Below, one piece after another: positions 1 through 64,000 of a stretch of DNA of 64,000 nt; within the stretch, counting starts at the first letter, position 1; every line of letters begins with the position of its first letter. The notes under the pieces are model-generated. The model searched no databases. It had not been told where the DNA came from and saw nothing but the letters and a program-made list of their open reading frames with translations. Made by a program: the position numbers and the translations under genes. Source of the stretch: Streptomyces sp. NBC_00878 (GTDB lineage: Bacteria > Actinomycetota > Actinomycetes > Streptomycetales > Streptomycetaceae); contig NZ_JAPEOK010000001.1 in NCBI RefSeq assembly GCF_026341515.1, positions 6,882,001-6,946,000 on the forward strand. Direction: 5' to 3'.

Positions 1-319
1 TGCGGACGTGTCGCAGGTCGTCGAGCGCCTTGTCGTACGGGTCCGAGTCGCTGCTGTGCAGACGGCCGACGGGCAGCTCGGGGTTCTTCTCGGCGAGCCG
101 CAGCACGAGGTCGTCGACCTGTGCGTTCGTCTGCGCGATGACCATCAACGGGCGCCCGGCGTCGGCCAGTTCGAGCGCGGCCCGCACCACGAGTGTGGAC
201 TTGCCCGCGCCGGGCGGGGAGTCGACGACGACTCCGCGGTGCGTCCCGTGGAGGGTGTCGCGCAGGATCGCGTCGGTGGCGCGGGCCGCCTCGGCGCCCG
301 GATCGAACACGGTGGTCAC
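1..319 (-). CDS. SF1-type helicase / AAA ATPase, N-terminal part (cut by window edge)
   Basis: This minus-strand gene starts at GTG 319 and runs off the left edge, so only about 106 residues are visible. They hold a clear Walker A loop, DSPPGAGKST, at about residues 33-42, with K40 as the phosphate-binding lysine. A helicase-like stretch MVIAQTNAQVDDLVLRL follows at about residues 59-75, typical of motif Ia in UvrD/Dna2-like superfamily 1 helicases. The GTGA overlap with the stop of the upstream gene (316-319) indicates translational coupling in one operon with that gene and the nuclease at 2273-3571. I infer a DNA-dependent ATPase or helicase working with the nuclease. The motor half with motifs II-VI lies outside the window, so the exact helicase class is open. 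Confidence 0.8.
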   Translation of the reverse strand, partial: MTTVFDPGAEAARATDAILRDTLHGTHRGVVVDSPPGAGKSTLVVRAALELADAGRPLMVIAQTNAQVDDLVLRLAEKNPELPVGRLHSSDSDPYDKALDDLRHVR

Positions 320-1983
320 AGGACGTCCTCTTCGGTCACGGCGTCGGGCCGCACCTCTGGTGGCGGGGCGGCGGCGTCGGTCTCGCCGGGCGGTCCGCCG
401 TGCGTCCACGGCGTCTCCTCCGGGTCGGGCAGCTTCGCACCGCCCCGCTGCTCGTGCTCGAAGAGCGTGAAGCAGACGAGGTCGCCCTTCTCCGGTACGG
501 ATCCGGTCTCGGGCACCTTGCCGCGGCCCATCTTGTCGACCACGCGCAGTACGAGGAGGGCGGGGTTGCCGTCGCGGCTGCTCTCGTGGCTGCTCTCGCG
601 GGTGTCGGCGCCGTCGTCCTCGTATCCGAGGTGCTCGACGAATTCGGCCGCCTGTGGTTTGCCGCCCAGGGACCGGTAGACCTTGGCGCGCTCGCCGAGG
701 TGCGGCCGGTCGTCCGTGCGAACGGTCACGAGGGGGCGCGGGCTGGGCCGCTTGCCCTCGCTGTACGCCATCACGACGTCCGTGACCTCGCCCGAGAAGG
801 CCTCGCCCGCGAGCCGCCGGCCGGCCATGACGAGCGGGTCGTCGAGGGCCTCCTGGGCGTCCAGGCGGGCCTGTTCGCGTTCGCGCGTGGCGAGTTTGTT
901 CGCCGCCGTGACCGCGTCGTCGTGGCGCGGCTGCGGGGGTTCGCCGGCCAGGACACGGTCCCGGTGGCCGGTGAACGACCAGCGGTCCCGGGTCCACCGG
1001 TCGGCCGCGTGGGCGCCTTCGGGCAGTTCGCGCAGGAGGTCGAGGCCGCGCCACACCGCGTCCCAGGTGGGCCGGGTGCGGCTCTCCACGAGGTCGCGGA
1101 TCCGGCGCTCGGCGGCGGCGAGTTCGCCGAGCCGGTCGTCCGCCTCGACGCCGTCCTCGGCCGCCGCGAGCGCCGTACGCGCGCGGTCGTAGAGCTCGAT
1201 GGCGGGGGCGAGCAGTTTGTTGTCGAACGCCGGGTCGGTGGCCGGCCCGGCAGGCGGGCAGACGAGTTGTCCCTTGCCGTCCCGACGGAGCTCGGCCCGC
1301 AGCGCGGCCTCGGCGCCGGACTCGCCCTCCGGCGGATCGATCCAGGCGAGCAGCGCCCCGAGGTGCTGGTCCTCCAGGCTGGACTGTCCGGTCGCCCAGT
1401 GCCGGGACAGGACGTCGGTGAGCGCGAGGAGGAGCGAGGACCCGGGTACGCGGGAACGCTCGCCGTAGTGCGTGAGCCACCGGCCGAGCAGGGGCACGCG
1501 CGGGGGCGCCGGATGCGGTGTCTCCGGGTCCTGCTCGGCGGTGCGCCTAAAGCGCATGGATCGGCCGAGCAGCCGTACGAAGTCGATGCCCGAGCGGCTC
1601 GGCACGATCAACTGCGGGGCGTCAGCGCACAGTTCGACTTCCACCTTGACCCGCTTGCCGGTCTCCGGGTCGGTCTCGTTGCGCTCGGCCGCCTCGACGT
1701 CGTCTGCGTACGCGTCGATGTACGGCAGGACGACGTCCGCCAGCTCGGCGAGGAACGCGAACCGGAGGTCGCGGTCGCGGGGCTGCGGTACGACCAGGAG
1801 GCGGGGGGTGTCGCGGGCCGTGCCGACCAGTGCCCCTAGCGGGGCCCCGGCTTCTCCTGCGGTGGTGAGCGGTACGAAGACGAGGGGGTGCTCGGAGAGG
1901 TGGCGGTGGCGGGCGGTGGCCAGGGGCTGGGTTCGGCCGGTGTCCACGGCTTCCAGCCGGGCGAGGGTGGTGATCAGTGACAT
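316..1983 (-). CDS. Conserved protein of unknown function in nuclease/helicase operon
   Basis: The gene encodes 555 residues from ATG 1983, which is preceded by GGGAGG at good spacing; an open frame continues upstream but is low-complexity and lies in repeats. I do not recognise the family. The protein is soluble, rich in Arg, Asp and Glu, with no signal peptide or membrane segment. The middle (about residues 250-420) looks helical and charged, and the last 60 residues are acidic and Pro-rich. It sits between the RecB-like nuclease gene (upstream, 2273-3571) and the helicase gene, with which it overlaps by 4 bp, so all three are probably made together. I infer an accessory or scaffold subunit of a DNA-processing complex. 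There is no catalytic motif I can defend. Confidence 0.75.
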   Translation of the reverse strand: MSLITTLARLEAVDTGRTQPLATARHRHLSEHPLVFVPLTTAGEAGAPLGALVGTARDTPRLLVVPQPRDRDLRFAFLAELADVVLPYIDAYADDVEAAERNETDPETGKRVKVEVELCADAPQLIVPSRSGIDFVRLLGRSMRFRRTAEQDPETPHPAPPRVPLLGRWLTHYGERSRVPGSSLLLALTDVLSRHWATGQSSLEDQHLGALLAWIDPPEGESGAEAALRAELRRDGKGQLVCPPAGPATDPAFDNKLLAPAIELYDRARTALAAAEDGVEADDRLGELAAAERRIRDLVESRTRPTWDAVWRGLDLLRELPEGAHAADRWTRDRWSFTGHRDRVLAGEPPQPRHDDAVTAANKLATREREQARLDAQEALDDPLVMAGRRLAGEAFSGEVTDVVMAYSEGKRPSPRPLVTVRTDDRPHLGERAKVYRSLGGKPQAAEFVEHLGYEDDGADTRESSHESSRDGNPALLVLRVVDKMGRGKVPETGSVPEKGDLVCFTLFEHEQRGGAKLPDPEETPWTHGGPPGETDAAAPPPEVRPDAVTEEDVL

Positions 1984-2090
1984 GGGGCTGCCTCCCCGGC
2001 GGGGTACTCCGAGTGATGCGGTGCCGTGTGCGGTGCCATTTGCTGTGCGGTATATGCGGGTTGTGTTCTGTCTGCGGGGTGGTGGGGGCT

Positions 2091-2208
2091 GGTCGCGCAG
2101 TTCCCCGCGCCCCTTTTGGGGCGCTGTGTGTGGGGCGGTGCTGGATGAGTCGGGCGGTGAGTGGGGTGGTGGGGGGCGGTCGCGCAGTTCCCCGCGCCCC
2201 TTTTGGGG
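2091..2208 (+). repeat. Two direct copies of the Streptomyces CGCAGTTCCCCGCGCCCC intergenic repeat
   Basis: Two 31-bp identical copies lie at 2091-2121 and 2178-2208, between the nuclease and middle genes of the left operon. Each contains CGCAGTTCCCCGCGCCCC followed by TTTTGGGG, so each can form a small hairpin. Related copies recur at 5327-5356, 30215-30243, 36012-36107 and 45191-45224. Confidence 0.8.
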
Positions 2209-2272
2209 TGCTCTGTGTGAGGCGGCGCTGTATGAGTGGGGCGGGCCTGTGTGCGGCAGGGGCGGGAGGGCT

Positions 2273-3571
2273 TCAGCACGCTGTCCGTCCTGAGGTCTCG
2301 GTCCGTAGGCCGTCCTCGTTGCCCAGCAACTCGGTCCCCGGCCTTGCCCCGGCGCCCAGGGCCTCCGCACGCAAGGCCGCCGCTCTGCGCAGCGAGGCGA
2401 CCGCCGGGTCGGCCGGGTCGCCGGATTCGCCGCGGGCCGCCGAGAGGACGTCGCCGACCGTCGTCAGGCCGCCCAACTCGGCCCGCAGGGACCGGCCGAG
2501 CGAGGTCACCGCGCCCTCCGCGCGGGAGTGGTCGCGGCAGTGGAAGGCGAGTTCGCAGGCGGAGAGGCACTCGGGGGCGTAGGACGCCGGGACCGATTCC
2601 ACCGCGGCCGTCAGGTCGGCGGCGGGGAGGTCGGGAGCGAAACAGGTGCCCTCGGGGAGCGCGTCGGCGATGTCCTCGATGCGGGTGAGGCGGTCCAACT
2701 GGCGCCGGGTGACCGAGCGCTGCTTGCGGACGTCGACGGCGGACGCGGTGGGCAGGTTGGAGAAGTCCTTCGGGCAGACCAGCAGCACGGTGTGCCGGAC
2801 TTCGGGCGCGGGGGCCAGCCGGGCCGCGACCCCCTCCAGGGCCAGGACGTACACCGCGGCCTGGCGCGCTGCCGCGCCCACCTTCGCCGGGTCCGCCGAA
2901 CCGTCCAGCATCGGGAAGGACTTGATCTCGACGACGGTCCAGGACCCGTCGGGGTGCACGACCACCGCGTCCGGTTCCAGGAAGGCGGGGGAGCCCGCGA
3001 CCTCCAGGGCGAGCAGGGGGTGGTCGAGCAGCGTCCAGACGCCTGCCTCGGTGGCCTCGCGCAGCGCCAGGGCCGTACGCGCCGTGCGTCCCTCGGGGCC
3101 CACGGCGGACAGGTCGGGAACGGCGCCCGACGTGGGCGGCTCCGCCCCGGCGTCCAGCTTCTCGTGCACCAGCCGCAGCAGCTCCGCGCCGCCGTCGGCC
3201 TTGACCCGCGCCTCGAAGGCGTTGCCCCGCATGAACGCGAACTGCGACTGCCCGAAGGCCGATGGCGAGCCCAGCGCGCTCGCCAGTACGGCCTTGTTCA
3301 CCCCGGCGCCGTCGAGGATCGCGCGCCGCTCGCACCCCGGATTCGCGGCGAGCGCCGCGAGGGCGCGCGCGTCGAGCGGCTGCGGCGGGACCGCCGGGCC
3401 GCGCAGCTCAGCGAGCCGCTGCCGGAGCCCCGTCCTCCGCGCCCGGGGGACTCGCTCCCGGTTCGGCTCGCGACTCGGCTCGCGCCCGGGCTCCCGGCTC
3501 GACGGCACCCGGGACGGCTGGGACCCGCTCCGGGACGGCTGGGACCTTGCGCTGTCGGGGAATTCGCTCAC
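2273..3571 (-). CDS. RecB/Cas4-like PD-(D/E)XK nuclease with putative Fe-S cluster
   Basis: This encodes 432 residues. Visible nuclease motifs are RGNAFE (residues 115-120), EPDAVV with D201, VVEIKSF with E215 and K217, and RQAAVY with Q237 and Y241. That is the D...ExK...QxxxY order of RecB/Cas4/AddB nucleases. One upstream cysteine (C80) and a C-terminal trio C335, C339, C345 (Cx3Cx5C) mimic the split four-cysteine 4Fe-4S site of Cas4, Dna2 and AddB. I chose GTG 3571 because it lies 7 nt after a -10 hexamer and lacks a Shine-Dalgarno, which fits a leaderless mRNA; TTG 3601 is the longest alternative. Third-position GC confirms coding up to about 3540. It heads an operon with the unknown protein and the helicase. 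The role (DNA repair or defence end-processing) is inferred from family and promoter. Confidence 0.8.
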   Translation of the reverse strand: MSEFPDSARSQPSRSGSQPSRVPSSREPGREPSREPNRERVPRARRTGLRQRLAELRGPAVPPQPLDARALAALAANPGCERRAILDGAGVNKAVLASALGSPSAFGQSQFAFMRGNAFEARVKADGGAELLRLVHEKLDAGAEPPTSGAVPDLSAVGPEGRTARTALALREATEAGVWTLLDHPLLALEVAGSPAFLEPDAVVVHPDGSWTVVEIKSFPMLDGSADPAKVGAAARQAAVYVLALEGVAARLAPAPEVRHTVLLVCPKDFSNLPTASAVDVRKQRSVTRRQLDRLTRIEDIADALPEGTCFAPDLPAADLTAAVESVPASYAPECLSACELAFHCRDHSRAEGAVTSLGRSLRAELGGLTTVGDVLSAARGESGDPADPAVASLRRAAALRAEALGAGARPGTELLGNEDGLRTETSGRTAC

Positions 3572-4436
3572 CCGGGGAAGTCTGGCACCCCGCACTGACA
3601 ATTGAGGAACCTGCGCCGTGCGAGGCGCCTGTGGAATCCCTGGCGGCCAGGGCGAAGGGCCGGATCCCGAGCCGCGCCCGGAGCGTGTCCGCGAGCCGCA
3701 GCACCGGCCGCGTCAGCAGGAACCCGATCCCCATCACGACGAAGCCCGCGACCGCGTCGAGGAAGTAGTGGTTGGCCGTGCCCATCACCACGATCGTGGT
3801 GATCAACGGGTACAGGACCCCCGCGACCTTGGTGAGCCGCGTGCCGCCGTACGTCCAGAGCATCACACCGCACCACAGCGCCCAGCCGCAGTGCAGGCTC
3901 GGCATCGCCGCGTACTGGTTCGTCATGCCGCCGAGTCCGCGCGGCGCGCTCGCCTCGGCGCCCCACCAGCCGTAGTCGCTGTACTGGGCCATCGTGTCGA
4001 CGAACCCGTGGCTCGCGGACAGCAGCCGCGGCGGGCACGTCGGCAGCAGCGTGAAGCCGATCAGGCCGATGAACGTGGACGTCATCAGCCAGGTCCGGGC
4101 GGCCCTGTAGCGCACGGCACGGGACCTGAAGAGCCAGATCAGGACGGCGGGCGTGACCATGTAGTGCAGTGACGCGTACCAGAAGTCGGCCGGTATGCCG
4201 AGCCAGGGCTCACGGGTGAAGAGACGGTTCAACGGGTGCTCGGCGTTGAGGAAGAAGAACTTCTCGACGCGCAGGATCGCCAGACCGTGGTCGACGGCGC
4301 TGGTCACGTCCCCGCGCGCGAGGAGCCGGCCCGCCGAGTACGCCCCGTACACCAGCAGGATCAGTGGCAGCTCGGTCCACCAGCGGAGGCGGGTGCGTGG
4401 TGCCGCCTCGGTGCCCGGTGCATCGGTCCGCAGCAT
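3408..4436 (-). CDS. PAP2-family membrane phosphatase (inositolphosphotransferase-like)
   Basis: The gene encodes 342 residues from ATG 4436, preceded by GGGAGGGA. Several hydrophobic segments span residues 20-270 (for example LPLILLVYGAYSAGRLL and ITTIVVMGTANHYFLDAV). The PAP2/Aur1 signature is visible as MPSLHCGWALW and, about 40 residues later, ANHYFLDAVAGF, which supply the catalytic histidines. It probably acts in the cytoplasmic membrane on a lipid-linked phosphate; the substrate cannot be read. After the last helix the C-terminal tail (about the final 80 residues) is low-complexity and overlaps the start of the nuclease gene by 164 bp in another frame. Third-position GC there favours the nuclease frame, so the tail is probably just read-through to the next stop. 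Confidence 0.8.
   Translation of the reverse strand: MLRTDAPGTEAAPRTRLRWWTELPLILLVYGAYSAGRLLARGDVTSAVDHGLAILRVEKFFFLNAEHPLNRLFTREPWLGIPADFWYASLHYMVTPAVLIWLFRSRAVRYRAARTWLMTSTFIGLIGFTLLPTCPPRLLSASHGFVDTMAQYSDYGWWGAEASAPRGLGGMTNQYAAMPSLHCGWALWCGVMLWTYGGTRLTKVAGVLYPLITTIVVMGTANHYFLDAVAGFVVMGIGFLLTRPVLRLADTLRARLGIRPFALAARDSTGASHGAGSSIVSAGCQTSPGERIPRQRKVPAVPERVPAVPGAVEPGARARAESRAEPGASPPGAEDGAPAAAR
3579..3601 (-). promoter_or_regulatory. PafBC (RecA-independent DNA-damage) type promoter
   Basis: On the minus strand the element reads TTGTCAGTG (3601-3593), an 8-nt spacer, then CAGACT (3584-3579). It closely matches the RecA_NDp/PafBC motif TTGTCRGTG-N8-TAnnnT known from mycobacteria and found across actinobacteria; the first -10 base is C instead of T. 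The predicted transcript would start at or next to GTG 3571, giving a leaderless nuclease mRNA. Confidence 0.7.
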
Positions 4437-4643
4437 CCGATCCCTCCCCCTCGTGCTTCCCCCGGCCGCAATGCCGCGGCCCAATTTACGTTCTTCGGGC
4501 GTCCCCCGTGGCCGCGCCCCCGGTGCTCAAAGACGCAGAGATCGCCCGGCGGGTTGCTCAACCTGTGAGTGAGTGATGATGGAGTGATCCACCTCTCGTT
4601 CCTCCGCGGTTCACCGCTCGATCTTCCCTGAAAGGCCCCTTCC

Positions 4644-5312
4644 ATGGCACCGCGTTTCCTGCTGGCCCGGCACGGACAGACGGAATGGTCGTTGTCCGGC
4701 AAACACACCGGCAGGACGGACATCCCCCTCCTGGAGGAGGGCAGGCGCGGCGCCAAACTGCTCGGCGAGCGCCTGCGCAGGGCCCCGCTGAGCGGGCTCC
4801 CCGGGGTGGAGGTCCGCACCAGTCCGCTGGCACGCGCGCGTGAGACCTGCGAAATCGCCGGGTTCGGCGACCGGGCGACCCCCTGGGACACGCTCATGGA
4901 GTGGGACTACGGCGCGTACGAGGGCATGACCCCCGCCGAGATCCAGGCCGAACGCTCCGACGGTTCCGGCGGTTCCGGCGGTTCCGACGGTCCCGACGGT
5001 CCCGGCGGTCCCGGCGGTTCAGGCCGTCCCGACTGGCTGATCTGGCGGGACGGGGTGCCCGGGGGCGAGACCCTCGCCGAGGTCTCCGCGCGCGCGGACG
5101 AGGTCGTCGAGTGGGCCCGCTCCGCCGACCGTGACGTGCTGGTCTTCGCCCACGGCCACATCCTCCGCTCCATCGGCGCCCGCTGGCTCGGCCTGGACAT
5201 CGACTTCGCCGCACGCATCCGCCTCAACCCGACCTCCCTCTCGATCCTGGGCTGGGCCTACGGAGAGCCCGCGATCGAGACGTGGAACGACTGCGCCCAC
5301 CTGGCGGCGTAG
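4644..5312 (+). CDS. Histidine phosphatase family protein (phosphoglycerate-mutase-like)
   Basis: The gene encodes 222 residues from ATG 4644 with AAAGG upstream. The RHG motif (R9-H10-G11, phospho-accepting His) is at the N-terminus. E86 in [11 protein letters not shown] fits the acid/base position and H170 in FAHGHILRS is the second catalytic histidine. This is a cytoplasmic phosphatase or phosphoglycerate mutase-like enzyme of branch 1 with unknown substrate. Residues about 105-130 are a Gly/Ser/Asp/Pro tandem repeat ([16 protein letters not shown]) inserted between the E86 and H170 parts of the fold; such an expandable loop is unusual for the family. A GC-rich hairpin follows the stop. 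Confidence 0.85.
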
Positions 5313-5326
5313 TCCCACTGCGGTAA

Positions 5327-5351
5327 CCCCGCGCCCCTCAGGGGCGCGGGG
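5327..5351 (+). terminator. GC-rich hairpin / repeat copy between convergent genes
   Basis: A perfect 12-bp stem, CCCCGCGCCCCT (5327-5338) and AGGGGCGCGGGG (5340-5351), is followed by AACTGCGCGAC, the rest of the recurrent Streptomyces repeat. It lies between the histidine phosphatase and the convergent regulator, so it can serve as a bidirectional terminator. There is no U-tract. Confidence 0.6.
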
Positions 5352-5409
5352 AACTGCGCGACAAGCCCCCACCGGCCCGCAGCTCTGTCACAACGCGTCC
5401 AGCGGAGCG

Positions 5410-6912
5410 CTAGCGCGGCAGCGCCCCGTGCCGCTCCAGGAAGTCCGACACCCCCGACGCGCGCTGGTGCGGCAGCAGTACCCGCGCCGTCCCCGCCAGC
5501 ATCGTCTGGACCCGGGACGACTGGACCTCGTCCAGCAGGTCCAGGACGCGCAGCCCGGCCGCGGCCGCCTCGTCGGGGTGCCCGGCGCGGGCCAGGTCGT
5601 CGGCCAACTCGGCTGTGTAGAGCGCGAGGTTGCGCGTGAAGTGCGGGTCCTGGAGCCGGGTCGCGCGCCGCGCCTGATGGGCCGCGCGCGGCCAGTCACC
5701 CAGCGTCGACCAGCACTGGGCCTCCAGGCCGGCCAACTCGGCGTCTCCGTAGAAGCTCATCCACTCCGGGTCGGCGTCACACGGGCCGCGTCCGTACAGT
5801 GCCTGCGCGCGGGCCAGTGCCTGTGCGCAGCCCGTGCGGTCGGCGAGCCCCGCCCAGCCGCCCGCCTCGCGCAGCGAGAGGAGCGACAGGAGCCGCGCCG
5901 AGCCCAGCGGGCGCGCCGCGTACTGGGCCGCCTGGGCCGCCCGTACCGCCTCGCGCGGCCGTCCCGCGTCACGCGCGAGGAAGGACGTGTTGCAGAAGGC
6001 GTGTGCCTCCAGGGCCGGGTCGCCGGCCACCCGGGCGGTCGCGAGCGCCTCCGCGTAGTGCGAACGTGCGTCCTCGTAACGGCCCGAGTCGTGGGCCAGC
6101 CAGCCCACGGAGATGGCCAGTTCACCCGCCCCCGTGTGCAGCCGCTCGGCGGTCGTCTGCCGCGTCGCGCCCGCGTCCAGCAGGGCGTACGCGGCCCGCA
6201 GCGGAGCCGACGCCCTGCGGTACAGCCCGTCGGCGCCGTGCCGGTCGTCCAGCAGGCGGATCTTGCGTACGGCCTCTTCCAGCGCTCCCGCCTCGGCCTC
6301 GCCGGCCCGGCGCGTGGAACGCTCCGCGGCCGCGGCGGCGCCGTTGAACGCGAGCCCTATGGGGCCCAGTGAGGCGGCCGCCACGGTGGCGGTACCGCCG
6401 CTCATGAATGCGCGACGTTGCACGTCGCTCTCCTCGTGGTTCTGGTCGTCGATCTCGTGCGGGTCATGCAGGTCGTGCTCGTGCGGGTCGCCCCGGTCGT
6501 GCGGATCGTGCATGCCGTACGGGGTGTCATACGGCTCGTACGCCCCGTCCGTCTCATGCGGGGCGTACGTCGGGCTCGTGGTGTGGGGGCCGGGCGCTTC
6601 CTCGGTGGTGCGCGCCCCCCGGCCTCGTACCGCCGAACGGGGCACGAACCCCAGGTCCATCAGCGTCCGGCCGGGGAACATGTGCAGGAACACCCGCTCG
6701 TACGCGTAGTTGGGACACCGGATCTCCCCCGCCTCGACGCGCCCGATGTAGCGCGCGTCGCAGCTGACCTGTTCGTCGATCTCCCGGGCGGCCCGTCGCA
6801 CCGCCGCGGCGAACTCGCCCGGCGAGCGCTGACCGCGCAGCCGCCGGAAGGCGAGATTCGGCCGTGGCGGCCGAGGTGACTGGGACGACGAGGTCATCGG
6901 TGACGACGCCAT
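5410..6912 (-). CDS. NsdA-like TPR regulator with His/Asp-rich linker
   Basis: The gene encodes 500 residues from ATG 6912 behind GAGAGAGGG. The N-terminus (about 20-85) is helix-turn-helix-like (FAAAVRRAAREI...YIGRVEAGEIRCPNYAYERV), then comes a low-complexity linker at about 110-165 rich in His, Asp, Glu and Pro (MHDPHDRGDPHEHDLHDPHE). A short hydrophobic stretch follows (FMSGGTATVAAASLG), and residues about 200-490 are TPR-like helical repeats with many Ala, Arg and Leu. Length and layout match NsdA of S. coelicolor, a negative regulator of sporulation and antibiotic production (from memory), but Streptomyces encode several paralogues. I infer a signalling regulator; the His/Asp linker could bind metal. 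Confidence 0.65.
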   Translation of the reverse strand: MASSPMTSSSQSPRPPRPNLAFRRLRGQRSPGEFAAAVRRAAREIDEQVSCDARYIGRVEAGEIRCPNYAYERVFLHMFPGRTLMDLGFVPRSAVRGRGARTTEEAPGPHTTSPTYAPHETDGAYEPYDTPYGMHDPHDRGDPHEHDLHDPHEIDDQNHEESDVQRRAFMSGGTATVAAASLGPIGLAFNGAAAAAERSTRRAGEAEAGALEEAVRKIRLLDDRHGADGLYRRASAPLRAAYALLDAGATRQTTAERLHTGAGELAISVGWLAHDSGRYEDARSHYAEALATARVAGDPALEAHAFCNTSFLARDAGRPREAVRAAQAAQYAARPLGSARLLSLLSLREAGGWAGLADRTGCAQALARAQALYGRGPCDADPEWMSFYGDAELAGLEAQCWSTLGDWPRAAHQARRATRLQDPHFTRNLALYTAELADDLARAGHPDEAAAAGLRVLDLLDEVQSSRVQTMLAGTARVLLPHQRASGVSDFLERHGALPR

Positions 6913-7170
6913 GGCCGGGCCCTCTCTCACGAACCGTCGAACCATGCCGGAAACAGGGCGAGTTGATCATGTTGTCGACCTAGGACCTGTGTTTCCGGCG
7001 GGCACGAACGTACCCGCTGTGATGAGCCCACCACGCGGAGTTTGGCTACAAAACGGATATCTCATCCCTGATCTGCCATGAACTGCCATCCTTTGCGGCC
7101 GAGTTTCGCCGTAGCCGTTGACGCTGAACGGCGTTGAACCATGCGGTGTGCCCGATCGAGGAGGGGTTCC

Positions 7171-7554
7171 GTGGTGGAGGCCAGGATGGAGACCAGGCAG
7201 GGCGTCGATCCTTGTGATCTCGTGACCGTCCCGGCGCGGCAGGGGCTGGAGGCGGTCGACATCCTGCGGCGGGGTGCGTCTGCGGAGGCGGTTGGGCCCG
7301 TCCTGCACGACGACAACTGCGGCACGCTCGGATTTCTGGTGCCGCCGGGGACGGCTTCTGCCTGGGATGTCCCAGGCAGTACGTGTACGCGGACGGACGG
7401 GCGGGGGCTTCGGCTGGCGCCGGAGCCGCCGGTGGAGGGGTCGGACTGGCTGTTGCCTCCGGGGGAGGCGGAGCTGGCCACGGATCCTGTGGTTCTGCGG
7501 GCCGCGTTGGGGGAGGCGGCTCGTCTGATCGAGGCGGCGGACAACTGCAGTTGA
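7171..7554 (+). CDS. Conserved small hypothetical protein
   Basis: The protein has up to 127 residues. GTG 7171 or 7174 sits behind GAGGAGGGG, and ATG 7186 sits behind GGAGG, so the start is uncertain. It is acidic and soluble with two internal Cys (HDDNCGTLGFLVPPG and a terminal DNCS). I do not recognise the family. It reads divergently from the NsdA-like gene. A tandem-repeat tract follows its stop. Confidence 0.6.
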   Translation: MVEARMETRQGVDPCDLVTVPARQGLEAVDILRRGASAEAVGPVLHDDNCGTLGFLVPPGTASAWDVPGSTCTRTDGRGLRLAPEPPVEGSDWLLPPGEAELATDPVVLRAALGEAARLIEAADNCS

Positions 7555-7627
7555 GGTTGGGCGGGGGGTTCGGGGGGCTCGCGGGTCCTTGTTGTCTGCG
7601 GGTTTGTTTGGGCTGGCCGCGCCCACG

Positions 7628-7699
7628 ATGGGGGTCCCCCCGCTCATGGGGGTCCCCCCGCTCATGGGGGTCCCCCCGCTCATGGGGGTCCCCCCGCTC
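7628..7699 (+). repeat. Four tandem 18-bp units, each internally palindromic
   Basis: The unit ATGGGGGTCCCCCCGCTC repeats four times without mismatch at 7628, 7646, 7664 and 7682. Each unit carries GGGGGTCCCCC, so the array can fold into several alternative hairpins. It lies in the intergenic space before the spermidine-synthase-like gene. Confidence 0.9.
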
Positions 7700-7739
7700 G
7701 AGCGAAGCCGAGAGTGGGGGAGAAGCCGAGAGTGAGGGA

Positions 7740-7775
7740 GGAGCCGCACAATGTCACAGCCCCGCGCCCCTAAAA
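7740..7775 (+). repeat. Left copy of a 36-bp perfect inverted repeat
   Basis: The 36 bases from GGAGCCGCACAATGTCAC to GCGCCCCTAAAA are repeated exactly, in inverted orientation, at 8762-8797. The pair brackets the gene at 7830-8720. Confidence 0.9.
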
Positions 7776-7829
7776 GCAAGGGCCTGCTGTCGCTGAGCCG
7801 AACCGTCCGGTGCCGTCGATAATGGGCAG

Positions 7830-8720
7830 ATGGCGAGGGCTAAGAACAAGCGGGCGGACGACAAGCGGGCCGGTGACAGACGTGTTGCCGTCTCAGCTGT
7901 CGTCGAGAGCGTGGACGGCGGGCTCGCCGAGCTCATGCCCGACCGGGATCGGGGGCGCGCCTGGACCCTGCTCATCGACGGAGCCCCGCAGTCGCACGTC
8001 GACCTCGACGACCCCTCGTATCTGAGCTTCGAGTACCAGCGTCGGCTCGGTCACGTCATCGATCTCGTCGCCCCGCCCGGGAAGCCCGCGCAGGTCGTGC
8101 ACCTCGGCGGCGGCGCCTTCACCCTCGCCCGGTACGTGGCCGCCACCCGGCCCCGCTCCACCCAGCAGGTCGTCGAACGCGACGCGGCCCTCGTCCAACT
8201 GGTCCGCCGCGAACTGCCCTTGGACCCGAACGCCCGGATCCGCGTACGGTCCGTCGACGCGCGCGAAGGGCTCGCCAAGGTGCCGGACGGCTGGGCGGAC
8301 CTGGTCATCGCGGACGTCTTCAGCGGGGCGCGGACCCCCGCGCATCTGACGTCGGGCGAGTTCCTCACCGACGTACGCCGGGTCGTCAACGCCGGTGGCC
8401 TGTACGCCGCCAACCTCGCCGACGGCCCGCCCCTCGCCCACCTGCGCGGCCAGATCGCCACCGCCGCCGGCGTCTTCCCCGAACTCGCCCTCATCGCCGA
8501 CCCGGCGGTCCTGCGCGGCAAACGCTTCGGCAACGCCGTCCTGGTCGGCTCGGCCCTCCCCCTGCCCGTACGCGAACTGACCCGCCGCGCGGCCTCCGAC
8601 CCCCACCCGGCAAGAGTCGAACACGGCAAGGTCCTGCGGGACTTCACGGGAGGGGCGACACCGGTGACGGACGCGGCAGCAGTCGCCTCACCGGCACCTC
8701 CGCCGTCGGTCTTTCGGTAG
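7830..8720 (+). CDS. Spermidine-synthase-like methyltransferase-fold protein
   Basis: The gene encodes 296 residues from ATG 7830. The core resembles polyamine aminopropyltransferases: the nucleotide-binding loop VVHLGGGAFTLARYV (about residues 89-103) with the acidic residue of QVVERDAALV after it, then DGWADLVIADVFSG (about 153-166), where the catalytic Asp of true spermidine synthases sits. Streptomyces encode several such 'fused' or orphan paralogues and whether they make polyamines is unclear; methyltransferase activity is an alternative. The C-terminal 40 residues are Ala/Pro/Thr-rich and disordered. The gene is alone between two 36-bp inverted repeats. Confidence 0.75.
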   Translation: MARAKNKRADDKRAGDRRVAVSAVVESVDGGLAELMPDRDRGRAWTLLIDGAPQSHVDLDDPSYLSFEYQRRLGHVIDLVAPPGKPAQVVHLGGGAFTLARYVAATRPRSTQQVVERDAALVQLVRRELPLDPNARIRVRSVDAREGLAKVPDGWADLVIADVFSGARTPAHLTSGEFLTDVRRVVNAGGLYAANLADGPPLAHLRGQIATAAGVFPELALIADPAVLRGKRFGNAVLVGSALPLPVRELTRRAASDPHPARVEHGKVLRDFTGGATPVTDAAAVASPAPPPSVFR

Positions 8721-8761
8721 GAATGTCCCGTTGACTGTTTTGGCTCAGGGCGACGGAGGCG

Positions 8762-8797
8762 TTTTAGGGGCGCGGGGCTGTGACATTGTGCGGCTCC
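8762..8797 (-). repeat. Right copy of the 36-bp perfect inverted repeat
   Basis: This is the exact reverse complement of 7740-7775. It lies just after the spermidine-synthase-like gene and before the convergent gene at 8852, so it may also act in termination. It includes the CGCGGGG core of the repeat family seen elsewhere in the window. Confidence 0.9.
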
Positions 8798-8851
8798 GCC
8801 GCGAGGGCGCGACCAGCCCAAACGCAACCGCAGCCAACCCACCCGCGGCGC

Positions 8852-9406
8852 TCAGTAATCGTTGATCGAAACCCGCGGCGCCGAGTCGTGCCACGTGCAG
8901 AACACCGAAACCCGATCCGCCCCCGCCGCGAACTCCACCCGAATCCACGTCTCGGTCTTCCACACCTGCATCGACCACGGTGACGCGGGCGTCGCGGACA
9001 CCAACGACGCCGACGACGTGCCGAGGTCGAATACGACCCGGCCCCCATCGGTGTCGTAACTCTTCACCTCACCGGAGGTGTCCGTACTCCCGGCCCCGCC
9101 GGAGGCGCCCTCGCTCGGCGTGGCGCGCGCGGACTTCGGCGCCGAGGGCGAGGGCGAACGGTCCGTACTCCGCTCGCGGCTCTTCGACTCCTCGCGCTCG
9201 CGCCCGGTCTCGGAATCCGGCCGACTCGTCGGGGAGGCAAGCGGCTTCGAGCTCTGCGTGGTCGCCCCGTCCGCCGTGATCGGCAGCGCGCGCGGCGGGT
9301 CGTACGCCGTCACCGCCAGCACCGTGTGGACACCCCACCACGACAGCGTGACCGCCGCGCCCGTGGCGAGCGACCAAGCCAAGCCGTGTACGAGTCCTCT
9401 GCGCAT
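8852..9406 (-). CDS. Membrane-anchored extracytoplasmic hypothetical protein
   Basis: The protein has 184 residues from ATG 9406. A single N-terminal hydrophobic helix (about residues 8-30, LAWSLATGAAVTLSWWGVHTV) is followed by a Ser/Arg/Glu-rich linker to about residue 110 and a compact C-terminal domain containing VVFDLGTSSASLV, WIRVEF and SVFCTWHDSAPRVS. No Shine-Dalgarno is evident, but CAGTAT lies 8 nt upstream, so a leaderless start is possible. It is divergent from the response regulator (110 bp between starts). Family not recognised. Confidence 0.65.
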   Translation of the reverse strand: MRRGLVHGLAWSLATGAAVTLSWWGVHTVLAVTAYDPPRALPITADGATTQSSKPLASPTSRPDSETGREREESKSRERSTDRSPSPSAPKSARATPSEGASGGAGSTDTSGEVKSYDTDGGRVVFDLGTSSASLVSATPASPWSMQVWKTETWIRVEFAAGADRVSVFCTWHDSAPRVSINDY

Positions 9407-9503
9407 CGCCGGCCATACTGCCCCACGCGCCCCGTACATGTCCCGCGTCCGTGCTGCCCGGGTGGTTATCCACAGGCCCCGGACCGGCCCAGCCCGTATG
9501 GCG

Positions 9504-9509
9504 TACGGT
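9504..9509 (+). promoter_or_regulatory. Possible -10 element for leaderless response-regulator mRNA
   Basis: TACGGT lies 7 nt upstream of ATG 9517, and the gene has no Shine-Dalgarno. This spacing is typical of leaderless Streptomyces transcripts. No clear -35 is visible. Confidence 0.4.
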
Positions 9510-9516
9510 GCGGGCC

Positions 9517-10230
9517 ATGGCAAGTGTGCTCGTGGTCGAGGACGACCAGTTCGTACGCTCGGCCCTCATCCGGCATCTCACCGAGGCCGCGCACACGGTG
9601 CGCAGTGTCGGTACGGCACTTGAGGCGCTGCGCGAGGTCGCCCATTTCCGTTTCGACGTCGTGATCCTGGATCTCGGCCTGCCCGACCTCGACGGGTCGG
9701 AGGCGCTGAAGATGCTGCGCGGCATCACCGACGTGCCCGTGATCGTCGCGACCGCGAGGGACGACGAGACGGAGATCGTGCGCTTGCTGAACGACGGCGC
9801 GGACGACTACCTGACCAAGCCGTTCTCGGTCGAGCACCTGGCGGCCCGCATGGCGGCGGTGCTGCGCCGCGCCCGGTCCTCGGCCGGGGACGCCCCGCCG
9901 TCCCCGGCGATCCGCGTCGGCGGTCTGGCCATCGACCCACTGCGCCGCCAGGCCGAACTGGACGGCGTACGACTCGATCTGACCCGGCGTGAGTTCGATC
10001 TGCTGGCCTTCCTCGCCGGGCGGCCCGGGGTCGTCGTGGCGCGCAAGGAACTGCTCGCCGAGGTGTGGCAGCAGTCGTACGGTGACGACCAGACCATCGA
10101 CGTCCATCTGTCCTGGCTGCGGCGGAAGTTGGGCGAGACGGCCGCCCGGCCGCGCTATCTGCACACCCTGCGCGGGGTCGGGGTGAAGCTGGAGCCGCCG
10201 GGCCCCTCGGGCACGGAGTCACCGCGATGA
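9517..10230 (+). CDS. OmpR-family response regulator
   Basis: The protein has 237 residues. The receiver domain (1-115) has the acidic pocket E8-D9-D10, phospho-acceptor D52 (VVILDLGLPD), conserved T79 and K101 (DDYLTKPFS). The C-terminal winged helix (about 135-232) has TRREFDLLAFLAGRPG and QTIDVHLSWLRRKLGE, typical of OmpR/PhoB regulators. I start at ATG 9517, where the receiver begins; longer reading frames add no domain. The stop overlaps the kinase start by 4 bp (ATGA, 10227-10230), so the pair forms one two-component system. The downstream chitinase-like gene is a candidate target by position only. Confidence 0.9.
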   Translation: MASVLVVEDDQFVRSALIRHLTEAAHTVRSVGTALEALREVAHFRFDVVILDLGLPDLDGSEALKMLRGITDVPVIVATARDDETEIVRLLNDGADDYLTKPFSVEHLAARMAAVLRRARSSAGDAPPSPAIRVGGLAIDPLRRQAELDGVRLDLTRREFDLLAFLAGRPGVVVARKELLAEVWQQSYGDDQTIDVHLSWLRRKLGETAARPRYLHTLRGVGVKLEPPGPSGTESPR

Positions 10231-11630
10231 GGTGGGCGCTGGTCAAGGTCTGCGTCGCGGTCACCACCATGGTCGTGGTGGCCTTCGCGGTGCCGCTCGG
10301 GCTCGTCATCAGGGAGATGGCCAGGGACCGCGCGTTCTCGAACGCGGAGCGGGAGGCCGCGGCCATCGCCCCCGCGCTCTCCATCACCACCGACCGGGAC
10401 CAGCTGGTGCGGGTCGTCGCCTCGGCGGGTTCGGACGAGGGGATGGCCGTGCACATACCCGCGAGCGACGGGGTGAAGGCCGTCGATCTCGGGCGGCAGC
10501 GCGCCGTCGACAAGGACATCGCCACGACCCGGAGGCTGGGCCGGGCCTCCACCACCGAGGTCCCCGGCGGCTCCACGCTGCTCCAGCCCGTCGCGCTGAG
10601 CTCGGGCGAGATCGCCGTCGTCGAGGTGTACGTCCCGCAGTCGGAGGTCGCCAACGGGGTGGCCACGGCCTGGGCCGTGCTCGCGGGTGTCGGTATCGCT
10701 CTCATCGTCGGCTCGGTCGCGGTGGCCGACCGGCTCGGTGTACGGATGGTGCAGCCCGCGCAGCGCCTGGTGGAGAGCGCGCACGAGCTGGGGGAGGGGA
10801 AGCTGGGCGCCCGGGTGCCGGAGGAGGGGCCGACCGAACTGCGGCTCGCGGCGGTCGCGTTCAACTCCATGGCCGACCAGGTGGTTCAACTGCTGGCAAA
10901 CGAGCGGGAGTTGGCGGCCGACCTCTCGCACCGGCTGCGTACGCCGCTGACAGTACTGCGGCTGAACGCGGCCTCGCTGGGGGACGGGCCCGCCGCCGAG
11001 CAGACCCGGGCCGCCGTCGCGCAGTTGGAGCGCGAGGTCGACACGATCATCCGGACGGCCCGGGACGCCAAGCCGCAGACCGCGGCGGTAGGCGTGGGCG
11101 GCGGGTGCGACGCGGCCGAGGTCGTCCGGGAGCGGATGGACTTCTGGTCCGCGCTCGCGGAGGACGAGGGGCGCAAGGTGCGGGTGGCCGGGGTCGACCG
11201 GCCGGTACGGATACCCGTGGCCCGCGCCGACCTCGTGGCCGCGCTCGACGCGCTGCTCGGGAACGTGTTCCGGCACACCGCCGAGGGCACGGCCTTCGCG
11301 GTCGACGTGCACAACGGCGAGGACGCCGTGATCATGCTCGTGTCGGACGCGGGCCCGGGGATCACCGACCCCGAGGCGGCGATGGCGCGGGGCGGCGGGT
11401 CGGGGAGCGACGGCTCGACCGGGCTGGGGCTCGACATCGTGCGCCGGCTCGCGGAGTCGACGGGCGGGGACGTACGGATCGGGCGTTCCGTCCTGGGCGG
11501 GACCGAGGTCCGCATCTGGATCCAGCTGGACGGCCGGGAGCCGGAGCGGCGAGGTCACCGGGGCTCGGTGCGCCGCCGCCGGTCGGCCAAATTGGTCTCG
11601 ACCTTTAACCGGTCCCGATCCCTTCCTTAA
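10227..11630 (+). CDS. Sensor histidine kinase
   Basis: The protein has 467 residues. An N-terminal membrane helix (about 8-27) is followed by a short extracytoplasmic domain, a second helix near 150-172 and a HAMP-like linker (VRMVQPAQRLVESAHELGEG). The H-box is DLSHRLRTPL with H235. The ATPase domain shows the N-box LLGNVFRHT, a G1 box SDAGPGI and a G2 box TGLGLDIVRRLAEST. It is coupled to the response regulator by a 4-bp overlap and autophosphorylates to pass phosphate to D52 of that partner. The signal is unknown. The C-terminal tail is Arg-rich. Confidence 0.9.
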   Translation: MRWALVKVCVAVTTMVVVAFAVPLGLVIREMARDRAFSNAEREAAAIAPALSITTDRDQLVRVVASAGSDEGMAVHIPASDGVKAVDLGRQRAVDKDIATTRRLGRASTTEVPGGSTLLQPVALSSGEIAVVEVYVPQSEVANGVATAWAVLAGVGIALIVGSVAVADRLGVRMVQPAQRLVESAHELGEGKLGARVPEEGPTELRLAAVAFNSMADQVVQLLANERELAADLSHRLRTPLTVLRLNAASLGDGPAAEQTRAAVAQLEREVDTIIRTARDAKPQTAAVGVGGGCDAAEVVRERMDFWSALAEDEGRKVRVAGVDRPVRIPVARADLVAALDALLGNVFRHTAEGTAFAVDVHNGEDAVIMLVSDAGPGITDPEAAMARGGGSGSDGSTGLGLDIVRRLAESTGGDVRIGRSVLGGTEVRIWIQLDGREPERRGHRGSVRRRRSAKLVSTFNRSRSLP

Positions 11631-11766
11631 GCGCACTTTAAGATCCCCAACGCCCGTCCGTATCAAGCGCTTTGCCCGTTTCCCGCTCGCTAGCGTGCTG
11701 CCGCACCACACCCCCCACAGCCGTGACCCCCTCGGGGACTCCCGGAACAGCGAAGGCAGGCACGCT

Positions 11767-13257
11767 ATGAGCACGCACCGGCGCATGGTCAGTGTCAGAA
11801 GCAGAGCGATCGGAGGCGTGGTCGCCGCGGCCGTGGTCGGCGGCGGAGCCGTCGCGTTGTCCGGTACGGCACAGGCGGCCGGGGTCGGCGCCGCCTACAC
11901 CAGGACCAGCGACTGGTCGACCGGCTACACCGCGCAGTACGTCGTCACCAACGACAGCGGCGCGGCGAAGCCGGACTGGACGCTGGAGTTCGACCTGCCG
12001 TCCGGCGCCGAACTGAGTTCGCTGTGGAACGGCGAGTCGAGCGTGAGCGGCCGGCACGTCACCGTGAAGCCGCCCGCCTGGGACAAGAACGGGCTCGCCA
12101 GGGGCGAGTCCGCGACGGTCGGGTTCGTGGTGAACGGCTCGGGCAATCCCACCGGTTGCCGCGTCGACGACGCCACTTGCTCGGTGGGCGACGAGACACC
12201 CCCGGAGCCGGCCGGCCGCCCGACGCAGACCGAGACCCCGAAACAGACCCCCACCCCTCCCCCCACGGCCACCGGCTCGCCGTCGGAGTCCACCGGCAGT
12301 GGCACCGGCACCGGCACCGGCAGCGGCACCGGCAGCGGCAACGGCACCAGCAACGGCACCGCGGCCACCGCCGCCTTCGCGCCCTACGTCGACACGTCCC
12401 TCTTCCCTGCCCTCGACCTGCTGGCCACTGCCGAGGCCACGGGCGTGAAGGACTACAACCTCGCCTTCGTCACCGACGGCGGCGGCTGTACCCCCAAGTG
12501 GGGCGGTGTGACGGACCTCGGCAGCGACGCGGTCGCCGCGCAGATCGGCGCCCTGCGCGCCAAGGGCGGTGATGTCCGGGTCTCCTTCGGCGGCGCGTCC
12601 GGCTCGGAACTGGCGCTCAACTGCTCCTCGGCGGACGCCCTCGCGGCGGTGTACGAGCAGGTGGTGAACACGTACCAGCTCACGAAGGTCGACTTCGACA
12701 TCGAGGGCGCCGCGCTGCCCGACACGGCGGCGAACACGCGCCGGGCGAAGGCGATAGCCAAGCTCCAGGCCCAACACCCGGACCTGGACGTCTCGTTCAC
12801 CCTCCCCGTCATGCCCGAGGGCCTCACCCAGGACGGCGTGAACCTGCTCGCCAACGCCAAGTCGAACGGCGTCGGCATCGACACGGTCAACATCATGGCG
12901 ATGGACTACGGCCCGGCGTACAGCGGCGACATGGGCACCTACGCCGAACAGGCCGCGACGGCGACGCAGGCGCAGATCAAGGGAGTTCTGGGCCTGTCCG
13001 AGTCCGCGGCCTGGAAGGCGCTCGCGGTCACCCCGATGATCGGCGTCAACGACGTGGTGACGGAGATCTTCAAGGTCGACGACGCCACCCAGCTCGTGGA
13101 CTTCGCCAAGTCGAAGGGGATCGGCTGGCTCTCCATGTGGTCCGCCACCCGCGACAAGCAGTGCCCCGGCGGCACCAAGCCCACCGCCGACGCGACCTGC
13201 AGCTCGATCCTCCAGGCCACCCACGCTTTCACGAAGGCATTCGCGGCACTCAAGTAG
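11767..13257 (+). CDS. Secreted CBM2 + GH18 chitinase-like enzyme
   Basis: The protein has 496 residues from ATG 11767 with AAGGCAGG upstream. A Sec signal peptide (1-39) ends near GTAQAAG. A carbohydrate-binding module of family 2 follows at about 40-140 (Trp-rich, DWSTGYTAQYVVTN, PDWTLEFDLP), then a Thr/Pro and Gly/Thr/Ser linker (about 145-202, with a GTGTGTGSG repeat), then a GH18 domain. The catalytic motif reads VDFDIEG with D309, D311 and E313, so the essential glutamate is present. It resembles the short bacterial GH18 group rather than multi-domain chitinases, and probably hydrolyses chitin or related GlcNAc polymers outside the cell. It follows a two-component system by 136 bp. Confidence 0.85.
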   Translation: MSTHRRMVSVRSRAIGGVVAAAVVGGGAVALSGTAQAAGVGAAYTRTSDWSTGYTAQYVVTNDSGAAKPDWTLEFDLPSGAELSSLWNGESSVSGRHVTVKPPAWDKNGLARGESATVGFVVNGSGNPTGCRVDDATCSVGDETPPEPAGRPTQTETPKQTPTPPPTATGSPSESTGSGTGTGTGSGTGSGNGTSNGTAATAAFAPYVDTSLFPALDLLATAEATGVKDYNLAFVTDGGGCTPKWGGVTDLGSDAVAAQIGALRAKGGDVRVSFGGASGSELALNCSSADALAAVYEQVVNTYQLTKVDFDIEGAALPDTAANTRRAKAIAKLQAQHPDLDVSFTLPVMPEGLTQDGVNLLANAKSNGVGIDTVNIMAMDYGPAYSGDMGTYAEQAATATQAQIKGVLGLSESAAWKALAVTPMIGVNDVVTEIFKVDDATQLVDFAKSKGIGWLSMWSATRDKQCPGGTKPTADATCSSILQATHAFTKAFAALK

Positions 13258-13399
13258 CCGACCCTCGCCCCTACGAACAGCCCGACACACAGCCCGACAC
13301 ACAGCCACCTCCGCACGGGGGAGATACGCGCCCCGGCCGGCCTTCCCCCCACCCGGCCGGGGCGCCCTTCACTCTCCTTGCGGAAGCCCTCACCCCGGA

Positions 13400-13507
13400 C
13401 GCTGGTACCACGCCGTCCCGGTCCTCGCCGCCATCGACCCCGACGCCGCCCGCCGCGTACGGAGCGCCGGCTTCGCGCACCTGGGCCTCAGCGACTCAGG
13501 CTTCCGG
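13400..13507 (+). pseudogene. Coding-like remnant, 36 codons, no start
   Basis: Thirty-six consecutive codons translate to RWYHAVPVLAAIDPDAARRV and then RSAGFAHLGLSDSGFR, with G or C in 34 of 36 third positions, exactly like real genes here. No start codon with a ribosome site precedes it and the frame runs into the antisense of the DUF397 gene. It looks like the end of a truncated gene of unknown family. Confidence 0.4.
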
Positions 13508-13679
13508 CCTTCACGGTGTGCAGCAGGTTCGCCAGGGCGTGGGTCGTGGTCGTGGTTATCTCGTACGGCTGATCGCTCTCGCGGAGGTGGATGCGGTCGG
13601 GGGCCGCTGCGGTCAGCTCTACGCAGTTGCCTTCGCCGCCACCGCTGAACGAGGACTTCTGCCAGATGAGTTGGGGCAT
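13488..13679 (-). CDS. DUF397 protein
   Basis: The protein has 63 residues from ATG 13679, with GAAAGGA upstream. The start WQKSSFSGGGEGNCVELTAA and the ending HLRESDQP...L are the signature of DUF397, small proteins that pair with WhiJ-like XRE regulators in Streptomyces. It starts 11 nt after the XRE stop, so the two are co-transcribed. Its molecular role is unknown; antagonist or partner of the regulator is the usual inference. Confidence 0.85.
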   Translation of the reverse strand: MPQLIWQKSSFSGGGEGNCVELTAAAPDRIHLRESDQPYEITTTTTHALANLLHTVKAGSLSR

Positions 13680-13690
13680 GGCCGGTCCTT

Positions 13691-14572
13691 TCACAGGGTG
13701 TACATGACGTGCTGGATGAGGCTCAGTGAGTCGCGTGACGCGTGTGTCTCCGGCGCCGACTCGGGATCGACCGGGGCCAGGGCCAACTCGCAGAGCCGCT
13801 CGAACATTTTGGCGTACTCGTCGAGCTGGACTCCATCCCGCAGGAAGAGGGAGTTGGCCGGGTGCTCCAGATAAACCGTGTCCAGTTCCGGGGGTACGCC
13901 GCCGAAGATTGCGAACGATTGGCTGTACGCGGAGTAGATGCCCGCCTCGAACGGGAAGACCTGCACGATCACGTGAGGCAGCCGGGACACTTCCATCAGC
14001 CGCAGCAACTGCCTGCGCATTACGTTGGGGCCGCCCACGCGGGCGTGGAGCGCGGCTTCGTGGATGACGGCGCGGCAGGTGACGGGGGTGTCGCCGGTGA
14101 GGATGCGTTGCCGTGCGAGGCGGAACTCGACGTATCGGTTGGTCCGTTGGGGGTTACCTTCCGTTTCGCTGAGCACGGCATGGGCGTACTCCTCGGTTTG
14201 CAACATGCCCGGGATGAACAGCGGTTCGTGTGTGCGCAGGACGGCTGAGCGCGATTCGAGTTCGGCCAGGTCCCGGGCGGCCGGGCCGATCGTGTCCGTG
14301 AACTCGTCCCACCATCCCTTCCCGCTCGCCTGCCCCATGCTCATGAGCTCGTCGAAGTACGGCCCCGACGGGCACCCGTACTCGCGCAGCAGCTTGTGCA
14401 GGCGGTTATGGGAGACGCTGAGCCGCCCGGACTCGATGTAGCTGATCCGTGAGCGCTCGCCCTCCAGCAGTTTGGCGGCGTTGTCGCTCGACATGCGCGC
14501 GCGGAGGCGGAGTTTGCGCAGCTCAGCGCCCAGGCGTCGTTGTCGTTCGCTGGGGCTGCTCCTTGGTGGCAT
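13691..14572 (-). CDS. XRE-family regulator with DUF5753 domain (WhiJ-like)
   Basis: The protein has 293 residues. The N-terminal helix-turn-helix (about 11-68) reads LGAELRKLRLRARMSSDNAA and RISYIESGRLSVS. The rest is DUF5753, with WWDEF (about residue 87), IPGMLQTEEYA (about 119-129), RQRIL and an AVIHEAAL motif. Such proteins repress or activate neighbouring genes and work with DUF397 partners and divergent GHKL ATPases; this locus has both. The paired inverted repeats at 14665-14697 are its likely operators. Confidence 0.85.
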   Translation of the reverse strand: MPPRSSPSERQRRLGAELRKLRLRARMSSDNAAKLLEGERSRISYIESGRLSVSHNRLHKLLREYGCPSGPYFDELMSMGQASGKGWWDEFTDTIGPAARDLAELESRSAVLRTHEPLFIPGMLQTEEYAHAVLSETEGNPQRTNRYVEFRLARQRILTGDTPVTCRAVIHEAALHARVGGPNVMRRQLLRLMEVSRLPHVIVQVFPFEAGIYSAYSQSFAIFGGVPPELDTVYLEHPANSLFLRDGVQLDEYAKMFERLCELALAPVDPESAPETHASRDSLSLIQHVMYTL

Positions 14573-14664
14573 GTTCCCTCCCTGTAGCCGTGCGCAGTGT
14601 GCCGCGAATGCGCTTACGTCGTCGACGAGTTGCCGCTCGCGTCACCCACAAGGGTAGAGAGTGG

Positions 14665-14703
14665 GGTTCACGATTGAACCTGGGTCACGACTGACCCTAC
14701 AGT
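14665..14703 (+). promoter_or_regulatory. Promoter with two tandem operator palindromes
   Basis: GGTTCA-CGAT-TGAACC (14665-14680) and GGGTCA-CGAC-TGACCC (14682-14697) are perfect 6-bp-arm palindromes centred 17 bp apart. They cover the -35 TTGAAC (14674-14679) and the 18-bp spacer before -10 TACAGT (14698-14703) of a sigma-70-like promoter reading toward the ATPase gene. The geometry suits repression by the divergent XRE protein. Confidence 0.6.
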
Positions 14704-14806
14704 CGCCAGAAAGCAGTCCACCCCGCGCCAGGCGGAAGCACCCCCACCCCCGGACCTGGTCACCGCGTGCGCACCCACCCCGCAAACCCAAAAAGGAGCC
14801 CCCTCC

Positions 14807-15301
14807 ATGGAGGACCCCCCACGCCCACTCCCCACCGACGTCTCCCTCGTCTTCCCGCCCCACCCCGTCTGGGTCCGCACCGCCCGCGAAACGGTCCGCA
14901 CCCTCCTCACCGCATCCGGCCACCCCGAACTCACCGACACCGCAGTCCTGTTGACCTCAGAAGCCGTCACCAACGCCATCAACGCCTGCGCGGCCAAGCA
15001 CTGCACCACCCCCGTCACCCTCCACGCCGGCTGGGCCGACCCCGCCCGCCTCCGCGTCCTCATCCACGACGAAGCCCCCGGCCGGCCCACCTGCCGCACC
15101 CCGACCCACCACGACGAGGACGGCCGCGGCATACAGCTCATCTCGTACGGCGCCGACGCCTGGGGTGTGTGTACGCATGGTCTCGGCAGGGGCAAGGCCA
15201 CCTGGTTCGAGCTGGCAGCGCGGAGGGCGGTGGCGACCGCGATCGACGTCACGTCGGATATACTCGACTCCCGCGAGGATATCCTGGAGGTTCGATCATG
15301 A
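14807..15301 (+). CDS. GHKL-type ATP-binding regulator (RsbW-like)
   Basis: The protein has 164 residues from ATG 14807 behind AAGGAG. The fold is that of anti-sigma/serine kinase ATPases: the N-box LLTSEAVTNAINACAAK (about residues 48-64), a G1-like VLIHDEAPG (about 84-92) and DEDGRGIQLISYGADAWGV (about 104-122). Streptomyces keep dozens of these beside WhiJ-like XRE genes. The last 20 residues (AIDVTSDILDSREDILEVRS) are not part of the ATPase fold. They are encoded by the promoter/operator DNA of the following vapBC genes, and the stop overlaps vapB by 4 bp, so the toxin-antitoxin appears to have landed on, and altered, the gene's 3' end. Confidence 0.75.
   Translation: MEDPPRPLPTDVSLVFPPHPVWVRTARETVRTLLTASGHPELTDTAVLLTSEAVTNAINACAAKHCTTPVTLHAGWADPARLRVLIHDEAPGRPTCRTPTHHDEDGRGIQLISYGADAWGVCTHGLGRGKATWFELAARRAVATAIDVTSDILDSREDILEVRS
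15256..15285 (+). promoter_or_regulatory. vapBC promoter / autoregulatory operator
   Basis: A strong -10 TATACT (15259-15264) lies inside an inverted repeat GGATAT (15256-15261) and ATATCC (15279-15284); the right arm is itself the palindrome AGGATATCCT. GGAGG follows just before ATG 15298. VapBC complexes normally repress their own promoter at such palindromes. Confidence 0.55.
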
Positions 15302-15507
15302 CCAAGACGCTGATCGACATTGACGAGGATCTGCTGGCCGAGGCGGCCATAGCGTTCGGAACCAAGACCAAGAAGGACACCGTCAACGCCGCGCTCAAGG
15401 AAGGTGTCGAACGTAAGAAGCGTGCGCTCGCGCTGGCCCGGCTCGCGGCACGGGCGGACGCGGGTGACTTCGACGCGTTGCTGGACAAGGAGAACTACCG
15501 CCGATGA
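15298..15507 (+). CDS. vapB: VapB-type antitoxin
   Basis: The protein has 69 residues. The N-terminus MTKTLIDIDEDLLAEAAIAF forms a ribbon-helix-helix-like DNA-binding domain, as in VapB antitoxins of the Rv-type that begin 'xxxRTxIDIDDxLL'. The C-terminus (ARADAGDFDALLDKENYRR) is the segment expected to wrap the toxin. ATG 15298 has GGAGG at ideal spacing. It overlaps the ATPase gene before it and the toxin gene after it by 4 bp each. Confidence 0.85.
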   Translation: MTKTLIDIDEDLLAEAAIAFGTKTKKDTVNAALKEGVERKKRALALARLAARADAGDFDALLDKENYRR

Positions 15508-15923
15508 GTGCGGCCACCTTCCTCATCGACACCAGCGCTCTGGTCCGCATCCTGAAGCGGCAGGCCCGCGCCCGCTGGGAGAAGCCCCTGGAGGAGGGGC
15601 TGATCGCTCGCTGCCCGCTGACCGAGGTCGAGTTTCTCTACAGCGCCAGGAACGCAGAGGATCGGGCAGCACTGGTCCAGGATCTGGATGCGTTGTTCGG
15701 CTGGACGCCTCTGGACGACCGGGCCGTGATGCGGGCATGGGACGTGCAACGGGAACTCACCGAGAAGAGCCGACACCGTTCCGCTGGGGCGGTAGACCTG
15801 CTCGTCGCCGCGACCGCCGAACTCCAGGGGCTGACCATGCTGCACTACGACAACGACTTCGAGACCATCGCCTCGGTCACCGGACAGCCGACCCAGTGGC
15901 TCGCGCCCCCCGGCAGCCTCTGA
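15504..15923 (+). CDS. vapC: VapC-type PIN-domain ribonuclease toxin
   Basis: The protein has 139 residues. The PIN active site is complete: D9 (FLIDTSAL), E41/E43 (TEVEFLYSA), D98 (GAVDLLVAATA) and D116/D118 (HYDNDFE). The enzyme is expected to cleave tRNA or rRNA when VapB is lost. Translation is coupled to vapB by an ATGA overlap. A long hairpin follows the gene. Confidence 0.88.
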   Translation: MSAATFLIDTSALVRILKRQARARWEKPLEEGLIARCPLTEVEFLYSARNAEDRAALVQDLDALFGWTPLDDRAVMRAWDVQRELTEKSRHRSAGAVDLLVAATAELQGLTMLHYDNDFETIASVTGQPTQWLAPPGSL

Positions 15924-15966
15924 TGCTGTTGGCGAATCCCGATCAGCGCCAGTTAAGTGGCGTGAG

Positions 15967-16008
15967 AGTCCCAGCGACACGCCGTCTGCACGGCGTGTCG
16001 CTGGGACT
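15967..16008 (+). terminator. 19-bp perfect hairpin after vapC
   Basis: AGTCCCAGCGACACGCCGT (15967-15985) and its exact complement (15990-16008) enclose a CTGC loop. The hairpin lies between convergent vapC and bglC and probably terminates both. The next 75 bp contain four short repeats of GAGGAGCCC. Confidence 0.75.
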
Positions 16009-16099
16009 GTGCGCACACTTGGCTCTCGCTTGGCGATACGCCAGCCCGAGGAGCCCGTGAGGAGCCCGTGAGGAGCCCGGGAGGAGCCCGGGAGAAGGT

Positions 16100-17536
16100 C
16101 TACTCGGCCGGAGTCACCGGCGGAAGCTCCCCCGTCCGGGCCGTCTCGCCGTACCAGAGTGCGCTCGACTTCGGTGTGCGGGTCTGGGTCGCGTAGTCCA
16201 CGTACACCGCGCCGAAGCGCTTGCCGTAGCCGTACCCCCACTCGAAGTTGTCCATCAGGGACCACAGGAAGTAGCCGCGGACGTCCGCCCCGTCGGTGAT
16301 CGCGCGCCGCACGGCCGACAGATGGCCGTGGAGGTAGGCGATGCGCTCCGGGTCGTGCACGCGGCCGTCGGGGTCGGGCTTGTCGTCGTACGCGGCGCCG
16401 TTCTCCGTGATGTACAGGGGCAGCCCGGGGGCCTCCCGCGTGTAGCGCATGATCAGCTCGTGCAGGCCCGTCGGGTCGATGGTCCAGCCCATCTCCGTAC
16501 GTTCGCCGGGGGTTTGATGGAACATCACATCGTCCGCGCCGGGCCACGGCGAGTGGTCGCTCGCGCCGTGGCCGTCCGCGCCGTGGCGCGGGCTGTTCGG
16601 GGCGGTCTCGGCGGCGCCGACCAGAGTGGGGGTGTAATAGTTCAATCCCAACGCGTCCAACGGCTGGTTGATCAGGGCGAGATCGCCGTCCAGAACGTAC
16701 GACCAGTCCGTCACCGAGGCCGTCGCCGTGAGCAGGGTCTCCGGGTACGCGCCGTGCAGCATCGGGCCGTGGAAGATCCCGTTGGCCAGGTCGTCGATGC
16801 GCCGGACCGCCTCCAGGTCCGCCGGGTCCTGCGAACGCGGCCTGACCACCGAGGAGTTGAGGCTCACCGCGATGCTGTTGCGGGCGGGCATCGCGGCCCG
16901 CAGAGCCGAAGTCCCCAGCCCGTGCGCCAGGTTGAGGTGGTGCGCGGCGCGCAGCGATGCCTCCGGGTCCGTACGGCCCGGCGCGTGCACCCCGGATCCG
17001 TACCCCAGGAACGCGCTGCACCAGGGCTCGTTGAGCGTGATCCACTGCTCGACGCGGTCGCCCAGCGCCTCACCGACGATGTGCGCGTACTCGGCGAAAC
17101 GCAGCGCCGTCTCGCGCTCGGGCCAGCCGCCCGCGTCCTCCAGTTCCTGGGGGAGGTCCCAGTGGTAGAGGGTGAGCGCCGGCTTGATGTCGTGGGAGAG
17201 CAGCTCGTCGACCAGCCGCCGGTAGAAGTCCAGGCCGCGCTGGACGGCGGGGCCGCGGCCCGTCGGCTGCACCCGGGACCACGACACCGAGAAGCGGTAC
17301 GCGGTCAGGCCGAGCTCCGCCATGAGGGCCACGTCGTCGCGGTAGAGGTGGTAGTGGTCGTTGGCGATGTCACCGGTCTCGCCGCGCGCCGTCTTGCCGG
17401 GCGTGTGGCTGAAGGTGTCCCAGATCGACGGCGTACGGCCGTCCTCCCGCACCGCCCCCTCGATCTGGTACGCGGAGGTGGCCGCACCCCAGAGAAAGGC
17501 GGGCGGGAAGGTCACGGGCGTTTCGAGCTCAGACAT
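16100..17536 (-). CDS. bglC: GH1 beta-glucosidase
   Basis: The protein has 478 residues from ATG 17536. The family 1 core is complete: N-terminal [15 protein letters not shown], the acid/base TLNEPWC with E170, the nucleophile YITENGA with E378 and a C-terminal [17 protein letters not shown]. No signal peptide, so it acts in the cytoplasm, splitting cellobiose and short cello-oligosaccharides imported by the adjacent CebEFG transporter. A CebR-type operator, TGGAAGCGCTCCCA, overlaps the start codon. The 189-bp gap to cebG contains no gene. The position at the end of cebEFG is that of bglC in S. griseus and S. scabies. Confidence 0.9.
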
Positions 17537-17549
17537 GGAAGCGCTCCCA
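17536..17549 (+). promoter_or_regulatory. CebR operator upstream of bglC (one mismatch)
   Basis: TGGAAGCGCTCCCA differs in one base from the perfect palindrome at 21103. It overlaps the bglC start codon, a placement that would block initiation. Confidence 0.75.
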
Positions 17550-17725
17550 TGGGGAAAAGGTCGTCGGAGACCAGGGATATGGGGTCGGAGGGGGAGAGGA
17601 GAGGGAGGGGAGGAGGGGAGCCGAGGCAGCGGTGGCTCGGGCCCTTCGGCCAGGCGCGGCGGCTCGCCTCGTCCGGCCATTCGCCGCAAGCGTTGACTCC
17701 GCCGGGTGAAGGCGGGTGCGGCGGT

Positions 17726-18643
17726 TCAGCCCTTGATCGCGCCCTGCATGATCCCGCCCACGATCTGCCTGCCGAACAGCAGGAAGGCGATGAGCAGCGG
17801 CAGGGTGCCGAGGAACGCGCCCGCCATGATCACCGCCTGGTCGGGAACGTAGCCGGTACCGAGCGAGTTGAGGGCGACCTGCACGGTGGGGTTCTGCTGG
17901 TTGAGCGCGATGATCGGCCACAGGAAGTCGTTCCAGGCCATCACGAACGTCAGCAGCCCGAGCACGGCCATCGCCGGCCGCGCCGCCGGGAAGACGACGT
18001 GCCATACGACGCGCAGACTGCTCGCGCCGTCGACCCGCGCCGCCTCGATCAGCTCGCTGGGCAGCGCCTGTACCAGGTACTGCCGCATGAAGAACGTACC
18101 GAAGGCGCTGACCAGGGTGGGCAGGATGACCGTCTGCAACTGGTTGGACCAGCCCAGATCGCTCATCCACAAGTACAGCGGTACGACCGCGAGTTGCGGC
18201 GGGATCATCATCGTGCCGATGGTCAGCAGCAGCAGGACGTTGGAGAACCTGAACCGCAGCTTGGCGAAGGCGAACCCGGCGAGCGTGGAGAACAGGACCG
18301 TACCGACGGTGATGGTCCCGGCGACGATCGTGCTGTTGAGCATCGCGGTGCCGAGGCCCGCCTCCTCCCACGCGGCCTCCATGTTCTTGAACAGGTTCCC
18401 GCCGACCCACAGCGGCGGTGGCGTCTGGGCGAGCCGCTGGTCGGTGCGCGAGGCCGCGACCACCGTCCACAGCAGCGGCGCCAGCGAGACGACGGCGAAG
18501 ACGGCCAGCACGACGTACGTGACCGGCCCCGCGTGCAGTTGTTTGCCCGCGCCGAGCAGCCGGCGGCGCCCGGAGCCGTCCCGGCCGGTCTTCTCCGCCG
18601 CGTCCACCTTCGCCTGAGGAGGCGTCAGTTCACTTGTGGTCAT
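17726..18643 (-). CDS. cebG: Cellobiose/cellotriose ABC transporter permease
   Basis: The protein has 305 residues with six predicted membrane segments. The cytoplasmic EAA loop is EAARVDGASSLRVVWHVVFP (about residues 201-220), which contacts the shared ATPase (MsiK in Streptomyces, encoded elsewhere). The start overlaps cebF by 4 bp. The N-terminal 30 residues are polar. Substrate is inferred from the CebR operators, CebE and bglC. Confidence 0.88.
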   Translation of the reverse strand: MTTSELTPPQAKVDAAEKTGRDGSGRRRLLGAGKQLHAGPVTYVVLAVFAVVSLAPLLWTVVAASRTDQRLAQTPPPLWVGGNLFKNMEAAWEEAGLGTAMLNSTIVAGTITVGTVLFSTLAGFAFAKLRFRFSNVLLLLTIGTMMIPPQLAVVPLYLWMSDLGWSNQLQTVILPTLVSAFGTFFMRQYLVQALPSELIEAARVDGASSLRVVWHVVFPAARPAMAVLGLLTFVMAWNDFLWPIIALNQQNPTVQVALNSLGTGYVPDQAVIMAGAFLGTLPLLIAFLLFGRQIVGGIMQGAIKG

Positions 18644-19668
18644 TGGGACTTCCTCAGCCGTCGGGTGATCAGCAGGTTGATCGCGGCGACGATCAGCAGG
18701 ATCAGGAACATCGTCCAGGCGATCGCGGACGCCTTGCCGAGGTTGCCGATGATCCAGCCCTGGTCGTACATGTACAGGCCGAGCGTCTGGTAATCGTGCC
18801 CGGAGCCGCCCTTGGAGCCGCTGACCCCGCCGAACAGGAGCGGTTCACCGAACAGCTGGGTCGCGCCGATGGTGGAGACGACCACCGTGAACAGGATGGT
18901 CGGCCGCAGCATCGGGATCGTGACGTGCCGGAACTGCTGCCAGCGGCCCGCGCCGTCCAGGGCCGCCGACTCGTACAGGTCGGCGGGGATCGCCTGCATC
19001 GCCGCGAGGTAGATCAGGGCGTTGTAGCCGGTCCACCGCCAGATCACGATCGAGGAGACGGCGAACTGCGAACCCCAGGTGGACTCACGCCAGTTGATTG
19101 GGTCGACCCCGACGAAGCCCAGCAGCCAGTTGATCATGCCGCCGTCCCAGGAGTACAGCAGCACGAACACCAGGGTCGCCGCCGCCACCGAGGTGGCGTA
19201 CGGGGTGAGCATCACGACGCGCCACACGGTGGAGCCACGCAACTTGTAGTTGAGCAGGTGCGCGATGCCGATCGCCATGATCAGCTGCGGCACGGTCGAG
19301 ATCACACCGATGGTGAAGGTGTTCTGCAGCGCGTTCCAGAAGAAGTCCGAGGACATCAGGTTCTGGTAGTTGTCCAGGCCCACCCAGGTCTGCTGGTCCA
19401 GGTTGGACAGCTGCACGTTGTGCAGCGAGTACCAGGCCGTGTAGAGGAGCGGGACGAGCCCGAAGGCGCCGAAGAAGAGGAAGAAGGGGGAGATGAACGC
19501 GTACGGCGACGCCTTCATGTCCCAGCGGTACAGCCGGCTGCGCCAGGAGCCGGGGCCAGGGGGCGGTGTACCGCGACCGTGAGCACGGCGCGCCGCGCCC
19601 GGCTGGGAGCCGGGCGCGGCGTCGGCGCTCGACGCGGATCGCGCGAGAGCCTGCTTGGAGCTGGTCAC
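18640..19668 (-). CDS. cebF: Cellobiose/cellotriose ABC transporter permease
   Basis: The protein has 342 residues. After an Ala/Pro/Gly-rich cytoplasmic N-terminus (about 1-50) come six membrane segments starting at ASPYAFISPFFLFFGAFG. The EAA-type loop reads YESAALDGAGRWQQFRHVTI (about 236-255). It overlaps both cebE (4 bp) and cebG (4 bp). It forms the heterodimeric channel with CebG. No ATPase gene is present, as expected where MsiK is shared. Confidence 0.88.
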   Translation of the reverse strand: MTSSKQALARSASSADAAPGSQPGAARRAHGRGTPPPGPGSWRSRLYRWDMKASPYAFISPFFLFFGAFGLVPLLYTAWYSLHNVQLSNLDQQTWVGLDNYQNLMSSDFFWNALQNTFTIGVISTVPQLIMAIGIAHLLNYKLRGSTVWRVVMLTPYATSVAAATLVFVLLYSWDGGMINWLLGFVGVDPINWRESTWGSQFAVSSIVIWRWTGYNALIYLAAMQAIPADLYESAALDGAGRWQQFRHVTIPMLRPTILFTVVVSTIGATQLFGEPLLFGGVSGSKGGSGHDYQTLGLYMYDQGWIIGNLGKASAIAWTMFLILLIVAAINLLITRRLRKSQ

Positions 19669-20987
19669 TGGCCGAGCACGTCCTTGATCTCCTTGGTGGC
19701 CGCGTCCCAGCCCTGGTCAGGGGTCTTGCCCTTCTGCTCGACCTGGAGGATGCCGATGTCCGAGATGGCGGTGTTGATCGGCTGGTCCTTGACGCCGAAG
19801 ATCTGCGTCGGGATGGTCTTCGCCGAGTCGGAGAAGATCTGCGTGATCGGCGCGTCCGAGAAGAACGCCGTGGTGTCGGCCTGCGGCTTCAGGTTCGCGT
19901 ACGCCGACGGGGTCGACGGGAAGCTCGCCTGCTTGGCGAAGACCTTCGCCTGCTGCTCGGGGGCGGTCAGCCACTTCGCGAGCGCGATGGCCTCCTTCTG
20001 GTGCTTGCTCGCCGTGGGCACACCGACGAACGCGCCGCCCCAGTTGGCCGCGGTGGGCGCCGCCGCCACGTCCCACTTGCCCTTGCCGGAGTCGCCGGAC
20101 TTCTCCTGGATGTAGCCGATCATCCACGCGGGGCACGCCACCGTCGCGAAGCCGGCATTGGCGAAGGCTTGGTCCCACGGCTTGTCGAACTGCTTCAGCT
20201 TCGCCGACATGTTGCTGGTCGCCACCTCCATCGAGGCGTCCCAGGCCTTCTTCACTCCGGTGGACTTGTCCCAGATGACGTTGCCGTCCGCGTCGTAGTA
20301 GCGCTGGTCCTCGCCACCGAGTGCCGCGTTGTAGACCGAGGAGGCGGAGTCCACGAACTTGGTGCCCTTGGGCGCCTTCTTCATGTACTCCTTGCCGACG
20401 TCGACGTACTTGGACCAGTCGCCCTTCCACTGCTCGGCGAGCTTGACGCGGTCCGTCTCAAGACCCGCTGCCTCGAAGAGGTCCTTGCGGTAGCAGATCG
20501 CCATCGGGCCGATGTCGGTGCCGAGCCCGATGGTCTTGCCGTCCTTGGTGGTGGCCTGCGCCGTCTTCCAGTCCAGCCACTGGGACTTGTCGACTTCCTT
20601 GCCGAGGTCGACGAACTTGTCGGCCTGCGTCTGCACCGCCTCGGCGACGTTGCCGATCTCGATCGCCTGGAGGTCGTCGGTACCGGAACCGGCCTGCAGA
20701 CGGGTGAGGGTCTTCGGCCAGTACACGTCGGTACGGGTGGTGACGTTCTCCTTGATGGTGATGTCGGGGTTGATCTTCATGTACTCGTCGTAGAGGCCGG
20801 CCTGCTTGTAGCCGAAGACACCGAAGGTGCCGATGGTCAGCGTGGTCTTGCCACCGCCGCTACCGCCGTCCGAGTTCGACGAGCCGTCGTCCGAGTCCTC
20901 GGCGCAGCCGGCCAGCAGCCCCGTCGTCAGCGCGGCGACGGCCGCGAGGGCCATCAGCCTGCGGGACCCGCGGGTACTCGTGCGCAT
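19665..20987 (-). CDS. cebE: Cellobiose-binding lipoprotein
   Basis: The protein has 440 residues. The signal peptide ends in the lipobox LLAGC with C28 lipidated, followed by an Asp/Ser/Gly tether. The rest is a family 1 solute-binding protein with TLTIGTFGVFGYKQAGLYDE and a C-terminal QGWDAATKEIKDVLGQ. It captures cello-oligosaccharides outside the membrane for CebFG. It is first in the operon and is divergent from cebR across a perfect CebR operator. Confidence 0.9.
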   Translation of the reverse strand: MRTSTRGSRRLMALAAVAALTTGLLAGCAEDSDDGSSNSDGGSGGGKTTLTIGTFGVFGYKQAGLYDEYMKINPDITIKENVTTRTDVYWPKTLTRLQAGSGTDDLQAIEIGNVAEAVQTQADKFVDLGKEVDKSQWLDWKTAQATTKDGKTIGLGTDIGPMAICYRKDLFEAAGLETDRVKLAEQWKGDWSKYVDVGKEYMKKAPKGTKFVDSASSVYNAALGGEDQRYYDADGNVIWDKSTGVKKAWDASMEVATSNMSAKLKQFDKPWDQAFANAGFATVACPAWMIGYIQEKSGDSGKGKWDVAAAPTAANWGGAFVGVPTASKHQKEAIALAKWLTAPEQQAKVFAKQASFPSTPSAYANLKPQADTTAFFSDAPITQIFSDSAKTIPTQIFGVKDQPINTAISDIGILQVEQKGKTPDQGWDAATKEIKDVLGQ

Positions 20988-21102
20988 TGCGTCCTCCTGT
21001 TGCCTGACGTGCCGACCCCCCGGCCAACTGCATTGTTGGGCACGTTAGTTCACGCTGCGGCTCGGGCGGGGAACGTGCGGGATGTGTATGTGTCAGGTAC
21101 TG

Positions 21103-21116
21103 TGGGAGCGCTCCCA
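21103..21116 (+). promoter_or_regulatory. CebR operator, perfect palindrome
   Basis: TGGGAGCGCTCCCA is the exact CebR-box described for S. griseus and S. scabies. It lies between divergent cebE and cebR and should repress cebE until cellobiose or cellotriose is present. Confidence 0.9.
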
Positions 21117-21398
21117 CAAGTGATGTGTTGAAGGTTCGTCGCTCGGCGCGGGGGTGTCAAGGGAGAGGACGTAGAGATATGTCTTCGGTTATCGGGCTGT
21201 TAGGTAAGGCCGGTTGGGGTTCGGGAGCGTAGGGCTCCGGCGGTTTCGGGAGGGCCTCGGGGGAGTGCGGCCGGAGCGTGGCGGCGGCCCGGTCTCCGGG
21301 CGTCTCACCGGGCGTCTCTCCGGGCACCCGGGCCGGGATCACGACTGTTACATTCCAGGCCAAGTGCGGCGCGAGCCGTGTCGGACGGGAGGCGGACC

Positions 21399-22454
21399 AT
21401 GGCAGTCCACGGAGCGCGGGGCCGGAGCGGCGGGCGGCCGACCCTGGAGGAGGTCGCCGCGCGCGCCGGTGTGGGCCGCGGCACGGTCTCCCGTGTGATC
21501 AACGGTTCTCCGCGGGTCAGCGACGCCACCCGCGCGGCCGTCGAGGCGGCGGTCGCGGAACTGGGCTACGTGCCCAACACGGCGGCCCGTGCCCTGGCCG
21601 CCAACCGTACGGACGCGATCGCCCTGGTCGTCCCCGAGCCCGAGACGCGCTTCTTCGCCGAGCCGTACTTCTCGGACATCCTGCGCGGAGTGGGCGCGGC
21701 GCTCTCCGACACCGAGATGCAGCTCCTGCTGATCTTCGCGGGCAGTGACCGGGAGCGGCGCCGGCTGGCCCAGTACCTGGCGGCGCACCGGGTGGACGGG
21801 GTCCTGCTGGTCTCGGTCCACGCGGACGACCCGCTGCCCGACCTGCTCGCCCAGTTGGAGATCCCGTCGGTGATCAGCGGCCGGCGCTCGGCCGACGAGA
21901 CGCTGCCGTCGGTGGACTCGGACAACTTCGGCGGCGGCCGTTTCGCCGTGGAACACCTCATCGCGCAGGGCCGGCGCACCATAGCCCACCTCGCGGGACG
22001 CCTCGACGTGTACGGTGCCCAGCGCCGCGTCGACGGCTACCGCGAGGCGCTCCGCGAGGCAGGGCGAGAGGTCGACGACCGCCTCATCGTCCCCGGCGAC
22101 TTCACGGAGGAGGGCGGCCGCCGGGCGATGGAGGAGTTGCTCTCCCTCTGCCCGACCCTGGACGCGGTCTTCGCCGGCTCCGACGTCATGGCGGCGGGGG
22201 CCCGCCAGGTCCTGCGCGAGGCCGGCCGCCGCATACCGGACGACGTGGCCCTCGTCGGGTACGACGACTCGGCCATCGCCCGCCACATGGACCCGCCCTT
22301 GACGAGCGTGCGCCAGCCGATCGAGGAGATGGGCCGCGCGATGCTCAACCTCCTGATGGACGAGATCGCGGACCGCCGCCCGGCGGTGTCCCGGGGGTTG
22401 GAGAGGCGTCAACTGGTCCTGCCCACGGAGCTGGTGACACGGGCGTCGTCGTAG
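21399..22454 (+). CDS. cebR: LacI-family repressor of cellobiose utilisation
   Basis: The protein has 351 residues from ATG 21399, chosen because GGGAGG lies 5 nt upstream; a GTG at 21378 has none. The LacI headpiece reads TLEEVAARAGVGRGTVSRVI and the hinge VPNTAARALA. The sugar-binding core runs from about 70 to 345, with LVGYDDSAIARHMDPPLTSV and the final VLPTELVTRASS. It binds the palindromes at 21103 and 17536. In plant-pathogenic species CebR also controls thaxtomin synthesis; nothing of that kind is visible here. Confidence 0.92.
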   Translation: MAVHGARGRSGGRPTLEEVAARAGVGRGTVSRVINGSPRVSDATRAAVEAAVAELGYVPNTAARALAANRTDAIALVVPEPETRFFAEPYFSDILRGVGAALSDTEMQLLLIFAGSDRERRRLAQYLAAHRVDGVLLVSVHADDPLPDLLAQLEIPSVISGRRSADETLPSVDSDNFGGGRFAVEHLIAQGRRTIAHLAGRLDVYGAQRRVDGYREALREAGREVDDRLIVPGDFTEEGGRRAMEELLSLCPTLDAVFAGSDVMAAGARQVLREAGRRIPDDVALVGYDDSAIARHMDPPLTSVRQPIEEMGRAMLNLLMDEIADRRPAVSRGLERRQLVLPTELVTRASS

Positions 22455-22533
22455 CCGCAAGCATCGCGTGCGAGCTTCCGGGGGTCTGCGGGGCCCGCAG
22501 GGGAGCCTGCGTGAACCATCCGAAAACGCCGGG

Positions 22534-22567
22534 AGCCCCGCCCCGCTCGGAAGGCGGGAACGGGGCT
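22534..22567 (+). terminator. GC-rich hairpin after cebR
   Basis: AGCCCCG near 22534 pairs with CGGGGCT near 22561, with an inner CCCGC/GCGGG extension. It sits between convergent cebR and the secreted protein gene. A run of TCCTCGTACGG-like repeats follows (about 22575-22640). Confidence 0.6.
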
Positions 22568-22653
22568 CTCGTTCTCGTACGGGTCCTCGTACGGTCCTCG
22601 TACGGGTCCCGGTCGGTTTCTCGTACAGGCTCTCGTACGGTTGCCGCTCAGGC

Positions 22654-23049
22654 TTACGCGTGGCTCCAGAGCAGGCCGCCCTGCGGCTTCTCCTCGCTGC
22701 CCCGCACCGTGACCGCCCACAGGGCGATGGGCGTGCCCTCGGCGAGGTCGGCGTAGACCCATCCCGTGCAGTACGGGGCGTCGTGGCCGCGCGTGGAGAC
22801 CTGCTGGTCGGTGGTGCCGTTGCGGTTGACGTCGAGCCTGGCCTCGATGCCCCAGCCGTCGGCCGTGGTGTCGCAGGCACGGAAGGAGTCACCCGGGATG
22901 CCGTCGTACGGGTCGGCGTTCCACTGGACGTAACCGCCCTCGGTGTTGGCCCGTACCGGCGCGGCGGCGGCGGTGCCCTGCGCGGCGAAGAGGAGCGCGG
23001 CGGTGCCGACAGCGGTTGCGATGACCCGGCCTCGGGTGAACGACAGCAT
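22654..23049 (-). CDS. Small secreted hypothetical protein
   Basis: The protein has 131 residues from ATG 23049. A Sec signal peptide (1-30, ending GTAAAAPVRA) leads to a mature domain of about 100 residues with two cysteines (FRACDTT and DAPYCTGW) that could form a disulphide, plus IEARLDVNRNG and GGLLWSHA. No family recognised; several Streptomyces carry short secreted proteins of this look. Convergent to cebR. Confidence 0.75.
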   Translation of the reverse strand: MLSFTRGRVIATAVGTAALLFAAQGTAAAAPVRANTEGGYVQWNADPYDGIPGDSFRACDTTADGWGIEARLDVNRNGTTDQQVSTRGHDAPYCTGWVYADLAEGTPIALWAVTVRGSEEKPQGGLLWSHA

Positions 23050-23166
23050 GATGGATCCCCCTGGTGTGTGAACTGTGTGTCTGGTGTGGCGAATTCGCGT
23101 GCTAGGCGAACGTACATTCTAGGTTCAAGTGTTCGCAAGATCTTTGTGGTGCTACTCGACTGCTGC

Positions 23167-23376
23167 TCATGACCGGCCGCCGCGGCGCTTCTTGGGGTGG
23201 GGGTGGTTGCGGATCTCGACCTCGCAGTCCGTCGAGCGTCGGATGTTTCCGGCCTCCTCGTACTGGATGCGCTGTGTGTCGAGGGACGCGCAGACGTCGC
23301 AGTCGGGCGCCGGTCGTGGCGGCCGCGTCGGATCAGGCAGCGTGATGGATGGTTCCGGGGTTGTCCGCTGGATCAT
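23167..23376 (-). CDS. Small Cys-containing hypothetical protein
   Basis: The protein has 69 residues from ATG 23376, whose ATGA overlaps the stop of the preceding gene. It is Pro/Arg-rich with DCDVCASLDTQRIQYEEAGN and a third Cys in STDCEVEIRNH; a C..C..C set could bind metal. The tail HPHPKKRRGGRS is basic. It belongs to the accessory XRE neighbourhood and is probably co-transcribed with the frameshifted gene before it. Confidence 0.65.
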   Translation of the reverse strand: MIQRTTPEPSITLPDPTRPPRPAPDCDVCASLDTQRIQYEEAGNIRRSTDCEVEIRNHPHPKKRRGGRS

Positions 23377-23835
23377 CCGAATGCCTCCGAGGGGAGTCGG
23401 GGACCGCCGCCTATCCCTAGAACGGCGGCGAGTTGGGCAGGATCGGTGAGGCGACCGGACCCGTCCGGCCAGTTCACCCAGAAGCGGTTGCAGCGCGGCC
23501 GGCCAGTAGGCGGGCAGAGCAGGGGCCACCCGATCGGATGGACCGTGATGGCAGCCACGTGGCGGAAGCGCGCTTCGGAGCCGACGAGCGGTACGAGCCA
23601 CCAGGCCAGGTCAATGCTGGGGTCCACGAGGGTCGGTCCCCGGCGGAGGACCGGTATGCGGCTCATCGCGGTGAGGACCGCGGGGAGGGGAGCCTCCGCA
23701 GCGAGCCAGTGTTTGCCTGTGCGGATGGGGGCGAGGGCGCCGAATTCCCAGGCCTCGCGCGCGAGGTCAGGATTTCTCGGCGCAACCGGCGAGCCAGGCG
23801 TCTCCTGCGTCGTGCTGTTCCTGCTGGGTGACCAT
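23373..23835 (-). pseudogene. Frameshifted hypothetical gene of the XRE neighbourhood
   Basis: The N-terminal frame from ATG 23835 reads MVTQQEQHDAGDAWLAGCAE and then stops after KS. The following frame continues as NPDLAREAWEFGALAPIRTG to the stop at 23373, with a C-terminal GRLTDPAQLAAVLG. Removing one base in the TTT run at 23773-23775 fuses the two into one protein of about 153 residues. From memory, related intact Streptomyces proteins have the same order (WLAAC...NP..., IRTG, WWL, TGRLTDPA). Either a true frameshift or a sequencing indel in the homopolymer. Function unknown. Confidence 0.65.
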
Positions 23836-23923
23836 GTCCGCCCCGTCTCGTGAGGTCCTGTCACGGACCGTACGGACGAGGCGTCAGAGAGTTCCAGAAA
23901 GTTCTACGAGATTCTACGGCGAT

Positions 23924-24772
23924 TCACCCGAGGGCCTGTAGCGCCATCGCGATGATGCTCCGGGCCTCGGCTCCGTAGACGGCGAGGTCGGCCAGTTCGG
24001 CGAACGTCTCGGCGTACATGGCGACTTCGCGCTGCCGCGTGAGAGTCAGGTAGCCGGAGACCAGCTCGACGGCGACCTGTGCTGAGTCGTAGATCCAGAA
24101 GCCCTCGACGGGCATACGTGTCCGGTCGGCGCGCATGGGGACGATGCCGAGGCTGACATTGGGCAGCGAGCCCACGGTGATCAGCTGCCCCAGCTGGCCG
24201 GCCATGACTTCCCGCCCGCCCATCCCGGACCTGAGCACGGACTCCTCGATGAGGAACGCGAAGGTGCGGCCGCCCTCGTGCAGGATCTGCTGACGCTCCA
24301 TCCGTGCGGCCACGGCCGCGTCGACGTCATCGGCGGCGACTCGGCGGCGCTGCACCGCCCGCAGCACGGCCTCTGTGTACGCGCGGCTCTGGATGAGGCC
24401 CGGCACGAACCATGAGGAGTAGGCCCGGAATCGGGTCGTGCGCTCGAAGAGCGGCCGTACGGACTCCTGGGCGCGGCGCAGGCCGTCGCGCTCCATGCGT
24501 CGCCACTCGACGAACATGCCCTCGACGTCGCGGAGTTTCTGGACGAGGTCCGCGGCCTGGTCCTTTGCGCCGCACGCCGTGCACCAGGCACGGATGTCGT
24601 CGGCCGACGGGGACGTGCGGGCGGACTGGATACGGGACACCTTGGACGGGTACCAGCCCAGCCGTTCGGCGAGCTGACTCCCCCTCAGCCCGGCATCCAG
24701 ACGGATCTCGCCGAGACGCGCGGCGAGATCCTTCCGTGCTTGCTCTGCGCTGGATGATGCCGAAAGGGCCAT
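23924..24772 (-). CDS. XRE-family regulator with DUF5753 domain
   Basis: The protein has 282 residues. The helix-turn-helix (about 16-70) contains LGEIRLDAGLRGSQLAERLG and KVSRIQSARTSPS. The DUF5753 part shows SSWFVPGLIQSRAYTEAVL, a RMERQQIL stretch and VLRSGMGG. It is the regulator of a small operon-like group with the DUF6879 gene 12 bp upstream. No GHKL ATPase or DUF397 lies beside it, unlike the other two XRE modules in the window. Confidence 0.85.
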   Translation of the reverse strand: MALSASSSAEQARKDLAARLGEIRLDAGLRGSQLAERLGWYPSKVSRIQSARTSPSADDIRAWCTACGAKDQAADLVQKLRDVEGMFVEWRRMERDGLRRAQESVRPLFERTTRFRAYSSWFVPGLIQSRAYTEAVLRAVQRRRVAADDVDAAVAARMERQQILHEGGRTFAFLIEESVLRSGMGGREVMAGQLGQLITVGSLPNVSLGIVPMRADRTRMPVEGFWIYDSAQVAVELVSGYLTLTRQREVAMYAETFAELADLAVYGAEARSIIAMALQALG

Positions 24773-24784
24773 GGGCGTGCGCGG

Positions 24785-25303
24785 TCAGACGGACGGGTAC
24801 TCGTCGTGCGGAACGGCCCGTTGCCAGACGGACTCGAACGCGTCGGCGCACTGCTTGGCGAGCACGGGATCAGGCAGGTACTCGCGGCCATCCTCGGCGA
24901 GTTGGCCGTCGCCGGTGAAGTGGTGGACCAGGAGCAGCTCGTCGTCGAACACCCAGAAGTCGTTGACCGGGAGCAGCAGTCCAGTCGTCTTTCGGCGTGG
25001 CAGCCATCGGACTTGCTCGCCAGCCGCCACGTTCCCGGCAGTCAGGTCGTACTCGTAGCGGACGTAGTCGTGCAGTGGTTCGGACACAACGCGAGCCCGG
25101 CGCACCGTGACGCCACGGTCGGTCGCGGCCTGGACGGCGGCATGCCAGCCGCCCCACCAGGAGGCGCGGTCGTCCAGGTTTAGGCGCTTGCCCTGCTGCC
25201 ACGCGATGAACTCGGGGTCATCCAGCATGTAGCTGTCGCGCAACTCCAGGTGCACCGCTGATCGTTGAGCCTGTGCCAGGGCGTTACGCGCGGGTGGCTG
25301 CAC
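24785..25303 (-). CDS. DUF6879 family protein
   Basis: The protein has 172 residues. The opening HLELRDSYMLDDPEFIAWQQ and later YEYDLTAGNVAAGEQVRWLP and NDFWVFDDELLLVHHF are the hallmarks of DUF6879, which nearly always accompanies XRE-DUF5753 regulators in Streptomyces. It is followed 12 bp later by the XRE gene and overlaps the preceding small gene by 20 bp, so all three are likely one transcript. Biochemical role unknown. Confidence 0.8.
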   Translation of the reverse strand: MQPPARNALAQAQRSAVHLELRDSYMLDDPEFIAWQQGKRLNLDDRASWWGGWHAAVQAATDRGVTVRRARVVSEPLHDYVRYEYDLTAGNVAAGEQVRWLPRRKTTGLLLPVNDFWVFDDELLLVHHFTGDGQLAEDGREYLPDPVLAKQCADAFESVWQRAVPHDEYPSV

Positions 25304-25550
25304 TTGCTGCCTCTCCGTAGTTCTCCGGGTGGGGAATGTACTTCAGCATGACCGCAGGCAGCCTAATGATCGCCTCGTGGTCCGGCACATCTGTGGAGTG
25401 ACCGGGGATGGAGCCGATCTCCTGGCACTCCCGCACCTCCTCGTCTGTCGCCTTGTACGACTGGATCAGCAGATCCCCAGTCTCCTCGTGCAGCCAGATG
25501 GTGGGGGACTCGTCGACCGGGGTGTTCGGGATGATGTCCAGGAACTTCAT
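25284..25550 (-). CDS. Small hypothetical protein of the DUF6879/XRE operon
   Basis: The protein has 88 residues from ATG 25550, with GAGGAG about 10 nt upstream. It starts MKFLDIIPNTPVDESPTIWL and contains LLIQSYKATDEEVRECQEIG, an acidic soluble sequence. The end overlaps the DUF6879 gene. I do not recognise the family; co-occurrence suggests a role in the same regulatory unit. Confidence 0.7.
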   Translation of the reverse strand: MKFLDIIPNTPVDESPTIWLHEETGDLLIQSYKATDEEVRECQEIGSIPGHSTDVPDHEAIIRLPAVMLKYIPHPENYGEAASAATRA

Positions 25551-25930
25551 AGCCACCGCATGCTCCTCTGCCGGGATTCCACGCTGTTGCACGCACCGTC
25601 TGCCCGGCAGGTGGGGTGCGTCAAGGGAGCGCCACAGCCAGTGACCGGATCTGGTTGATGAACTGCCGTGCGATAGTCCGCGTGTCTCCCAACGTCGCGC
25701 CTTCTGGGTTCGCACGGTCTGCCGCCGCGCCCAACGACCAGATCCGCGAACTCTGGGCAGGTTCTGGCGGACAGCTCAGGACGGAGCAGCGGCGTGGGCA
25801 CCAGTTGCTCGTCACCCGGTGGGCCTCGGCTGTCGAGCGTGAGCGCCAGGCTGCCCCGGTCATGACCAAGCGGCCCTCGTTCTCCCACGGGAGAACGAGG
25901 GCCGAGGCCTTGCCGCGTAGGTTGCCACAG
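25551..25930. other. 380-bp stretch without a supportable gene
   Basis: Open frames exist on both strands but none has a convincing start or codon pattern. A minus-strand frame ending LGDTRTIARQFINQIRSLAV (25621 up to about 25869) has some protein-like character and could be a decayed gene. The only firm structure is the hairpin at 25871-25904. Confidence 0.5.
25871..25904 (-). terminator. 16-bp perfect hairpin
   Basis: CGGCCCTCGTTCTCCC (25871-25886) and its exact complement (25889-25904) flank AC. On the minus strand it follows the 43-codon gene by 26 nt and precedes the DUF6879 operon. No U-tract on either side. Confidence 0.7.
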
Positions 25931-26062
25931 TTAATGGCGGCGGCTGGGGTCGAGGCTGGCCGCCAGCGGGGAGGACGGCTGGTCGCCGCCCGAAGGCGCC
26001 CTGTCGCGTCGGCGGGCGAGGGCGTCAGGATCGTCAGCCCGGGGGTTGGAGGGAGTAGTCAT
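25931..26062 (-). CDS. Very small hypothetical gene (43 aa)
   Basis: ATG 26062 has GGAG 8 nt upstream and the frame ends at TAA 25931. The peptide starts MTTPSNPRADDPDALARRRD and ends LAASLDPSRRH, is polar and disordered, and has mostly G/C third positions. A perfect hairpin follows the stop. These signs suggest a real but unrecognised gene at the head of the DUF6879 group; chance remains possible. Confidence 0.4.
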   Translation of the reverse strand: MTTPSNPRADDPDALARRRDRAPSGGDQPSSPLAASLDPSRRH

Positions 26063-26297
26063 CGGGGTAGCTCCGTCGTCGCGGCCGTCAGTGCCCGCGG
26101 CCCTGGCTCACCCCGAGGTCCGGTGGGTCCGGGCTCGCTGTCGGATCCTGGGTGCCCAGTCCCGGCCGACGCCATCGAATCCGTCTACCAGCGGCGGGGT
26201 CTCATCCGTACGAGTGGCAGCCGCAACGTCTCTGCAACCACACGGCCCACGCACGAGTCGTACACCCCACATCCACACCCGCGCCCCTGGGGGACCC

Positions 26298-26714
26298 GTG
26301 AACACCCGCACCGCCGTCGCACTCGCCGCCACGGCACTCCTCGTGCTCGCAGCATGTGAAGCTCAAGACACCAGCCCTCAGATCCCGGCACCAACAACCA
26401 GTCAGGAAAGCACCCCACCGAGGGACTCGGCCCCAAGCGCCACCACCGACCCCAGTGTCGAAGAGGAGCCCTCCGCCGCCGAAGCCGAGACCGCGATGCT
26501 GCCCGACATGACGGGCAAGGTCCTCCAGGCCGCCCAGGACGAAGCCCAAGCCCTCGGTTTCTACAGCCTCACCTCGTCCGACGCCACGGGCCAGGGCCGC
26601 TTCCAGGCTTTCGACCGCAACTGGAAGGTGTGCAGCCAGACCCCGGAGCCAGGCGAACACCCCGTTGACACGACGATCGACTTCGCCACGGTCAAGCTGA
26701 GCGAATCATGCTGA
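26298..26714 (+). CDS. Lipoprotein with PASTA-like domain
   Basis: The protein has 138 residues from GTG 26298, chosen because the signal peptide begins there; longer frames add only low-complexity sequence. The lipobox VLAAC places the lipidated Cys at about residue 19, followed by a Thr/Ser/Pro/Glu tether. The C-terminal domain (about 65-138) reads LPDMTGKVLQAAQDEAQALG and WKVCSQTPEPGEHPVDTTID, the pattern of a single PASTA domain (P-x-x-x-G...A...A, then V..Q.P..G). PASTA units bind peptidoglycan or beta-lactams. Two cysteines could pair. Confidence 0.8.
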   Translation: MNTRTAVALAATALLVLAACEAQDTSPQIPAPTTSQESTPPRDSAPSATTDPSVEEEPSAAEAETAMLPDMTGKVLQAAQDEAQALGFYSLTSSDATGQGRFQAFDRNWKVCSQTPEPGEHPVDTTIDFATVKLSESC

Positions 26715-26948
26715 CGAGCAGCCGGACGGGTCCGTGCACGGCAATTCATTCACCACCGGCGAGGCCTGTCGCCTCCTGGGTTTACGCGAGTAGCGAAGAC
26801 AAAGGCCTCGAACTGCTCGGCCTGCTCCTCGCAGCCGGGCTCTTTCTGAGGCGCTCAAAGATGCTCGCCATGGGCGGAGGCTGGGCCCTGAATCGGGCGT
26901 CTGGGAGGGCCGTGTTGCCCGAATGTTCCCAAAGAGCCGGATGTGACG

Positions 26949-26978
26949 AAGGCCCGACCTGTTTGCAGGTCGGGCCTT
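26949..26978 (-). terminator. Hairpin downstream of tRNA-His
   Basis: AAGGCCCGACCTG (26949-26961), loop TTTG and CAGGTCGGGCCTT (26966-26978) form a perfect 13-bp stem. It lies 11 nt past the tRNA 3' end on the minus strand, and can also serve the lipoprotein gene on the plus strand. Confidence 0.8.
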
Positions 26979-26989
26979 GATCGTTCGAG

Positions 26990-27063
26990 GGTGAGTGACG
27001 GGACTTGAACCCGCGGCATCCTGGACCACAACCAGGTGCTCTACCAGCTGAGCTACACCCACC
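26990..27063 (-). tRNA. tRNA-His (anticodon GTG)
   Basis: On the minus strand the gene starts GGTGGGTGTAGCTCAG, with anticodon arm CCTGG-TTGTGGT-CCAGG and T arm around GGTTCAAGTCCC. The anticodon is GTG. The extra 5' G opposite a C discriminator is the tRNA-His identity feature. CCA is not encoded. It lies 92 bp past the orn stop on the same strand. Confidence 0.95.
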
Positions 27064-27155
27064 ATGACCGGATGGTTCTCCGAGTGGTTCACCGACCGGC
27101 CGAGAAAAAGTGTACAGGGTCCGAAGGGGTGCTCGCGCCCGCGTTTCGGCGGGGG

Positions 27156-27758
27156 CTATCCCGCAGGTAGGACGTGCTTCGAGGCGATGGTGCGGGCCGT
27201 GTCCGAGTCGGGTCCCGGCTGGGGGACGAAGATCGCCTCGCGGTAGTAGCGCAGCTCCGCGATCGATTCGCGGATGTCGGCGAGCGCGCGGTGGTTGCCG
27301 TTCTTCTCCGGGCTGTTGAAGTACGCCCGGGGGTACCAGCGGCGGGCCAGCTCCTTGATCGAGGAGACGTCCACGATGCGGTAGTGGAGGTACTCCTCAA
27401 GCGTCGCCATGTCACGCAGGAGGAAGCCGCGGTCCGTGCCGACCGAGTTTCCGCACAGCGGGGCCTTGCCCGGTTCCTTGACGTGCTCACGGACATAGGC
27501 GAGGACCTGTGCCTCCGCGTCCGCCAGGGTCGTGCCACCGGCCAGCTCGGAGAGCAGGCCGGAGGCCGTGTGCATCTGGCGCACCACGTCCGGCATCGTC
27601 TCCAGCGCGGCGTCCGGCGGGCGGATCACGATGTCCACCCCCTCACCCAGTACGTTCAGCTCCGAATCCGTCACCAGCGCGGCCACCTCGATGAGCGCGT
27701 CGTCCGACAGCGAGAGACCGGTCATCTCGCAGTCGATCCACACCATGCGATCGTTCAT
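27156..27758 (-). CDS. orn: Oligoribonuclease
   Basis: The protein has 200 residues from ATG 27758. DEDDh exonuclease motifs are intact: WIDCEMTGL (D9, E11), [14 protein letters not shown] and [15 protein letters not shown], which supplies the final His and Asp. The enzyme degrades 2-5-nt RNA oligomers and pGpG in the cytoplasm; in Streptomyces its loss impairs development. It lies downstream of adpA on the same strand, as ornA does in S. griseus and S. coelicolor, and a strong hairpin separates them. Confidence 0.95.
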
Positions 27759-27920
27759 GGGTTCACCCTACGGCCCGCTCCCGCGCCCGGGCAGGCCCGG
27801 GACCTCGGCAGTCCGCACGGAAGTGGGACAGCGCCGAGGGCGGACAGAGTCGAGGGCGGACAGAGTCGAGGGCGGGACCGGGCCGAGCCGCGCCGGTCCC
27901 GAACCGCGCCGGTCCCGAAC

Positions 27921-27959
27921 CGCGCCGGCCCCGGACCGTAACGGTCCGGGGCCGGCGCG
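27921..27959 (-). terminator. 19-bp perfect hairpin after adpA
   Basis: CGCGCCGGCCCCGGACCGT (27921-27939) pairs fully with 27941-27959. It lies 36 nt past the adpA stop and ahead of orn, so adpA is probably terminated here. Between 27835 and 27920 lie short tandem repeats (ACAGAGTCGAGGGCGG, AACCGCGCCGGTCCCG). Confidence 0.8.
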
Positions 27960-27994
27960 CGACGCTGTGGCGCTACCGCGCCGACGGTATGGCG

Positions 27995-29224
27995 CTACGG
28001 CGCGCTCCGCTGGCCCGGCAGGCTCGGGCGGCCAGCCGCGTACATCTCCGCGCCGGTCCGTCCCTCCGTGGAGAGGGACGACGTCGCCGGGCCGACCGCG
28101 TGCGCGGCCGCCGTACGCCGGGTCTGGAACGGCAGGGGCGCCTCCTGCTGAACCTGCGGCGGTGGTGGCGCGCCGGAACCGTCCGAGTCCGTCTGCTTGT
28201 CGCTCTGCGGGCGGCGTGCCCGGTACGCGGCCCGGTACGCGGCGGGCGACGAGCCGAGCTGGCGGCGGAAATGGCCGCGCAGGGCCACCGGGGAGCGGAA
28301 GCCACAACGGCCCGCCACCTCGTCCACCGAGTAGTCGGACGTCTCCAGGAGCCGCTGCGCCTGGAGCACCCGCTGCGTGATCAGCCACTGCAGGGGAGCG
28401 CTCCCGGTGAGCGAGCGGAACCGGCGGTCGAACGTACGCCTGCTCATGTACGCGCGTGCCGCCAGCGTCTCCACGTCGAACTGTTCGTGGAGGTGCTCCA
28501 GCGCCCAGGCGACGACCTCCGCGAGCGGGTCGGCGCCGATCTCCTCTGGTAAAGACCTGTCGAGATAGCGCTCCTGACCGCCGCTGCGGCGGGGCGGGAC
28601 CACCAGGCGACGGGCCAGCGCTCCGGCCGCCTCGTTTCCGTGGTCCGTCCGCACTATGTGCAGGCAGAGATCGATCCCGGCCGCCGTGCCCGCCGACGTG
28701 AGTACGTCGCCGTCGTCCACGAACAGCTCGCGGGGATCGACGTGCACCGACGGATAGCGCTTGGCCAGCGTCGGCGCGTACATCCAGTGTGTCGTCGCGG
28801 GGCGGCCGTCCAGCAGTCCGGCCGCCGCGAGCACGAAGGCGCCGGTGCACAGCCCGACTATGCGGGCACCCTCCTCATGCGCCCGGCGCAGTGCGTCGAG
28901 CGCCTCCTCCGGTGGTGGTGAGGTGATCGACCGCCAGGCCGGCACGACGACCGTGCCTGCCCGGGAGATCGCCTCCAGCCCATTGGGCGCGGTGAGTTCC
29001 AGGCCTCCTGTGGTCCGCAGCGGGCCTTCCTCGCCGGCGCTCACCAACAGTCGGTAGCGCGGCACGCCGGCGTCCTGGCGGTCAATCCCGAACACCGACA
29101 GCGGAATGGAACTCTCGAAGATGGGGCCGCCGCTGAACAGCAGCACCGCGACGATCTCCTTGCGGCGTCGCCCGGAAAGTTTCCGGGCCGCGGCTTCCGG
29201 CGCGGCAGTGGAGTCGTGGCTCAT
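27995..29224 (-). CDS. adpA: AdpA, central developmental regulator (AraC/XylS type)
   Basis: The protein has 409 residues. The N-terminal DJ-1/PfpI-like dimerisation domain (about 20-200) includes VGLCTGAFVLAAAGLLDGRP and TSAGTAAGIDLCLHIV. The C-terminal AraC DNA-binding domain (about 230-335) includes LAARAYMSRRTFDRRF and VDEVAGRCGFRSPVALRGHF. A Gln/Pro-rich tail follows. Leu225, in the linker (RSLPEE), is encoded by TTA (28550-28552), the rare bldA-read codon that makes adpA translation depend on the only UUA tRNA. It controls aerial growth, proteases and antibiotics. The neighbour orn confirms orthology to S. coelicolor adpA/bldH. Confidence 0.96.
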   Translation of the reverse strand: MSHDSTAAPEAAARKLSGRRRKEIVAVLLFSGGPIFESSIPLSVFGIDRQDAGVPRYRLLVSAGEEGPLRTTGGLELTAPNGLEAISRAGTVVVPAWRSITSPPPEEALDALRRAHEEGARIVGLCTGAFVLAAAGLLDGRPATTHWMYAPTLAKRYPSVHVDPRELFVDDGDVLTSAGTAAGIDLCLHIVRTDHGNEAAGALARRLVVPPRRSGGQERYLDRSLPEEIGADPLAEVVAWALEHLHEQFDVETLAARAYMSRRTFDRRFRSLTGSAPLQWLITQRVLQAQRLLETSDYSVDEVAGRCGFRSPVALRGHFRRQLGSSPAAYRAAYRARRPQSDKQTDSDGSGAPPPPQVQQEAPLPFQTRRTAAAHAVGPATSSLSTEGRTGAEMYAAGRPSLPGQRSAP

Positions 29225-29601
29225 ACTGCTAAGCCCCCCTCGGTGGTCGCGGCTCCTCGGTTGTGTCGCTCCTGCACGTTTCCCCTCGGTCCTGCACGAG
29301 TCCCCCGCCGTAAGACGTCAAGATCGAATCTACTGTGTCCCGTGGTGCCGAGGTGGCCAGTTCAGCACTCGGCAGATTGTCGACATGGCAACTTGGCGTG
29401 AAGCATTCGATCACGAAGCGTTGCACTCGTGGGCCGTGCAGGGAAGTGCGCCTCGCCCCCGTGGCCGGTCCCAGTAGGGTGCGGGCACCCTACTGGACCC
29501 TTTCAGTGCAGGTCGAACGGGGGGTGGGGGCCTGGTCGGCCAAGGGGTGCGTGGTGTCGAGAAGTTGGCTGAAAAGCAACGGGCTCGTGCGCGGAAACCG
29601 G
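29225..29601 (-). promoter_or_regulatory. adpA upstream region with AdpA-binding site
   Basis: This 377-bp stretch holds no gene. TGGCCAGTTC at 29354-29363 is an exact match to the AdpA consensus TGGCSNGWWY, about 130 bp upstream of the adpA start, consistent with the known autorepression. A related TGGCAACTTGG lies at 29386. Long upstream regions are typical of adpA, which integrates several regulators. Confidence 0.6.
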
Positions 29602-30069
29602 TCAGTCAACCGGCGTATTTCCACCGGCATGACGACCGCCCCGGTGCGTTTGCGTACCGACCCTGCCGTGCCGCACATGATGCGGTACCGGCTCCTCGGT
29701 ACGCAGCCGCGCCGCGCTCCGCTCGGACCGGTGCAGCCGTGCCACGCCGCGCTCGGACCGGTGCAGTCGTGCCACGCCGCGCTCGGACCGGCGCAGCAGC
29801 ACCCGGCACGCCCCCGTCACCGCGGCCAGGCCGAGGGCCGTGCCGGCGGTGCCCGCCAGAGAGGTTCCGTACCCGACGAGGACGACCGGAACCAGGACGC
29901 AGCTGAAGGCCGCCCAGCGGATCACGTCGCTCGCCGTGTCCTGGGCGGCGGCCCGGGCGGAGGTCGGGGTGGAGGTCGGGGTGGAGGTCGGGGTGGAGGT
30001 CGGGGTGGAAGCCTGGGCGGCGGGTGTCCTGGAGGGGGGCTGGGGTGCGGTCTGGGGTCGTCCGGACAC
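29602..30069 (-). CDS. Small membrane protein with internal tandem repeats
   Basis: The protein has 155 residues from GTG 30069 with GGGAAGAG upstream. A Thr/Pro/Ser N-terminus carries a STPT repeat encoded by a 12-bp tandem array (about 29953-30010). Two hydrophobic segments follow (FSCVLVPVVLVGYGTSLAG and GTALGLAAVTGACRVLL), then an Arg-rich cytoplasmic part with three RSERGVARLH-like repeats from a 33-bp DNA unit (about 29708-29795). Family unknown. Divergent from the universal stress gene. Confidence 0.6.
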   Translation of the reverse strand: MSGRPQTAPQPPSRTPAAQASTPTSTPTSTPTSTPTSARAAAQDTASDVIRWAAFSCVLVPVVLVGYGTSLAGTAGTALGLAAVTGACRVLLRRSERGVARLHRSERGVARLHRSERSAARLRTEEPVPHHVRHGRVGTQTHRGGRHAGGNTPVD

Positions 30070-30505
30070 GGTGGGGCTCTTCCCTGGGGTGATGGCTTAC
30101 CGGGGTTCAACGCGTGTGCGACCCGGCCGGTCACGGGGAGTCTTCCGGGGGGACCCCGGGAGACTCTGGGGGCGTCGAGGGTGGGCTGTCGGCTGAGGGT
30201 GCGTTGTGGTTGGTCGCGCAGTTCCCCGTGCCCCTGGTGGGGCGCCCCCTGTAGGCGCTTTACTGCGGTGGGGCTTCCTATGCTGGGTGAACGCTGTGCA
30301 AACCGCCTGTACGGGGCAGCAACCATTGCGTTACGGGCGCCCTCTCGTGCATGCTCCGGGGAACCCTCCCGCGGCGAGAGCGGGATCTGGGCAGAGGAGG
30401 CGTGCCGCCGTACCCTTGGGGGTATGGGGTTGGGAAGATGATTCCCGGACACAGCTCCGCAGCACCTGTCGTCCTACCCACGAGGATCCGAACGCCGAGA
30501 CACCC
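30070..30505. other. 436-bp region without a gene
   Basis: It contains one copy of the CGCAGTTCCCC-type repeat at about 30212-30243 (with GTGCCCC in place of GCGCCCC) and, further on, the promoter region of the universal stress gene. Long open frames here lack ribosome sites and normal codon use, so I see no coding gene. Confidence 0.5.
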
Positions 30506-31033
30506 ATGGCCGGACACGAATTCTTCGAACCCGCGGACCGCAAGCGCCCTGTCGCCGACCCCACGTCGGCCGAGCCCTTGGCGGCGGAAGAACCACGTCA
30601 GTCCTGCGACCCTGCCTTCAAGCACGGCGTCGTGGTGGGCTTCGACGGCTCCACGTCCAGCGAGCGCGCGCTCGCGTACGCGATCGGGATGGCCTGCCGC
30701 TCCGGCTCGGGCCTGATCATCGTCCACGTCGCGAACCGGCTGCCCACCACGGTGTGGGCGGGCTGTGAACCTCCGGTCTTCGTCGACGTCCCGGATCACC
30801 GCACCGAGGTCCTGGGGCTCGAACTCGCCTGTGCGGAGTATCTGGCCGAGGTCCCCTGGATCCTCGTCGAGCGCGGCGGCGACATCTGCCACGAACTCGA
30901 AGAGGTGGGGCGGGAGTACGAGGCGGACGCGATCGTCGTCGGATCGACCCACGGCATCGTCGGGCGCATCTTCGGCTCCGTCGCCGGCCGGCTCGCGAAA
31001 CGCGCGCAGCGCCCGGTGGTTGTCATCCCCTGA
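30506..31033 (+). CDS. Universal stress protein (UspA family)
   Basis: The protein has 175 residues from ATG 30506; a longer frame upstream is non-coding in composition. A polar N-terminus (1-40) precedes one Usp domain: VVVGFDGSTSSERALAYAIG, and the ATP-binding signature VVGSTHGIVGRIFGSVAGRL, which fits G-x2-G-x9-G(S/T). It ends PVVVIP as usual. The protein probably binds ATP and modulates stress survival. Confidence 0.85.
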   Translation: MAGHEFFEPADRKRPVADPTSAEPLAAEEPRQSCDPAFKHGVVVGFDGSTSSERALAYAIGMACRSGSGLIIVHVANRLPTTVWAGCEPPVFVDVPDHRTEVLGLELACAEYLAEVPWILVERGGDICHELEEVGREYEADAIVVGSTHGIVGRIFGSVAGRLAKRAQRPVVVIP

Positions 31034-31148
31034 CCGATCTCTGATCGGCCGTTGGTTGAACGCCTCCGGTGTTGCCGTTCCGTAACTCCAGGTCGTCCCA
31101 GGTGAGATGAGCCGTGGGGCAGGTCAACTCCCTTTGCGTGTCGGGTAA

Positions 31149-31166
31149 ATCTACTCGCGCGTAGAT
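31149..31166 (+). promoter_or_regulatory. Palindrome upstream of YaaH-family transporter
   Basis: ATCTAC-TCGCGC-GTAGAT has perfect 6-bp arms around a self-complementary-like core. It lies about 70 bp before the start of the transporter gene, where a TetR/GntR-type operator would be expected. Confidence 0.4.
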
Positions 31167-31235
31167 GTGTTTGTGCGTTTGTGAAGGGCATATACCGGTC
31201 ACCGCACAACAGCACATGCATGAAGGGAGCCCGCC

Positions 31236-31805
31236 GTGGACAATGACGTCTCCGCGGGAAGCACCACCTGGACCCTCGGCCACCTCGCGCTCGGACTCAC
31301 CCTGCTGGCCTTCGGCCTCGGTCACACCGAAGTGATCGACGGCGTCACGGCAGCCGACTCCGTCTCTCTCGCCACCTATGTCGGTGGCATCGCACTCTTC
31401 GTCGCCGGCCTCATGGCCTTCCGCGACCGCGACGCGTTCACGGGTACGGCCTTCGCCGGGCTCGGGGCGTTCTGGTTCACCTGGGGCGTCGGGGCCGACG
31501 CTCAGGTCTCCGACAATGCGGCGGGGCTGTTCCTGCTGCTCTTCGCGCTTGTCGCGCTCAGTCTGACGCTGGGGGCGTCCGCCTCGGCTCCGCTCACGCG
31601 GGGGTCGTACGCGCTGTTGTTCGTGGCGATGCTGCTGCTCGCCATCGCGCAGTTCGGTGACTCCGCGGGGCTGGCCAAGGTCGGCGGATGGTTCGCTGTG
31701 GCGGGCGGTCTGGTGGCCTGGTACGCGGCGACGGCCGCGCTGGCGCACTGGCCTACGGCCATGCCGCGACGTGCTGCCGGTCGGGGCGTGACGGCAACCG
31801 GCTAA
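31236..31805 (+). CDS. GPR1/FUN34/YaaH-family acetate/succinate transporter
   Basis: The protein has 189 residues from GTG 31236 with GAAGGGAG upstream. Six membrane helices are visible (for example HLALGLTLLAFGLGHTEVID, TYVGGIALFVAGLMAFRDRD, AGLFLLLFALVALSLTLG). The family, which includes SatP, moves acetate or succinate by proton symport or channel-like flow. The canonical NPAPLGL signature is not obvious at the N-terminus, so this is a divergent member. A canonical terminator follows. Confidence 0.7.
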   Translation: MDNDVSAGSTTWTLGHLALGLTLLAFGLGHTEVIDGVTAADSVSLATYVGGIALFVAGLMAFRDRDAFTGTAFAGLGAFWFTWGVGADAQVSDNAAGLFLLLFALVALSLTLGASASAPLTRGSYALLFVAMLLLAIAQFGDSAGLAKVGGWFAVAGGLVAWYAATAALAHWPTAMPRRAAGRGVTATG

Positions 31806-31845
31806 CTGGCAGCCGGCCGGGGTTTTGGGCGGCCCCGGCGATGAA

Positions 31846-31896
31846 CGGACCCCCGCGTGTCCTGGTGGCAACACGTGGGGGTCCGTCCCCTTTTTT
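31846..31896 (+). terminator. Canonical rho-independent terminator
   Basis: CGGACCCCCGCGTGT (31846-31860) pairs with ACACGTGGGGGTCCG (31871-31885) with one G-U pair, and CCCC then TTTTTT (31891-31896) follows. It ends the transporter transcript and faces glmS. Confidence 0.9.
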
Positions 31897-31981
31897 GCGC
31901 CTAAACCGGCGCCGCTCTCGCGGACCTGGTTGCTCGCCGCAGGGGTTCCTCAATTGTCGCTTCGGTGGGCGGGTGGAATTC

Positions 31982-33799
31982 CTACTCCACTGTTACCGAC
32001 TTGGCGAGGTTGCGCGGCTTGTCGATGTCCCGCCCTAGTGCCAACGCCGTGTGGTAGGCGAGGAGTTGGAGAGGGATGCCCATCAGGATGGGGTCCAGTT
32101 CGTCCTCGTTCTTCGGGACGATGATCGTCTGGTCGGCCTTCTCCTGGTGCTCGTGGGCCACGGCCAGGATCCTGCCGCTGCGGGCCTTGATCTCCTCCAG
32201 GGCCGCGCGGTTCTTCTCCAGCAGGTCGTCGTTCGGGACGATCGCCACGGTCGGCAGCGCGGGCTCGATCAGTGCGAGCGGGCCGTGCTTCAACTCCGAG
32301 GCGGGGTAGGCCTCGGCGTGGATGTACGAGACCTCCTTCAGCTTCAACGAGGCCTCCCGGGCCACCGGATAGCCGCGTACCCGGCCGATGAAGAGCATCG
32401 AGCGCGCCTGAGCGTACTCCTCGGCGAGCTTCTTGATCTCGTCCTCCTGGTCGAGGATCTCCGTGATCTGGCCGGGCAGCTTGCGCAGGCCCTCGATGAT
32501 CCGCTTGCCGTCGGAGACCGACAGGTCACGGGTGCGGCCGAGGTGCAGCGCGAGCAGCGCGAAGGCCACCGTGGTGTTCGTGAAGCACTTGGTGGAGACC
32601 ACGCACACCTCGGGGCCCGCGTGCACGTACATGCCGCCGTCGGCCTCGCGGGCGATGGCCGAACCGACCACGTTCACGATGCCGAGGACCCGCGCGCCCT
32701 TGCGCTTCAGCTCCTGCACGGCCGCCAGGACGTCGTACGTCTCACCGGACTGGGACACCGCCACGTACAGCGTGTCGGGGTCGACGACCGCGTTGCGGTA
32801 GCGGAACTCCGAGGCGGGCTCGGCGTCCGCGGGGATCCGGGCCAGCTCTTCTATCATCTGCGCGCCGATCATGCCCGCGTGGTACGAGGTGCCGCAGCCG
32901 AGGATCTTCACGCGGCGGATCTGGCGCGCCTCGCGGGCGTCCAGGTTCAGGCCGCCGAGGTGCACCGTCGAGAACCGGTCGTCGATCCGGCCGCGCAGCA
33001 CGCGGTCCACGGCGTCGGCCTGCTCGTGGATCTCCTTGTGCATGTACGTGTCGTGGCCGCCCATGTCGTACGAGGCGGCCTCCCACTCCACGGTGGTCGG
33101 CTCGGCGGTCGTGCGCGTGCCCTCGGTCGTGTACGTACGGAAGTCGTCGGCCTTCAGTGTCGCCATCTCGCCGTCGTCCAGCGTGACGACCTGGCGGGTG
33201 TGGGTGACCAGCGCGGCGATGTCGGAGGCGACGAACATCTCCCGCTCGCCGATGCCGAGAACGACCGGGGAGCCGTTGCGGGCCACCACGATGCGGTCCG
33301 CGAAGTCGGCGTGCATCACGGCGATGCCGTACGTGCCCTCGATGACCCGGAGGGTCTCGCGGACCTTGTCCTCCAGCTTCTCGGCCTGGGAGCGGGCGAT
33401 CAGGTGGGTGAGGACCTCGGTGTCGGTCTCGGAGAGGAACTCGACGCCGTCGGCCTCCAGCTTCTTCCGCAGGTCGGAGGCGTTGTCGATGATGCCGTTG
33501 TGGACGACGGCGACCTTGTTGTCGGCCGACATGTGCGGGTGCGCGTTCACGTCGGAGGGGGCGCCGTGGGTGGCCCAGCGGGTGTGGGCGATGCCCGTGG
33601 TGCCGGCGAAGCGCTTGGGGACGCGGGCCTCCAGGTCACGGACGCGGCCCTTGGCCTTGACCATCTTCAGGCCGGCCGTCTTCGGAGACGTCACGACGAT
33701 GCCCGCCGAGTCGTAGCCGCGGTACTCGAGGCGCTGCAGGCCTTCGAGGAGGAGCGGTGCCACATCACGCCTGCCGATGTATCCCACGATTCCGCACAT
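31982..33799 (-). CDS. glmS: Glutamine-fructose-6-phosphate aminotransferase (isomerising)
   Basis: The protein has 605 residues from ATG 33799, the start that exposes the catalytic Cys2 (MCGIVGYIG). The glutaminase domain runs to about residue 240 (ARVPKRFAGTTGIAHTRWAT, HNGIIDNASDLRK). Two SIS domains follow (CGTSYHAGMIGAQMIEELAR; SQSGETYDVLAA), with the C-terminal KPRNLAKSVTVE typical of GlmS. It makes glucosamine-6-phosphate for peptidoglycan. The frame upstream of 33799 is made of an 8-bp repeat and is not part of the protein. It is the second glmS (SCO2789-type) found beside chitin-linked genes in streptomycetes. Confidence 0.95.
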   Translation of the reverse strand: MCGIVGYIGRRDVAPLLLEGLQRLEYRGYDSAGIVVTSPKTAGLKMVKAKGRVRDLEARVPKRFAGTTGIAHTRWATHGAPSDVNAHPHMSADNKVAVVHNGIIDNASDLRKKLEADGVEFLSETDTEVLTHLIARSQAEKLEDKVRETLRVIEGTYGIAVMHADFADRIVVARNGSPVVLGIGEREMFVASDIAALVTHTRQVVTLDDGEMATLKADDFRTYTTEGTRTTAEPTTVEWEAASYDMGGHDTYMHKEIHEQADAVDRVLRGRIDDRFSTVHLGGLNLDAREARQIRRVKILGCGTSYHAGMIGAQMIEELARIPADAEPASEFRYRNAVVDPDTLYVAVSQSGETYDVLAAVQELKRKGARVLGIVNVVGSAIAREADGGMYVHAGPEVCVVSTKCFTNTTVAFALLALHLGRTRDLSVSDGKRIIEGLRKLPGQITEILDQEDEIKKLAEEYAQARSMLFIGRVRGYPVAREASLKLKEVSYIHAEAYPASELKHGPLALIEPALPTVAIVPNDDLLEKNRAALEEIKARSGRILAVAHEHQEKADQTIIVPKNEDELDPILMGIPLQLLAYHTALALGRDIDKPRNLAKSVTVE

Positions 33800-33885
33800 A
33801 CGTTTTTCGAATCCCCTCTGTCTGCCGGCCGCGCTGAAACGGCTCCGTCGCGACCGGCTCTGTCGTTCTGTTCGGCTCTGTCGTG

Positions 33886-33925
33886 CTGTGCATCTGTGCA
33901 TCTGTGCATCTGTGCATCTGGGCAT
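33886..33925 (+). repeat. Five tandem copies of an 8-bp unit upstream of glmS
   Basis: CTGTGCAT repeats five times (the fifth with one change, CTGGGCAT) at 33886-33925, within the 153-bp gap between glmS and the small gene upstream. Repeat number may vary and alter spacing in the glmS leader. Confidence 0.85.
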
Positions 33926-33952
33926 CTGTTCGCCCGGCTTTTCGCCCCGCGG

Positions 33953-34210
33953 TCAGCCGTAGACGATGCGGCGCAGTTGTCTGAGCGTGAGCTCGGGCGG
34001 TGCGACCGCGCGGTACTTCAGATCCGCCGCGATCCGTTCGAAGATCGCCGCGTTCACCAGTCCCTGGGCCTGGAGCTCGCGGTGGCGGCGACGGACGTAG
34101 TCGTCGGTCGTCTCGTCGAAGTACGCGAGGACGTCCTGGAGCACCCGCAGCGCCTCGCCCCGGTTGAGGGGTGAGGAGCGCGTCAGATGATCAACAAGTT
34201 CGTCGTGCAC
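33953..34210 (-). CDS. Conserved small helical protein
   Basis: The protein has 85 residues from GTG 34210. It is predicted all-helical and charged (EALRVLQDVLAYFDETTDDY, LKYRAVAPPELTLRQLRRIV). I do not recognise the family by name, though Streptomyces keep small proteins of this type upstream of glmS. Two-gene order with glmS on the same strand; possible co-expression. Confidence 0.65.
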   Translation of the reverse strand: MHDELVDHLTRSSPLNRGEALRVLQDVLAYFDETTDDYVRRRHRELQAQGLVNAAIFERIAADLKYRAVAPPELTLRQLRRIVYG

Positions 34211-34358
34211 CCGTCGATCCTGAGGTAAAGCGCTGGCAATCGCAAGAATCCTGCCCGATATCGGGCACGAGCCTGTTGAAACTCTTATGGGAGGCTGTTC
34301 GGGGCCTGTTCATCCTGTGGCCCGCGGTGCGATGGTTGCCAGGAGCACCTTTTCGGCC

Positions 34359-35954
34359 ATGGACACTCCACGCATGGGCGTACCGGAGAAGCTCGCCGCG
34401 CGCATGAACATGGCCGAGCGGCACGAATACCTCCGCGCCAGATTCTCGCGGCGCACGATGATCAGGGGTGGCGCCGTCACGCTGGGCGCCGTCGCGGGCG
34501 GGGCCTTCGTGCCCGGCGCCGTCGCACAGGCCGCGACAGCGACACAGACTTCCGTACTGACGCAGACCGCCGCGAGCCGCGACAAGGTCGACGGCGCTCT
34601 CGTCGCCCCGTTCGGCCGCCACCTCGCCTGGGGCAACGACCCCCGTACGGAGATCACCGTCTCCTGGCAGGTCCCGGTCGCGGTCAAGGAGCCCTTCGTC
34701 CGTATCGGCGCACACCCCTTGAACCTCTCCCACAAGATCGAGGCCGAGGTCCGCACCCTCTTCACCCCGGCCGGCGTCGGCGCGAGCGGCAACCACACCC
34801 AGTACTACGTGCACGCCAAGCTCACCCACCTGCGGCCCGGCCGGACGTACTACTACGGAGTCGGCCACGCGGGCTTCGACCCCGCCGAGGCGCACCTGCT
34901 GGGCACGCTCGGCACCTTCACCACCGCCCCCGCGCACAAGGAGCCGTTCACCTTCACGGCCTTCGGTGACGAGGGCGTGAGCTACCACGGCCTCGCCAAC
35001 AACAGCCTGCTGCTCGGCCAGAACCCGGCCTTCCACCTGCACGCCGGGGACATCGCGTACGCCGACCCGGCCGGTGCGGGCCAGACCGCCGACGCCGGTT
35101 TCGACTCGCGCGTGTGGGACCAGTTCCTCGCGCAGACCGAGTCGGTCGCCAAGTCCGTCCCGTGGATGCCGGCCTACGGCAACCACGACATGGAGGCCTG
35201 GTACTCGCCCAACGGCTACGGCGGCGAGGAAGCCCGCTGGAACCTCCCCGACAACGGCCCGGACGCCAAGAACCTGCCGGGTGTCTACTCCTTCGTCTAC
35301 GGCAACACGGCGGTCATCTCGCTCGACGCCAACGACATCTCCTTCGAGATTCCGGCCAATCTGGGCATCTCGGGTGGCACTCAGACCAAGTGGCTGGAGG
35401 CGCAGCTGAAGAAGTACCGCGACTCGAAGGACGTCGACTTCGTCGTGATCTTCTTCCACCACTGCGCCTACTGCACCTCCACCGCGCACGCCTCGGAGGG
35501 GGGTGTGCGTCAGGAGTGGGTGCCGCTGTTCGAGAAGTACACGGTGGATCTCGTCATCAACGGCCACAACCATCAGTACGAGCGTACGGATGTGATCAAG
35601 GGCAACAAGGTCACCAAGAAGCTTCCCATCGGCGGGACCGCGTACCCCGAGACGGACGGTGTCGTCTACGTGACGGCGGGTGCGGCCGGGCGCAGTCTGT
35701 ACGCGTTCACGGCGGCGCAGTCGTACGAGGGCCATGAGAACGAGGTCGGCTCCGTGGCGTCCTTCATCAACACCAAGGAGGGCAAGGTCAACGAGACGGT
35801 CGCCTGGTCTCGGGTGCGGTATCTCGACTACTCGTTCTTGCGGGTGGATGTGACGCCTGCGTCTCCGGGGCGGCTTGCCACGTTGAAGGTGCGGGGGATC
35901 GCGGAGACGGGTGAGGAAGTTGACCACTTCACTGTGGCGCGGCGGGTTCGGTGA
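34359..35954 (+). CDS. Tat-exported metallophosphoesterase (purple acid phosphatase type)
   Basis: The protein has about 531 residues from ATG 34359; ATG 34374 or 34332 are alternatives and none has a clear Shine-Dalgarno. A twin-arginine signal (FSRRTMIRGGAV, about residues 28-39) leads to a cleavage region near AVAQAAT. A fibronectin-like N-domain precedes the calcineurin-like domain with FTAFGDEGV, HAGDIAYADPAG, YGNHDMEAWY, FFHHCAYCT and INGHNHQYERT, the metal-ligand set of purple acid phosphatases. The enzyme likely frees phosphate from extracellular esters. No Pho box was identified. Confidence 0.85.
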   Translation: MDTPRMGVPEKLAARMNMAERHEYLRARFSRRTMIRGGAVTLGAVAGGAFVPGAVAQAATATQTSVLTQTAASRDKVDGALVAPFGRHLAWGNDPRTEITVSWQVPVAVKEPFVRIGAHPLNLSHKIEAEVRTLFTPAGVGASGNHTQYYVHAKLTHLRPGRTYYYGVGHAGFDPAEAHLLGTLGTFTTAPAHKEPFTFTAFGDEGVSYHGLANNSLLLGQNPAFHLHAGDIAYADPAGAGQTADAGFDSRVWDQFLAQTESVAKSVPWMPAYGNHDMEAWYSPNGYGGEEARWNLPDNGPDAKNLPGVYSFVYGNTAVISLDANDISFEIPANLGISGGTQTKWLEAQLKKYRDSKDVDFVVIFFHHCAYCTSTAHASEGGVRQEWVPLFEKYTVDLVINGHNHQYERTDVIKGNKVTKKLPIGGTAYPETDGVVYVTAGAAGRSLYAFTAAQSYEGHENEVGSVASFINTKEGKVNETVAWSRVRYLDYSFLRVDVTPASPGRLATLKVRGIAETGEEVDHFTVARRVR

Positions 35955-35969
35955 CCTGTTCGTGGTTCG

Positions 35970-36005
35970 GCGGGTGCGGGTGCGGGTGCGGGTGCGGGTG
36001 CGGGT
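35970..36005 (+). repeat. Six tandem GCGGGT hexamers
   Basis: GCGGGT repeats six times just after the metallophosphoesterase stop, followed by two partial copies of the CGCAGTTCCCC repeat (36017-36068). Confidence 0.85.
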
Positions 36006-36069
36006 GAGTGGGGGCTGGTCGCGCAGATCCCCGCGCCCCTAAAAGACTGCGCAGTTCCCCGCGCCCCTA

Positions 36070-36107
36070 AAGGCCCCCCGCGCCCCTTCAGGGGCGCGGG
36101 GGGCCTT
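36070..36107 (-). terminator. 18-bp hairpin between convergent genes
   Basis: AAGGCCCCCCGCGCCCCT (36070-36087) and its exact complement (36090-36107) form an 18-bp stem with a TC loop. TCCT follows on the plus strand. It ends the metallophosphoesterase and DUF4429 transcripts. Confidence 0.8.
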
Positions 36108-36118
36108 CCTCTGAAGGG

Positions 36119-36997
36119 CTACATCCCCCTCAGCACCGCCTGCTTGGCCAGTGTGAACTCCTCGTCCGTGAGGACGCCGGACTTGTGGAGGTCGCCGAGT
36201 TCGCGCAGGCGGCGCAGGAGGGCGTCGTGGTCGGGCTCCTGGGGCGGCTCCGGGGCGGCGGCCAGTTGCTTCCGTGGGGTGTCCGTGGTGGGCGGCGCCG
36301 ACGGGTGCGGGAGGCGGGCCTGTACCGCCGCCGCCACCAGGGCCATCAGCGGGTCCTTCTTGAAGCCCCACAGGTCCACGGAGTTGGGGTCGTACTTCGG
36401 CGGGGCCTTCGTGGACGCGCCCCGGACGGTGAAGCGCAGGGAGCCGTTCTCCAGGCCGACCGCGGGGTGCCACTCCACGGACTGGATGTCGGCCAGGGCG
36501 ATCGTGCGGGCGCCGGCGGCCGACTTGGCCTCCTCCGTCTTCCAGTTCCACTCCAGGCGGATGTGCTCGCCGTCGAAGCTCGCGGTGCCGTCGCCCGCGG
36601 AGACCGACAGGGGCACGGCAGGCCCCGGCAGCAGATATCGGTCGACGGCGGTGGCCGGAACCTCGTCCAGGAGCAGCGCGTTGCGGATCTCGTCCACGAA
36701 GTACTCGGCGACGCCGTAGCGGTCCGATTCGACGGTCAGCTGGTAGGGGTCGGAGGCGTCCGTGAGCCTGCCGCCGGTCGCGTGCAGCAGCGGGTCGGCG
36801 CCGTCCCGCAGCCTGAGCCTGAGCCGCCCGGACTTCTTGCCCTGCTCGAAGGAAACCCCCGCTAACGCGCCCAGCGGGACGGCGAGTTCGCCCAGCGTCT
36901 TGCGCAGCAGACCCACGTTCTTGTCATGGCCGGGCACGAGGCGCAGGGCGTCGCCGTCGAAGGTCCAGGTGCCGTCCCGCTGGATGATTTCCGCCAT
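36119..36997 (-). CDS. DUF4429 protein with C-terminal SHOCT domain
   Basis: The protein has 292 residues from ATG 36997. Two tandem PH-like DUF4429 repeats are seen, beginning MAEIIQRDGTWTFDGDALRL and later DGTASFDGEHIRLEWNW. The C-terminal SHOCT motif reads LLRRLRELGDLHKSGVLTDE followed by EFTLAKQAVL. No membrane segment. Role unknown; the family is common in actinobacteria and the short SHOCT piece often joins oligomers. The gene is divergent from the hexosaminidase across a DasR-type site only 62 bp long, so both may share control. Confidence 0.85.
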   Translation of the reverse strand: MAEIIQRDGTWTFDGDALRLVPGHDKNVGLLRKTLGELAVPLGALAGVSFEQGKKSGRLRLRLRDGADPLLHATGGRLTDASDPYQLTVESDRYGVAEYFVDEIRNALLLDEVPATAVDRYLLPGPAVPLSVSAGDGTASFDGEHIRLEWNWKTEEAKSAAGARTIALADIQSVEWHPAVGLENGSLRFTVRGASTKAPPKYDPNSVDLWGFKKDPLMALVAAAVQARLPHPSAPPTTDTPRKQLAAAPEPPQEPDHDALLRRLRELGDLHKSGVLTDEEFTLAKQAVLRGM

Positions 36998-37028
36998 GAG
37001 GGGGATTGTTTCACCGGCTGTGCGGGAG

Positions 37029-37044
37029 AGTGGTCTATACCCAT
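37029..37044 (+). promoter_or_regulatory. DasR-responsive element (dre)
   Basis: AGTGGTCTATACCCAT resembles the dre consensus A-C/G-TGGTCTAGACCA-C/G-T with only central and last-arm changes. It lies just before the hexosaminidase gene, a known DasR target in S. coelicolor (SCO2786, from memory). Glucosamine-6-phosphate releases DasR. Confidence 0.75.
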
Positions 37045-37059
37045 TCGAAGGGAGCGCAT

Positions 37060-38655
37060 GTGAGACAGCACAGAACGCCCCGACTCCTCGGTACGCTGCT
37101 GCTCGTGGTGGCCGCAGGTATCTCCGTCGTCGGCGCGGCACCGTCCGCCGCAGACCGAACCGCCACCCCGCTCGGCCAGGTGATTCCGGCCCCCGCATCT
37201 GTTGACGCGACCGGATCCCCGTACCGGATCAGCAGTGGTACGCGTATTCGCGTGGACGACTCGGGGGAGGTCCGCCGCATCGGCTCGTATCTCGCCGACG
37301 TCCTGCGTCCCTCGACCGGCTATCGGCTGCCGGTCACCGACGACGGCGGTCGCGACGGCATCCGGCTCCAACTCACCGGCAAGGACTCCGCGTTGGGCGC
37401 GGAGGGATACCGGCTGAAGAGTGGCAAGAGCGGCGTCACCATCATGGCCCGGGAGCCCGCCGGGCTCTTCCACGGTGTGCAGACGCTGCGCCAGCTTCTC
37501 CCGGCCTCCGTCGAGAAGGACTCCGCGCAGCCGGGACCCTGGACGGTCGCGGGCGGCACCATCACCGACACACCCCGCTACGGCTACCGCGGCGCGATGC
37601 TCGATGTCTCCCGGCACTTCTTCGGCGTCGATCAGGTCAAGCGCTACATCGACCAGATGGCGCTCTACAAGGTCAACAAGCTGCACCTGCACCTCAGCGA
37701 CGACCAGGGCTGGCGGATCGCCATCGACTCCTGGCCGCGGCTCGCCACGTACGGCGGGTCCACGCAGGTCGGCGGCGGGTCCGGCGGCTTCTACACGAAG
37801 GCCCAGTACAAGGAGATCGTCCGGTACGCCTCCTCGCGCTTCCTCGAAGTCGTGCCCGAGATCGACATGCCGGGCCACACCAACGCGGCGCTCGCCTCGT
37901 ACGCCGAGCTGAACTGCGACGGGGTCGCCCCGCCGCTCTACACCGGCACCGAGGTCGGCTTCAGCTCGCTGTGCGTCGCCAAGCCGGTGACGTACGACTT
38001 CGTGGACGACGTGATCCGGGAGCTGGCCGCGCTCACGCCCGGCAAGTACATCCACATCGGCGGTGACGAGGCGCACTCGACGCCCCACGAGGACTTCGTG
38101 GAGTTCATGACCAAGGTGCAGCCGGTCGTCGCCAAGTACGGGAAGACCGTGATGGGCTGGCACCAGCTGACCGGGGCGACCCCCGCGAAGGGCGCGCTGG
38201 CCCAGTACTGGGGTCTGGACGACACGGACGCCGCCGAGAAGGAGCAGGTCGCGGCGGCAGCGCGGAACGGGACCGGGCTGGTCCTGTCGCCCGCCGACCG
38301 GGTGTACCTCGACATGAAGTACACCGCGGACACCCCGCTCGGCCTTGACTGGGCCGGTCTGGTTGAGGTCAAGCGGTCGTACGACTGGGATCCCGGCAAC
38401 TACCTTGCGGGCGTGCCCGGTTCGGCGGTCCGGGGCGTCGAGGCGCCACTGTGGACGGAGACCCTCTCGACCTCGGCGAACCTGGACTACATGGCGTTCC
38501 CGCGGCTGCCCGGGGTGGCCGAGCTCGGCTGGTCGCCCGCGGCCACGCACGACTGGGACACGTACAAGGTGCGGCTCGCGGCCCAGGCGCCGCGCTGGGA
38601 CGCGATGGGGACGGGTTATTACCGGTCGCCGCAAGTCCCTTGGCCCGCAGGGTAG
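37060..38655 (+). CDS. GH20 beta-N-acetylhexosaminidase (secreted)
   Basis: The protein has 531 residues from GTG 37060 with GAAGGGAG upstream; the longer frame lacks a ribosome site. A Sec signal peptide (about 1-33, LLGTLLLVVAAGISVVGAAP) precedes a GH20b domain and the catalytic barrel with LHLHLSDDQGWRIAI, PEIDMPGHTNAAL and IHIGGDEAH, whose D-E pair supports substrate-assisted catalysis. It removes GlcNAc from chitobiose outside the cell and so produces the DasR inducer. Its final codons (QVPWPAG-stop) are the first copy of a 39-bp tandem repeat. Confidence 0.92.
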   Translation: MRQHRTPRLLGTLLLVVAAGISVVGAAPSAADRTATPLGQVIPAPASVDATGSPYRISSGTRIRVDDSGEVRRIGSYLADVLRPSTGYRLPVTDDGGRDGIRLQLTGKDSALGAEGYRLKSGKSGVTIMAREPAGLFHGVQTLRQLLPASVEKDSAQPGPWTVAGGTITDTPRYGYRGAMLDVSRHFFGVDQVKRYIDQMALYKVNKLHLHLSDDQGWRIAIDSWPRLATYGGSTQVGGGSGGFYTKAQYKEIVRYASSRFLEVVPEIDMPGHTNAALASYAELNCDGVAPPLYTGTEVGFSSLCVAKPVTYDFVDDVIRELAALTPGKYIHIGGDEAHSTPHEDFVEFMTKVQPVVAKYGKTVMGWHQLTGATPAKGALAQYWGLDDTDAAEKEQVAAAARNGTGLVLSPADRVYLDMKYTADTPLGLDWAGLVEVKRSYDWDPGNYLAGVPGSAVRGVEAPLWTETLSTSANLDYMAFPRLPGVAELGWSPAATHDWDTYKVRLAAQAPRWDAMGTGYYRSPQVPWPAG

Positions 38656-38747
38656 TTGAACTCCATAGCGCAAGTCCCTCGGCCCGCCGGGTAGTTGAAC
38701 TCCGCAGCGCAAGTCCCTCGGCCCGCCGGGTAGTTGACCCCGCCGGG
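38631..38747 (+). repeat. Three tandem 39-bp repeats covering the gene end
   Basis: Units begin GCAAGTCCCT at 38631, 38670 and 38709 and end before 38748. The first contains the stop codon of the hexosaminidase gene; copies two and three carry the same TAG in the same context and differ by a few bases. Confidence 0.9.
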
Positions 38748-38786
38748 TTGAGGGCCGGCATGGTGGAGTGCGATAGCTGACACGGC

Positions 38787-38825
38787 GGCGGGCGTCCCCT
38801 GGGACCGTACGTGGGGACGCCCGCC
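38787..38825 (-). terminator. Hairpin between hexosaminidase and desD
   Basis: GGCGGGCGTCCCC (38787-38799) pairs with GGGGACGCCCGCC (38813-38825) over a 13-nt loop. It is placed to terminate the des operon and the convergent hexosaminidase gene. Confidence 0.8.
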
Positions 38826-38851
38826 TGCTTGTGGGAGCGGTAAGTCGGTGC

Positions 38852-40666
38852 CTACCGCCCGGCGATGGGGTTCTGCAGTTTCCCGACGAGCTGGAGGGCT
38901 CCGGCGGGATCGGCGAGATCCACCATCTGTTCGTTGTCGCGCAGCTGGAGACGGTTGAGGCAGGACAACGCGAACTCGGGCGCGAACAGGTCGAACTGCT
39001 TGAACCTGTCCGCGAGTTCGGGCGTGGCCGCCTGGTACTCGCGTACGCACTCGGCGACCGTCCGCCAGAATTCGTCCTCCTCCAGGACGCCCTCGCTCGC
39101 CAGGTTCGCGGCGAGGAAGCGGAAGAAGCAGTCGAAGACGTCGGTGAAGATCGACAGGAGTTTCTTGTCCTCGGGGACGTCGACGCGCAGCCGCTCGACC
39201 GTCGGTGGCAGCACCGCGTCCGGGTCCATGACGACGATCTCCTCGGCGATGTCCTTGTAGATCGCCCGCTCGACAACACCGTCCTTGAGGACCAGGATGA
39301 CGTTCTCGCCGTGCGGCATGAACACCAGGTCGTACGCGTAGAAGCTGTGCAGCAGCGGGGTGAAGTAGGCCCGGAGGTAGCGGGCGAGCCACTCCGCCGG
39401 CGCCAGTCCCGAGCGTTCGACCAGCGCGGTCGCGATCGACGCGCCCTCGTGGTCGACGTGCACGAGCGAGGCCATGGTGGCCAGGGACTCGCCGTCCTGG
39501 AGCGAGGGGACCGGGCTCTCGCGCCACAGGGCGGCGAGCATTTTCCGGTACGGGGAGTAGCGGTCGGTGGCGGCCTCGTACTCCAGGTGCCGGTAGCCGA
39601 CGGCCGCCCGCTCGCGGATGATCGACAGGCCCGTCGACTTCAACACCGGGTCGTTGTCGATGAGTTGGGCGAGCCAGTCGTTGATGGCCGGGGTCGCCTC
39701 CATGTACGCGGCGGACAGCCCGCGCATGAAGCCCATGTTGATGACCGACAGGGCGGTCTTCACGTAGTGCTTCTCGGGGGCGCTCCGGTTGAAGAACGTC
39801 CGGATCGACTGCTGGGCCAGGTACTCGTCGTCGCCCTCGCCCAGACACACCAGGTGCTTCTGGGCGACCTCGGCGGCGAAGGTCACGGTGAGCTTGTTCC
39901 ACCACTGCCACGGGTGAACCGGGATGAACAGGAAGTCGGCCGGGTCCAACTCCTGTGCGCGCAGGGTGTCGTTGAACCGCGCGACCGTCCCCTCGCCCAG
40001 CTCCTCGCGCAGGAAGGACTCGTACTCGATGCCCACGCCCGCAGTGAAGGCGGCCCGCGAGCGGTGCGCGGCCAGCCACACGAGCCGTACGGGACTGGCG
40101 GTCTCCGGCGCGTACGAGAGGTACTCGTGGACCCCGAAGCCGAGTCGGCCGTTGTTGGCGACGAAGCAGGGGTGGCCCTCGGTCATGCCCGTCTCGATCT
40201 CCTGGAAGCCGCTGTTCGCGAGCTCGGCGGAGGTGAGCTGAGGCTTGGTGAGTTTGTAGCAGGTGCCGGAGAGGGTGGAGGAGATCTCCTCCAGGTAGAC
40301 CGGGAGAACCTCGTCGCTCAGGCCGAGCGCGCCCTTCAGCTCGATGAAGAAGTCCAGGGCGTGCAGGGGGAGTTCGCCGCCGTTCCGGTGGCGGGTGATC
40401 GACTCGGCGTCGACCTGCCAGTGGTCGAGGGCGCGGCGGGTGGCGGTGAACCGGTAGCGGGTCAGCCCGTCGTCACTGCGGATGGCGTACTCGCGGTACT
40501 CGCGGTACTCGCCGTGGTTGCCGTCGGTGCGGTCGGTGGCGTCGACCGCCTCCGGTGTGATCAGCCGCTCGTGGGCGAACTCGGCGAGGGCCTTGCGGAT
40601 GAGGAGGCGGTTGGCCCGGGCCCAGCGGTGGGGGGACAGATGCGCCACGGCGTCGGACAGGGTCAC
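38852..40666 (-). CDS. desD: Desferrioxamine synthetase (NIS, IucA/IucC family)
   Basis: The protein has 604 residues from GTG 40666 behind GAGGAG. NIS synthetase features include GHPCFVANNGRLGFG, IPVHPWQWWNKLTV, KTALSVINMGFMRGLS and MPHGENVILVLKDG. The enzyme uses ATP to join and cyclise three N-succinyl-N-hydroxycadaverine units into desferrioxamine E and forms desferrioxamine B with N-acetyl units. Translation is coupled to desC by a 4-bp overlap. It is last in the desABCD operon, which is controlled by the iron box at 44081. Confidence 0.95.
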   Translation of the reverse strand: MTLSDAVAHLSPHRWARANRLLIRKALAEFAHERLITPEAVDATDRTDGNHGEYREYREYAIRSDDGLTRYRFTATRRALDHWQVDAESITRHRNGGELPLHALDFFIELKGALGLSDEVLPVYLEEISSTLSGTCYKLTKPQLTSAELANSGFQEIETGMTEGHPCFVANNGRLGFGVHEYLSYAPETASPVRLVWLAAHRSRAAFTAGVGIEYESFLREELGEGTVARFNDTLRAQELDPADFLFIPVHPWQWWNKLTVTFAAEVAQKHLVCLGEGDDEYLAQQSIRTFFNRSAPEKHYVKTALSVINMGFMRGLSAAYMEATPAINDWLAQLIDNDPVLKSTGLSIIRERAAVGYRHLEYEAATDRYSPYRKMLAALWRESPVPSLQDGESLATMASLVHVDHEGASIATALVERSGLAPAEWLARYLRAYFTPLLHSFYAYDLVFMPHGENVILVLKDGVVERAIYKDIAEEIVVMDPDAVLPPTVERLRVDVPEDKKLLSIFTDVFDCFFRFLAANLASEGVLEEDEFWRTVAECVREYQAATPELADRFKQFDLFAPEFALSCLNRLQLRDNEQMVDLADPAGALQLVGKLQNPIAGR

Positions 40667-41262
40667 AGCGAAACTCCTCGGGTGGCCAGGCTGCGCTTGC
40701 TCAGGAACTGCTCGCGCGTGCAGAAGGAGAGCAGCGCGCGCTTCTCCGGTTTGTCGATCTCGCGCGCCGGGACGAAGCCGACGGCCTCGTTCAGCGCGTG
40801 GACCGCCGTGTTGGTGACATCCGGCTCGACGACGACCCGCCGGGTGCACGGGTCGGCGAACAGCTCGTCCATCACCGCGGTGATGACGGCCCGCGTGAAG
40901 CCGTGCACGGGCCGGTCGGTGGGGGCGACCAGGAAGTGCATACCGACGTCACCCGGCTCGGGCTCGTACAGCCCGACCAGCTCGATGTACCGGGGGTCGT
41001 ACTTCTCCATCAGGAACGCGGGCCGACCGTCGTGGAAGCCGAGATACGCGTGATGGTGCTCGCTGGCCGCGACGGCCATGTACTCCCGCTCCACGTCCTG
41101 GAGTTTCGCCTCCTGCATCATCCAGAAGGCGGCCTTGGGATGCGTCACCCAGGAGTGCAGCAACTCGGCGTCTTTCAGGGGGTCGAGGGGGCGGAGGCTG
41201 AGGGGACCGACGGTGTTGCCCGTTCCCGTTCCCGTGCTCGTTCCGGTGCCAGCGGCGCTCAT
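40663..41262 (-). CDS. desC: N-hydroxycadaverine acyltransferase
   Basis: The protein has 199 residues from ATG 41262. A Gly/Thr repeat ([12 protein letters not shown]) at the N-terminus precedes a GNAT-like IucB-type domain: [40 protein letters not shown] and [20 protein letters not shown]. It transfers succinyl or acetyl from CoA to N-hydroxycadaverine. It overlaps desB by 4 bp and desD by 4 bp. The N-terminal repeat is poor in function and may vary in length between strains. Confidence 0.93.
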
Positions 41263-42566
41263 ATCGCGAACTCCTGGAACGCGATGGACTTCTCCACCGG
41301 GTAGTACTCGGTGCCGAGCAGCTCCCGGATGATGTACGCGTTGCGGTAGGCGCCCATGCCCAGGTCGGGCGAGGTGATCGAGTGCGTGTGGACGCCGGCG
41401 TTCTGCAGGAAGATGCCGCGTCCGGTCGTGTCGATGGCGTAGTTGCGGGCCACGTCGTGGTTGCCCTGCTCGTCGTAGCGGATGCGGTCGCGTACGGGCT
41501 TCAGGAACGCGGGCTCCACGTACTTGTAACCGGTCGCGAGGACCACGCCCTCGGAGTGCAGCTCGTAGTCCTTGCCCTGCTCCTCCTGGCGCAGGCCGAG
41601 GGTGTACGTGCCGGACTCGTAACTCGCGCTGCTCAGAGCGGAGTTGGTGAGCAGACGGGTGGGGACCGGGCCGCCGAGGTTCTTCTGGTAGAGCAGGTCG
41701 AAGATCGAGTCGATCAGCTCGCCGTCGATGCCCTTGAACAGGCCCTTCTGCTCCGTCTGGAGGCGGTAGCGGGTCCGCTCGGGCAGTGCGTGGAAGTAGT
41801 CGATGTACTCCGGGGAGGTCATCTCCAGCGTCAGCTTGGTGTATTCGAGCGGGAAGAAGCGCGGCGAGCGGGTGACCCAGTTGAGCCGGTAGCCGTGGAC
41901 GTCGATCTCGCTCAGCAGGTCGTAGTAGATCTCGGCGGCGGACTGCCCGCTGCCGACGAGCGTGATCGACTTCTTCGCCTGCAGCTCCCGCTTGTGCTGC
42001 TGGTAGCGGGAGTTGTGGATGAAGTCCCCGCCGAGGTTCTGGCAGGCCTCCGGTATGTACGGGGGAGTGCCGGTGCCCAGGACGAGGTGCCGGGCGTGGA
42101 ACTCGACACCGGCGGTCGTCCGTACGACGTACACGTCGTCCGCGTACGTCACCTCGGCGACCGTCGTGCTGAACCGGACGCTGGTGAGCTTCGAGGCGGC
42201 CCAGCGGCAGTAGTCGTCGTACTCGACGCGCAGCGGGTAGAAGTTCTCGCGGATGTAGAACGAGTACAGACGGCCCGATTCCTTCAGGTAGTTGAGGAAG
42301 GAGTACGGGGACGTCGGGTCGGCCAGGGTGACCAGGTCCGACATGAACGGGGTCTGGAGGTGCGCGCCCTTCAGGAACATCCCGGAGTGCCACTCGAAGT
42401 CCGGCTTGGACTCCAGGAAGACACCGTCGAGTTCGTCGATCGGCTCGGTGAGGCAGGCGAGGCCGAGGTTGAAGGGGCCGAGCCCGATACCGATGAAGTC
42501 GTGGATTTTCACGGCGGATCCGGGAAGCGCGGATTCAGGAAGCCCGGATTCAGGAAGCGCGGACAA
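41259..42566 (-). CDS. desB: Cadaverine N-monooxygenase
   Basis: The protein has 435 residues from TTG 42566, which has GGGAGAG at good spacing; an internal GTG at 42512 has no ribosome site. The FAD motif [14 protein letters not shown] and the NADPH motif [20 protein letters not shown] mark an ornithine/lysine N-hydroxylase family enzyme; the C-terminal ATGYKY is also typical. It hydroxylates cadaverine using NADPH and oxygen. The first 18 residues are a short repeat ([13 protein letters not shown]) from an about 15-18-bp DNA repeat. It overlaps desA by 17 bp. Confidence 0.94.
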
Positions 42567-44016
42567 GGGACTCTCCCAGGTACTGCTCGGCGTGGCCGGC
42601 GATCAGATCGAGTACGGCGGAGATGTCGTCCGGCGTGGTCTCGGGGTTGAGCAAGGTGAACTTGAGGAAGTGGCGGCCGCCGACCTTCGTCCCCGCGACC
42701 ACCGCGTCGCCGGAGGCGAACAGGGCCTTGCGGGCGTACAGGTTGGCGCGGTCGATCTCGGCCGGGTCGGTGACGGCCGCCGGGATGTAACGGAAGACGA
42801 GGGTGGAGAGCGAAGGCGCGACGACGACGTCGTAGCGCGGGTCGGCGGCGAGCAACCGCCAGCCCTCCTCGGCCAGTTCGCAGACCTCGTCGAAGAGCTG
42901 GCCGATGCCCTCGGCGCCCATCACGCGCAGCGTCATCCACAGCTTGAGGGCGTCGAAGCGGCGGGTGGTCTGGAGGGACTTGTCGACCTGGTTGGGTATG
43001 CGCTCCTCCACCATGCGGCGCGGGTTGAGGTACTCCGCGTGGTAGGTGGCGTGGCGGAGGGTGGCCTCGTCGCGGACCAGCACGGCGGACGAACTGACCG
43101 GCTGGAAGAAGGACTTGTGGTAGTCCACGGTCACGGAGTCGGCGCGCTCGATGCCGTCGATGCGGTGCCGGTTCTTCAGGGACGCGAGCAGTCCGCAGCC
43201 GTACGCGGCGTCGACGTGCAGCCAGGCACTGAACTGCTCGCACAGCTCGGCGATCTCGGGCAGCGGGTCGATGGAACCGAAGTCGGTGGTGCCCGCGGTG
43301 GCGACGACGGCCATCGGGACCAGGCCGTCGCGCTTGCAGCGCTCCAGCTCGTGGGCGAGCGCGACCGTCTGCATGCGCTTGTCGTTGCCGACCGGGATCG
43401 AGATCACGGAGTCCTGGCTGAGGCCGAGCAGTTTGGCCGACTTCTTGACACTGAAGTGGCTCACCTCGGAGGCGAAGATGCGCAGTTTGGCGTGCGAGGC
43501 CGACGCTTCCCACCCTGCCCGCCCTGGCTTGGCCTCCTCGCGGGCCAGCAGCAGCGCCTGGAGGTTGGACTGTGAGCCGCCCGAGGTGAACACGCCGTCG
43601 GCGGCGGGCCCGAACCCGATGCGCTCGTTGGTCCAGTCGATGAGCCGGCGCTCGATGAGGGTGCCGCCGGCCGACTGGTCCCAGGTGTCGAGCGAGGAGT
43701 TGACGGCGGAGAGGACGGCCTCGCCGACCACGGCGGGTATGACCACCGGGCAGTTGAGGTGCGCGAGGTAGCGGGGGTGGTGGAAGTAGATCGCGTCCCG
43801 GAGGTAGACGTCCTCCAGCTCGTCGAGCACCGCGGTGGTGTCGTGCAGCGGCTTGTCGAGGTCGATCCGCTCGATACGGGGCGCGAGGGCGTCGACCGTG
43901 ACACCCGTGTACGGACGGTCGGTGGTGGCGAGTTTGGCCGCCACCCGCTCGATTCCTTCGGTCACGGAACGGCGGTACCGCTCCGCGGTCGTGTCATTGA
44001 GCAGGTGCGAGCGCAT
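42550..44016 (-). CDS. desA: PLP-dependent lysine decarboxylase
   Basis: The protein has 488 residues from ATG 44016. Group II decarboxylase features include [39 protein letters not shown] and the PLP lysine in [16 protein letters not shown]. It decarboxylates lysine to cadaverine, the committed step to desferrioxamine. It leads the desABCD operon, with an iron box 64 bp upstream of the start. Confidence 0.95.
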
Positions 44017-44080
44017 GGGGGAGTCCTCCGGGGGCAGGAGACAAACGGGCGCGTGAGAGACGTGGGGGGCGGCGCTTAAC

Positions 44081-44099
44081 TTAGGTAAGCCTAACCTAA
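44081..44099 (-). promoter_or_regulatory. Iron box (DmdR/DtxR-type) before desA
   Basis: The 19-bp element TTAGGTAAGCCTAACCTAA closely matches the DmdR1 palindrome TTAGGTTAGGCTAACCTAA. Iron-loaded DmdR should repress desABCD here. Confidence 0.92.
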
Positions 44100-44224
44100 G
44101 TTCCTATGGGTTTCCGTTCCACCCGTGCCGCTGTGACCTACGCCTCTCGCCCGTCACTTCTCCGCTACTTCTCCTGCTGCATCTCCCGCTCCTGCTTCCG
44201 CTACTTCTCCCGTTGCTTCCTCCG

Positions 44225-45118
44225 TCACTCGCCTCGCTCGCGCAGCTGCTCCTCGCTCAGTCCGCGGCGCCAGTAGCCGACGAAGGTGACACGCCGGCGG
44301 TCGAACTCGCGCTCCCGCACGAGGTGGCGCCGCAGCGCCTTCACACAGCCGGACTCGCCTGCGATCCAGGCGTACGGGGCCTGGGCGGTGGGGAGTTGGG
44401 CGGCGCGGATGGCTTCTAGGGCCAGGGGGGTGCCGTCGGTGTGTGTCTCGTTGGGGGGCTGGTCCTGTACGTCGCCGCGTACGAGCCAGGTGATCTCGGC
44501 GTCCGCGGCCGTGGTGGGCTCGACGCGGTCACCGGCGTGCGGGACCTCCAGCCAGACGCGGGCCTTCGTCCCGGCAGGCAGCGCCTCCAGGATGGCCGAG
44601 GCGGCGGGCAGGGCCGTCTCGTCGGCCCAGATGACGATGAGGTCCGCGTCGGCGGGCGGGCGGAACCGGATCGCCGTGTTGTCGGCGACGGCCGGGCCGA
44701 GCAGGACGGCCCGGTCGCCTTCCGCCGCGTCCGCGGCCCAGCGGGAGGCCGGGCCCGCGGGGGTGGCGGCGCCGGGTTCCGTGCCGTGCAGTACGAAGTC
44801 GATGTCGATCTCGGTGGTGGTCCCGTGCGTGTCCTGGCGCAGGGCGCGCAGGGTGTACGAGCGCATGACCGCGCGGACGTCTTCGGGGGTGTCGATCCAG
44901 GCCTGGCGCCAGCCGTCGCCGTACTCCATCGGCATGACGGGGGTCTGCTGGCCCGGGCGGGGGAGGAAGAGCGAGAGGCTCTGGTCCTGGCCGTCGGAGG
45001 CGAAGGCGTGGATGTCCGGGCCGGTGAAGGTGACGCGGACGAGGGACGGGCTGAGCCGCCTCGTCCGTGTGACCTGAAGGGTGAAGAAACGGAACGGGGC
45101 GGCTACTGCCGTCGGCAT
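44225..45118 (-). CDS. desF: Siderophore-interacting protein (ferrioxamine reductase)
   Basis: The protein has 297 residues from ATG 45118. The FAD-binding half has TFTGPDIHAFASDGQDQSLS and YTLRALRQDTHGTTTEIDID; the C-terminal NAD(P)H half has LIVIWADETALPAASAILEA and APYAWIAGESGCVKALRRHL, ending YWRRGLSEEQ as in ViuB-like proteins. It reduces ferric siderophore in the cytoplasm to release iron. It lies between desE and desA on the same strand, with a repeat copy before it; separate promoter or read-through from desE is possible. Confidence 0.88.
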   Translation of the reverse strand: MPTAVAAPFRFFTLQVTRTRRLSPSLVRVTFTGPDIHAFASDGQDQSLSLFLPRPGQQTPVMPMEYGDGWRQAWIDTPEDVRAVMRSYTLRALRQDTHGTTTEIDIDFVLHGTEPGAATPAGPASRWAADAAEGDRAVLLGPAVADNTAIRFRPPADADLIVIWADETALPAASAILEALPAGTKARVWLEVPHAGDRVEPTTAADAEITWLVRGDVQDQPPNETHTDGTPLALEAIRAAQLPTAQAPYAWIAGESGCVKALRRHLVREREFDRRRVTFVGYWRRGLSEEQLRERGE

Positions 45119-45190
45119 GGTTTTTGGCTCCTGAGTTGCGTCAGGGGGTGGGTGGTTCGCTTGTGTTCGGTCTGCGGTCCCGGTGGGGGC

Positions 45191-45224
45191 TTGTCGCGCA
45201 GTTCCCCGCGCCCCTGAATGGGCA
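45191..45224 (+). repeat. Repeat copy in the desE-desF gap
   Basis: TTGTCGCGCAGTTCCCCGCG followed by CCCCTGAATGGG is another member of the recurrent family, here a partial hairpin, in the 122-bp gap between the two iron-uptake genes. Confidence 0.7.
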
Positions 45225-45240
45225 CCCCGAACCGAACAGG

Positions 45241-46290
45241 TCAGGCGACCTTCTTGGCCTTCTCTATTGCCTCGGCGAGGTCGTTGAGCATGGGGGTGCA
45301 CTTGGCGTAGGAGAGGATCGGCTCGGGGGTGCGGGCGATGACCTGGCCGGCCTTGACCGCGGGGAGATTCTTCCAGGTCGCCTCGGTGATGTCGGCGGGC
45401 TGGATGGTCGCGGTGCGGTCGTCCATCATGATGATGTCCGCCGGGTACTTGTCGACGTTCTCCCAGCTCAGGTTCTCGAACCAGCCGCCGCTGGCCTTCA
45501 GGGTGTCGGCCGGGGGCTCGACGATGTTCACGCCGAGGGCCTTGAAGTACTCCAGGTCGACGGAGAGGTTCGAGCCGGAGACGTAGAAGATGTCCTGGCT
45601 CGCGGAGCCGATGAGAACCTTGATCTCCGGTCGGGCCTTGGCGGCCCTGCGCAGCCGCTCGGCGGCCGTCTCGAAGTCCGTCTTCGCCTCGACGGTCTTG
45701 GCGGCCTTCACGTCGGCGCCGAGCGACTCGGCGAGCGCGAGCATGCGCTCCAGCGGCTGGGGCAGCTGGCGGTCGTAGACGGAGAGGCCGACGCTCGGGG
45801 CGAGCTTGAGGATCTTGTCCTTGGACTCCTCGGGGACGTACCAGAGGGTGCCCGCGTCATCGAACATCGTGGTGATCAGGACGTCGGGAGCCAGGCCCGC
45901 GTACTTCTCGATGTTGAACTGGCCCCACTCGTTGCCGAGGATCGTCAGCTTGCTGATGTCCATGTCGCCGGCCTGGACATCGGCCTTGCCGTCCTTGGTC
46001 TTGGTCGGGCCGAAGACGCCCTTGACCTCGATGCCGTAGTCGAAGAGGGCGGCGGCGACACCGGTGAAGGCGACGATGTTGGCCGGAGCCTTGTCCAGCT
46101 TCACCGTCGTACCGCGGTCGTCCTCGAAGCTCCAGGGGCCGGCAGCGGCGGCGCTCTTCTTCGAGTCCGCCGAGCCACCGCTCTTCGAGTCTTCGTCACC
46201 GCAGGCGGCGAGCACGGCACCGAGGCCGAAAGCGCCTCCGGCGGCGAGGATGCCGCGGCGGGTGAGGTGGGTGGCACGGGCGTTGGACAT
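45241..46290 (-). CDS. desE: Ferrioxamine-binding lipoprotein
   Basis: The protein has 349 residues from ATG 46290. The signal sequence has a twin-arginine motif (LTRRGILAAGGAFG) and the lipobox VLAAC. The mature protein is a periplasmic-binding type III fold: NIVAFTGVAAALFDYGIEVK, YAGLAPDVLITTMFDDAG and DIIMMDDRTATIQPADITEA. It binds ferric desferrioxamines for import by an ABC transporter encoded elsewhere. It has its own iron box upstream and is the des gene closest to the accessory region. Confidence 0.93.
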   Translation of the reverse strand: MSNARATHLTRRGILAAGGAFGLGAVLAACGDEDSKSGGSADSKKSAAAAGPWSFEDDRGTTVKLDKAPANIVAFTGVAAALFDYGIEVKGVFGPTKTKDGKADVQAGDMDISKLTILGNEWGQFNIEKYAGLAPDVLITTMFDDAGTLWYVPEESKDKILKLAPSVGLSVYDRQLPQPLERMLALAESLGADVKAAKTVEAKTDFETAAERLRRAAKARPEIKVLIGSASQDIFYVSGSNLSVDLEYFKALGVNIVEPPADTLKASGGWFENLSWENVDKYPADIIMMDDRTATIQPADITEATWKNLPAVKAGQVIARTPEPILSYAKCTPMLNDLAEAIEKAKKVA

Positions 46291-46341
46291 GGCTTTGGCT
46301 GCTTTCGAACAGGGCGGATGACCCACTGGACAGTGCGGAAG

Positions 46342-46360
46342 GTAGGTTAGCCTAACCTCA
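46342..46360 (-). promoter_or_regulatory. Iron box before desE
   Basis: GTAGGTTAGCCTAACCTCA is a DmdR/DtxR-like palindrome with the TTAGGTTAG core, about 52 bp upstream of the desE start. The rest of the 338-bp gap between desE and the next gene (46291-46628) holds only the two promoter regions; no gene. Confidence 0.88.
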
Positions 46361-46628
46361 CCATTTGTCCAGAAGGCGGGTTCCACCTGCTGAAATGCCC
46401 GCGGTGGTCCGGGTCGACGCCTGCGAGTGGCGCGTGAGAGCCGGGTGGGCGGGGAAATCCGCGGCGTGATCTTTCGGTCAATGAGCCCCCGGTTCCTTGC
46501 GGTCGAAGCCCTTTTGGTCAGGCCTATTTGTCATTGACATGTGCGCACCATGGGTATGTAGGGTGCCTCAACGTGAACATCCCGTGACTTCCTGTTGGGG
46601 AATTCGTGGGATTCGGGGGAGGCACGGG

Positions 46629-49600
46629 GTGGGCTTGTCCATGTGGAAGAGCGGCAGCGGCAGAGCGTTTGTGACAGCGCTTTCGGTAGCGGTCGTCGGG
46701 GGTGTGCTGCCGGTGGCCGGGTTTGGCACTGCGGCTCATGCGGATGCGTCGTCGACGCAAAGAAATGTCGCGACGGGAAGTGTTCCGCAGGCGGCCCGAT
46801 CCGCGGCGGCGCAGGCGGCCGAGGCCGGGGAGCCCGTGGAGGTGCTCTACGAGCGCACCGAGTACTCGCAGGTGTTCGCCCAGCCGGACGGCAGTTTCAA
46901 ACTGAGCCAGTCGACCACTCCGCAGCGGGTCAAGGGTTCCGACGGATCTTGGCAGCCGGTCGACGTCACGCTGCAGAAGCGCGCGGACGGGCGCATCGCG
47001 CCGAAGAGCGCCGTAGTGGACCTGTCCTTCGCCGGCAAGGGCCCGGGTTCGGACATGATCCGCATCGGGGACCGTAAGGGGCATGTGCTCAGCCTGGGCT
47101 GGGACCGCGTACTTACGGAACCGCTCCTGGACGGGGACACCGCCACGTACCGCGAGGTGCTTCCTGGGGTCGACCTTCTGCTGACGGCGACGCCGGAGTC
47201 GTATCGCGAGGTGCTGGTGGTCAAGACACCGCAGGCGGCTACGAGTCCGGCGCTGGACAAGGTGGTCCTCGGCGTCGACGGTGAGGGGCTGGAAGTCCGG
47301 CCCAGCGCCGACGGCGGCCTGGTGGCGGCGAACGAGGACGGGGTGGAGGTCTTCACCGGGCCACCTGGGTTGATGTGGGACTCCGCCGGTGAGGCCGCCG
47401 AAGGTTCTGGTTCTCGGACCCTGATGGGCGGCAGTGCTGCCGCAGCCGAGGGCGAGGAGGGCGACCCGGCTGTCGGCCCCGGTAACGGTGCCGCTTCCGC
47501 AGTGATGCCTGTGCAGGTCGAGGGCGACAGCATCGCCATCGTGCCGGATGCCGGGATGCTGGAGGGGCCCGGCACTGTCTACCCGGTCTACATCGATCCG
47601 GCGGTCGGACTCGGGCACACGTACCGCACGGTTCTGTCTTCCGACGGCGACAGTTTCTGGAAGTTCGACGGAGCCGGATACGGCATCGGCCGGTGCGGCT
47701 CCAACTCCCAGGGCGCGTGTACCACCGGTGCCTGGTACACGAACCGGATGTACTTCCAGTTCAACTCCGCGAGTGCGCTGCGTGGCAAGTACGTGATCGA
47801 CTCGACGTTCCGGGCGTACGAGACGTGGTCGTTCGACTGCAACCCGGCCTGGGTGGACCTGGAGCGCACCGACGGAATCTCCTCGGGCAGCAAGTGGCCG
47901 GGCCCGGGCGGACCCAAGTCGGACAACAGCTGGGACCAGCTGGGAGACAAGTACGTAGCGGCGGGACGCGGCACCGCGTGTGCGCCGGAGCAGCCGAACG
48001 CGTGGATCGAGTTCAACGACAATCCGGACGAGCCGGATGAGAACCTCAACTCCACGGTGCGGAACTTTGCCGACGGCAGGATCGACAACCTGACGCTCAT
48101 GCTGAAAGCGAAGGACGAGTCGGACGTCACCGCCTGGAAGCGCTTCGACGACAACGCCGAACTCGAGGTGGAGTTCGCCTACCAACCCGGGGTGCCGACC
48201 CGGTATGGGATATGGCCGGGCAACATGGGCGGCGACCCGGACGACGTGCAGTGCTCCACCTCTTCCTCCAACCCGGTCATCGTCACCCGGGCTGAGCCGA
48301 ATGTGCAGGCGTCCGTGCAGACCAAGGTCGAGCACGGCGAGGGAAAGTCAGAAGGCCAGCTCCAGGCCGAGTGGGTGATGGAGCGTCGACAGGCCGACGG
48401 CACCTGGGTGAGCAGTTGGAGCGACTACAAACCCGACGACGGCTGGTCCCCTGACGGCACCGTGGAGACAGCGAAGGTCTCCCCGCGCACGGACAAGACG
48501 ACATACCGGGTCAAGGCCCGGACCCAGTCGCATTGGGCCTACGACACCAAGTCCGGAGACCTGTTCTCGTCCTACACCCCGTGGTGCTACTTCAAGGTCG
48601 ATGCCGATCGGCCACAAGCCCCCGTCGTGAGCGCCGTGCAGGGCGGCATCTACGCGCTCTGCGTCACGGAGGACTGCCCTGCCCAGGGCGGCCCCGGCAC
48701 CCGGGGCAAGCTGCACTTCGCTCAGAACTCCGCGGACACCGATGTCGTGAAGTACGAGTGGCGGCTGCCGGGAATGGCCAAGACCGAGTTCATCACCGGT
48801 GCCGGTGTGGACGAGGAGATCACGCCTTTGGTGGCGGGCCGCCAGACCCTGCAGGTCCGCGGCTGGGACGTCGGCGGCTCCGGTGAGTGGGCCTACGTCA
48901 AGATCAAGGTCGCAGCCGCGCAAGGCGTGCTCGGCCGCTGGCACTTCGACGACTTCCCGGCGGGCTCAGGCGAAAAACTGGCCAAGGACAGCGCGGTCGA
49001 AGGCGCTGTCCGCCACAACGCGACGATGTACACCGACGGCACAGGCTTCTCCTCGCTCGCACGTCGCGGAGACGCGGACCAGTCGCTGTGGCTGGACAGT
49101 ACCGACCCGGCCAAACAGCAGGGATATGCGGCCACTTCGACACCTGTTCTCAACACCAGTGACTCCTTCACCGTGTCGACCTGGGCGTATCTGACCGACA
49201 CCTCCGTCAACAGGGTGGTGCTGGCTCAGCCCGGCAGCGCGGCGAACGCCTTCACGCTGTACTACTCGACCGCCCTCAAGGCATGGGTGTTCAACCGCAC
49301 CGACCAGGACAAGACGAGCCCGGTCTACATCCGCTCCGTCGCCGACCAGCAGAATCCTCAGCTGAAGGTGTGGACGCACTTGGCGGGCGTCTTCAAGACC
49401 GAGGGCGATGACGGTATCCCGGACACCGATCCGACGAACGACACGATCCAGTTGTTCGTCAATGGCCGGCCCCAGGGGCAGCCGGTGAACTTGGCCGGCG
49501 CGGCCTCCACTTACCAACCCTGGTCGGCCTCCGGCGGTCTGCAGTGGGCGCGTTCGGTCAAGGCGGGTGCGGGTCAGGAATTCTTCCGAGGCCGCCTGGA

Positions 49601-50432
49601 TGAGACGGCGGTGTGGCAACGTTCCCTGACCGAGGCGGAGATACGCCTGGAAGGCACGCTCCAGGAGAACGAGGCCGCCGCGACGGAACTGATGGCGGAA
49701 TGGGACGCCTCCACCTCGACGGGCACCGCACTGGCGGAGAAATCGGGCTACCCCTTCCCGGGAATGACACTTGCCGGCAATGCCAAACTCGGGGAAAACC
49801 CGCAACTGCTGACACTGGACGGTGCCAACAGTTACGCCACCACCACCGGACCAGCGGTCGATGAGACCGGTTCCTTCACTGTCAGCGCGCTGACCCGGGC
49901 AGATTCCGCCAAGCTGATCGGCAAGGCCGACGGCTACACCATGAGCGTCGCCAAGCAGAAGATCGGCAATGAGGCGTCGTGGGCCCTGAAGCTGGTCAAA
50001 CTGGCCGACGACATCGACGGTGACGGCAAACCCGAATGCCTCTGGCGTTTCGAGCGCACCAAGGTCGACGCCACGGGGAAGAAGACCGCAACGACGCAGG
50101 TGTCGGCCACCGCTGTGGCGATCCTTGACGAACTCGTGCATGTCACCGGCGTGTACAACGCGGCCGAGGCGTTCGACGACGGCGACGCCACCCGGTTCGG
50201 CACACTGCACCTCTTCGTCGGCGCCGACGAGCAGGCGGACGAAGCGACCGAGCCGAACTTCGCCGATCCGCAGCAGGGCACCGGCGAGCTCGCCATCGGC
50301 CGTGGCCACAGCAACGGCACACCTGGCGAATACCTGCCCGGTGCGGTGGAGGACTTGCGCATCTGGACCGGAGCCATGGAGAGCCGTCAGATCGCCGAGC
50401 GAGTCCTTGGCGAGGCGACGCCCACCGGCTGA
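46629..50432 (+). CDS. Large secreted protein with two LamG-like domains
   Basis: The protein has 1267 residues from GTG 46629, chosen because GGGGGAGG lies 6 nt upstream. A Sec signal peptide (AFVTALSVAVVGGVLPVAGF) ends near AAHADA. The first 700 residues are beta-rich with Cys and Trp (MYFQFNSASALRGKYVIDST; SYTPWCYFKVD). Two LamG/concanavalin-like domains follow: the first about residues 765-1010 (GRWHFDDFPAGSGEK; SFTVSTWAYLTDTSVNRVVL; RLDETAVWQRSLTEAEI), the second about 1015-1262 (AEWDASTSTGTALAEKSGY; AVEDLRIWTGAMESRQI). It precedes the RHS protein by 101 bp and is probably co-exported as a surface partner. It starts an accessory region absent, from memory, in S. coelicolor. Confidence 0.8.
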   Translation: MGLSMWKSGSGRAFVTALSVAVVGGVLPVAGFGTAAHADASSTQRNVATGSVPQAARSAAAQAAEAGEPVEVLYERTEYSQVFAQPDGSFKLSQSTTPQRVKGSDGSWQPVDVTLQKRADGRIAPKSAVVDLSFAGKGPGSDMIRIGDRKGHVLSLGWDRVLTEPLLDGDTATYREVLPGVDLLLTATPESYREVLVVKTPQAATSPALDKVVLGVDGEGLEVRPSADGGLVAANEDGVEVFTGPPGLMWDSAGEAAEGSGSRTLMGGSAAAAEGEEGDPAVGPGNGAASAVMPVQVEGDSIAIVPDAGMLEGPGTVYPVYIDPAVGLGHTYRTVLSSDGDSFWKFDGAGYGIGRCGSNSQGACTTGAWYTNRMYFQFNSASALRGKYVIDSTFRAYETWSFDCNPAWVDLERTDGISSGSKWPGPGGPKSDNSWDQLGDKYVAAGRGTACAPEQPNAWIEFNDNPDEPDENLNSTVRNFADGRIDNLTLMLKAKDESDVTAWKRFDDNAELEVEFAYQPGVPTRYGIWPGNMGGDPDDVQCSTSSSNPVIVTRAEPNVQASVQTKVEHGEGKSEGQLQAEWVMERRQADGTWVSSWSDYKPDDGWSPDGTVETAKVSPRTDKTTYRVKARTQSHWAYDTKSGDLFSSYTPWCYFKVDADRPQAPVVSAVQGGIYALCVTEDCPAQGGPGTRGKLHFAQNSADTDVVKYEWRLPGMAKTEFITGAGVDEEITPLVAGRQTLQVRGWDVGGSGEWAYVKIKVAAAQGVLGRWHFDDFPAGSGEKLAKDSAVEGAVRHNATMYTDGTGFSSLARRGDADQSLWLDSTDPAKQQGYAATSTPVLNTSDSFTVSTWAYLTDTSVNRVVLAQPGSAANAFTLYYSTALKAWVFNRTDQDKTSPVYIRSVADQQNPQLKVWTHLAGVFKTEGDDGIPDTDPTNDTIQLFVNGRPQGQPVNLAGAASTYQPWSASGGLQWARSVKAGAGQEFFRGRLDETAVWQRSLTEAEIRLEGTLQENEAAATELMAEWDASTSTGTALAEKSGYPFPGMTLAGNAKLGENPQLLTLDGANSYATTTGPAVDETGSFTVSALTRADSAKLIGKADGYTMSVAKQKIGNEASWALKLVKLADDIDGDGKPECLWRFERTKVDATGKKTATTQVSATAVAILDELVHVTGVYNAAEAFDDGDATRFGTLHLFVGADEQADEATEPNFADPQQGTGELAIGRGHSNGTPGEYLPGAVEDLRIWTGAMESRQIAERVLGEATPTG

Positions 50433-50533
50433 CCGACCATGCGAGCGGCAGCCGAATCCGGCACGAACACCGCTCACTCCGGCACACAGGCAACCGAACA
50501 GATCCCTGCACACGGATGCGGGTGGGTCACACG

Positions 50534-53500
50534 ATGACGATGGGGCGGAAACGGGCAATGAGGGCTGCACACCGAGTAGGACGGCGACGCTGGATGGGGC
50601 GTGCGGCCGCGGTTCTGTCGTTGGCCATGCTGCCGGGGCTGCTGGCTCCCATCGAGTACCGAGCCGAGGCTCAGGACAAGGGCCTCGGCCGACCGGATCT
50701 GCCCGCCCCTCGCGAAGCCGACCTGCGGCCTGTCGCCACCGAGCCGGACAAGAAGAGTGCCGCTGCACTGAAGAAGGCGGAGGCCGCCGACAAGGCCGCG
50801 GCCGGACGGGCGCGCGACCAGCAGGCGGTGAAGCCCGCATGGCCGAAGCCAGGGACCGTCACGGTCGACGTACCGACCACCGGCACCACGCGCGTCACAG
50901 CCGGATCCCTGCCCATCACCATCGCCGCCCCCAAGTCCGGGCGCACCAAGGCAGCCGACGCGGTGACCCTCACGGTCCTCAACCGGAAGACGGCTCAAGC
51001 GGCCGGCGTCGACGGAGTGCTGCTCACCGCCCAGGGCAAACACAAGGGCGCCGCTCGCCTGACGGTGGACTACCGCAAGTTCGCCGCCGCGGGCGGGGAC
51101 TTCGGCGGCCGGCTCCGCCTCGTGCAGCTGCCCGCGTGTGCCTTGACCACACCCGACAAGCGTGTCTGCCGCGTCCAGACGGAGCTCGTCTCCTCCAACG
51201 ACCCTCGGGCCGCCGCGGTGGCGGGAGACATCACGCTGGCTCAGCCGTCGGCCTCGAACGCCGATCGGCCCACGGCCGCCAGCACAGCCACCACGCGCCA
51301 GGCGACCGTGCTCGCCGTCACGGCAGGCGCCTCCTCAGGGCTGGGCAACTACAAGGCCACTCCGCTGTCGGCCTCCTCCACCTGGGAAGCCGGTGGCTCG
51401 TCCGGCTCGTTCAGCTGGAGTTACCCGTTCGGCGTGCCCGCCCCGGCGGCCGGACCCGGCCCGGATCTGGCCCTCTCCTACGACTCCAGCAGTGTGGACG
51501 GCCGGACCGCCAACACCAACAACCAGGGCTCCCTCGTCGGAGAGGGCTTCGATCTCACCTCCTCCTACATCGAGCGCAAGTACCACTCGTGCGACGACGA
51601 CGGCCAGACCGACAAGTTCGACCTGTGCTGGAAGTACACCAACGCCTCGATGGTGCTCAACGGCAAGGCCTCCGAACTGGTCAAGGACGACACCAGCGGT
51701 GAGTGGCGGCTGAAGAACGACGACGCGTCCAAGGTCGAGCACCTGACCGACACGGCTCTCGAGAACGGCGACAGCAGTGGCGAGTACTGGCGGGTGACGA
51801 CGGGCGACGGCACCAGGTACACCTTCGGCCTGCACAAGCTGCCCGGCGCCCCGAGCGGCGAGCGCACCAACTCCGTGTGGACCGCGCCGGTATTCGGAGA
51901 CGACGAAGGCGAGCCGGGGTACGCCGGTGGCACCACCTTCGCCGGGCGATGGGACGTCCAGGCCTGGCGCTGGAACCTCGACATGGTCGAGGACACTTAC
52001 GGCAACGCCATGACCTACTGGTACGCCACGGAGAAGAACTTCTACGCCAAGAACGGTGTCGATTCCCCGGGCACGGAGTACGTCCGTGGCGGTTACTTGA
52101 AGGAGATCCGTTACGGCCAGCGCGCCGGTGCACTGTTCAGTGCTACCCCGGCGGCCTCGCACAAGGTCACGTTCCCGGTCGCGGAGCGCTGCCTGGCGGC
52201 GTCTTCGGGCTGCGACAGCTTGGACGAGGCGCACCGCACCAACTGGCCAGACGTGCCCTACGACGCGATCTGCAAGGAGGGGGACGCCTGTACCGGCCTG
52301 GGCAGCCCCACGTTCTTCACCCGCAAGCGGTTGACCGCAGTCGAAACGTACTTCTGGAACACGAAGCTGACCACCCCGGCCTTCGACCAGGTCGACTCCT
52401 GGAAGCTCAAGCACCTCTATCTGGATCCGGGCGAGGTCGGCGACTCGTCGGACCAGTCGCTGTGGCTGGACGAGATCCAGCGCACGGGAACCTACGGCAC
52501 CGACATCGCGCTGCCCGCCGTCAAGTTCGGCCACCAGATGTTCAAGAACCGCGTGGACGGTACGGGCGACAACATCCTGCCGCTGGGCAAGCCGCGACTG
52601 TCCACGATCGTCTCCGAAACCGGCCAGCAGACCACTGTCAGCTACCTGCCCGCCGAGTGCACGGCCGGTATGACCAAACCGGCGGAGGACAAGAACACCA
52701 AGCGCTGCTACCCGGTGTACTGGTCGCCCAACGGGGGCTCCGTCCCCCAGCTCGACTGGTTCCAGAAGTACCCCGTCTCGGATGTGCGCCTCGGCTCCAT
52801 CTACGGCGGCACCCTGGCCGTCAACCACCACTACGACTACTCCGGCGGCGGTGCGTGGCACTACAACGACGACCCCATGACCGTGGAGAAGGAACGCACC
52901 TGGTCCGTCTGGCGCGGCTTCGAGAAGGTCACGCGCACCATTGGTGACGACACCGGACCGAAGTCCAAGGACGTCACCGTCTTCCTGCGCGGCATGCACG
53001 GCGACAAGCAGAAGGACGGCTCCACCCGCACGGTGGAGGTCACAGGGATCAAAGCCCCGAAGATCACCGACCTGGATCGCTACGCAGGTGTCACCCGAGA
53101 GCAGGTCACCTACGACGGCGGCGAGGAGGTCTCCGGGAAGGTCAGCGACCCCTGGTCGAAGAAGACCGCCACGCAACACAAGTCGTACGCCGACACCGAG
53201 GCCTACTACGTCCGCACCGAGGCCGGCCACGCCCGCACCCGGGTGACCTCGGGCGGCGCCGCCACGGACAGGACGCGCACCACCCGGACGACCTTCGACG
53301 ACTACGGCATGCCTCTCACGGTGGAGGACTCCGGTACCGAAGCTTCCGGCGACGAGGTCTGCACGCGAACCTGGTACGCCCGCAACACCACCGCAGGGCT
53401 CACCGCGCTGGTCTCCCGTGAGCAGATGGTTGCCAAGGCGTGCAGCGTGGCCACGGGCCTGCTCGACCTTCCGGCCGACGATTCCCGTCCCGGCGATGTG

Positions 53501-56500
53501 ATCGCCGACACCGCCACCGCGTACGACACCACCACATGGTCGGCCGCTCAGTCGCCCACCAAGGGTGAGGTGCGGTGGATCGGTCGGGCCAACGGATATG
53601 ACGCCTCGGACAATCCGGTCTGGCAGAAGGTGACCGCGACCGACTACGACACCCTCGGTCGCGCGACCCTGGTCTCGAACAACATCGGGAGCAGCACCCG
53701 GACCACCTACACTCCTGCGGCTGCCGGCCCGCTGACCCAGACCGAGGTGGTCAACGCCAAGCAGCACAAGGCCATCACGGTGATGGACGCCGGCCGGGGC
53801 CTTCCGCTGAAGACCACCGATCCCAACAACCGCATTACCGAGCAGAGTTACGACAGCCTCGGCCGGATGACCGAGGTGTGGCTGCCGAACCGGTCCCGTG
53901 CCCTGAGCCAGGGCGGCAACTACAAGTTCGGCTACAGCATCTCGAGCACCGCCCCTTCGTGGCTCTCGACATCGACGCTGGGCAGGACCCAGTACAACAC
54001 CAGCTACGAGATCTTCGACGCGCTTCAGCGACCACGCCAGACACAGGCGCCCTCCCCGCGAGGAGGCAGGGTCGTCAACGAGACCATGTACGACGATCGC
54101 GGCCTGGCGGTCGAGACCAACGCCGACCTCTGGGACTCCACCGCTCCGTCAGGCGAGTTGGTCGGCACGGCGGGTGGGTCCGCGCCGCTGCACACCGACA
54201 CGAGCTTCGACGGCACCGGTCGGTCGACCCAGGTGGTGACCAAGACCTACAACACCACACGCTGGACCACCAGCAGCAGCTACACCGGAGACTCCGTCAC
54301 CACCACCGCGCCGGCCGGCGGCAACGCCGTGACCGTGCTGAGCAATCTGCTCGGACAGGTCACCGAGCGACGCGAGTACCCCAACCCCACCGCGACCGGC
54401 ACGCCGGCCACCACCAAGTTCACCTACGCCCCCGGCGGCCAGACGAAGACGATGACCGGGCCGGACGACAAGCAGTGGTCCTACGGCTACGACCTCATGG
54501 GGCGTCGAACCACCACCACCGACCCGGACAGTGGCATCACAAGGTCCACGTACACCAGCCTGGATCTGCTCGACACCAGTAGAGACGCCGAACAGCGAAA
54601 GCTGATCTACGGCTACGACGAGCTCGGCCGCAAGACGGACCTGTGGCAGACCGAGAAGACCGACGCCAACAAGCTCGCCAACTGGACCTTCGACACGGTC
54701 ACGAACGGCAAGGGCTACCCGGCCGCCGCCACGCGCTACGTCGGCGGCAAGGCCTACACACAGAGGGTCACCACCTACAACAGCCTCTACCAGCCCCTGT
54801 CCTCCGAACTGCAGCTGCCCGCGGCGGCCGACGAGCCGCTCGTCGCGGCGGGGGTGCCGCAGACCCTGAAGTTCGAAACCGCCTACAACGTCGACGGCAC
54901 TGTGCAGTACACCCGCGAGCCGGTCGTGGCCGGCATGCCCGCCACGGGCACGCAGGCCTACGAGCAGATCGACTACACGTACAACACCCTGGGCATGCCC
55001 AACACGGCCAAGGGCGTGACCGGTTATCTGCTGGGCACCACGTACACGCCCGTCGGCCTGCTGGAGCAGCAGACCCTGGGCAGCGACTCGGCGGGCAAGA
55101 AGGTCTATGTCGCCAACCAGTACGAGGACGGCACGCGCCGCCTGACGGAGTCGGACGTCACCACCGACACCCACAGCTACATGGTGCAGGACCTCAAGTA
55201 CTCCTACGACGCCGTGGGCAACGTCACCGCGGTGTCCGACACCGCCACCTGGCAGGGCACCTCACAGGCGGATCACCAGTGCTTCGCGTACGACGGTCAC
55301 CGCCGCCTCACGGAAGCCTGGACCCCGAAGACCGCGGACTGTTCGAGCTCCGGCCGCAGCACTTCCAACTTGGGGGGTGCAGCGCCCTATTGGTCCAGCT
55401 ACACGTACAACAACGCGGGCCAGCGCAAGACCGAGACCCAGCACGGCCTTTCGGGTGACACTGAGATCACCTCGACCCACGGCACAACCACCGGGCAGCC
55501 GCACCCTCTGACGAAGACCGAAACGAAGGTCCCGGGAAGCTCGACTCCGACCACGCACGACTACAAGTACGACGCCACGGGCAACACCACCAGCAGGCCG
55601 GGCACCAAGGCGACGCAGACTCTGGCCTGGAACAGCGAAGGCCGACTCGCCGAAACCAGCGAGCCCGCAGCCGAATCCCAGCCGGCCACCGGCACCAAGT
55701 ACGTCTACGACGCGGACGGCGAGCTCCTCATCCGCCGCGCCGCCACCACCGATGGCGAGACGGTCCTGTACCTCGGCGCCACGGAGGTGAAGCTCTCGGT
55801 CTCGGGCGGCGGCAAGGACAAGGCACTCTCAGGCACCCGCTATTACGCGGGAGGCGCCGTACGAACCGTCGGCGCGGGCAAGAATGAACTCACCTTCCAG
55901 GCGGGTGACCACCACGGCACCATGAGCCTGAGCGTAAAGGCGGATGCCACCCAGACGGCAACCCGCCGCTACCTCACACCGTTCGGAGGTCCACGCGGCA
56001 ACGAGCCCACCACCTGGCCGGACGACAAAGCCTTCCTCGGAAAGCCCGCTGACGAGACAACCGGCCTGACCCATGTCGGGGCTCGCGAATACGACCCTGC
56101 CATCGGCCAGTTCATCAGCGTCGACCCCGTCCTCGACGGCAACAACGCCTGGTCCCTCAACGGCTACAGCTACGCGAACAACAGCCCCATCACTCAGTCG
56201 GACCCGAGCGGTCTGTACTGCGACGGCTGCAGTGTGAACAACCCCGGCTCGGCCTGGAAGCCGGAGAACGGCCCGGGATGCACGCACAACGCGTGCTACG
56301 ACCACGATGGGAAAGTCGAGTACGCGATCAGCCACGGTGGTGGTGGCACGGGTGGCAACAGTGTCGGCAACAGCGGCGGTGGCAACTCAAGCAAGCAACC
56401 TGAGATCGTCCCCGGGGTGGCCATTCCCACGGAGGAAGATCTCCGGAACCGTGGGTACGACCCATTGAAGAACCAGACGTATTCCCAGCTTCTCGTGAAG

Positions 56501-57529
56501 TGGTCGGACAGTAAGTGTCTAAGTGACCCGGCTGGCGACGCCTGCAAAGCGCTCAATGCTCTGGGGTGGGTCAGCCCGACGCAGGACTTCCTGGAGTTCA
56601 TCGGCGTACGCGACGCCATCGACTGCGCCAAGGGAAGCGTCAGCGGCTGCGTGTGGACGGCAGTGGGGCTGCTGCCGGTGGGGAAGCTCGCCAAGGCGGC
56701 GAAACTCGTCAAGAGCGGCGACAATGCAGCCGCCGCGGCAATGGCTTGCGTGAGGAGGAGTTTCCTCCCCGGCACTCAGGTACTCATGGCCGACGGCAGT
56801 ACCAAGAACATCGAGGACCTACGGGTCGGTGACGAAGTCTTGGCGACGGATCCTGAGACGGGGAAGACGGCGCCGCAAGAGGTGACCGCCGCACTCTTGA
56901 GCGAAGGAGTCAAGGATCTAGTAAAGATCGCTATCGAAGATGAACGGGGCAGTCGGCAGACGGTAACCGCCACCGACAATCATCCCTTCTGGGTCATAGA
57001 CCTGGGCCAGTGGGTGGATGCTCGTGACCTCAAACCTGGTCAGAGGCTCCGTACCTCCGCGGGCACCCCAGCTCAGGTCGAGGCCATCCAGCGCTGGACC
57101 CAGATCGCTCGTGTGCACAACCTGACCGTTGACGAACTGCACACGTACTATGTGCTGGCGGGACCCACCTCGGTTCTCGTTCACAATTCCGGGGGTGGCG
57201 GAAGCAACCCGTGGGCGAATGCGCACGAGTGGCCGACCGGGCAGAAGTTTCCGACGGGCGGAGACACCCGGGGTGCTGTCTCCGGACCGTCGAACGGGAT
57301 TCTTTACCGAACCGGTGTGAATGGTGAGATAACGAACTACTCCGTCTATGACGAGAGTGGGATAATCTTGAGGAGGGTGGACCTCGTCGGAGAATCTCAC
57401 AAGGGTGTTGATACTCCGCACGTCCAGGAATTCCACCGAAACCAGACTCCCGACGGCAGGGTCTTCCCGTACCAGGGGCAGACCGCCCGTCCGACGGGTC
57501 CGGACGACCTCCCGCCCATGGGGTGTTGA
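50534..57529 (+). CDS. RHS/YD-repeat polymorphic toxin with pretoxin Hint domain
   Basis: The protein has 2331 residues from ATG 50534 (GGGTGGG upstream; ATG 50516 is an alternative). A signal peptide (MGRAAAVLSLAMLPGLLAP) leads to a long beta-rich N-part and many YD repeats (YDSLGRMTEV, YDLMGRRTTT, YDELGRKTDL, YDAVGNVTAV). The RHS core is at about residues 1845-1895 (HVGAREYDPAIGQFISVDP). A Hint domain starts at C2072 (CVRRSFLPGTQVLMADGS) and ends VHN at H2217-N2218, with TATDNHPFWV between. The last 113 residues, after the likely cleavage point, are the toxin tip, with GESHKGVDTPHVQEFHRN and PDGRVFP; from memory this resembles domains called polymorphic toxin type 24. GC falls in this tip. 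The next gene is its likely immunity. Confidence 0.85.
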   Translation: MTMGRKRAMRAAHRVGRRRWMGRAAAVLSLAMLPGLLAPIEYRAEAQDKGLGRPDLPAPREADLRPVATEPDKKSAAALKKAEAADKAAAGRARDQQAVKPAWPKPGTVTVDVPTTGTTRVTAGSLPITIAAPKSGRTKAADAVTLTVLNRKTAQAAGVDGVLLTAQGKHKGAARLTVDYRKFAAAGGDFGGRLRLVQLPACALTTPDKRVCRVQTELVSSNDPRAAAVAGDITLAQPSASNADRPTAASTATTRQATVLAVTAGASSGLGNYKATPLSASSTWEAGGSSGSFSWSYPFGVPAPAAGPGPDLALSYDSSSVDGRTANTNNQGSLVGEGFDLTSSYIERKYHSCDDDGQTDKFDLCWKYTNASMVLNGKASELVKDDTSGEWRLKNDDASKVEHLTDTALENGDSSGEYWRVTTGDGTRYTFGLHKLPGAPSGERTNSVWTAPVFGDDEGEPGYAGGTTFAGRWDVQAWRWNLDMVEDTYGNAMTYWYATEKNFYAKNGVDSPGTEYVRGGYLKEIRYGQRAGALFSATPAASHKVTFPVAERCLAASSGCDSLDEAHRTNWPDVPYDAICKEGDACTGLGSPTFFTRKRLTAVETYFWNTKLTTPAFDQVDSWKLKHLYLDPGEVGDSSDQSLWLDEIQRTGTYGTDIALPAVKFGHQMFKNRVDGTGDNILPLGKPRLSTIVSETGQQTTVSYLPAECTAGMTKPAEDKNTKRCYPVYWSPNGGSVPQLDWFQKYPVSDVRLGSIYGGTLAVNHHYDYSGGGAWHYNDDPMTVEKERTWSVWRGFEKVTRTIGDDTGPKSKDVTVFLRGMHGDKQKDGSTRTVEVTGIKAPKITDLDRYAGVTREQVTYDGGEEVSGKVSDPWSKKTATQHKSYADTEAYYVRTEAGHARTRVTSGGAATDRTRTTRTTFDDYGMPLTVEDSGTEASGDEVCTRTWYARNTTAGLTALVSREQMVAKACSVATGLLDLPADDSRPGDVIADTATAYDTTTWSAAQSPTKGEVRWIGRANGYDASDNPVWQKVTATDYDTLGRATLVSNNIGSSTRTTYTPAAAGPLTQTEVVNAKQHKAITVMDAGRGLPLKTTDPNNRITEQSYDSLGRMTEVWLPNRSRALSQGGNYKFGYSISSTAPSWLSTSTLGRTQYNTSYEIFDALQRPRQTQAPSPRGGRVVNETMYDDRGLAVETNADLWDSTAPSGELVGTAGGSAPLHTDTSFDGTGRSTQVVTKTYNTTRWTTSSSYTGDSVTTTAPAGGNAVTVLSNLLGQVTERREYPNPTATGTPATTKFTYAPGGQTKTMTGPDDKQWSYGYDLMGRRTTTTDPDSGITRSTYTSLDLLDTSRDAEQRKLIYGYDELGRKTDLWQTEKTDANKLANWTFDTVTNGKGYPAAATRYVGGKAYTQRVTTYNSLYQPLSSELQLPAAADEPLVAAGVPQTLKFETAYNVDGTVQYTREPVVAGMPATGTQAYEQIDYTYNTLGMPNTAKGVTGYLLGTTYTPVGLLEQQTLGSDSAGKKVYVANQYEDGTRRLTESDVTTDTHSYMVQDLKYSYDAVGNVTAVSDTATWQGTSQADHQCFAYDGHRRLTEAWTPKTADCSSSGRSTSNLGGAAPYWSSYTYNNAGQRKTETQHGLSGDTEITSTHGTTTGQPHPLTKTETKVPGSSTPTTHDYKYDATGNTTSRPGTKATQTLAWNSEGRLAETSEPAAESQPATGTKYVYDADGELLIRRAATTDGETVLYLGATEVKLSVSGGGKDKALSGTRYYAGGAVRTVGAGKNELTFQAGDHHGTMSLSVKADATQTATRRYLTPFGGPRGNEPTTWPDDKAFLGKPADETTGLTHVGAREYDPAIGQFISVDPVLDGNNAWSLNGYSYANNSPITQSDPSGLYCDGCSVNNPGSAWKPENGPGCTHNACYDHDGKVEYAISHGGGGTGGNSVGNSGGGNSSKQPEIVPGVAIPTEEDLRNRGYDPLKNQTYSQLLVKWSDSKCLSDPAGDACKALNALGWVSPTQDFLEFIGVRDAIDCAKGSVSGCVWTAVGLLPVGKLAKAAKLVKSGDNAAAAAMACVRRSFLPGTQVLMADGSTKNIEDLRVGDEVLATDPETGKTAPQEVTAALLSEGVKDLVKIAIEDERGSRQTVTATDNHPFWVIDLGQWVDARDLKPGQRLRTSAGTPAQVEAIQRWTQIARVHNLTVDELHTYYVLAGPTSVLVHNSGGGGSNPWANAHEWPTGQKFPTGGDTRGAVSGPSNGILYRTGVNGEITNYSVYDESGIILRRVDLVGESHKGVDTPHVQEFHRNQTPDGRVFPYQGQTARPTGPDDLPPMGC

Positions 57530-57590
57530 TGCAACAGTTCGTGGTTGTGTCGTCAAGCAAGCGAGCTCTAGACCAAAGAGAGTCAACGTA

Positions 57591-58034
57591 ATGGATCCGC
57601 GAGGGTTGCCGCAGTTGTCGGAGTGGGTGACCGGCGCTGAGGCCGACGGGTACCACCTCCAGGGCTTCATGTCTGCCAACGTCTCAGTGGCTGAGGCTGC
57701 TGCTCTGGCGGACTTGTACTGGCCGAAGCTCGTTGAATACCGTGACCGTGTATTCCTCGGCTTCAAGTTCGACGGAAAATCGGTCGATGACTGGTACGGC
57801 CGTCTGTCAGGTGATTGGCGGGCAGTCGAATCGGTAGTGAACCATGTCCACTTGTGGGACTACTTTGTGATCACTTTGGAATCGGAGTACGCCGCACTCC
57901 CCGAACTGGCGGAGAATATTGCCGTCATGTGGCGAGCGGCGGTACAGAAGGCTTTCCCTGGCCGGGAGTTCGAGATCACCGTCTCGGACGGATCCGGTGG
58001 CTATGGCCCGACGTTGCGACTCACTGGCAGCTGA
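57591..58034 (+). CDS. Putative immunity protein of the RHS toxin
   Basis: The protein has 147 residues from ATG 57591, with AAAGAGAG upstream. It is small, acidic and soluble (LPQLSEWVTGAEADGYHLQG, WRAVESVVNHVHLWDYFVIT, IAVMWRAAVQKAFPGREFEI). It has no signal peptide, as expected for a cytoplasmic immunity protein against an RNase-like tip. It starts 61 bp after the toxin gene, and its codon use is less GC-biased than the RHS body. Family not recognised; immunity is inferred from position, size and composition. Confidence 0.6.
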   Translation: MDPRGLPQLSEWVTGAEADGYHLQGFMSANVSVAEAAALADLYWPKLVEYRDRVFLGFKFDGKSVDDWYGRLSGDWRAVESVVNHVHLWDYFVITLESEYAALPELAENIAVMWRAAVQKAFPGREFEITVSDGSGGYGPTLRLTGS

Positions 58035-58212
58035 CACCCAGACAGGCGGCTCCGACTGCCGGGTGGCTTCGCCAAATATTTTGCTCCAAGTCGAGGGTCT
58101 GCCTGAGGGGGGAGATTTAGGGTGAGTCGGCGGCGTTAGCGGGGTGACCGCGCCGTTCAAATGCTATGACCTTTGATGCCTATCTTTGATTCGAACAACC
58201 CTCGGAGAGTCC

Positions 58213-58932
58213 ATGTATGCGCGCGTGCCACGGTTCATCCGAGTCATGCTTATCTTGGCGACTGGGACACTCGCTGCCGTCGCGTGTTCCTCGAGTACTG
58301 ATGCACGGAAAGTGGATGGGTCTGGGAAGTCGACCGCGTCTGCCGAGGATTCTCTGGTGCCACTCACGAAAGCGCAGTTGAAGGCGCTCACCTTCAAGGA
58401 GAGTGAGGTCCCGCAGGTGCGAGAGGGCGGGATCGTCCTACAGGAATTCGAAACGAAGAGCGGTAGGCCTTCGTTCCCACCGGTTTCTGACCCTTCCTGT
58501 AATGTGATGGTCGATATTCGAATCGGTGAGAATGCATCAGTCGTTGTTTCTCAGTCCTTCGACTGGGAGGGAGACATCTATGCAGGCTCCTCGATCATTG
58601 CATCGTATGAACAGGGTGAAGCGCGCAAAGTCTTTGCCGAACTCGAACAGGCGCTTGGTGCGTGCCGCTCCTACTCGGGCGGAAACTATGCAGGAAAATT
58701 CAAGGCAGCGGTCAAGGTGGAGAAGGACCCGAATGTGGGAGACGAAGCCGCGCGTTTCCGGGAAATCGTCCCCATAAAGGACTTGGGAGACCGGGATATG
58801 GAGTTCACCCTGGTTCGGTCCGGGAATGTGATCGTGACCTTTCAGAGGATGAATATCGGGCGCAGCTCTTCCTTCCCTGAAGAACTGATTGGCAAGCAAG
58901 TGGAGCGTCTGCATGAAGCGCAACGCAAGTGA
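58213..58932 (+). CDS. Lipoprotein of unknown function
   Basis: The protein has 239 residues from ATG 58213 with GGAGAG upstream. A signal peptide with a lipobox-like VAC (LAAVACSSSTDARK) suggests a lipidated Cys at about residue 24. The mature part has two more Cys (DPSCNVMVDI, ALGACRSYSGG), which could pair, and a fold reminiscent of extracellular PknH-like sensor domains; that is weak. It shares the lower GC of the immunity gene and may be a second, extracytoplasmic protective or unrelated cargo gene. Confidence 0.6.
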   Translation: MYARVPRFIRVMLILATGTLAAVACSSSTDARKVDGSGKSTASAEDSLVPLTKAQLKALTFKESEVPQVREGGIVLQEFETKSGRPSFPPVSDPSCNVMVDIRIGENASVVVSQSFDWEGDIYAGSSIIASYEQGEARKVFAELEQALGACRSYSGGNYAGKFKAAVKVEKDPNVGDEAARFREIVPIKDLGDRDMEFTLVRSGNVIVTFQRMNIGRSSSFPEELIGKQVERLHEAQRK

Positions 58933-59015
58933 GCGCTGGTCGTGCCGTTGCTGCTGCCCTGGGTGGAGAAGGCGCCCGTGCGCAGTTGGCCCGCTCTGAA
59001 TGGCTTGCCCTCGGC

Positions 59016-59210
59016 CTATGTCCGCGGTGGCTTGTGTGGTGTGTGCAGGGTGGATATCAGTGCCGCAAGCTGGAGCGGGCCGGTTATGAGCAGGGTTTCC
59101 GGTTCGTCGCTTTCTCTGAGGAGGATCATTCCGGCGGAGGGGGCGGCGAGATAGACGCAGGAGGACGCTGTCTCGCTGTATGTGGACTTCTGCCAGTGGA
59201 GATCGGTCAC
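59016..59210 (-). CDS. DUF397 protein
   Basis: The protein has 64 residues from GTG 59210 behind GAGGA. LHWQKSTYSETASSCVYLAA and ILLRESDEP are diagnostic of DUF397. The XRE gene ends 11 bp upstream, the same spacing and order as at 13488-13691. Partner of that regulator; mechanism unknown. Confidence 0.85.
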   Translation of the reverse strand: MTDLHWQKSTYSETASSCVYLAAPSAGMILLRESDEPETLLITGPLQLAALISTLHTPHKPPRT

Positions 59211-59221
59211 GGGGGTCCTCG

Positions 59222-60073
59222 TCAGATGCTCTTGGCGATGGTGTCGATGAGGTCGTGGGAGGCGGCGGGCTTCAGGGTGGCCTGCTCCATGCGGTCCAGG
59301 ATGAGCCGGTACGTCTCCAACTTCCCTGCCGCATCAATCAGTTCGCTGCCGTGGCTGGTGTCCAGCTGGGCGGTGTCGAGGGCGGTCACCGGTCCGCTGG
59401 CGTAGTCGAGGCCGTGGCCGGCGGTTGGGAACGACGTGCCGCCGAAGGGGATGACGCGCAGGCTGATGTTCGGTTGTTCGCCGACTTCGGCGAGGTGCCG
59501 CAGTTGGGCTCGGGCCACCTCTCGGCCGCCGAACTGCATGCGCAGGGCCGCTTCGTGGATGATCGCGGTGTACGGCACTGGGTTGTCACGAAACAGGACG
59601 GCCTGGCGTTTGATGCGGTGGGAGATGTAGTGCTCGATTTCGTGGGGTCGCAGGGCCGGGACCACTTCGCGGAAGAGTGCGCGGGCGTGATCGGGTGTCT
59701 GGAGCAGGCCGGGGATGTTGATGACCTGGGCAACGCGTAGTGCGGTGGCGTGGTGCTCCATCTCGGCCAAGTCGAGGAGGGGGGACGGAAGTGTGTCGCG
59801 GTACTCCTCCCACCAGCCGCGCGTGCGGTTCGCCGCCATGTCCGCGAGGGCGTCGACCAGCGGCTCGTCCGCGCAGCCGTAGATATGGGCGAGCGTGCGT
59901 ACGCGTTCCCCGCTCACGCCGAAGCGGTTGGCCTCGATATTGCTGATCTGAGCTTGCGTGGTACCCAGCGAGCGGGCGGCCTGCACGGCGGTCATGCCCG
60001 CCCGCTCGCGCAGCCGGCGCAGCTCGGTGCCGATACGGAGACGGCGAGCTGTGGGGGTGCTCCGTGGTGCCAT
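59222..60073 (-). CDS. XRE-family regulator with DUF5753 domain (WhiJ-like)
   Basis: The protein has 283 residues from ATG 60073. The helix-turn-helix (about 12-65) reads ELRRLRERAGMTAVQAARSL and AQISNIEANRFGVS. The DUF5753 region has WWEEYRDTLPSPLLDLAEME, INIPGLLQTPDHARALF and AIIHEAALRMQFGG. A perfect 17-bp inverted repeat starts 52 bp upstream (60125-60166) and is the likely operator. Divergent GHKL ATPase and DUF397 neighbours repeat the arrangement at 13.5-15.3 kb. Confidence 0.86.
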   Translation of the reverse strand: MAPRSTPTARRLRIGTELRRLRERAGMTAVQAARSLGTTQAQISNIEANRFGVSGERVRTLAHIYGCADEPLVDALADMAANRTRGWWEEYRDTLPSPLLDLAEMEHHATALRVAQVINIPGLLQTPDHARALFREVVPALRPHEIEHYISHRIKRQAVLFRDNPVPYTAIIHEAALRMQFGGREVARAQLRHLAEVGEQPNISLRVIPFGGTSFPTAGHGLDYASGPVTALDTAQLDTSHGSELIDAAGKLETYRLILDRMEQATLKPAASHDLIDTIAKSI

Positions 60074-60124
60074 GTCCTCGCTCCGTTTCGTACATCTGAC
60101 GTGGCGGTCACCCACACAGGGCAA

Positions 60125-60166
60125 ATCCCTGAAGGTTTTGCATCTTCAAGCAAAACCTTCAGGGAT
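60125..60166 (+). promoter_or_regulatory. Perfect 17-bp inverted repeat (operator)
   Basis: ATCCCTGAAGGTTTTGC (60125-60141) and its exact complement (60150-60166) surround ATCTTCAA. The element is far less GC-rich than its surroundings and lies between divergent XRE and ATPase genes. A repressor binding site is more likely than a terminator here. Confidence 0.75.
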
Positions 60167-60323
60167 CGCAGTCTACGGTGAGACCCGAACCGCTCCACCA
60201 CCCCCGCCGGTAAGCCGGAAGTGCACCACGTACGTGCCTGTACGTGGCACCGCCACCGTCACCGCCCGGTCGAGGCGTCGAGTGAGTCGAATGAAGCAAG
60301 TCCCCCCACCGCAGGAGGCTTTC

Positions 60324-60821
60324 ATGGTCACCGTATCCCCGCCGTCCCTGCTGGAGTGTGAAGCGGACCCGACTTGGGTGTACGTCCTCCAGCTGCCCCA
60401 CGATCCCCGCGCCGCCCGTATCGCCCGCATCACCCTCCGGGCCGTGCTCGCCGGGCACGGCCTGGCGCAACTCGTTGACGTCGCAGAGCTGTTGGCCTCC
60501 GAGCTTGTCACCAACGCCTACCGCCACTCCACCGGCCCCTCCGCCCTCCGCCTCCGCGGCCTGGGTGGCGGTCGGCTGCGGGTGAGTGTCTGGGATGCCA
60601 ACCCTCACATCCCGCCCCCGTTCGACAAGCGCTCAGGACCGTTGCGCCCCGCGCCTGTGCCGGTGGAGGCCGACGGTGGGCGTGGGCTGTTTCTCGTATG
60701 CCATTTCGCGGACGCGTGGGGCGGATATCCGCTCGGAGACGATCTCTTCGGGACGAGCGGGAAGATGCTGTGGTGCGAGCTGGGGGTGCCGGTGGCTGAT
60801 CGTGCTGGAGCCGCCGCGTGA
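60324..60821 (+). CDS. GHKL-type ATP-binding regulator (RsbW-like)
   Basis: The protein has 165 residues from ATG 60324 behind AGGAGG. The N-box LLASELVTNAYRHSTG (about residues 55-70), G1-like VSVWDANP (about 82-89) and G2-like EADGGRGLFLVCHFADAWGG (about 114-133) mark an anti-sigma-type ATPase. It is regulated together with the divergent XRE gene through the palindrome at 60125. The partner sigma factor or target is unknown. The Uma2 gene follows by 95 bp. Confidence 0.8.
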   Translation: MVTVSPPSLLECEADPTWVYVLQLPHDPRAARIARITLRAVLAGHGLAQLVDVAELLASELVTNAYRHSTGPSALRLRGLGGGRLRVSVWDANPHIPPPFDKRSGPLRPAPVPVEADGGRGLFLVCHFADAWGGYPLGDDLFGTSGKMLWCELGVPVADRAGAAA

Positions 60822-60915
60822 CGGCAGAGCGGCCGGTGATCAAGCGGCGGGCGGCCAAGATGGCCCCGCGCTATCGTGGAAGCGCGACACGCTCTGTAAC
60901 CAGCGGAGGACCGTG

Positions 60916-61542
60916 GTGACCACCATGACCGAGCGCCCGACGGCCATAGACGCCTCTCCGGCCGGAGCTTTCGAGGACATGCTCCGAATCGTCGAGGAGC
61001 TGGACACACCTGACGGCTACAAGGCCGAACTCATCCGGGGGAAGATCATCGTGTCGCCGTGGTCGAAGCTGCGCTACAAGAAGGTGATGAAGTCACTGCG
61101 GCTGCAGTTGCAACCCCATGCCCCGGAGGGTCACGACGTCGACGTAGCGCCGTTTCTCTTCACCTTCCCCGGCTCCGAGCGGGGCTTCGGCCCTGATCTG
61201 CACGTCGCCGACGAGACTGCCTTCGACGTCGATGGCCGACATGCCGATGGTGCCGCTCTGTCCCTCGCCGCGGAGCTGACGTCCGACTCCACCAAGGACG
61301 CCGACTGGCTCGACAAGCTGGACACGTACGGTCGGGTCGTGCCCGTGTATCTGGTGCTCGACATGCAGGTCCAGGAGGTCACAGCCTTCTGGGATCCGTC
61401 TTCGAAGGGCTATCGGTCCCGGCACTGCGTTCCCTTCGGTGAGCCGCTGCACGTGCCCGCGCCCTTCGACTTCGAGCTGGACACGTCCGGGTTTTTCGTC
61501 CGCGCGAATGACGCGAAAGAAGAGAACACGCGGGATGCGTGA
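60916..61542 (+). CDS. Uma2 family protein (PD-(D/E)XK fold)
   Basis: The protein has 208 residues from GTG 60916 with GGAGGA 5 nt upstream; ATG 60925 is also possible. Uma2 features are visible: YKAELIRGKIIVSP, GFGPDLHVADE (Asp), then LAAELTSDSTKDADWLDKLD with E, S and K, and VPVYLVLDMQVQEVTAF. The fold is that of PD-(D/E)XK nucleases, but the role of Uma2 proteins in actinobacteria, often found in many copies, is unknown. It ends the accessory region; the next genes are core metabolism in the opposite direction. Confidence 0.8.
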   Translation: MTTMTERPTAIDASPAGAFEDMLRIVEELDTPDGYKAELIRGKIIVSPWSKLRYKKVMKSLRLQLQPHAPEGHDVDVAPFLFTFPGSERGFGPDLHVADETAFDVDGRHADGAALSLAAELTSDSTKDADWLDKLDTYGRVVPVYLVLDMQVQEVTAFWDPSSKGYRSRHCVPFGEPLHVPAPFDFELDTSGFFVRANDAKEENTRDA

Positions 61543-61599
61543 ACACCGAGCGTGGGTCTGTGGCCGAGTTGGCGCAGACCGGCGACGGTACGGCGGTTC

Positions 61600-62766
61600 T
61601 CAGCCCACCAGCCCCAACTCCCGTGCGATCAGCATCCGCTGGACCTCGCTCGTGCCCTCGCCGATTTCCAGAATCTTGGAGTCGCGCCACATGCGGGCGA
61701 CCGGGTACTCGTTCATGAAGCCGTAGCCGCCGTGGATCTGGGTGGCGTCGCGGGCGTTGTCGACGGCGATGGTGGAGGAGTGGAGCTTCGCCAGGGCCGC
61801 TTCCTTTTTGAAGGGTTCGCCCGCGACGAGGCGGGACGCCGCGTCGCGCCAGGCGAGGCGAGCCGTGTAGGCCTTCATCTCCATGTCCGCGATCTTGAAC
61901 TGGATCGCCTGGTTCGCGCCGATCGGGCGGCCGAAGGCGTGGCGTTCCTTCGCGTACTTCAGTGATTCGTCCACGCAGCCCTGGGCCAGGCCCGTCGCGA
62001 GGGCCGCGATGGCGATCCGGCCCTCGTCCAGAATGCGGAGGAACTGCGCGTAGCCGCGGCCCTCGGAGCCGAGCAGGTTCGCTGCGGGGACGCGGACGTC
62101 CGCAAAGGACAGTTCGCGCGTGTCCGAGGCGTTCCAGCCGACCTTCGAGTAGGGGGCGGCGACCGTGAAGCCGGGGGTCCCCGACGGCACGATGATCGAG
62201 GAGATGAGGGGCTTGCCGTCCTCGGTGCGGTCGGTCACCGCCGTCACCGTGACCAGGCCCGTGATGTCCGTCCCCGAGTTGGTGATGAAGCACTTGGTGC
62301 CGTTGATCACCCATTCGTTGGTCGCCTCGTCCAGGCGGGCGGTCGTACGGGTCGCGCCCGCGTCCGAGCCGCCGTCCGGCTCGGTGAGACCGAAGGCGCC
62401 GAGGACCTCGCCGGAGCAGAGGCGGGGAAGCCACTCCGCCTTCTGCTCGTCGGTCCCGAAGAGGTGGATCGGCATGGCGCCGAGGGAGACGCCCGCCTCC
62501 AGGGTGATGGCCACCGACGAGTCAACCCGGGCCAGCTCCTCCAGCACGATGCCGAGGGCCATGTAGTCGCCGCCCATGCCCCCGTACTCCTCCGGGAACG
62601 GCAGCCCGAACAGACCCATGCGGCCCATCTCGCGGACGATCTCGTACGGGAACTCGTGGCGCTCGTAGAAGTCGCCGATCTTCGGGGCCACGACGTCGTG
62701 CGCGAAGTCGGCCACCGTGCGGCGGAGTTCGTCGAGTTCGGGGGAGAGGCGGTGGTCGAGAGCCAT
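61600..62766 (-). CDS. acdH: Acyl-CoA dehydrogenase (isovaleryl-CoA dehydrogenase type)
   Basis: The protein has 388 residues from ATG 62766. Family motifs include FGLTEPDGGSDAGATRTTAR, CFITNSGTDITGL, YAKERHAFGRPIGANQAIQF, ATQIHGGYGFMNEYPVARMW and a final SEVQRMLIAREL. The FAD enzyme oxidises a branched-chain acyl-CoA; the neighbours (HMG-CoA lyase, biotin carboxylase subunit) indicate isovaleryl-CoA from leucine. In S. coelicolor the homologue was named acdH. It is last in the operon and 5 bp after the lyase stop. Confidence 0.92.
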   Translation of the reverse strand: MALDHRLSPELDELRRTVADFAHDVVAPKIGDFYERHEFPYEIVREMGRMGLFGLPFPEEYGGMGGDYMALGIVLEELARVDSSVAITLEAGVSLGAMPIHLFGTDEQKAEWLPRLCSGEVLGAFGLTEPDGGSDAGATRTTARLDEATNEWVINGTKCFITNSGTDITGLVTVTAVTDRTEDGKPLISSIIVPSGTPGFTVAAPYSKVGWNASDTRELSFADVRVPAANLLGSEGRGYAQFLRILDEGRIAIAALATGLAQGCVDESLKYAKERHAFGRPIGANQAIQFKIADMEMKAYTARLAWRDAASRLVAGEPFKKEAALAKLHSSTIAVDNARDATQIHGGYGFMNEYPVARMWRDSKILEIGEGTSEVQRMLIARELGLVG

Positions 62767-62771
62767 GGGGA

Positions 62772-63728
62772 TCACTCCTGGTGGGAGAGGGCGCGGACGG
62801 TGCGGGACGGGCTGGGTCGGCCCAGTTGTTCGGCCATCCACACGCTTGTGGCGGTGAGTCGGTCGAGGTCGACTCCGGTGTCGATGCCGAGGCCCGTCAG
62901 CATCCACACGAGGTCTTCGGTGGCGAGGTTGCCGGTGGCGCTCTTCGCGTACGGACAGCCGCCGAGGCCGCCCGCGGACGCGTCCACGGTCGTGACGCCG
63001 TGCTGGAGCGCGGCCAGGGTGTTGGACAGGGCCTGGCCGTACGTGTCGTGGAAGTGCACGCCGAGGGAGGGCGTGGATACGCCTTCTTCGTTGAGCGCGG
63101 TGAGGAGTCGGCCCACATGCCCCGGGGTCGCCACGCCGATCGTGTCGCCCAGGCTCAGCTCGTCGCAGCCCATGTCGAGGAGCGCACGGCAGACTCGTAC
63201 GACCTGGGGGACAGGTACCGGCCCCTCCCACGGATCGCCGAAGCACATCGACAGATAGCCGCGCACGTGGGCGTCCTGCGCCTTGGCCCGCCGGACCACC
63301 GGCTCGAACATCGCCAGTGCCTCGTCCACGGTCCGGTTGAGATTGGCCTTGGCGAAGGACTCCGTGGCACTGGCGAAGACCGCGATACGGGTCGCGCCGA
63401 GGGCCAGGGCCCGGTCCAGGCCCCGTTCGTTCGGTACGAGGACGGGGAGGGCCGTGCCGGAGAGGTCGCCCAGGTCGCGGACGAGGGGGAACAGCTGCTC
63501 CGCGTCGGCCAGTTGGGGCACCCACTTGGGGTGGACGAAGCTGGTCGCCTCGATGGTGGTGAGGCCCGCGTCGGCCAGCCGCCGTACGAACTCCGCCTTG
63601 GTCTCCGTCGGGACGGTGGCCTTCTCGTTCTGCAGTCCGTCGCGGGCGCCGACCTCGTGGATACGGACGCGGGCCGGGAGCCCCTCGGCCGGTACGGCCA
63701 TGGGCAGGCCGAGTTCGGGAGTGGTCAT
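62772..63728 (-). CDS. Hydroxymethylglutaryl-CoA lyase
   Basis: The protein has 318 residues from ATG 63728. Lyase motifs are [20 protein letters not shown] (metal and catalytic Arg/Asp), [20 protein letters not shown] (metal His pair) and [20 protein letters not shown], with the catalytic Cys. It splits HMG-CoA to acetyl-CoA and acetoacetate, the last step of leucine breakdown. It overlaps the upstream carboxylase gene by 4 bp. Confidence 0.94.
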
Positions 63729-64000
63729 GCCTTCTCCTCCTCCTGCGCTTCCAGCTCCTCCGGGGATTCCTCCCGTGGCGCGATCACGGCCAGGATCTGG
63801 TCCATGGCGACCGTCGTGCCCGGGGTGACGTCCAGCTCGGTGACGGTGCCGGCGTGCGGGGCGGAGATGACGTGCTCCATCTTCATCGCCTCCACCACCA
63901 ACAGGCTCTGCCCGGCCGTCACTTCGTCCCCGACGGCCACCTTCACGACGGTCACCGTGCCGGGCATGGGGGCGGTGAGGGAGTCCGCGCCCGCGTGGGC
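63725..64000 (-). CDS. Biotinylated acyl-CoA carboxylase alpha subunit, C-terminus (cut by window edge)
   Basis: Only the last 91 residues are in the window. They form the biotin carboxyl carrier domain, [20 protein letters not shown] and [17 protein letters not shown], where the Lys of AMKMEH carries biotin, followed by an acidic tail. With the lyase and dehydrogenase this is most likely the methylcrotonyl-CoA carboxylase alpha subunit of leucine catabolism; a general acetyl/propionyl-CoA carboxylase alpha subunit is possible. The start lies beyond 64000. Confidence 0.9.

What the first reader, a model, noticed from the sequence alone, without database searches (positions are those of the whole stretch)
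46629..58034. Polymorphic toxin locus: LamG partner, RHS-Hint protein with type-24-like tip, putative immunity
The sequence shows signal peptide, YD repeats, RHS core, Hint domain (C2072 to H2217-N2218), a separate 113-residue tip and a small cytoplasmic-type gene next to it. These are the established parts of polymorphic toxins. In a Gram-positive sporulating host without a visible type VI system here, delivery must differ (surface-anchored, WapA-like), and the adjoining LamG protein may be part of it.
Basis: partly seen in the sequence, partly recalled or inferred. Interest (0 to 1): 0.75.

Follow-up and report, generated by a model that had tools for sequence, protein, structure and literature searches.

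The report
Polymorphic RHS toxin with unnamed immunity
A Streptomyces chromosome carries a secreted RHS toxin with an exchangeable type-24 tip, a tightly linked LamG partner gene, and, next to the tip, a small gene of an unnamed family that follows this tip in several bacterial groups and is therefore very probably its antidote.

Summary
ORF 50516-57529 (2337 aa) has a signal-peptide-like N-terminus, YD repeats, an RHS core, a pretoxin Hint domain and a 113-residue tip matching Ntox24 (PF15529, 53 bits, cut-off 24). What goes beyond the finding: (1) The 147-aa gene at 57591-58034 matches no family in Pfam, NCBIfam, PADLOC or PHROGs, yet relatives lie directly behind the Ntox24 tip in 14 of the 15 Ntox24-bearing genomes among 295 of the genus, own genome included, and behind 17 of 25 tip loci in a wider scan, 13 of 21 without loci used in building the profiles. 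It is probably the cognate immunity family. (2) The LamG gene is followed by the RHS gene in 27 of 30 loci, own included. (3) None of 12 sister loci has this tip; two of them share about 83% of the YD region. In a near relative the tip was replaced at the end of Hint, leaving the old immunity gene. This is a new member of a known kind. RNase activity and delivery remain inferred.

The parts
46629..50432 (+). LamG partner protein with signal-peptide-like N-terminus; start 46629 (GTG) or 46641 (ATG)
   Evidence: Laminin_G_3 1.9e-28, two stretches; weak DNRLRE match, 21 bits, below the cut-off of 34; RHS gene directly downstream in 27 of 30 loci, own included
50516..57529 (+). RHS-Hint-Ntox24 toxin, 2337 aa
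55976..56215 (+). RHS core (residues 1821-1900) with predicted self-cleavage residues R1857, D1870 and PxxxxDPxG (P1891, D1896)
   Evidence: TIGR03696 62.6 bits; residue positions; motif as described in PMC13018210
56759..57187 (+). Hint domain, S2082 to N2224
   Evidence: PT-HINT 87.1 bits; intein_Nterm offset; comparison of 18 Hint termini
57188..57526 (+). Ntox24 toxin tip, 113 residues (Pfam match 57281-57475)
   Evidence: PF15529 53.4 bits, cut-off 24; Y51 and H71 invariant, H78 nearly so in 13 aligned tips
57591..58034 (+). putative immunity gene, 147 aa, unnamed family
   Evidence: relatives next to Ntox24 tips; no family match
57187..57376 (+). stretch (first 63 tip residues) that is replaced in the near relative G128 by another tip and a 155-aa ORF
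   Evidence: blastn homology stops at 57186 and resumes at 57377; frames listed

Best explanation
The locus is a secreted antibacterial polymorphic toxin system. The RHS protein and its LamG partner leave the cell by the Sec route (inferred from the N-termini by eye). The YD repeats form a shell round the C-terminus (inferred from known RHS structures). The RHS core site (R1857, D1870, D1896) and the Hint domain (S2082, H2223-N2224) each cut the chain (motifs shown, cleavage inferred) and free a 113-residue Ntox24 tip. The LamG protein helps docking on the producer's surface or on the target (linkage shown, role inferred). In the target's cytoplasm the tip cuts RNA without a metal; this follows the 2012 prediction for Ntox24, whose conserved Y, H and H are present here (residues shown, activity inferred). 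The acidic 147-aa product of the next gene binds the tip and protects producer and kin (linkage shown, binding inferred). New tips arrive by recombination at the end of Hint together with a new neighbour gene, and old immunity genes can stay behind (seen in one near relative).
For: Domains above cut-offs. Tip to neighbour-gene linkage: tblastn with P0003 alone finds a relative at 13 of 14 other Ntox24 loci of the genus, 12 at E<1e-4 and one at 0.018; family in 26 of 295 genomes, 14 shared with Ntox24 (Fisher p 4e-16, with a profile partly built from these loci); 17 of 25 loci of the wider scan, 13 of 21 without re-used loci. Truncated Ntox24 remnants upstream of three of the 12 copies without a Pfam-detected tip and an Imm50 gene beside another. 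Tip exchange: 12 sister loci, none with this tip, and the G128 replacement with the old immunity gene kept at 93% identity, dN 0.032, dS 0.130. LamG linkage 27 of 30. Tip and immunity gene have GC 62.5% and 59.9% against 68.7% for the window, which fits recent arrival.
Against: Nothing was tested in a cell. Linkage with the wider family is not total: 8 of 25 loci lack the gene, one of them at a contig end; some have HEAT-repeat or Imm53 neighbours, and G050 has a weak Ntox24 match without it. Nine of the 12 copies of the gene without a Pfam-detected tip have no clear tip remnant. The tip model is only moderate (pLDDT 73.6) and matches no known RNase fold. No anchor was found, so the docking step is open.
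Confidence: 0.85

Rival explanations
1. Polymorphic toxin with cognate immunity as above, but the Ntox24 tip is not an RNase and acts on another target.
For: The RNase claim is a 2012 prediction (PMC3482391, passages); the searches gave no experiment on Ntox24. The predicted all-beta model matches no RNase structure.
Against: The conserved Y, H, H pattern fits metal-independent RNases. A missing structural match at pLDDT 73.6 says little.
Confidence: 0.35
2. The 147-aa gene is not an antidote but an export chaperone, activator or regulator of the toxin.
For: It is always read together with the tip, which a dedicated chaperone would be too; no binding is shown.
Against: It follows the tip and not the chassis: loci with the same chassis and other tips have other neighbour genes, and it accompanies tips on quite different proteins. 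It is kept in G128 after the tip was replaced. Copies occur beside Imm50.
Confidence: 0.08
3. The locus is decaying and no longer makes an active toxin.
For: The near relative G128 has a broken chassis: a deletion across the LamG-RHS boundary and an insertion with transposase-like frames.
Against: In the window the frames are open and the motifs are in place.
Confidence: 0.07
4. The toxin is delivered by a contractile injection system rather than released or displayed through Sec.
For: Three Phage_sheath_1 matches exist elsewhere in the genome.
Against: They lie megabases away; the RHS protein starts with a signal-peptide-like stretch (by eye) and no PAAR or similar domain was found; no T6SS VipA.
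Confidence: 0.05

Closest known systems
Polymorphic toxins of the Zhang et al. 2012 catalogue with RHS repeats, HINT and Ntox24 (PMC3482391)
   Same: RHS repeats, HINT protease and Ntox24 tip; the catalogue lists Ntox24 in actinobacteria with HINT and RHS
   Different: The catalogue gives Imm50 and Imm53 as Ntox24 partners; the neighbour here matches neither
WapA of Bacillus subtilis (features recalled; listings)
   Same: Sec-type, Gram-positive RHS toxin with exchangeable tip and adjacent immunity gene
   Different: No wall-binding domain found by Pfam; the LamG part is a separate protein here
Bacterial teneurin-like proteins (PMC13018210; abstract and Results parts 1-2 of 3 seen)
   Same: YD shell, DPxG-type core cleavage site, small C-terminal toxin, downstream immunity gene
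   Different: No NHL match in Pfam at E<=1; a Hint domain lies between core and tip
Streptomyces umbrella toxins (PMC11062931, PMC13274773; search listing only)
   Same: Secreted Streptomyces polymorphic toxins with lectin parts
   Different: Other scaffold (recalled); the LamG role here is only inferred

Membership tests
Ntox24 (PF15529) | Profile match above the curated cut-off | tested here: met
   53.4 bits, cut-off 24
Ntox24 (PF15529) | All-beta domain with conserved Y, H, H | tested here: met
   Y51 and H71 invariant, H78 nearly invariant in 13 aligned tips; all-beta core in a moderate model
Ntox24 (PF15529) | RNase activity (predicted) | not testable with these tools
   prediction in PMC3482391 only
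Pretoxin Hint | PT-HINT profile, nucleophile, TxxH, C-terminal HN | tested here: met
   87.1 bits; S2082, H2156, H2223-N2224
Polymorphic toxin systems | Conserved chassis with exchangeable tips | tested here: met
   15 tips compared, one related pair; chassis identities
Polymorphic toxin systems | Cognate immunity gene next to the tip | tested here: inconclusive
   linkage strong; protection not tested
Imm50 or Imm53 | Match to PF15594 or PF15580 | tested here: not met
   no match for P0003 at E<=1 nor for 22 aligned relatives; both models ring on other proteins
WapA | Cell-wall-binding N-terminus (recalled) | tested here: not met
   none in Pfam at E<=1 in P0001 or P0002
T6SS Rhs effector | T6SS in the genome | tested here: not met
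   no VipA match in the genome
Teneurin-like proteins | FN-plug, NHL and YD shell | tested here: inconclusive
   YD part present, no NHL match in Pfam at E<=1; the paper's own profiles were not available

The most novel reading that the evidence does not exclude
The LamG and RHS genes make one two-protein secreted particle in which the LamG protein is the recognition part for target-cell glycans, and the following gene founds a new immunity family with a fold of its own that is dedicated to Ntox24 across several phyla.
Probability: 0.3. Interest if true: 0.7.

Novelty: new member of a known kind. Interest (0 to 1): 0.5.

Why it matters
It pairs a widespread toxin domain, for which the searches gave no experiment, with an unnamed candidate immunity family, so both can be tested together. 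The LamG-RHS gene pair recurs in Streptomyces (27 of the 30 best loci) and gives a concrete lead on how Gram-positive RHS toxins without an injection machine reach their targets. The replaced tip in G128 shows the exchange point at the end of Hint directly.

Tried and rejected

Results that do not fit neatly: G050 (L019) has a weak Ntox24 match without the neighbour gene. At G264 (L018) both tip and neighbour are only partial matches. Of the 12 copies of the gene without a Pfam-detected Ntox24, three have a clear tip remnant (L054, L059, L061), L043 a weak one (E 0.036), and eight none (L055-L058, L060, L062-L064). Six of the 12 sister loci have no Hint match, and L131 and L132 have shortened RHS frames.
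Full report
What is there. The window lies in an 11.1 Mb genome. The named ones among 16 homologues of the small gene are Streptomyces, so I take the host to be a Streptomyces. Three genes follow one another on the + strand: a LamG protein (ORF 46497-50432, start probably 46629 or 46641), an RHS protein (50516-57529) and a 147-aa protein (57591-58034), with gaps of 83 and 61 nt. The RHS protein matches YD repeats, the RHS core (TIGR03696), PT-HINT (PF07591) and Ntox24 (PF15529) above their cut-offs; the LamG protein matches Laminin_G_3 with two stretches.

Processing sites. The RHS core carries R1857, D1870 and P1891xxxxD1896PSG, the layout that PMC13018210 describes for the self-cleaving core (abstract and Results parts 1 and 2 of 3 seen). 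The Hint domain begins at S2082, not at the cysteine four residues upstream: the intein profile begins at 2083 on position 2, and in 18 related Hint domains picked by a pattern that admitted only C or S, the residue is S in 11 and C in 7. TDNH and the final HN are present. Two self-cleavages are thus predicted; neither is shown.

The tip. Zhang et al. 2012 (PMC3482391, passages) describe Ntox24 as all-beta with Y, H, H, a possible metal-independent RNase, also found in toxin-antitoxin pairs. In 13 aligned tips Y51 and H71 are invariant and H78 nearly so. The AlphaFold model has an all-beta core (mean pLDDT 73.6, core blocks 80-90) and matches no solved structure convincingly. In the held papers the name Ntox24 occurs only in the 2012 paper; the accession PF15529 occurs in a table of a Pseudomonas CDI paper, there labelled Toxin_49, and in its correction (passages).

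The small gene. P0003 matches nothing in Pfam or NCBIfam at E<=1, nor in PADLOC or PHROGs. For 22 aligned relatives the best Pfam and NCBIfam E-values are 0.014 and 0.067, in scattered families. One homologue bears a newer Pfam accession, PF27221, that I could not look up. Yet the gene follows Ntox24. In 295 genomes of the genus Ntox24 occurs in 15. With P0003 alone, tblastn finds a relative at 13 of the 14 other loci, 12 at E<1e-4 and one at 0.018. A profile finds the family in 26 of 295 genomes, 14 of them shared with Ntox24 (Fisher p 4e-16; the profile was partly built from these loci). In 396 genomes of the phylum, Ntox24 occurs in three, one of them outside the genus, and that one has the gene too.

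Wider scan. In the collection of 84,980 species, 25 tip loci were found, and 17 of them have the gene 20-85 nt after the tip match, at E 5.7e-9 or better. The positives include Micromonospora, Amycolatopsis, Spirillospora, Agromyces, Moraxella, Polyangiaceae and Armatimonadota records. Of the other eight, L082 ends at the tip; L067 and L069 have a HEAT-repeat gene (L069 below the cut-off) and L090 an Imm53 gene; L071 looks by eye like L067; L087, L088 and L089 have neighbours I could not classify (L087 and L088 were not scanned). The scan started from tips of which most were known to have the gene, so it favours such tips. Ntox24 has several alternative partners; the one in the window is the commonest among its nearer relatives.

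Orphan copies. Of the 12 family members of the genus scan without a Pfam-detected Ntox24, three (L054, L059, L061) have a truncated Ntox24 remnant just upstream, a fourth (L043) only a weak one, and eight none; L037 (the G241 copy) lies beside an Imm50 gene (70.5 bits). Tip and immunity similarities correlate over 17 non-redundant pairs (r 0.59, permutation p 1e-4), though shared ancestry is not removed. The protein is acidic (pI 4.7; range of 22 aligned members 4.2-4.9). Its model is confident (pLDDT 90.4, pTM 0.83) but without a clear structural relative.

Tip exchange. Twelve sister loci with LamG halves 44-82% identical were read. None has the window's tip: among 15 tips (window, 12 sisters, two other RHS-Hint loci of the same genome) only L129 and L133 are alike at E<=0.01. 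L124 and L125, with about 83% identity in the YD region, have unrelated tips. Of ten sister tips scanned, L124 matches NERD just over its cut-off, L129 a toxin deaminase and L132 a papain-fold toxin; seven match no toxin family at E<=0.01 (L131 and L133 not scanned). Only six of the 12 loci have a Hint match.

The replaced tip. In G128, a near relative (91-94% DNA identity over three stretches of the chassis, 85% downstream), homology with the window stops at 57186, at the end of Hint, and resumes at 57377 inside the tip. Between them lie another tip, with a weak partial Ntox43 match (E 0.035, below cut-off), and a 155-aa ORF. Whether that tip is intact I did not settle. The old immunity gene remains, 93% identical, with dN 0.032 and dS 0.130. 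The G128 chassis is broken by a deletion across the LamG-RHS boundary and by an insertion with transposase-like frames (IS3-like, recalled).

The LamG partner. A search with its C-terminal part gave matches at E<=1e-10 in 75 of 150 genomes. Of 30 loci fetched from the best matches, own locus included, 27 have the RHS N-terminus directly downstream on the same strand. Of the other three, L098 and L116 stop at a contig end, and in L108 the LamG match is split by about 3 kb. Among the eight full-chassis loci first read (window, L045-L051 without L050) the partner is missing in L045 and divergent in L049. A 3529-aa Streptomyces protein unites LamG-type domains, an RHS part of another kind (23% identity) and the same Hint-tip unit (59% over 259 residues) in one chain. 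The LamG protein is therefore part of the system. Its role in docking is inference, as no anchor was found.

Delivery. The genome has no T6SS VipA match and has three Phage_sheath_1 matches far from the locus. Sec export is read from the N-termini by eye; no signal-peptide predictor was offered.

Verdict. The finding is right in substance. Chassis, Hint and tip are known kinds. The unnamed candidate immunity family and the conserved LamG-RHS gene pair are the parts that I did not find described in the searches, most of whose hits I saw as listings only.

Noticed in passing
58213-58932 (+): Lipoprotein-like gene (P0004) after the immunity gene, no family match, GC 56%; kept at 84% identity beside the immunity gene in G128 but not seen at the other Ntox24 loci compared.
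   Followed up: partly
L045 and L046 (G000:C1:1677500-1693500 and 4007500-4023500): Two further RHS-Hint toxin loci of the same genome with other tips.
   Followed up: partly
L037 (G241:C9, match at 218913): The unnamed gene lies beside an Imm50 gene, probably an array of immunity genes.
   Followed up: partly
L067, L069, L071: Ntox24 tips in Nocardia and Jidongwangia are followed by HEAT-repeat genes, possibly another kind of Ntox24 immunity (L071 by eye only).
   Followed up: no
G000:C1:9355653-9357294 and 8797689-8798171: Phage_sheath_1 matches, possibly a contractile injection system and a phage-like element.
   Followed up: no
45241-46386 (-) and 59222-61542: Periplasmic binding protein upstream of the locus; HTH/DUF5753 regulator, histidine-kinase-type ATPase and Uma2 genes downstream.
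   Followed up: no
[not shown]
   Followed up: no
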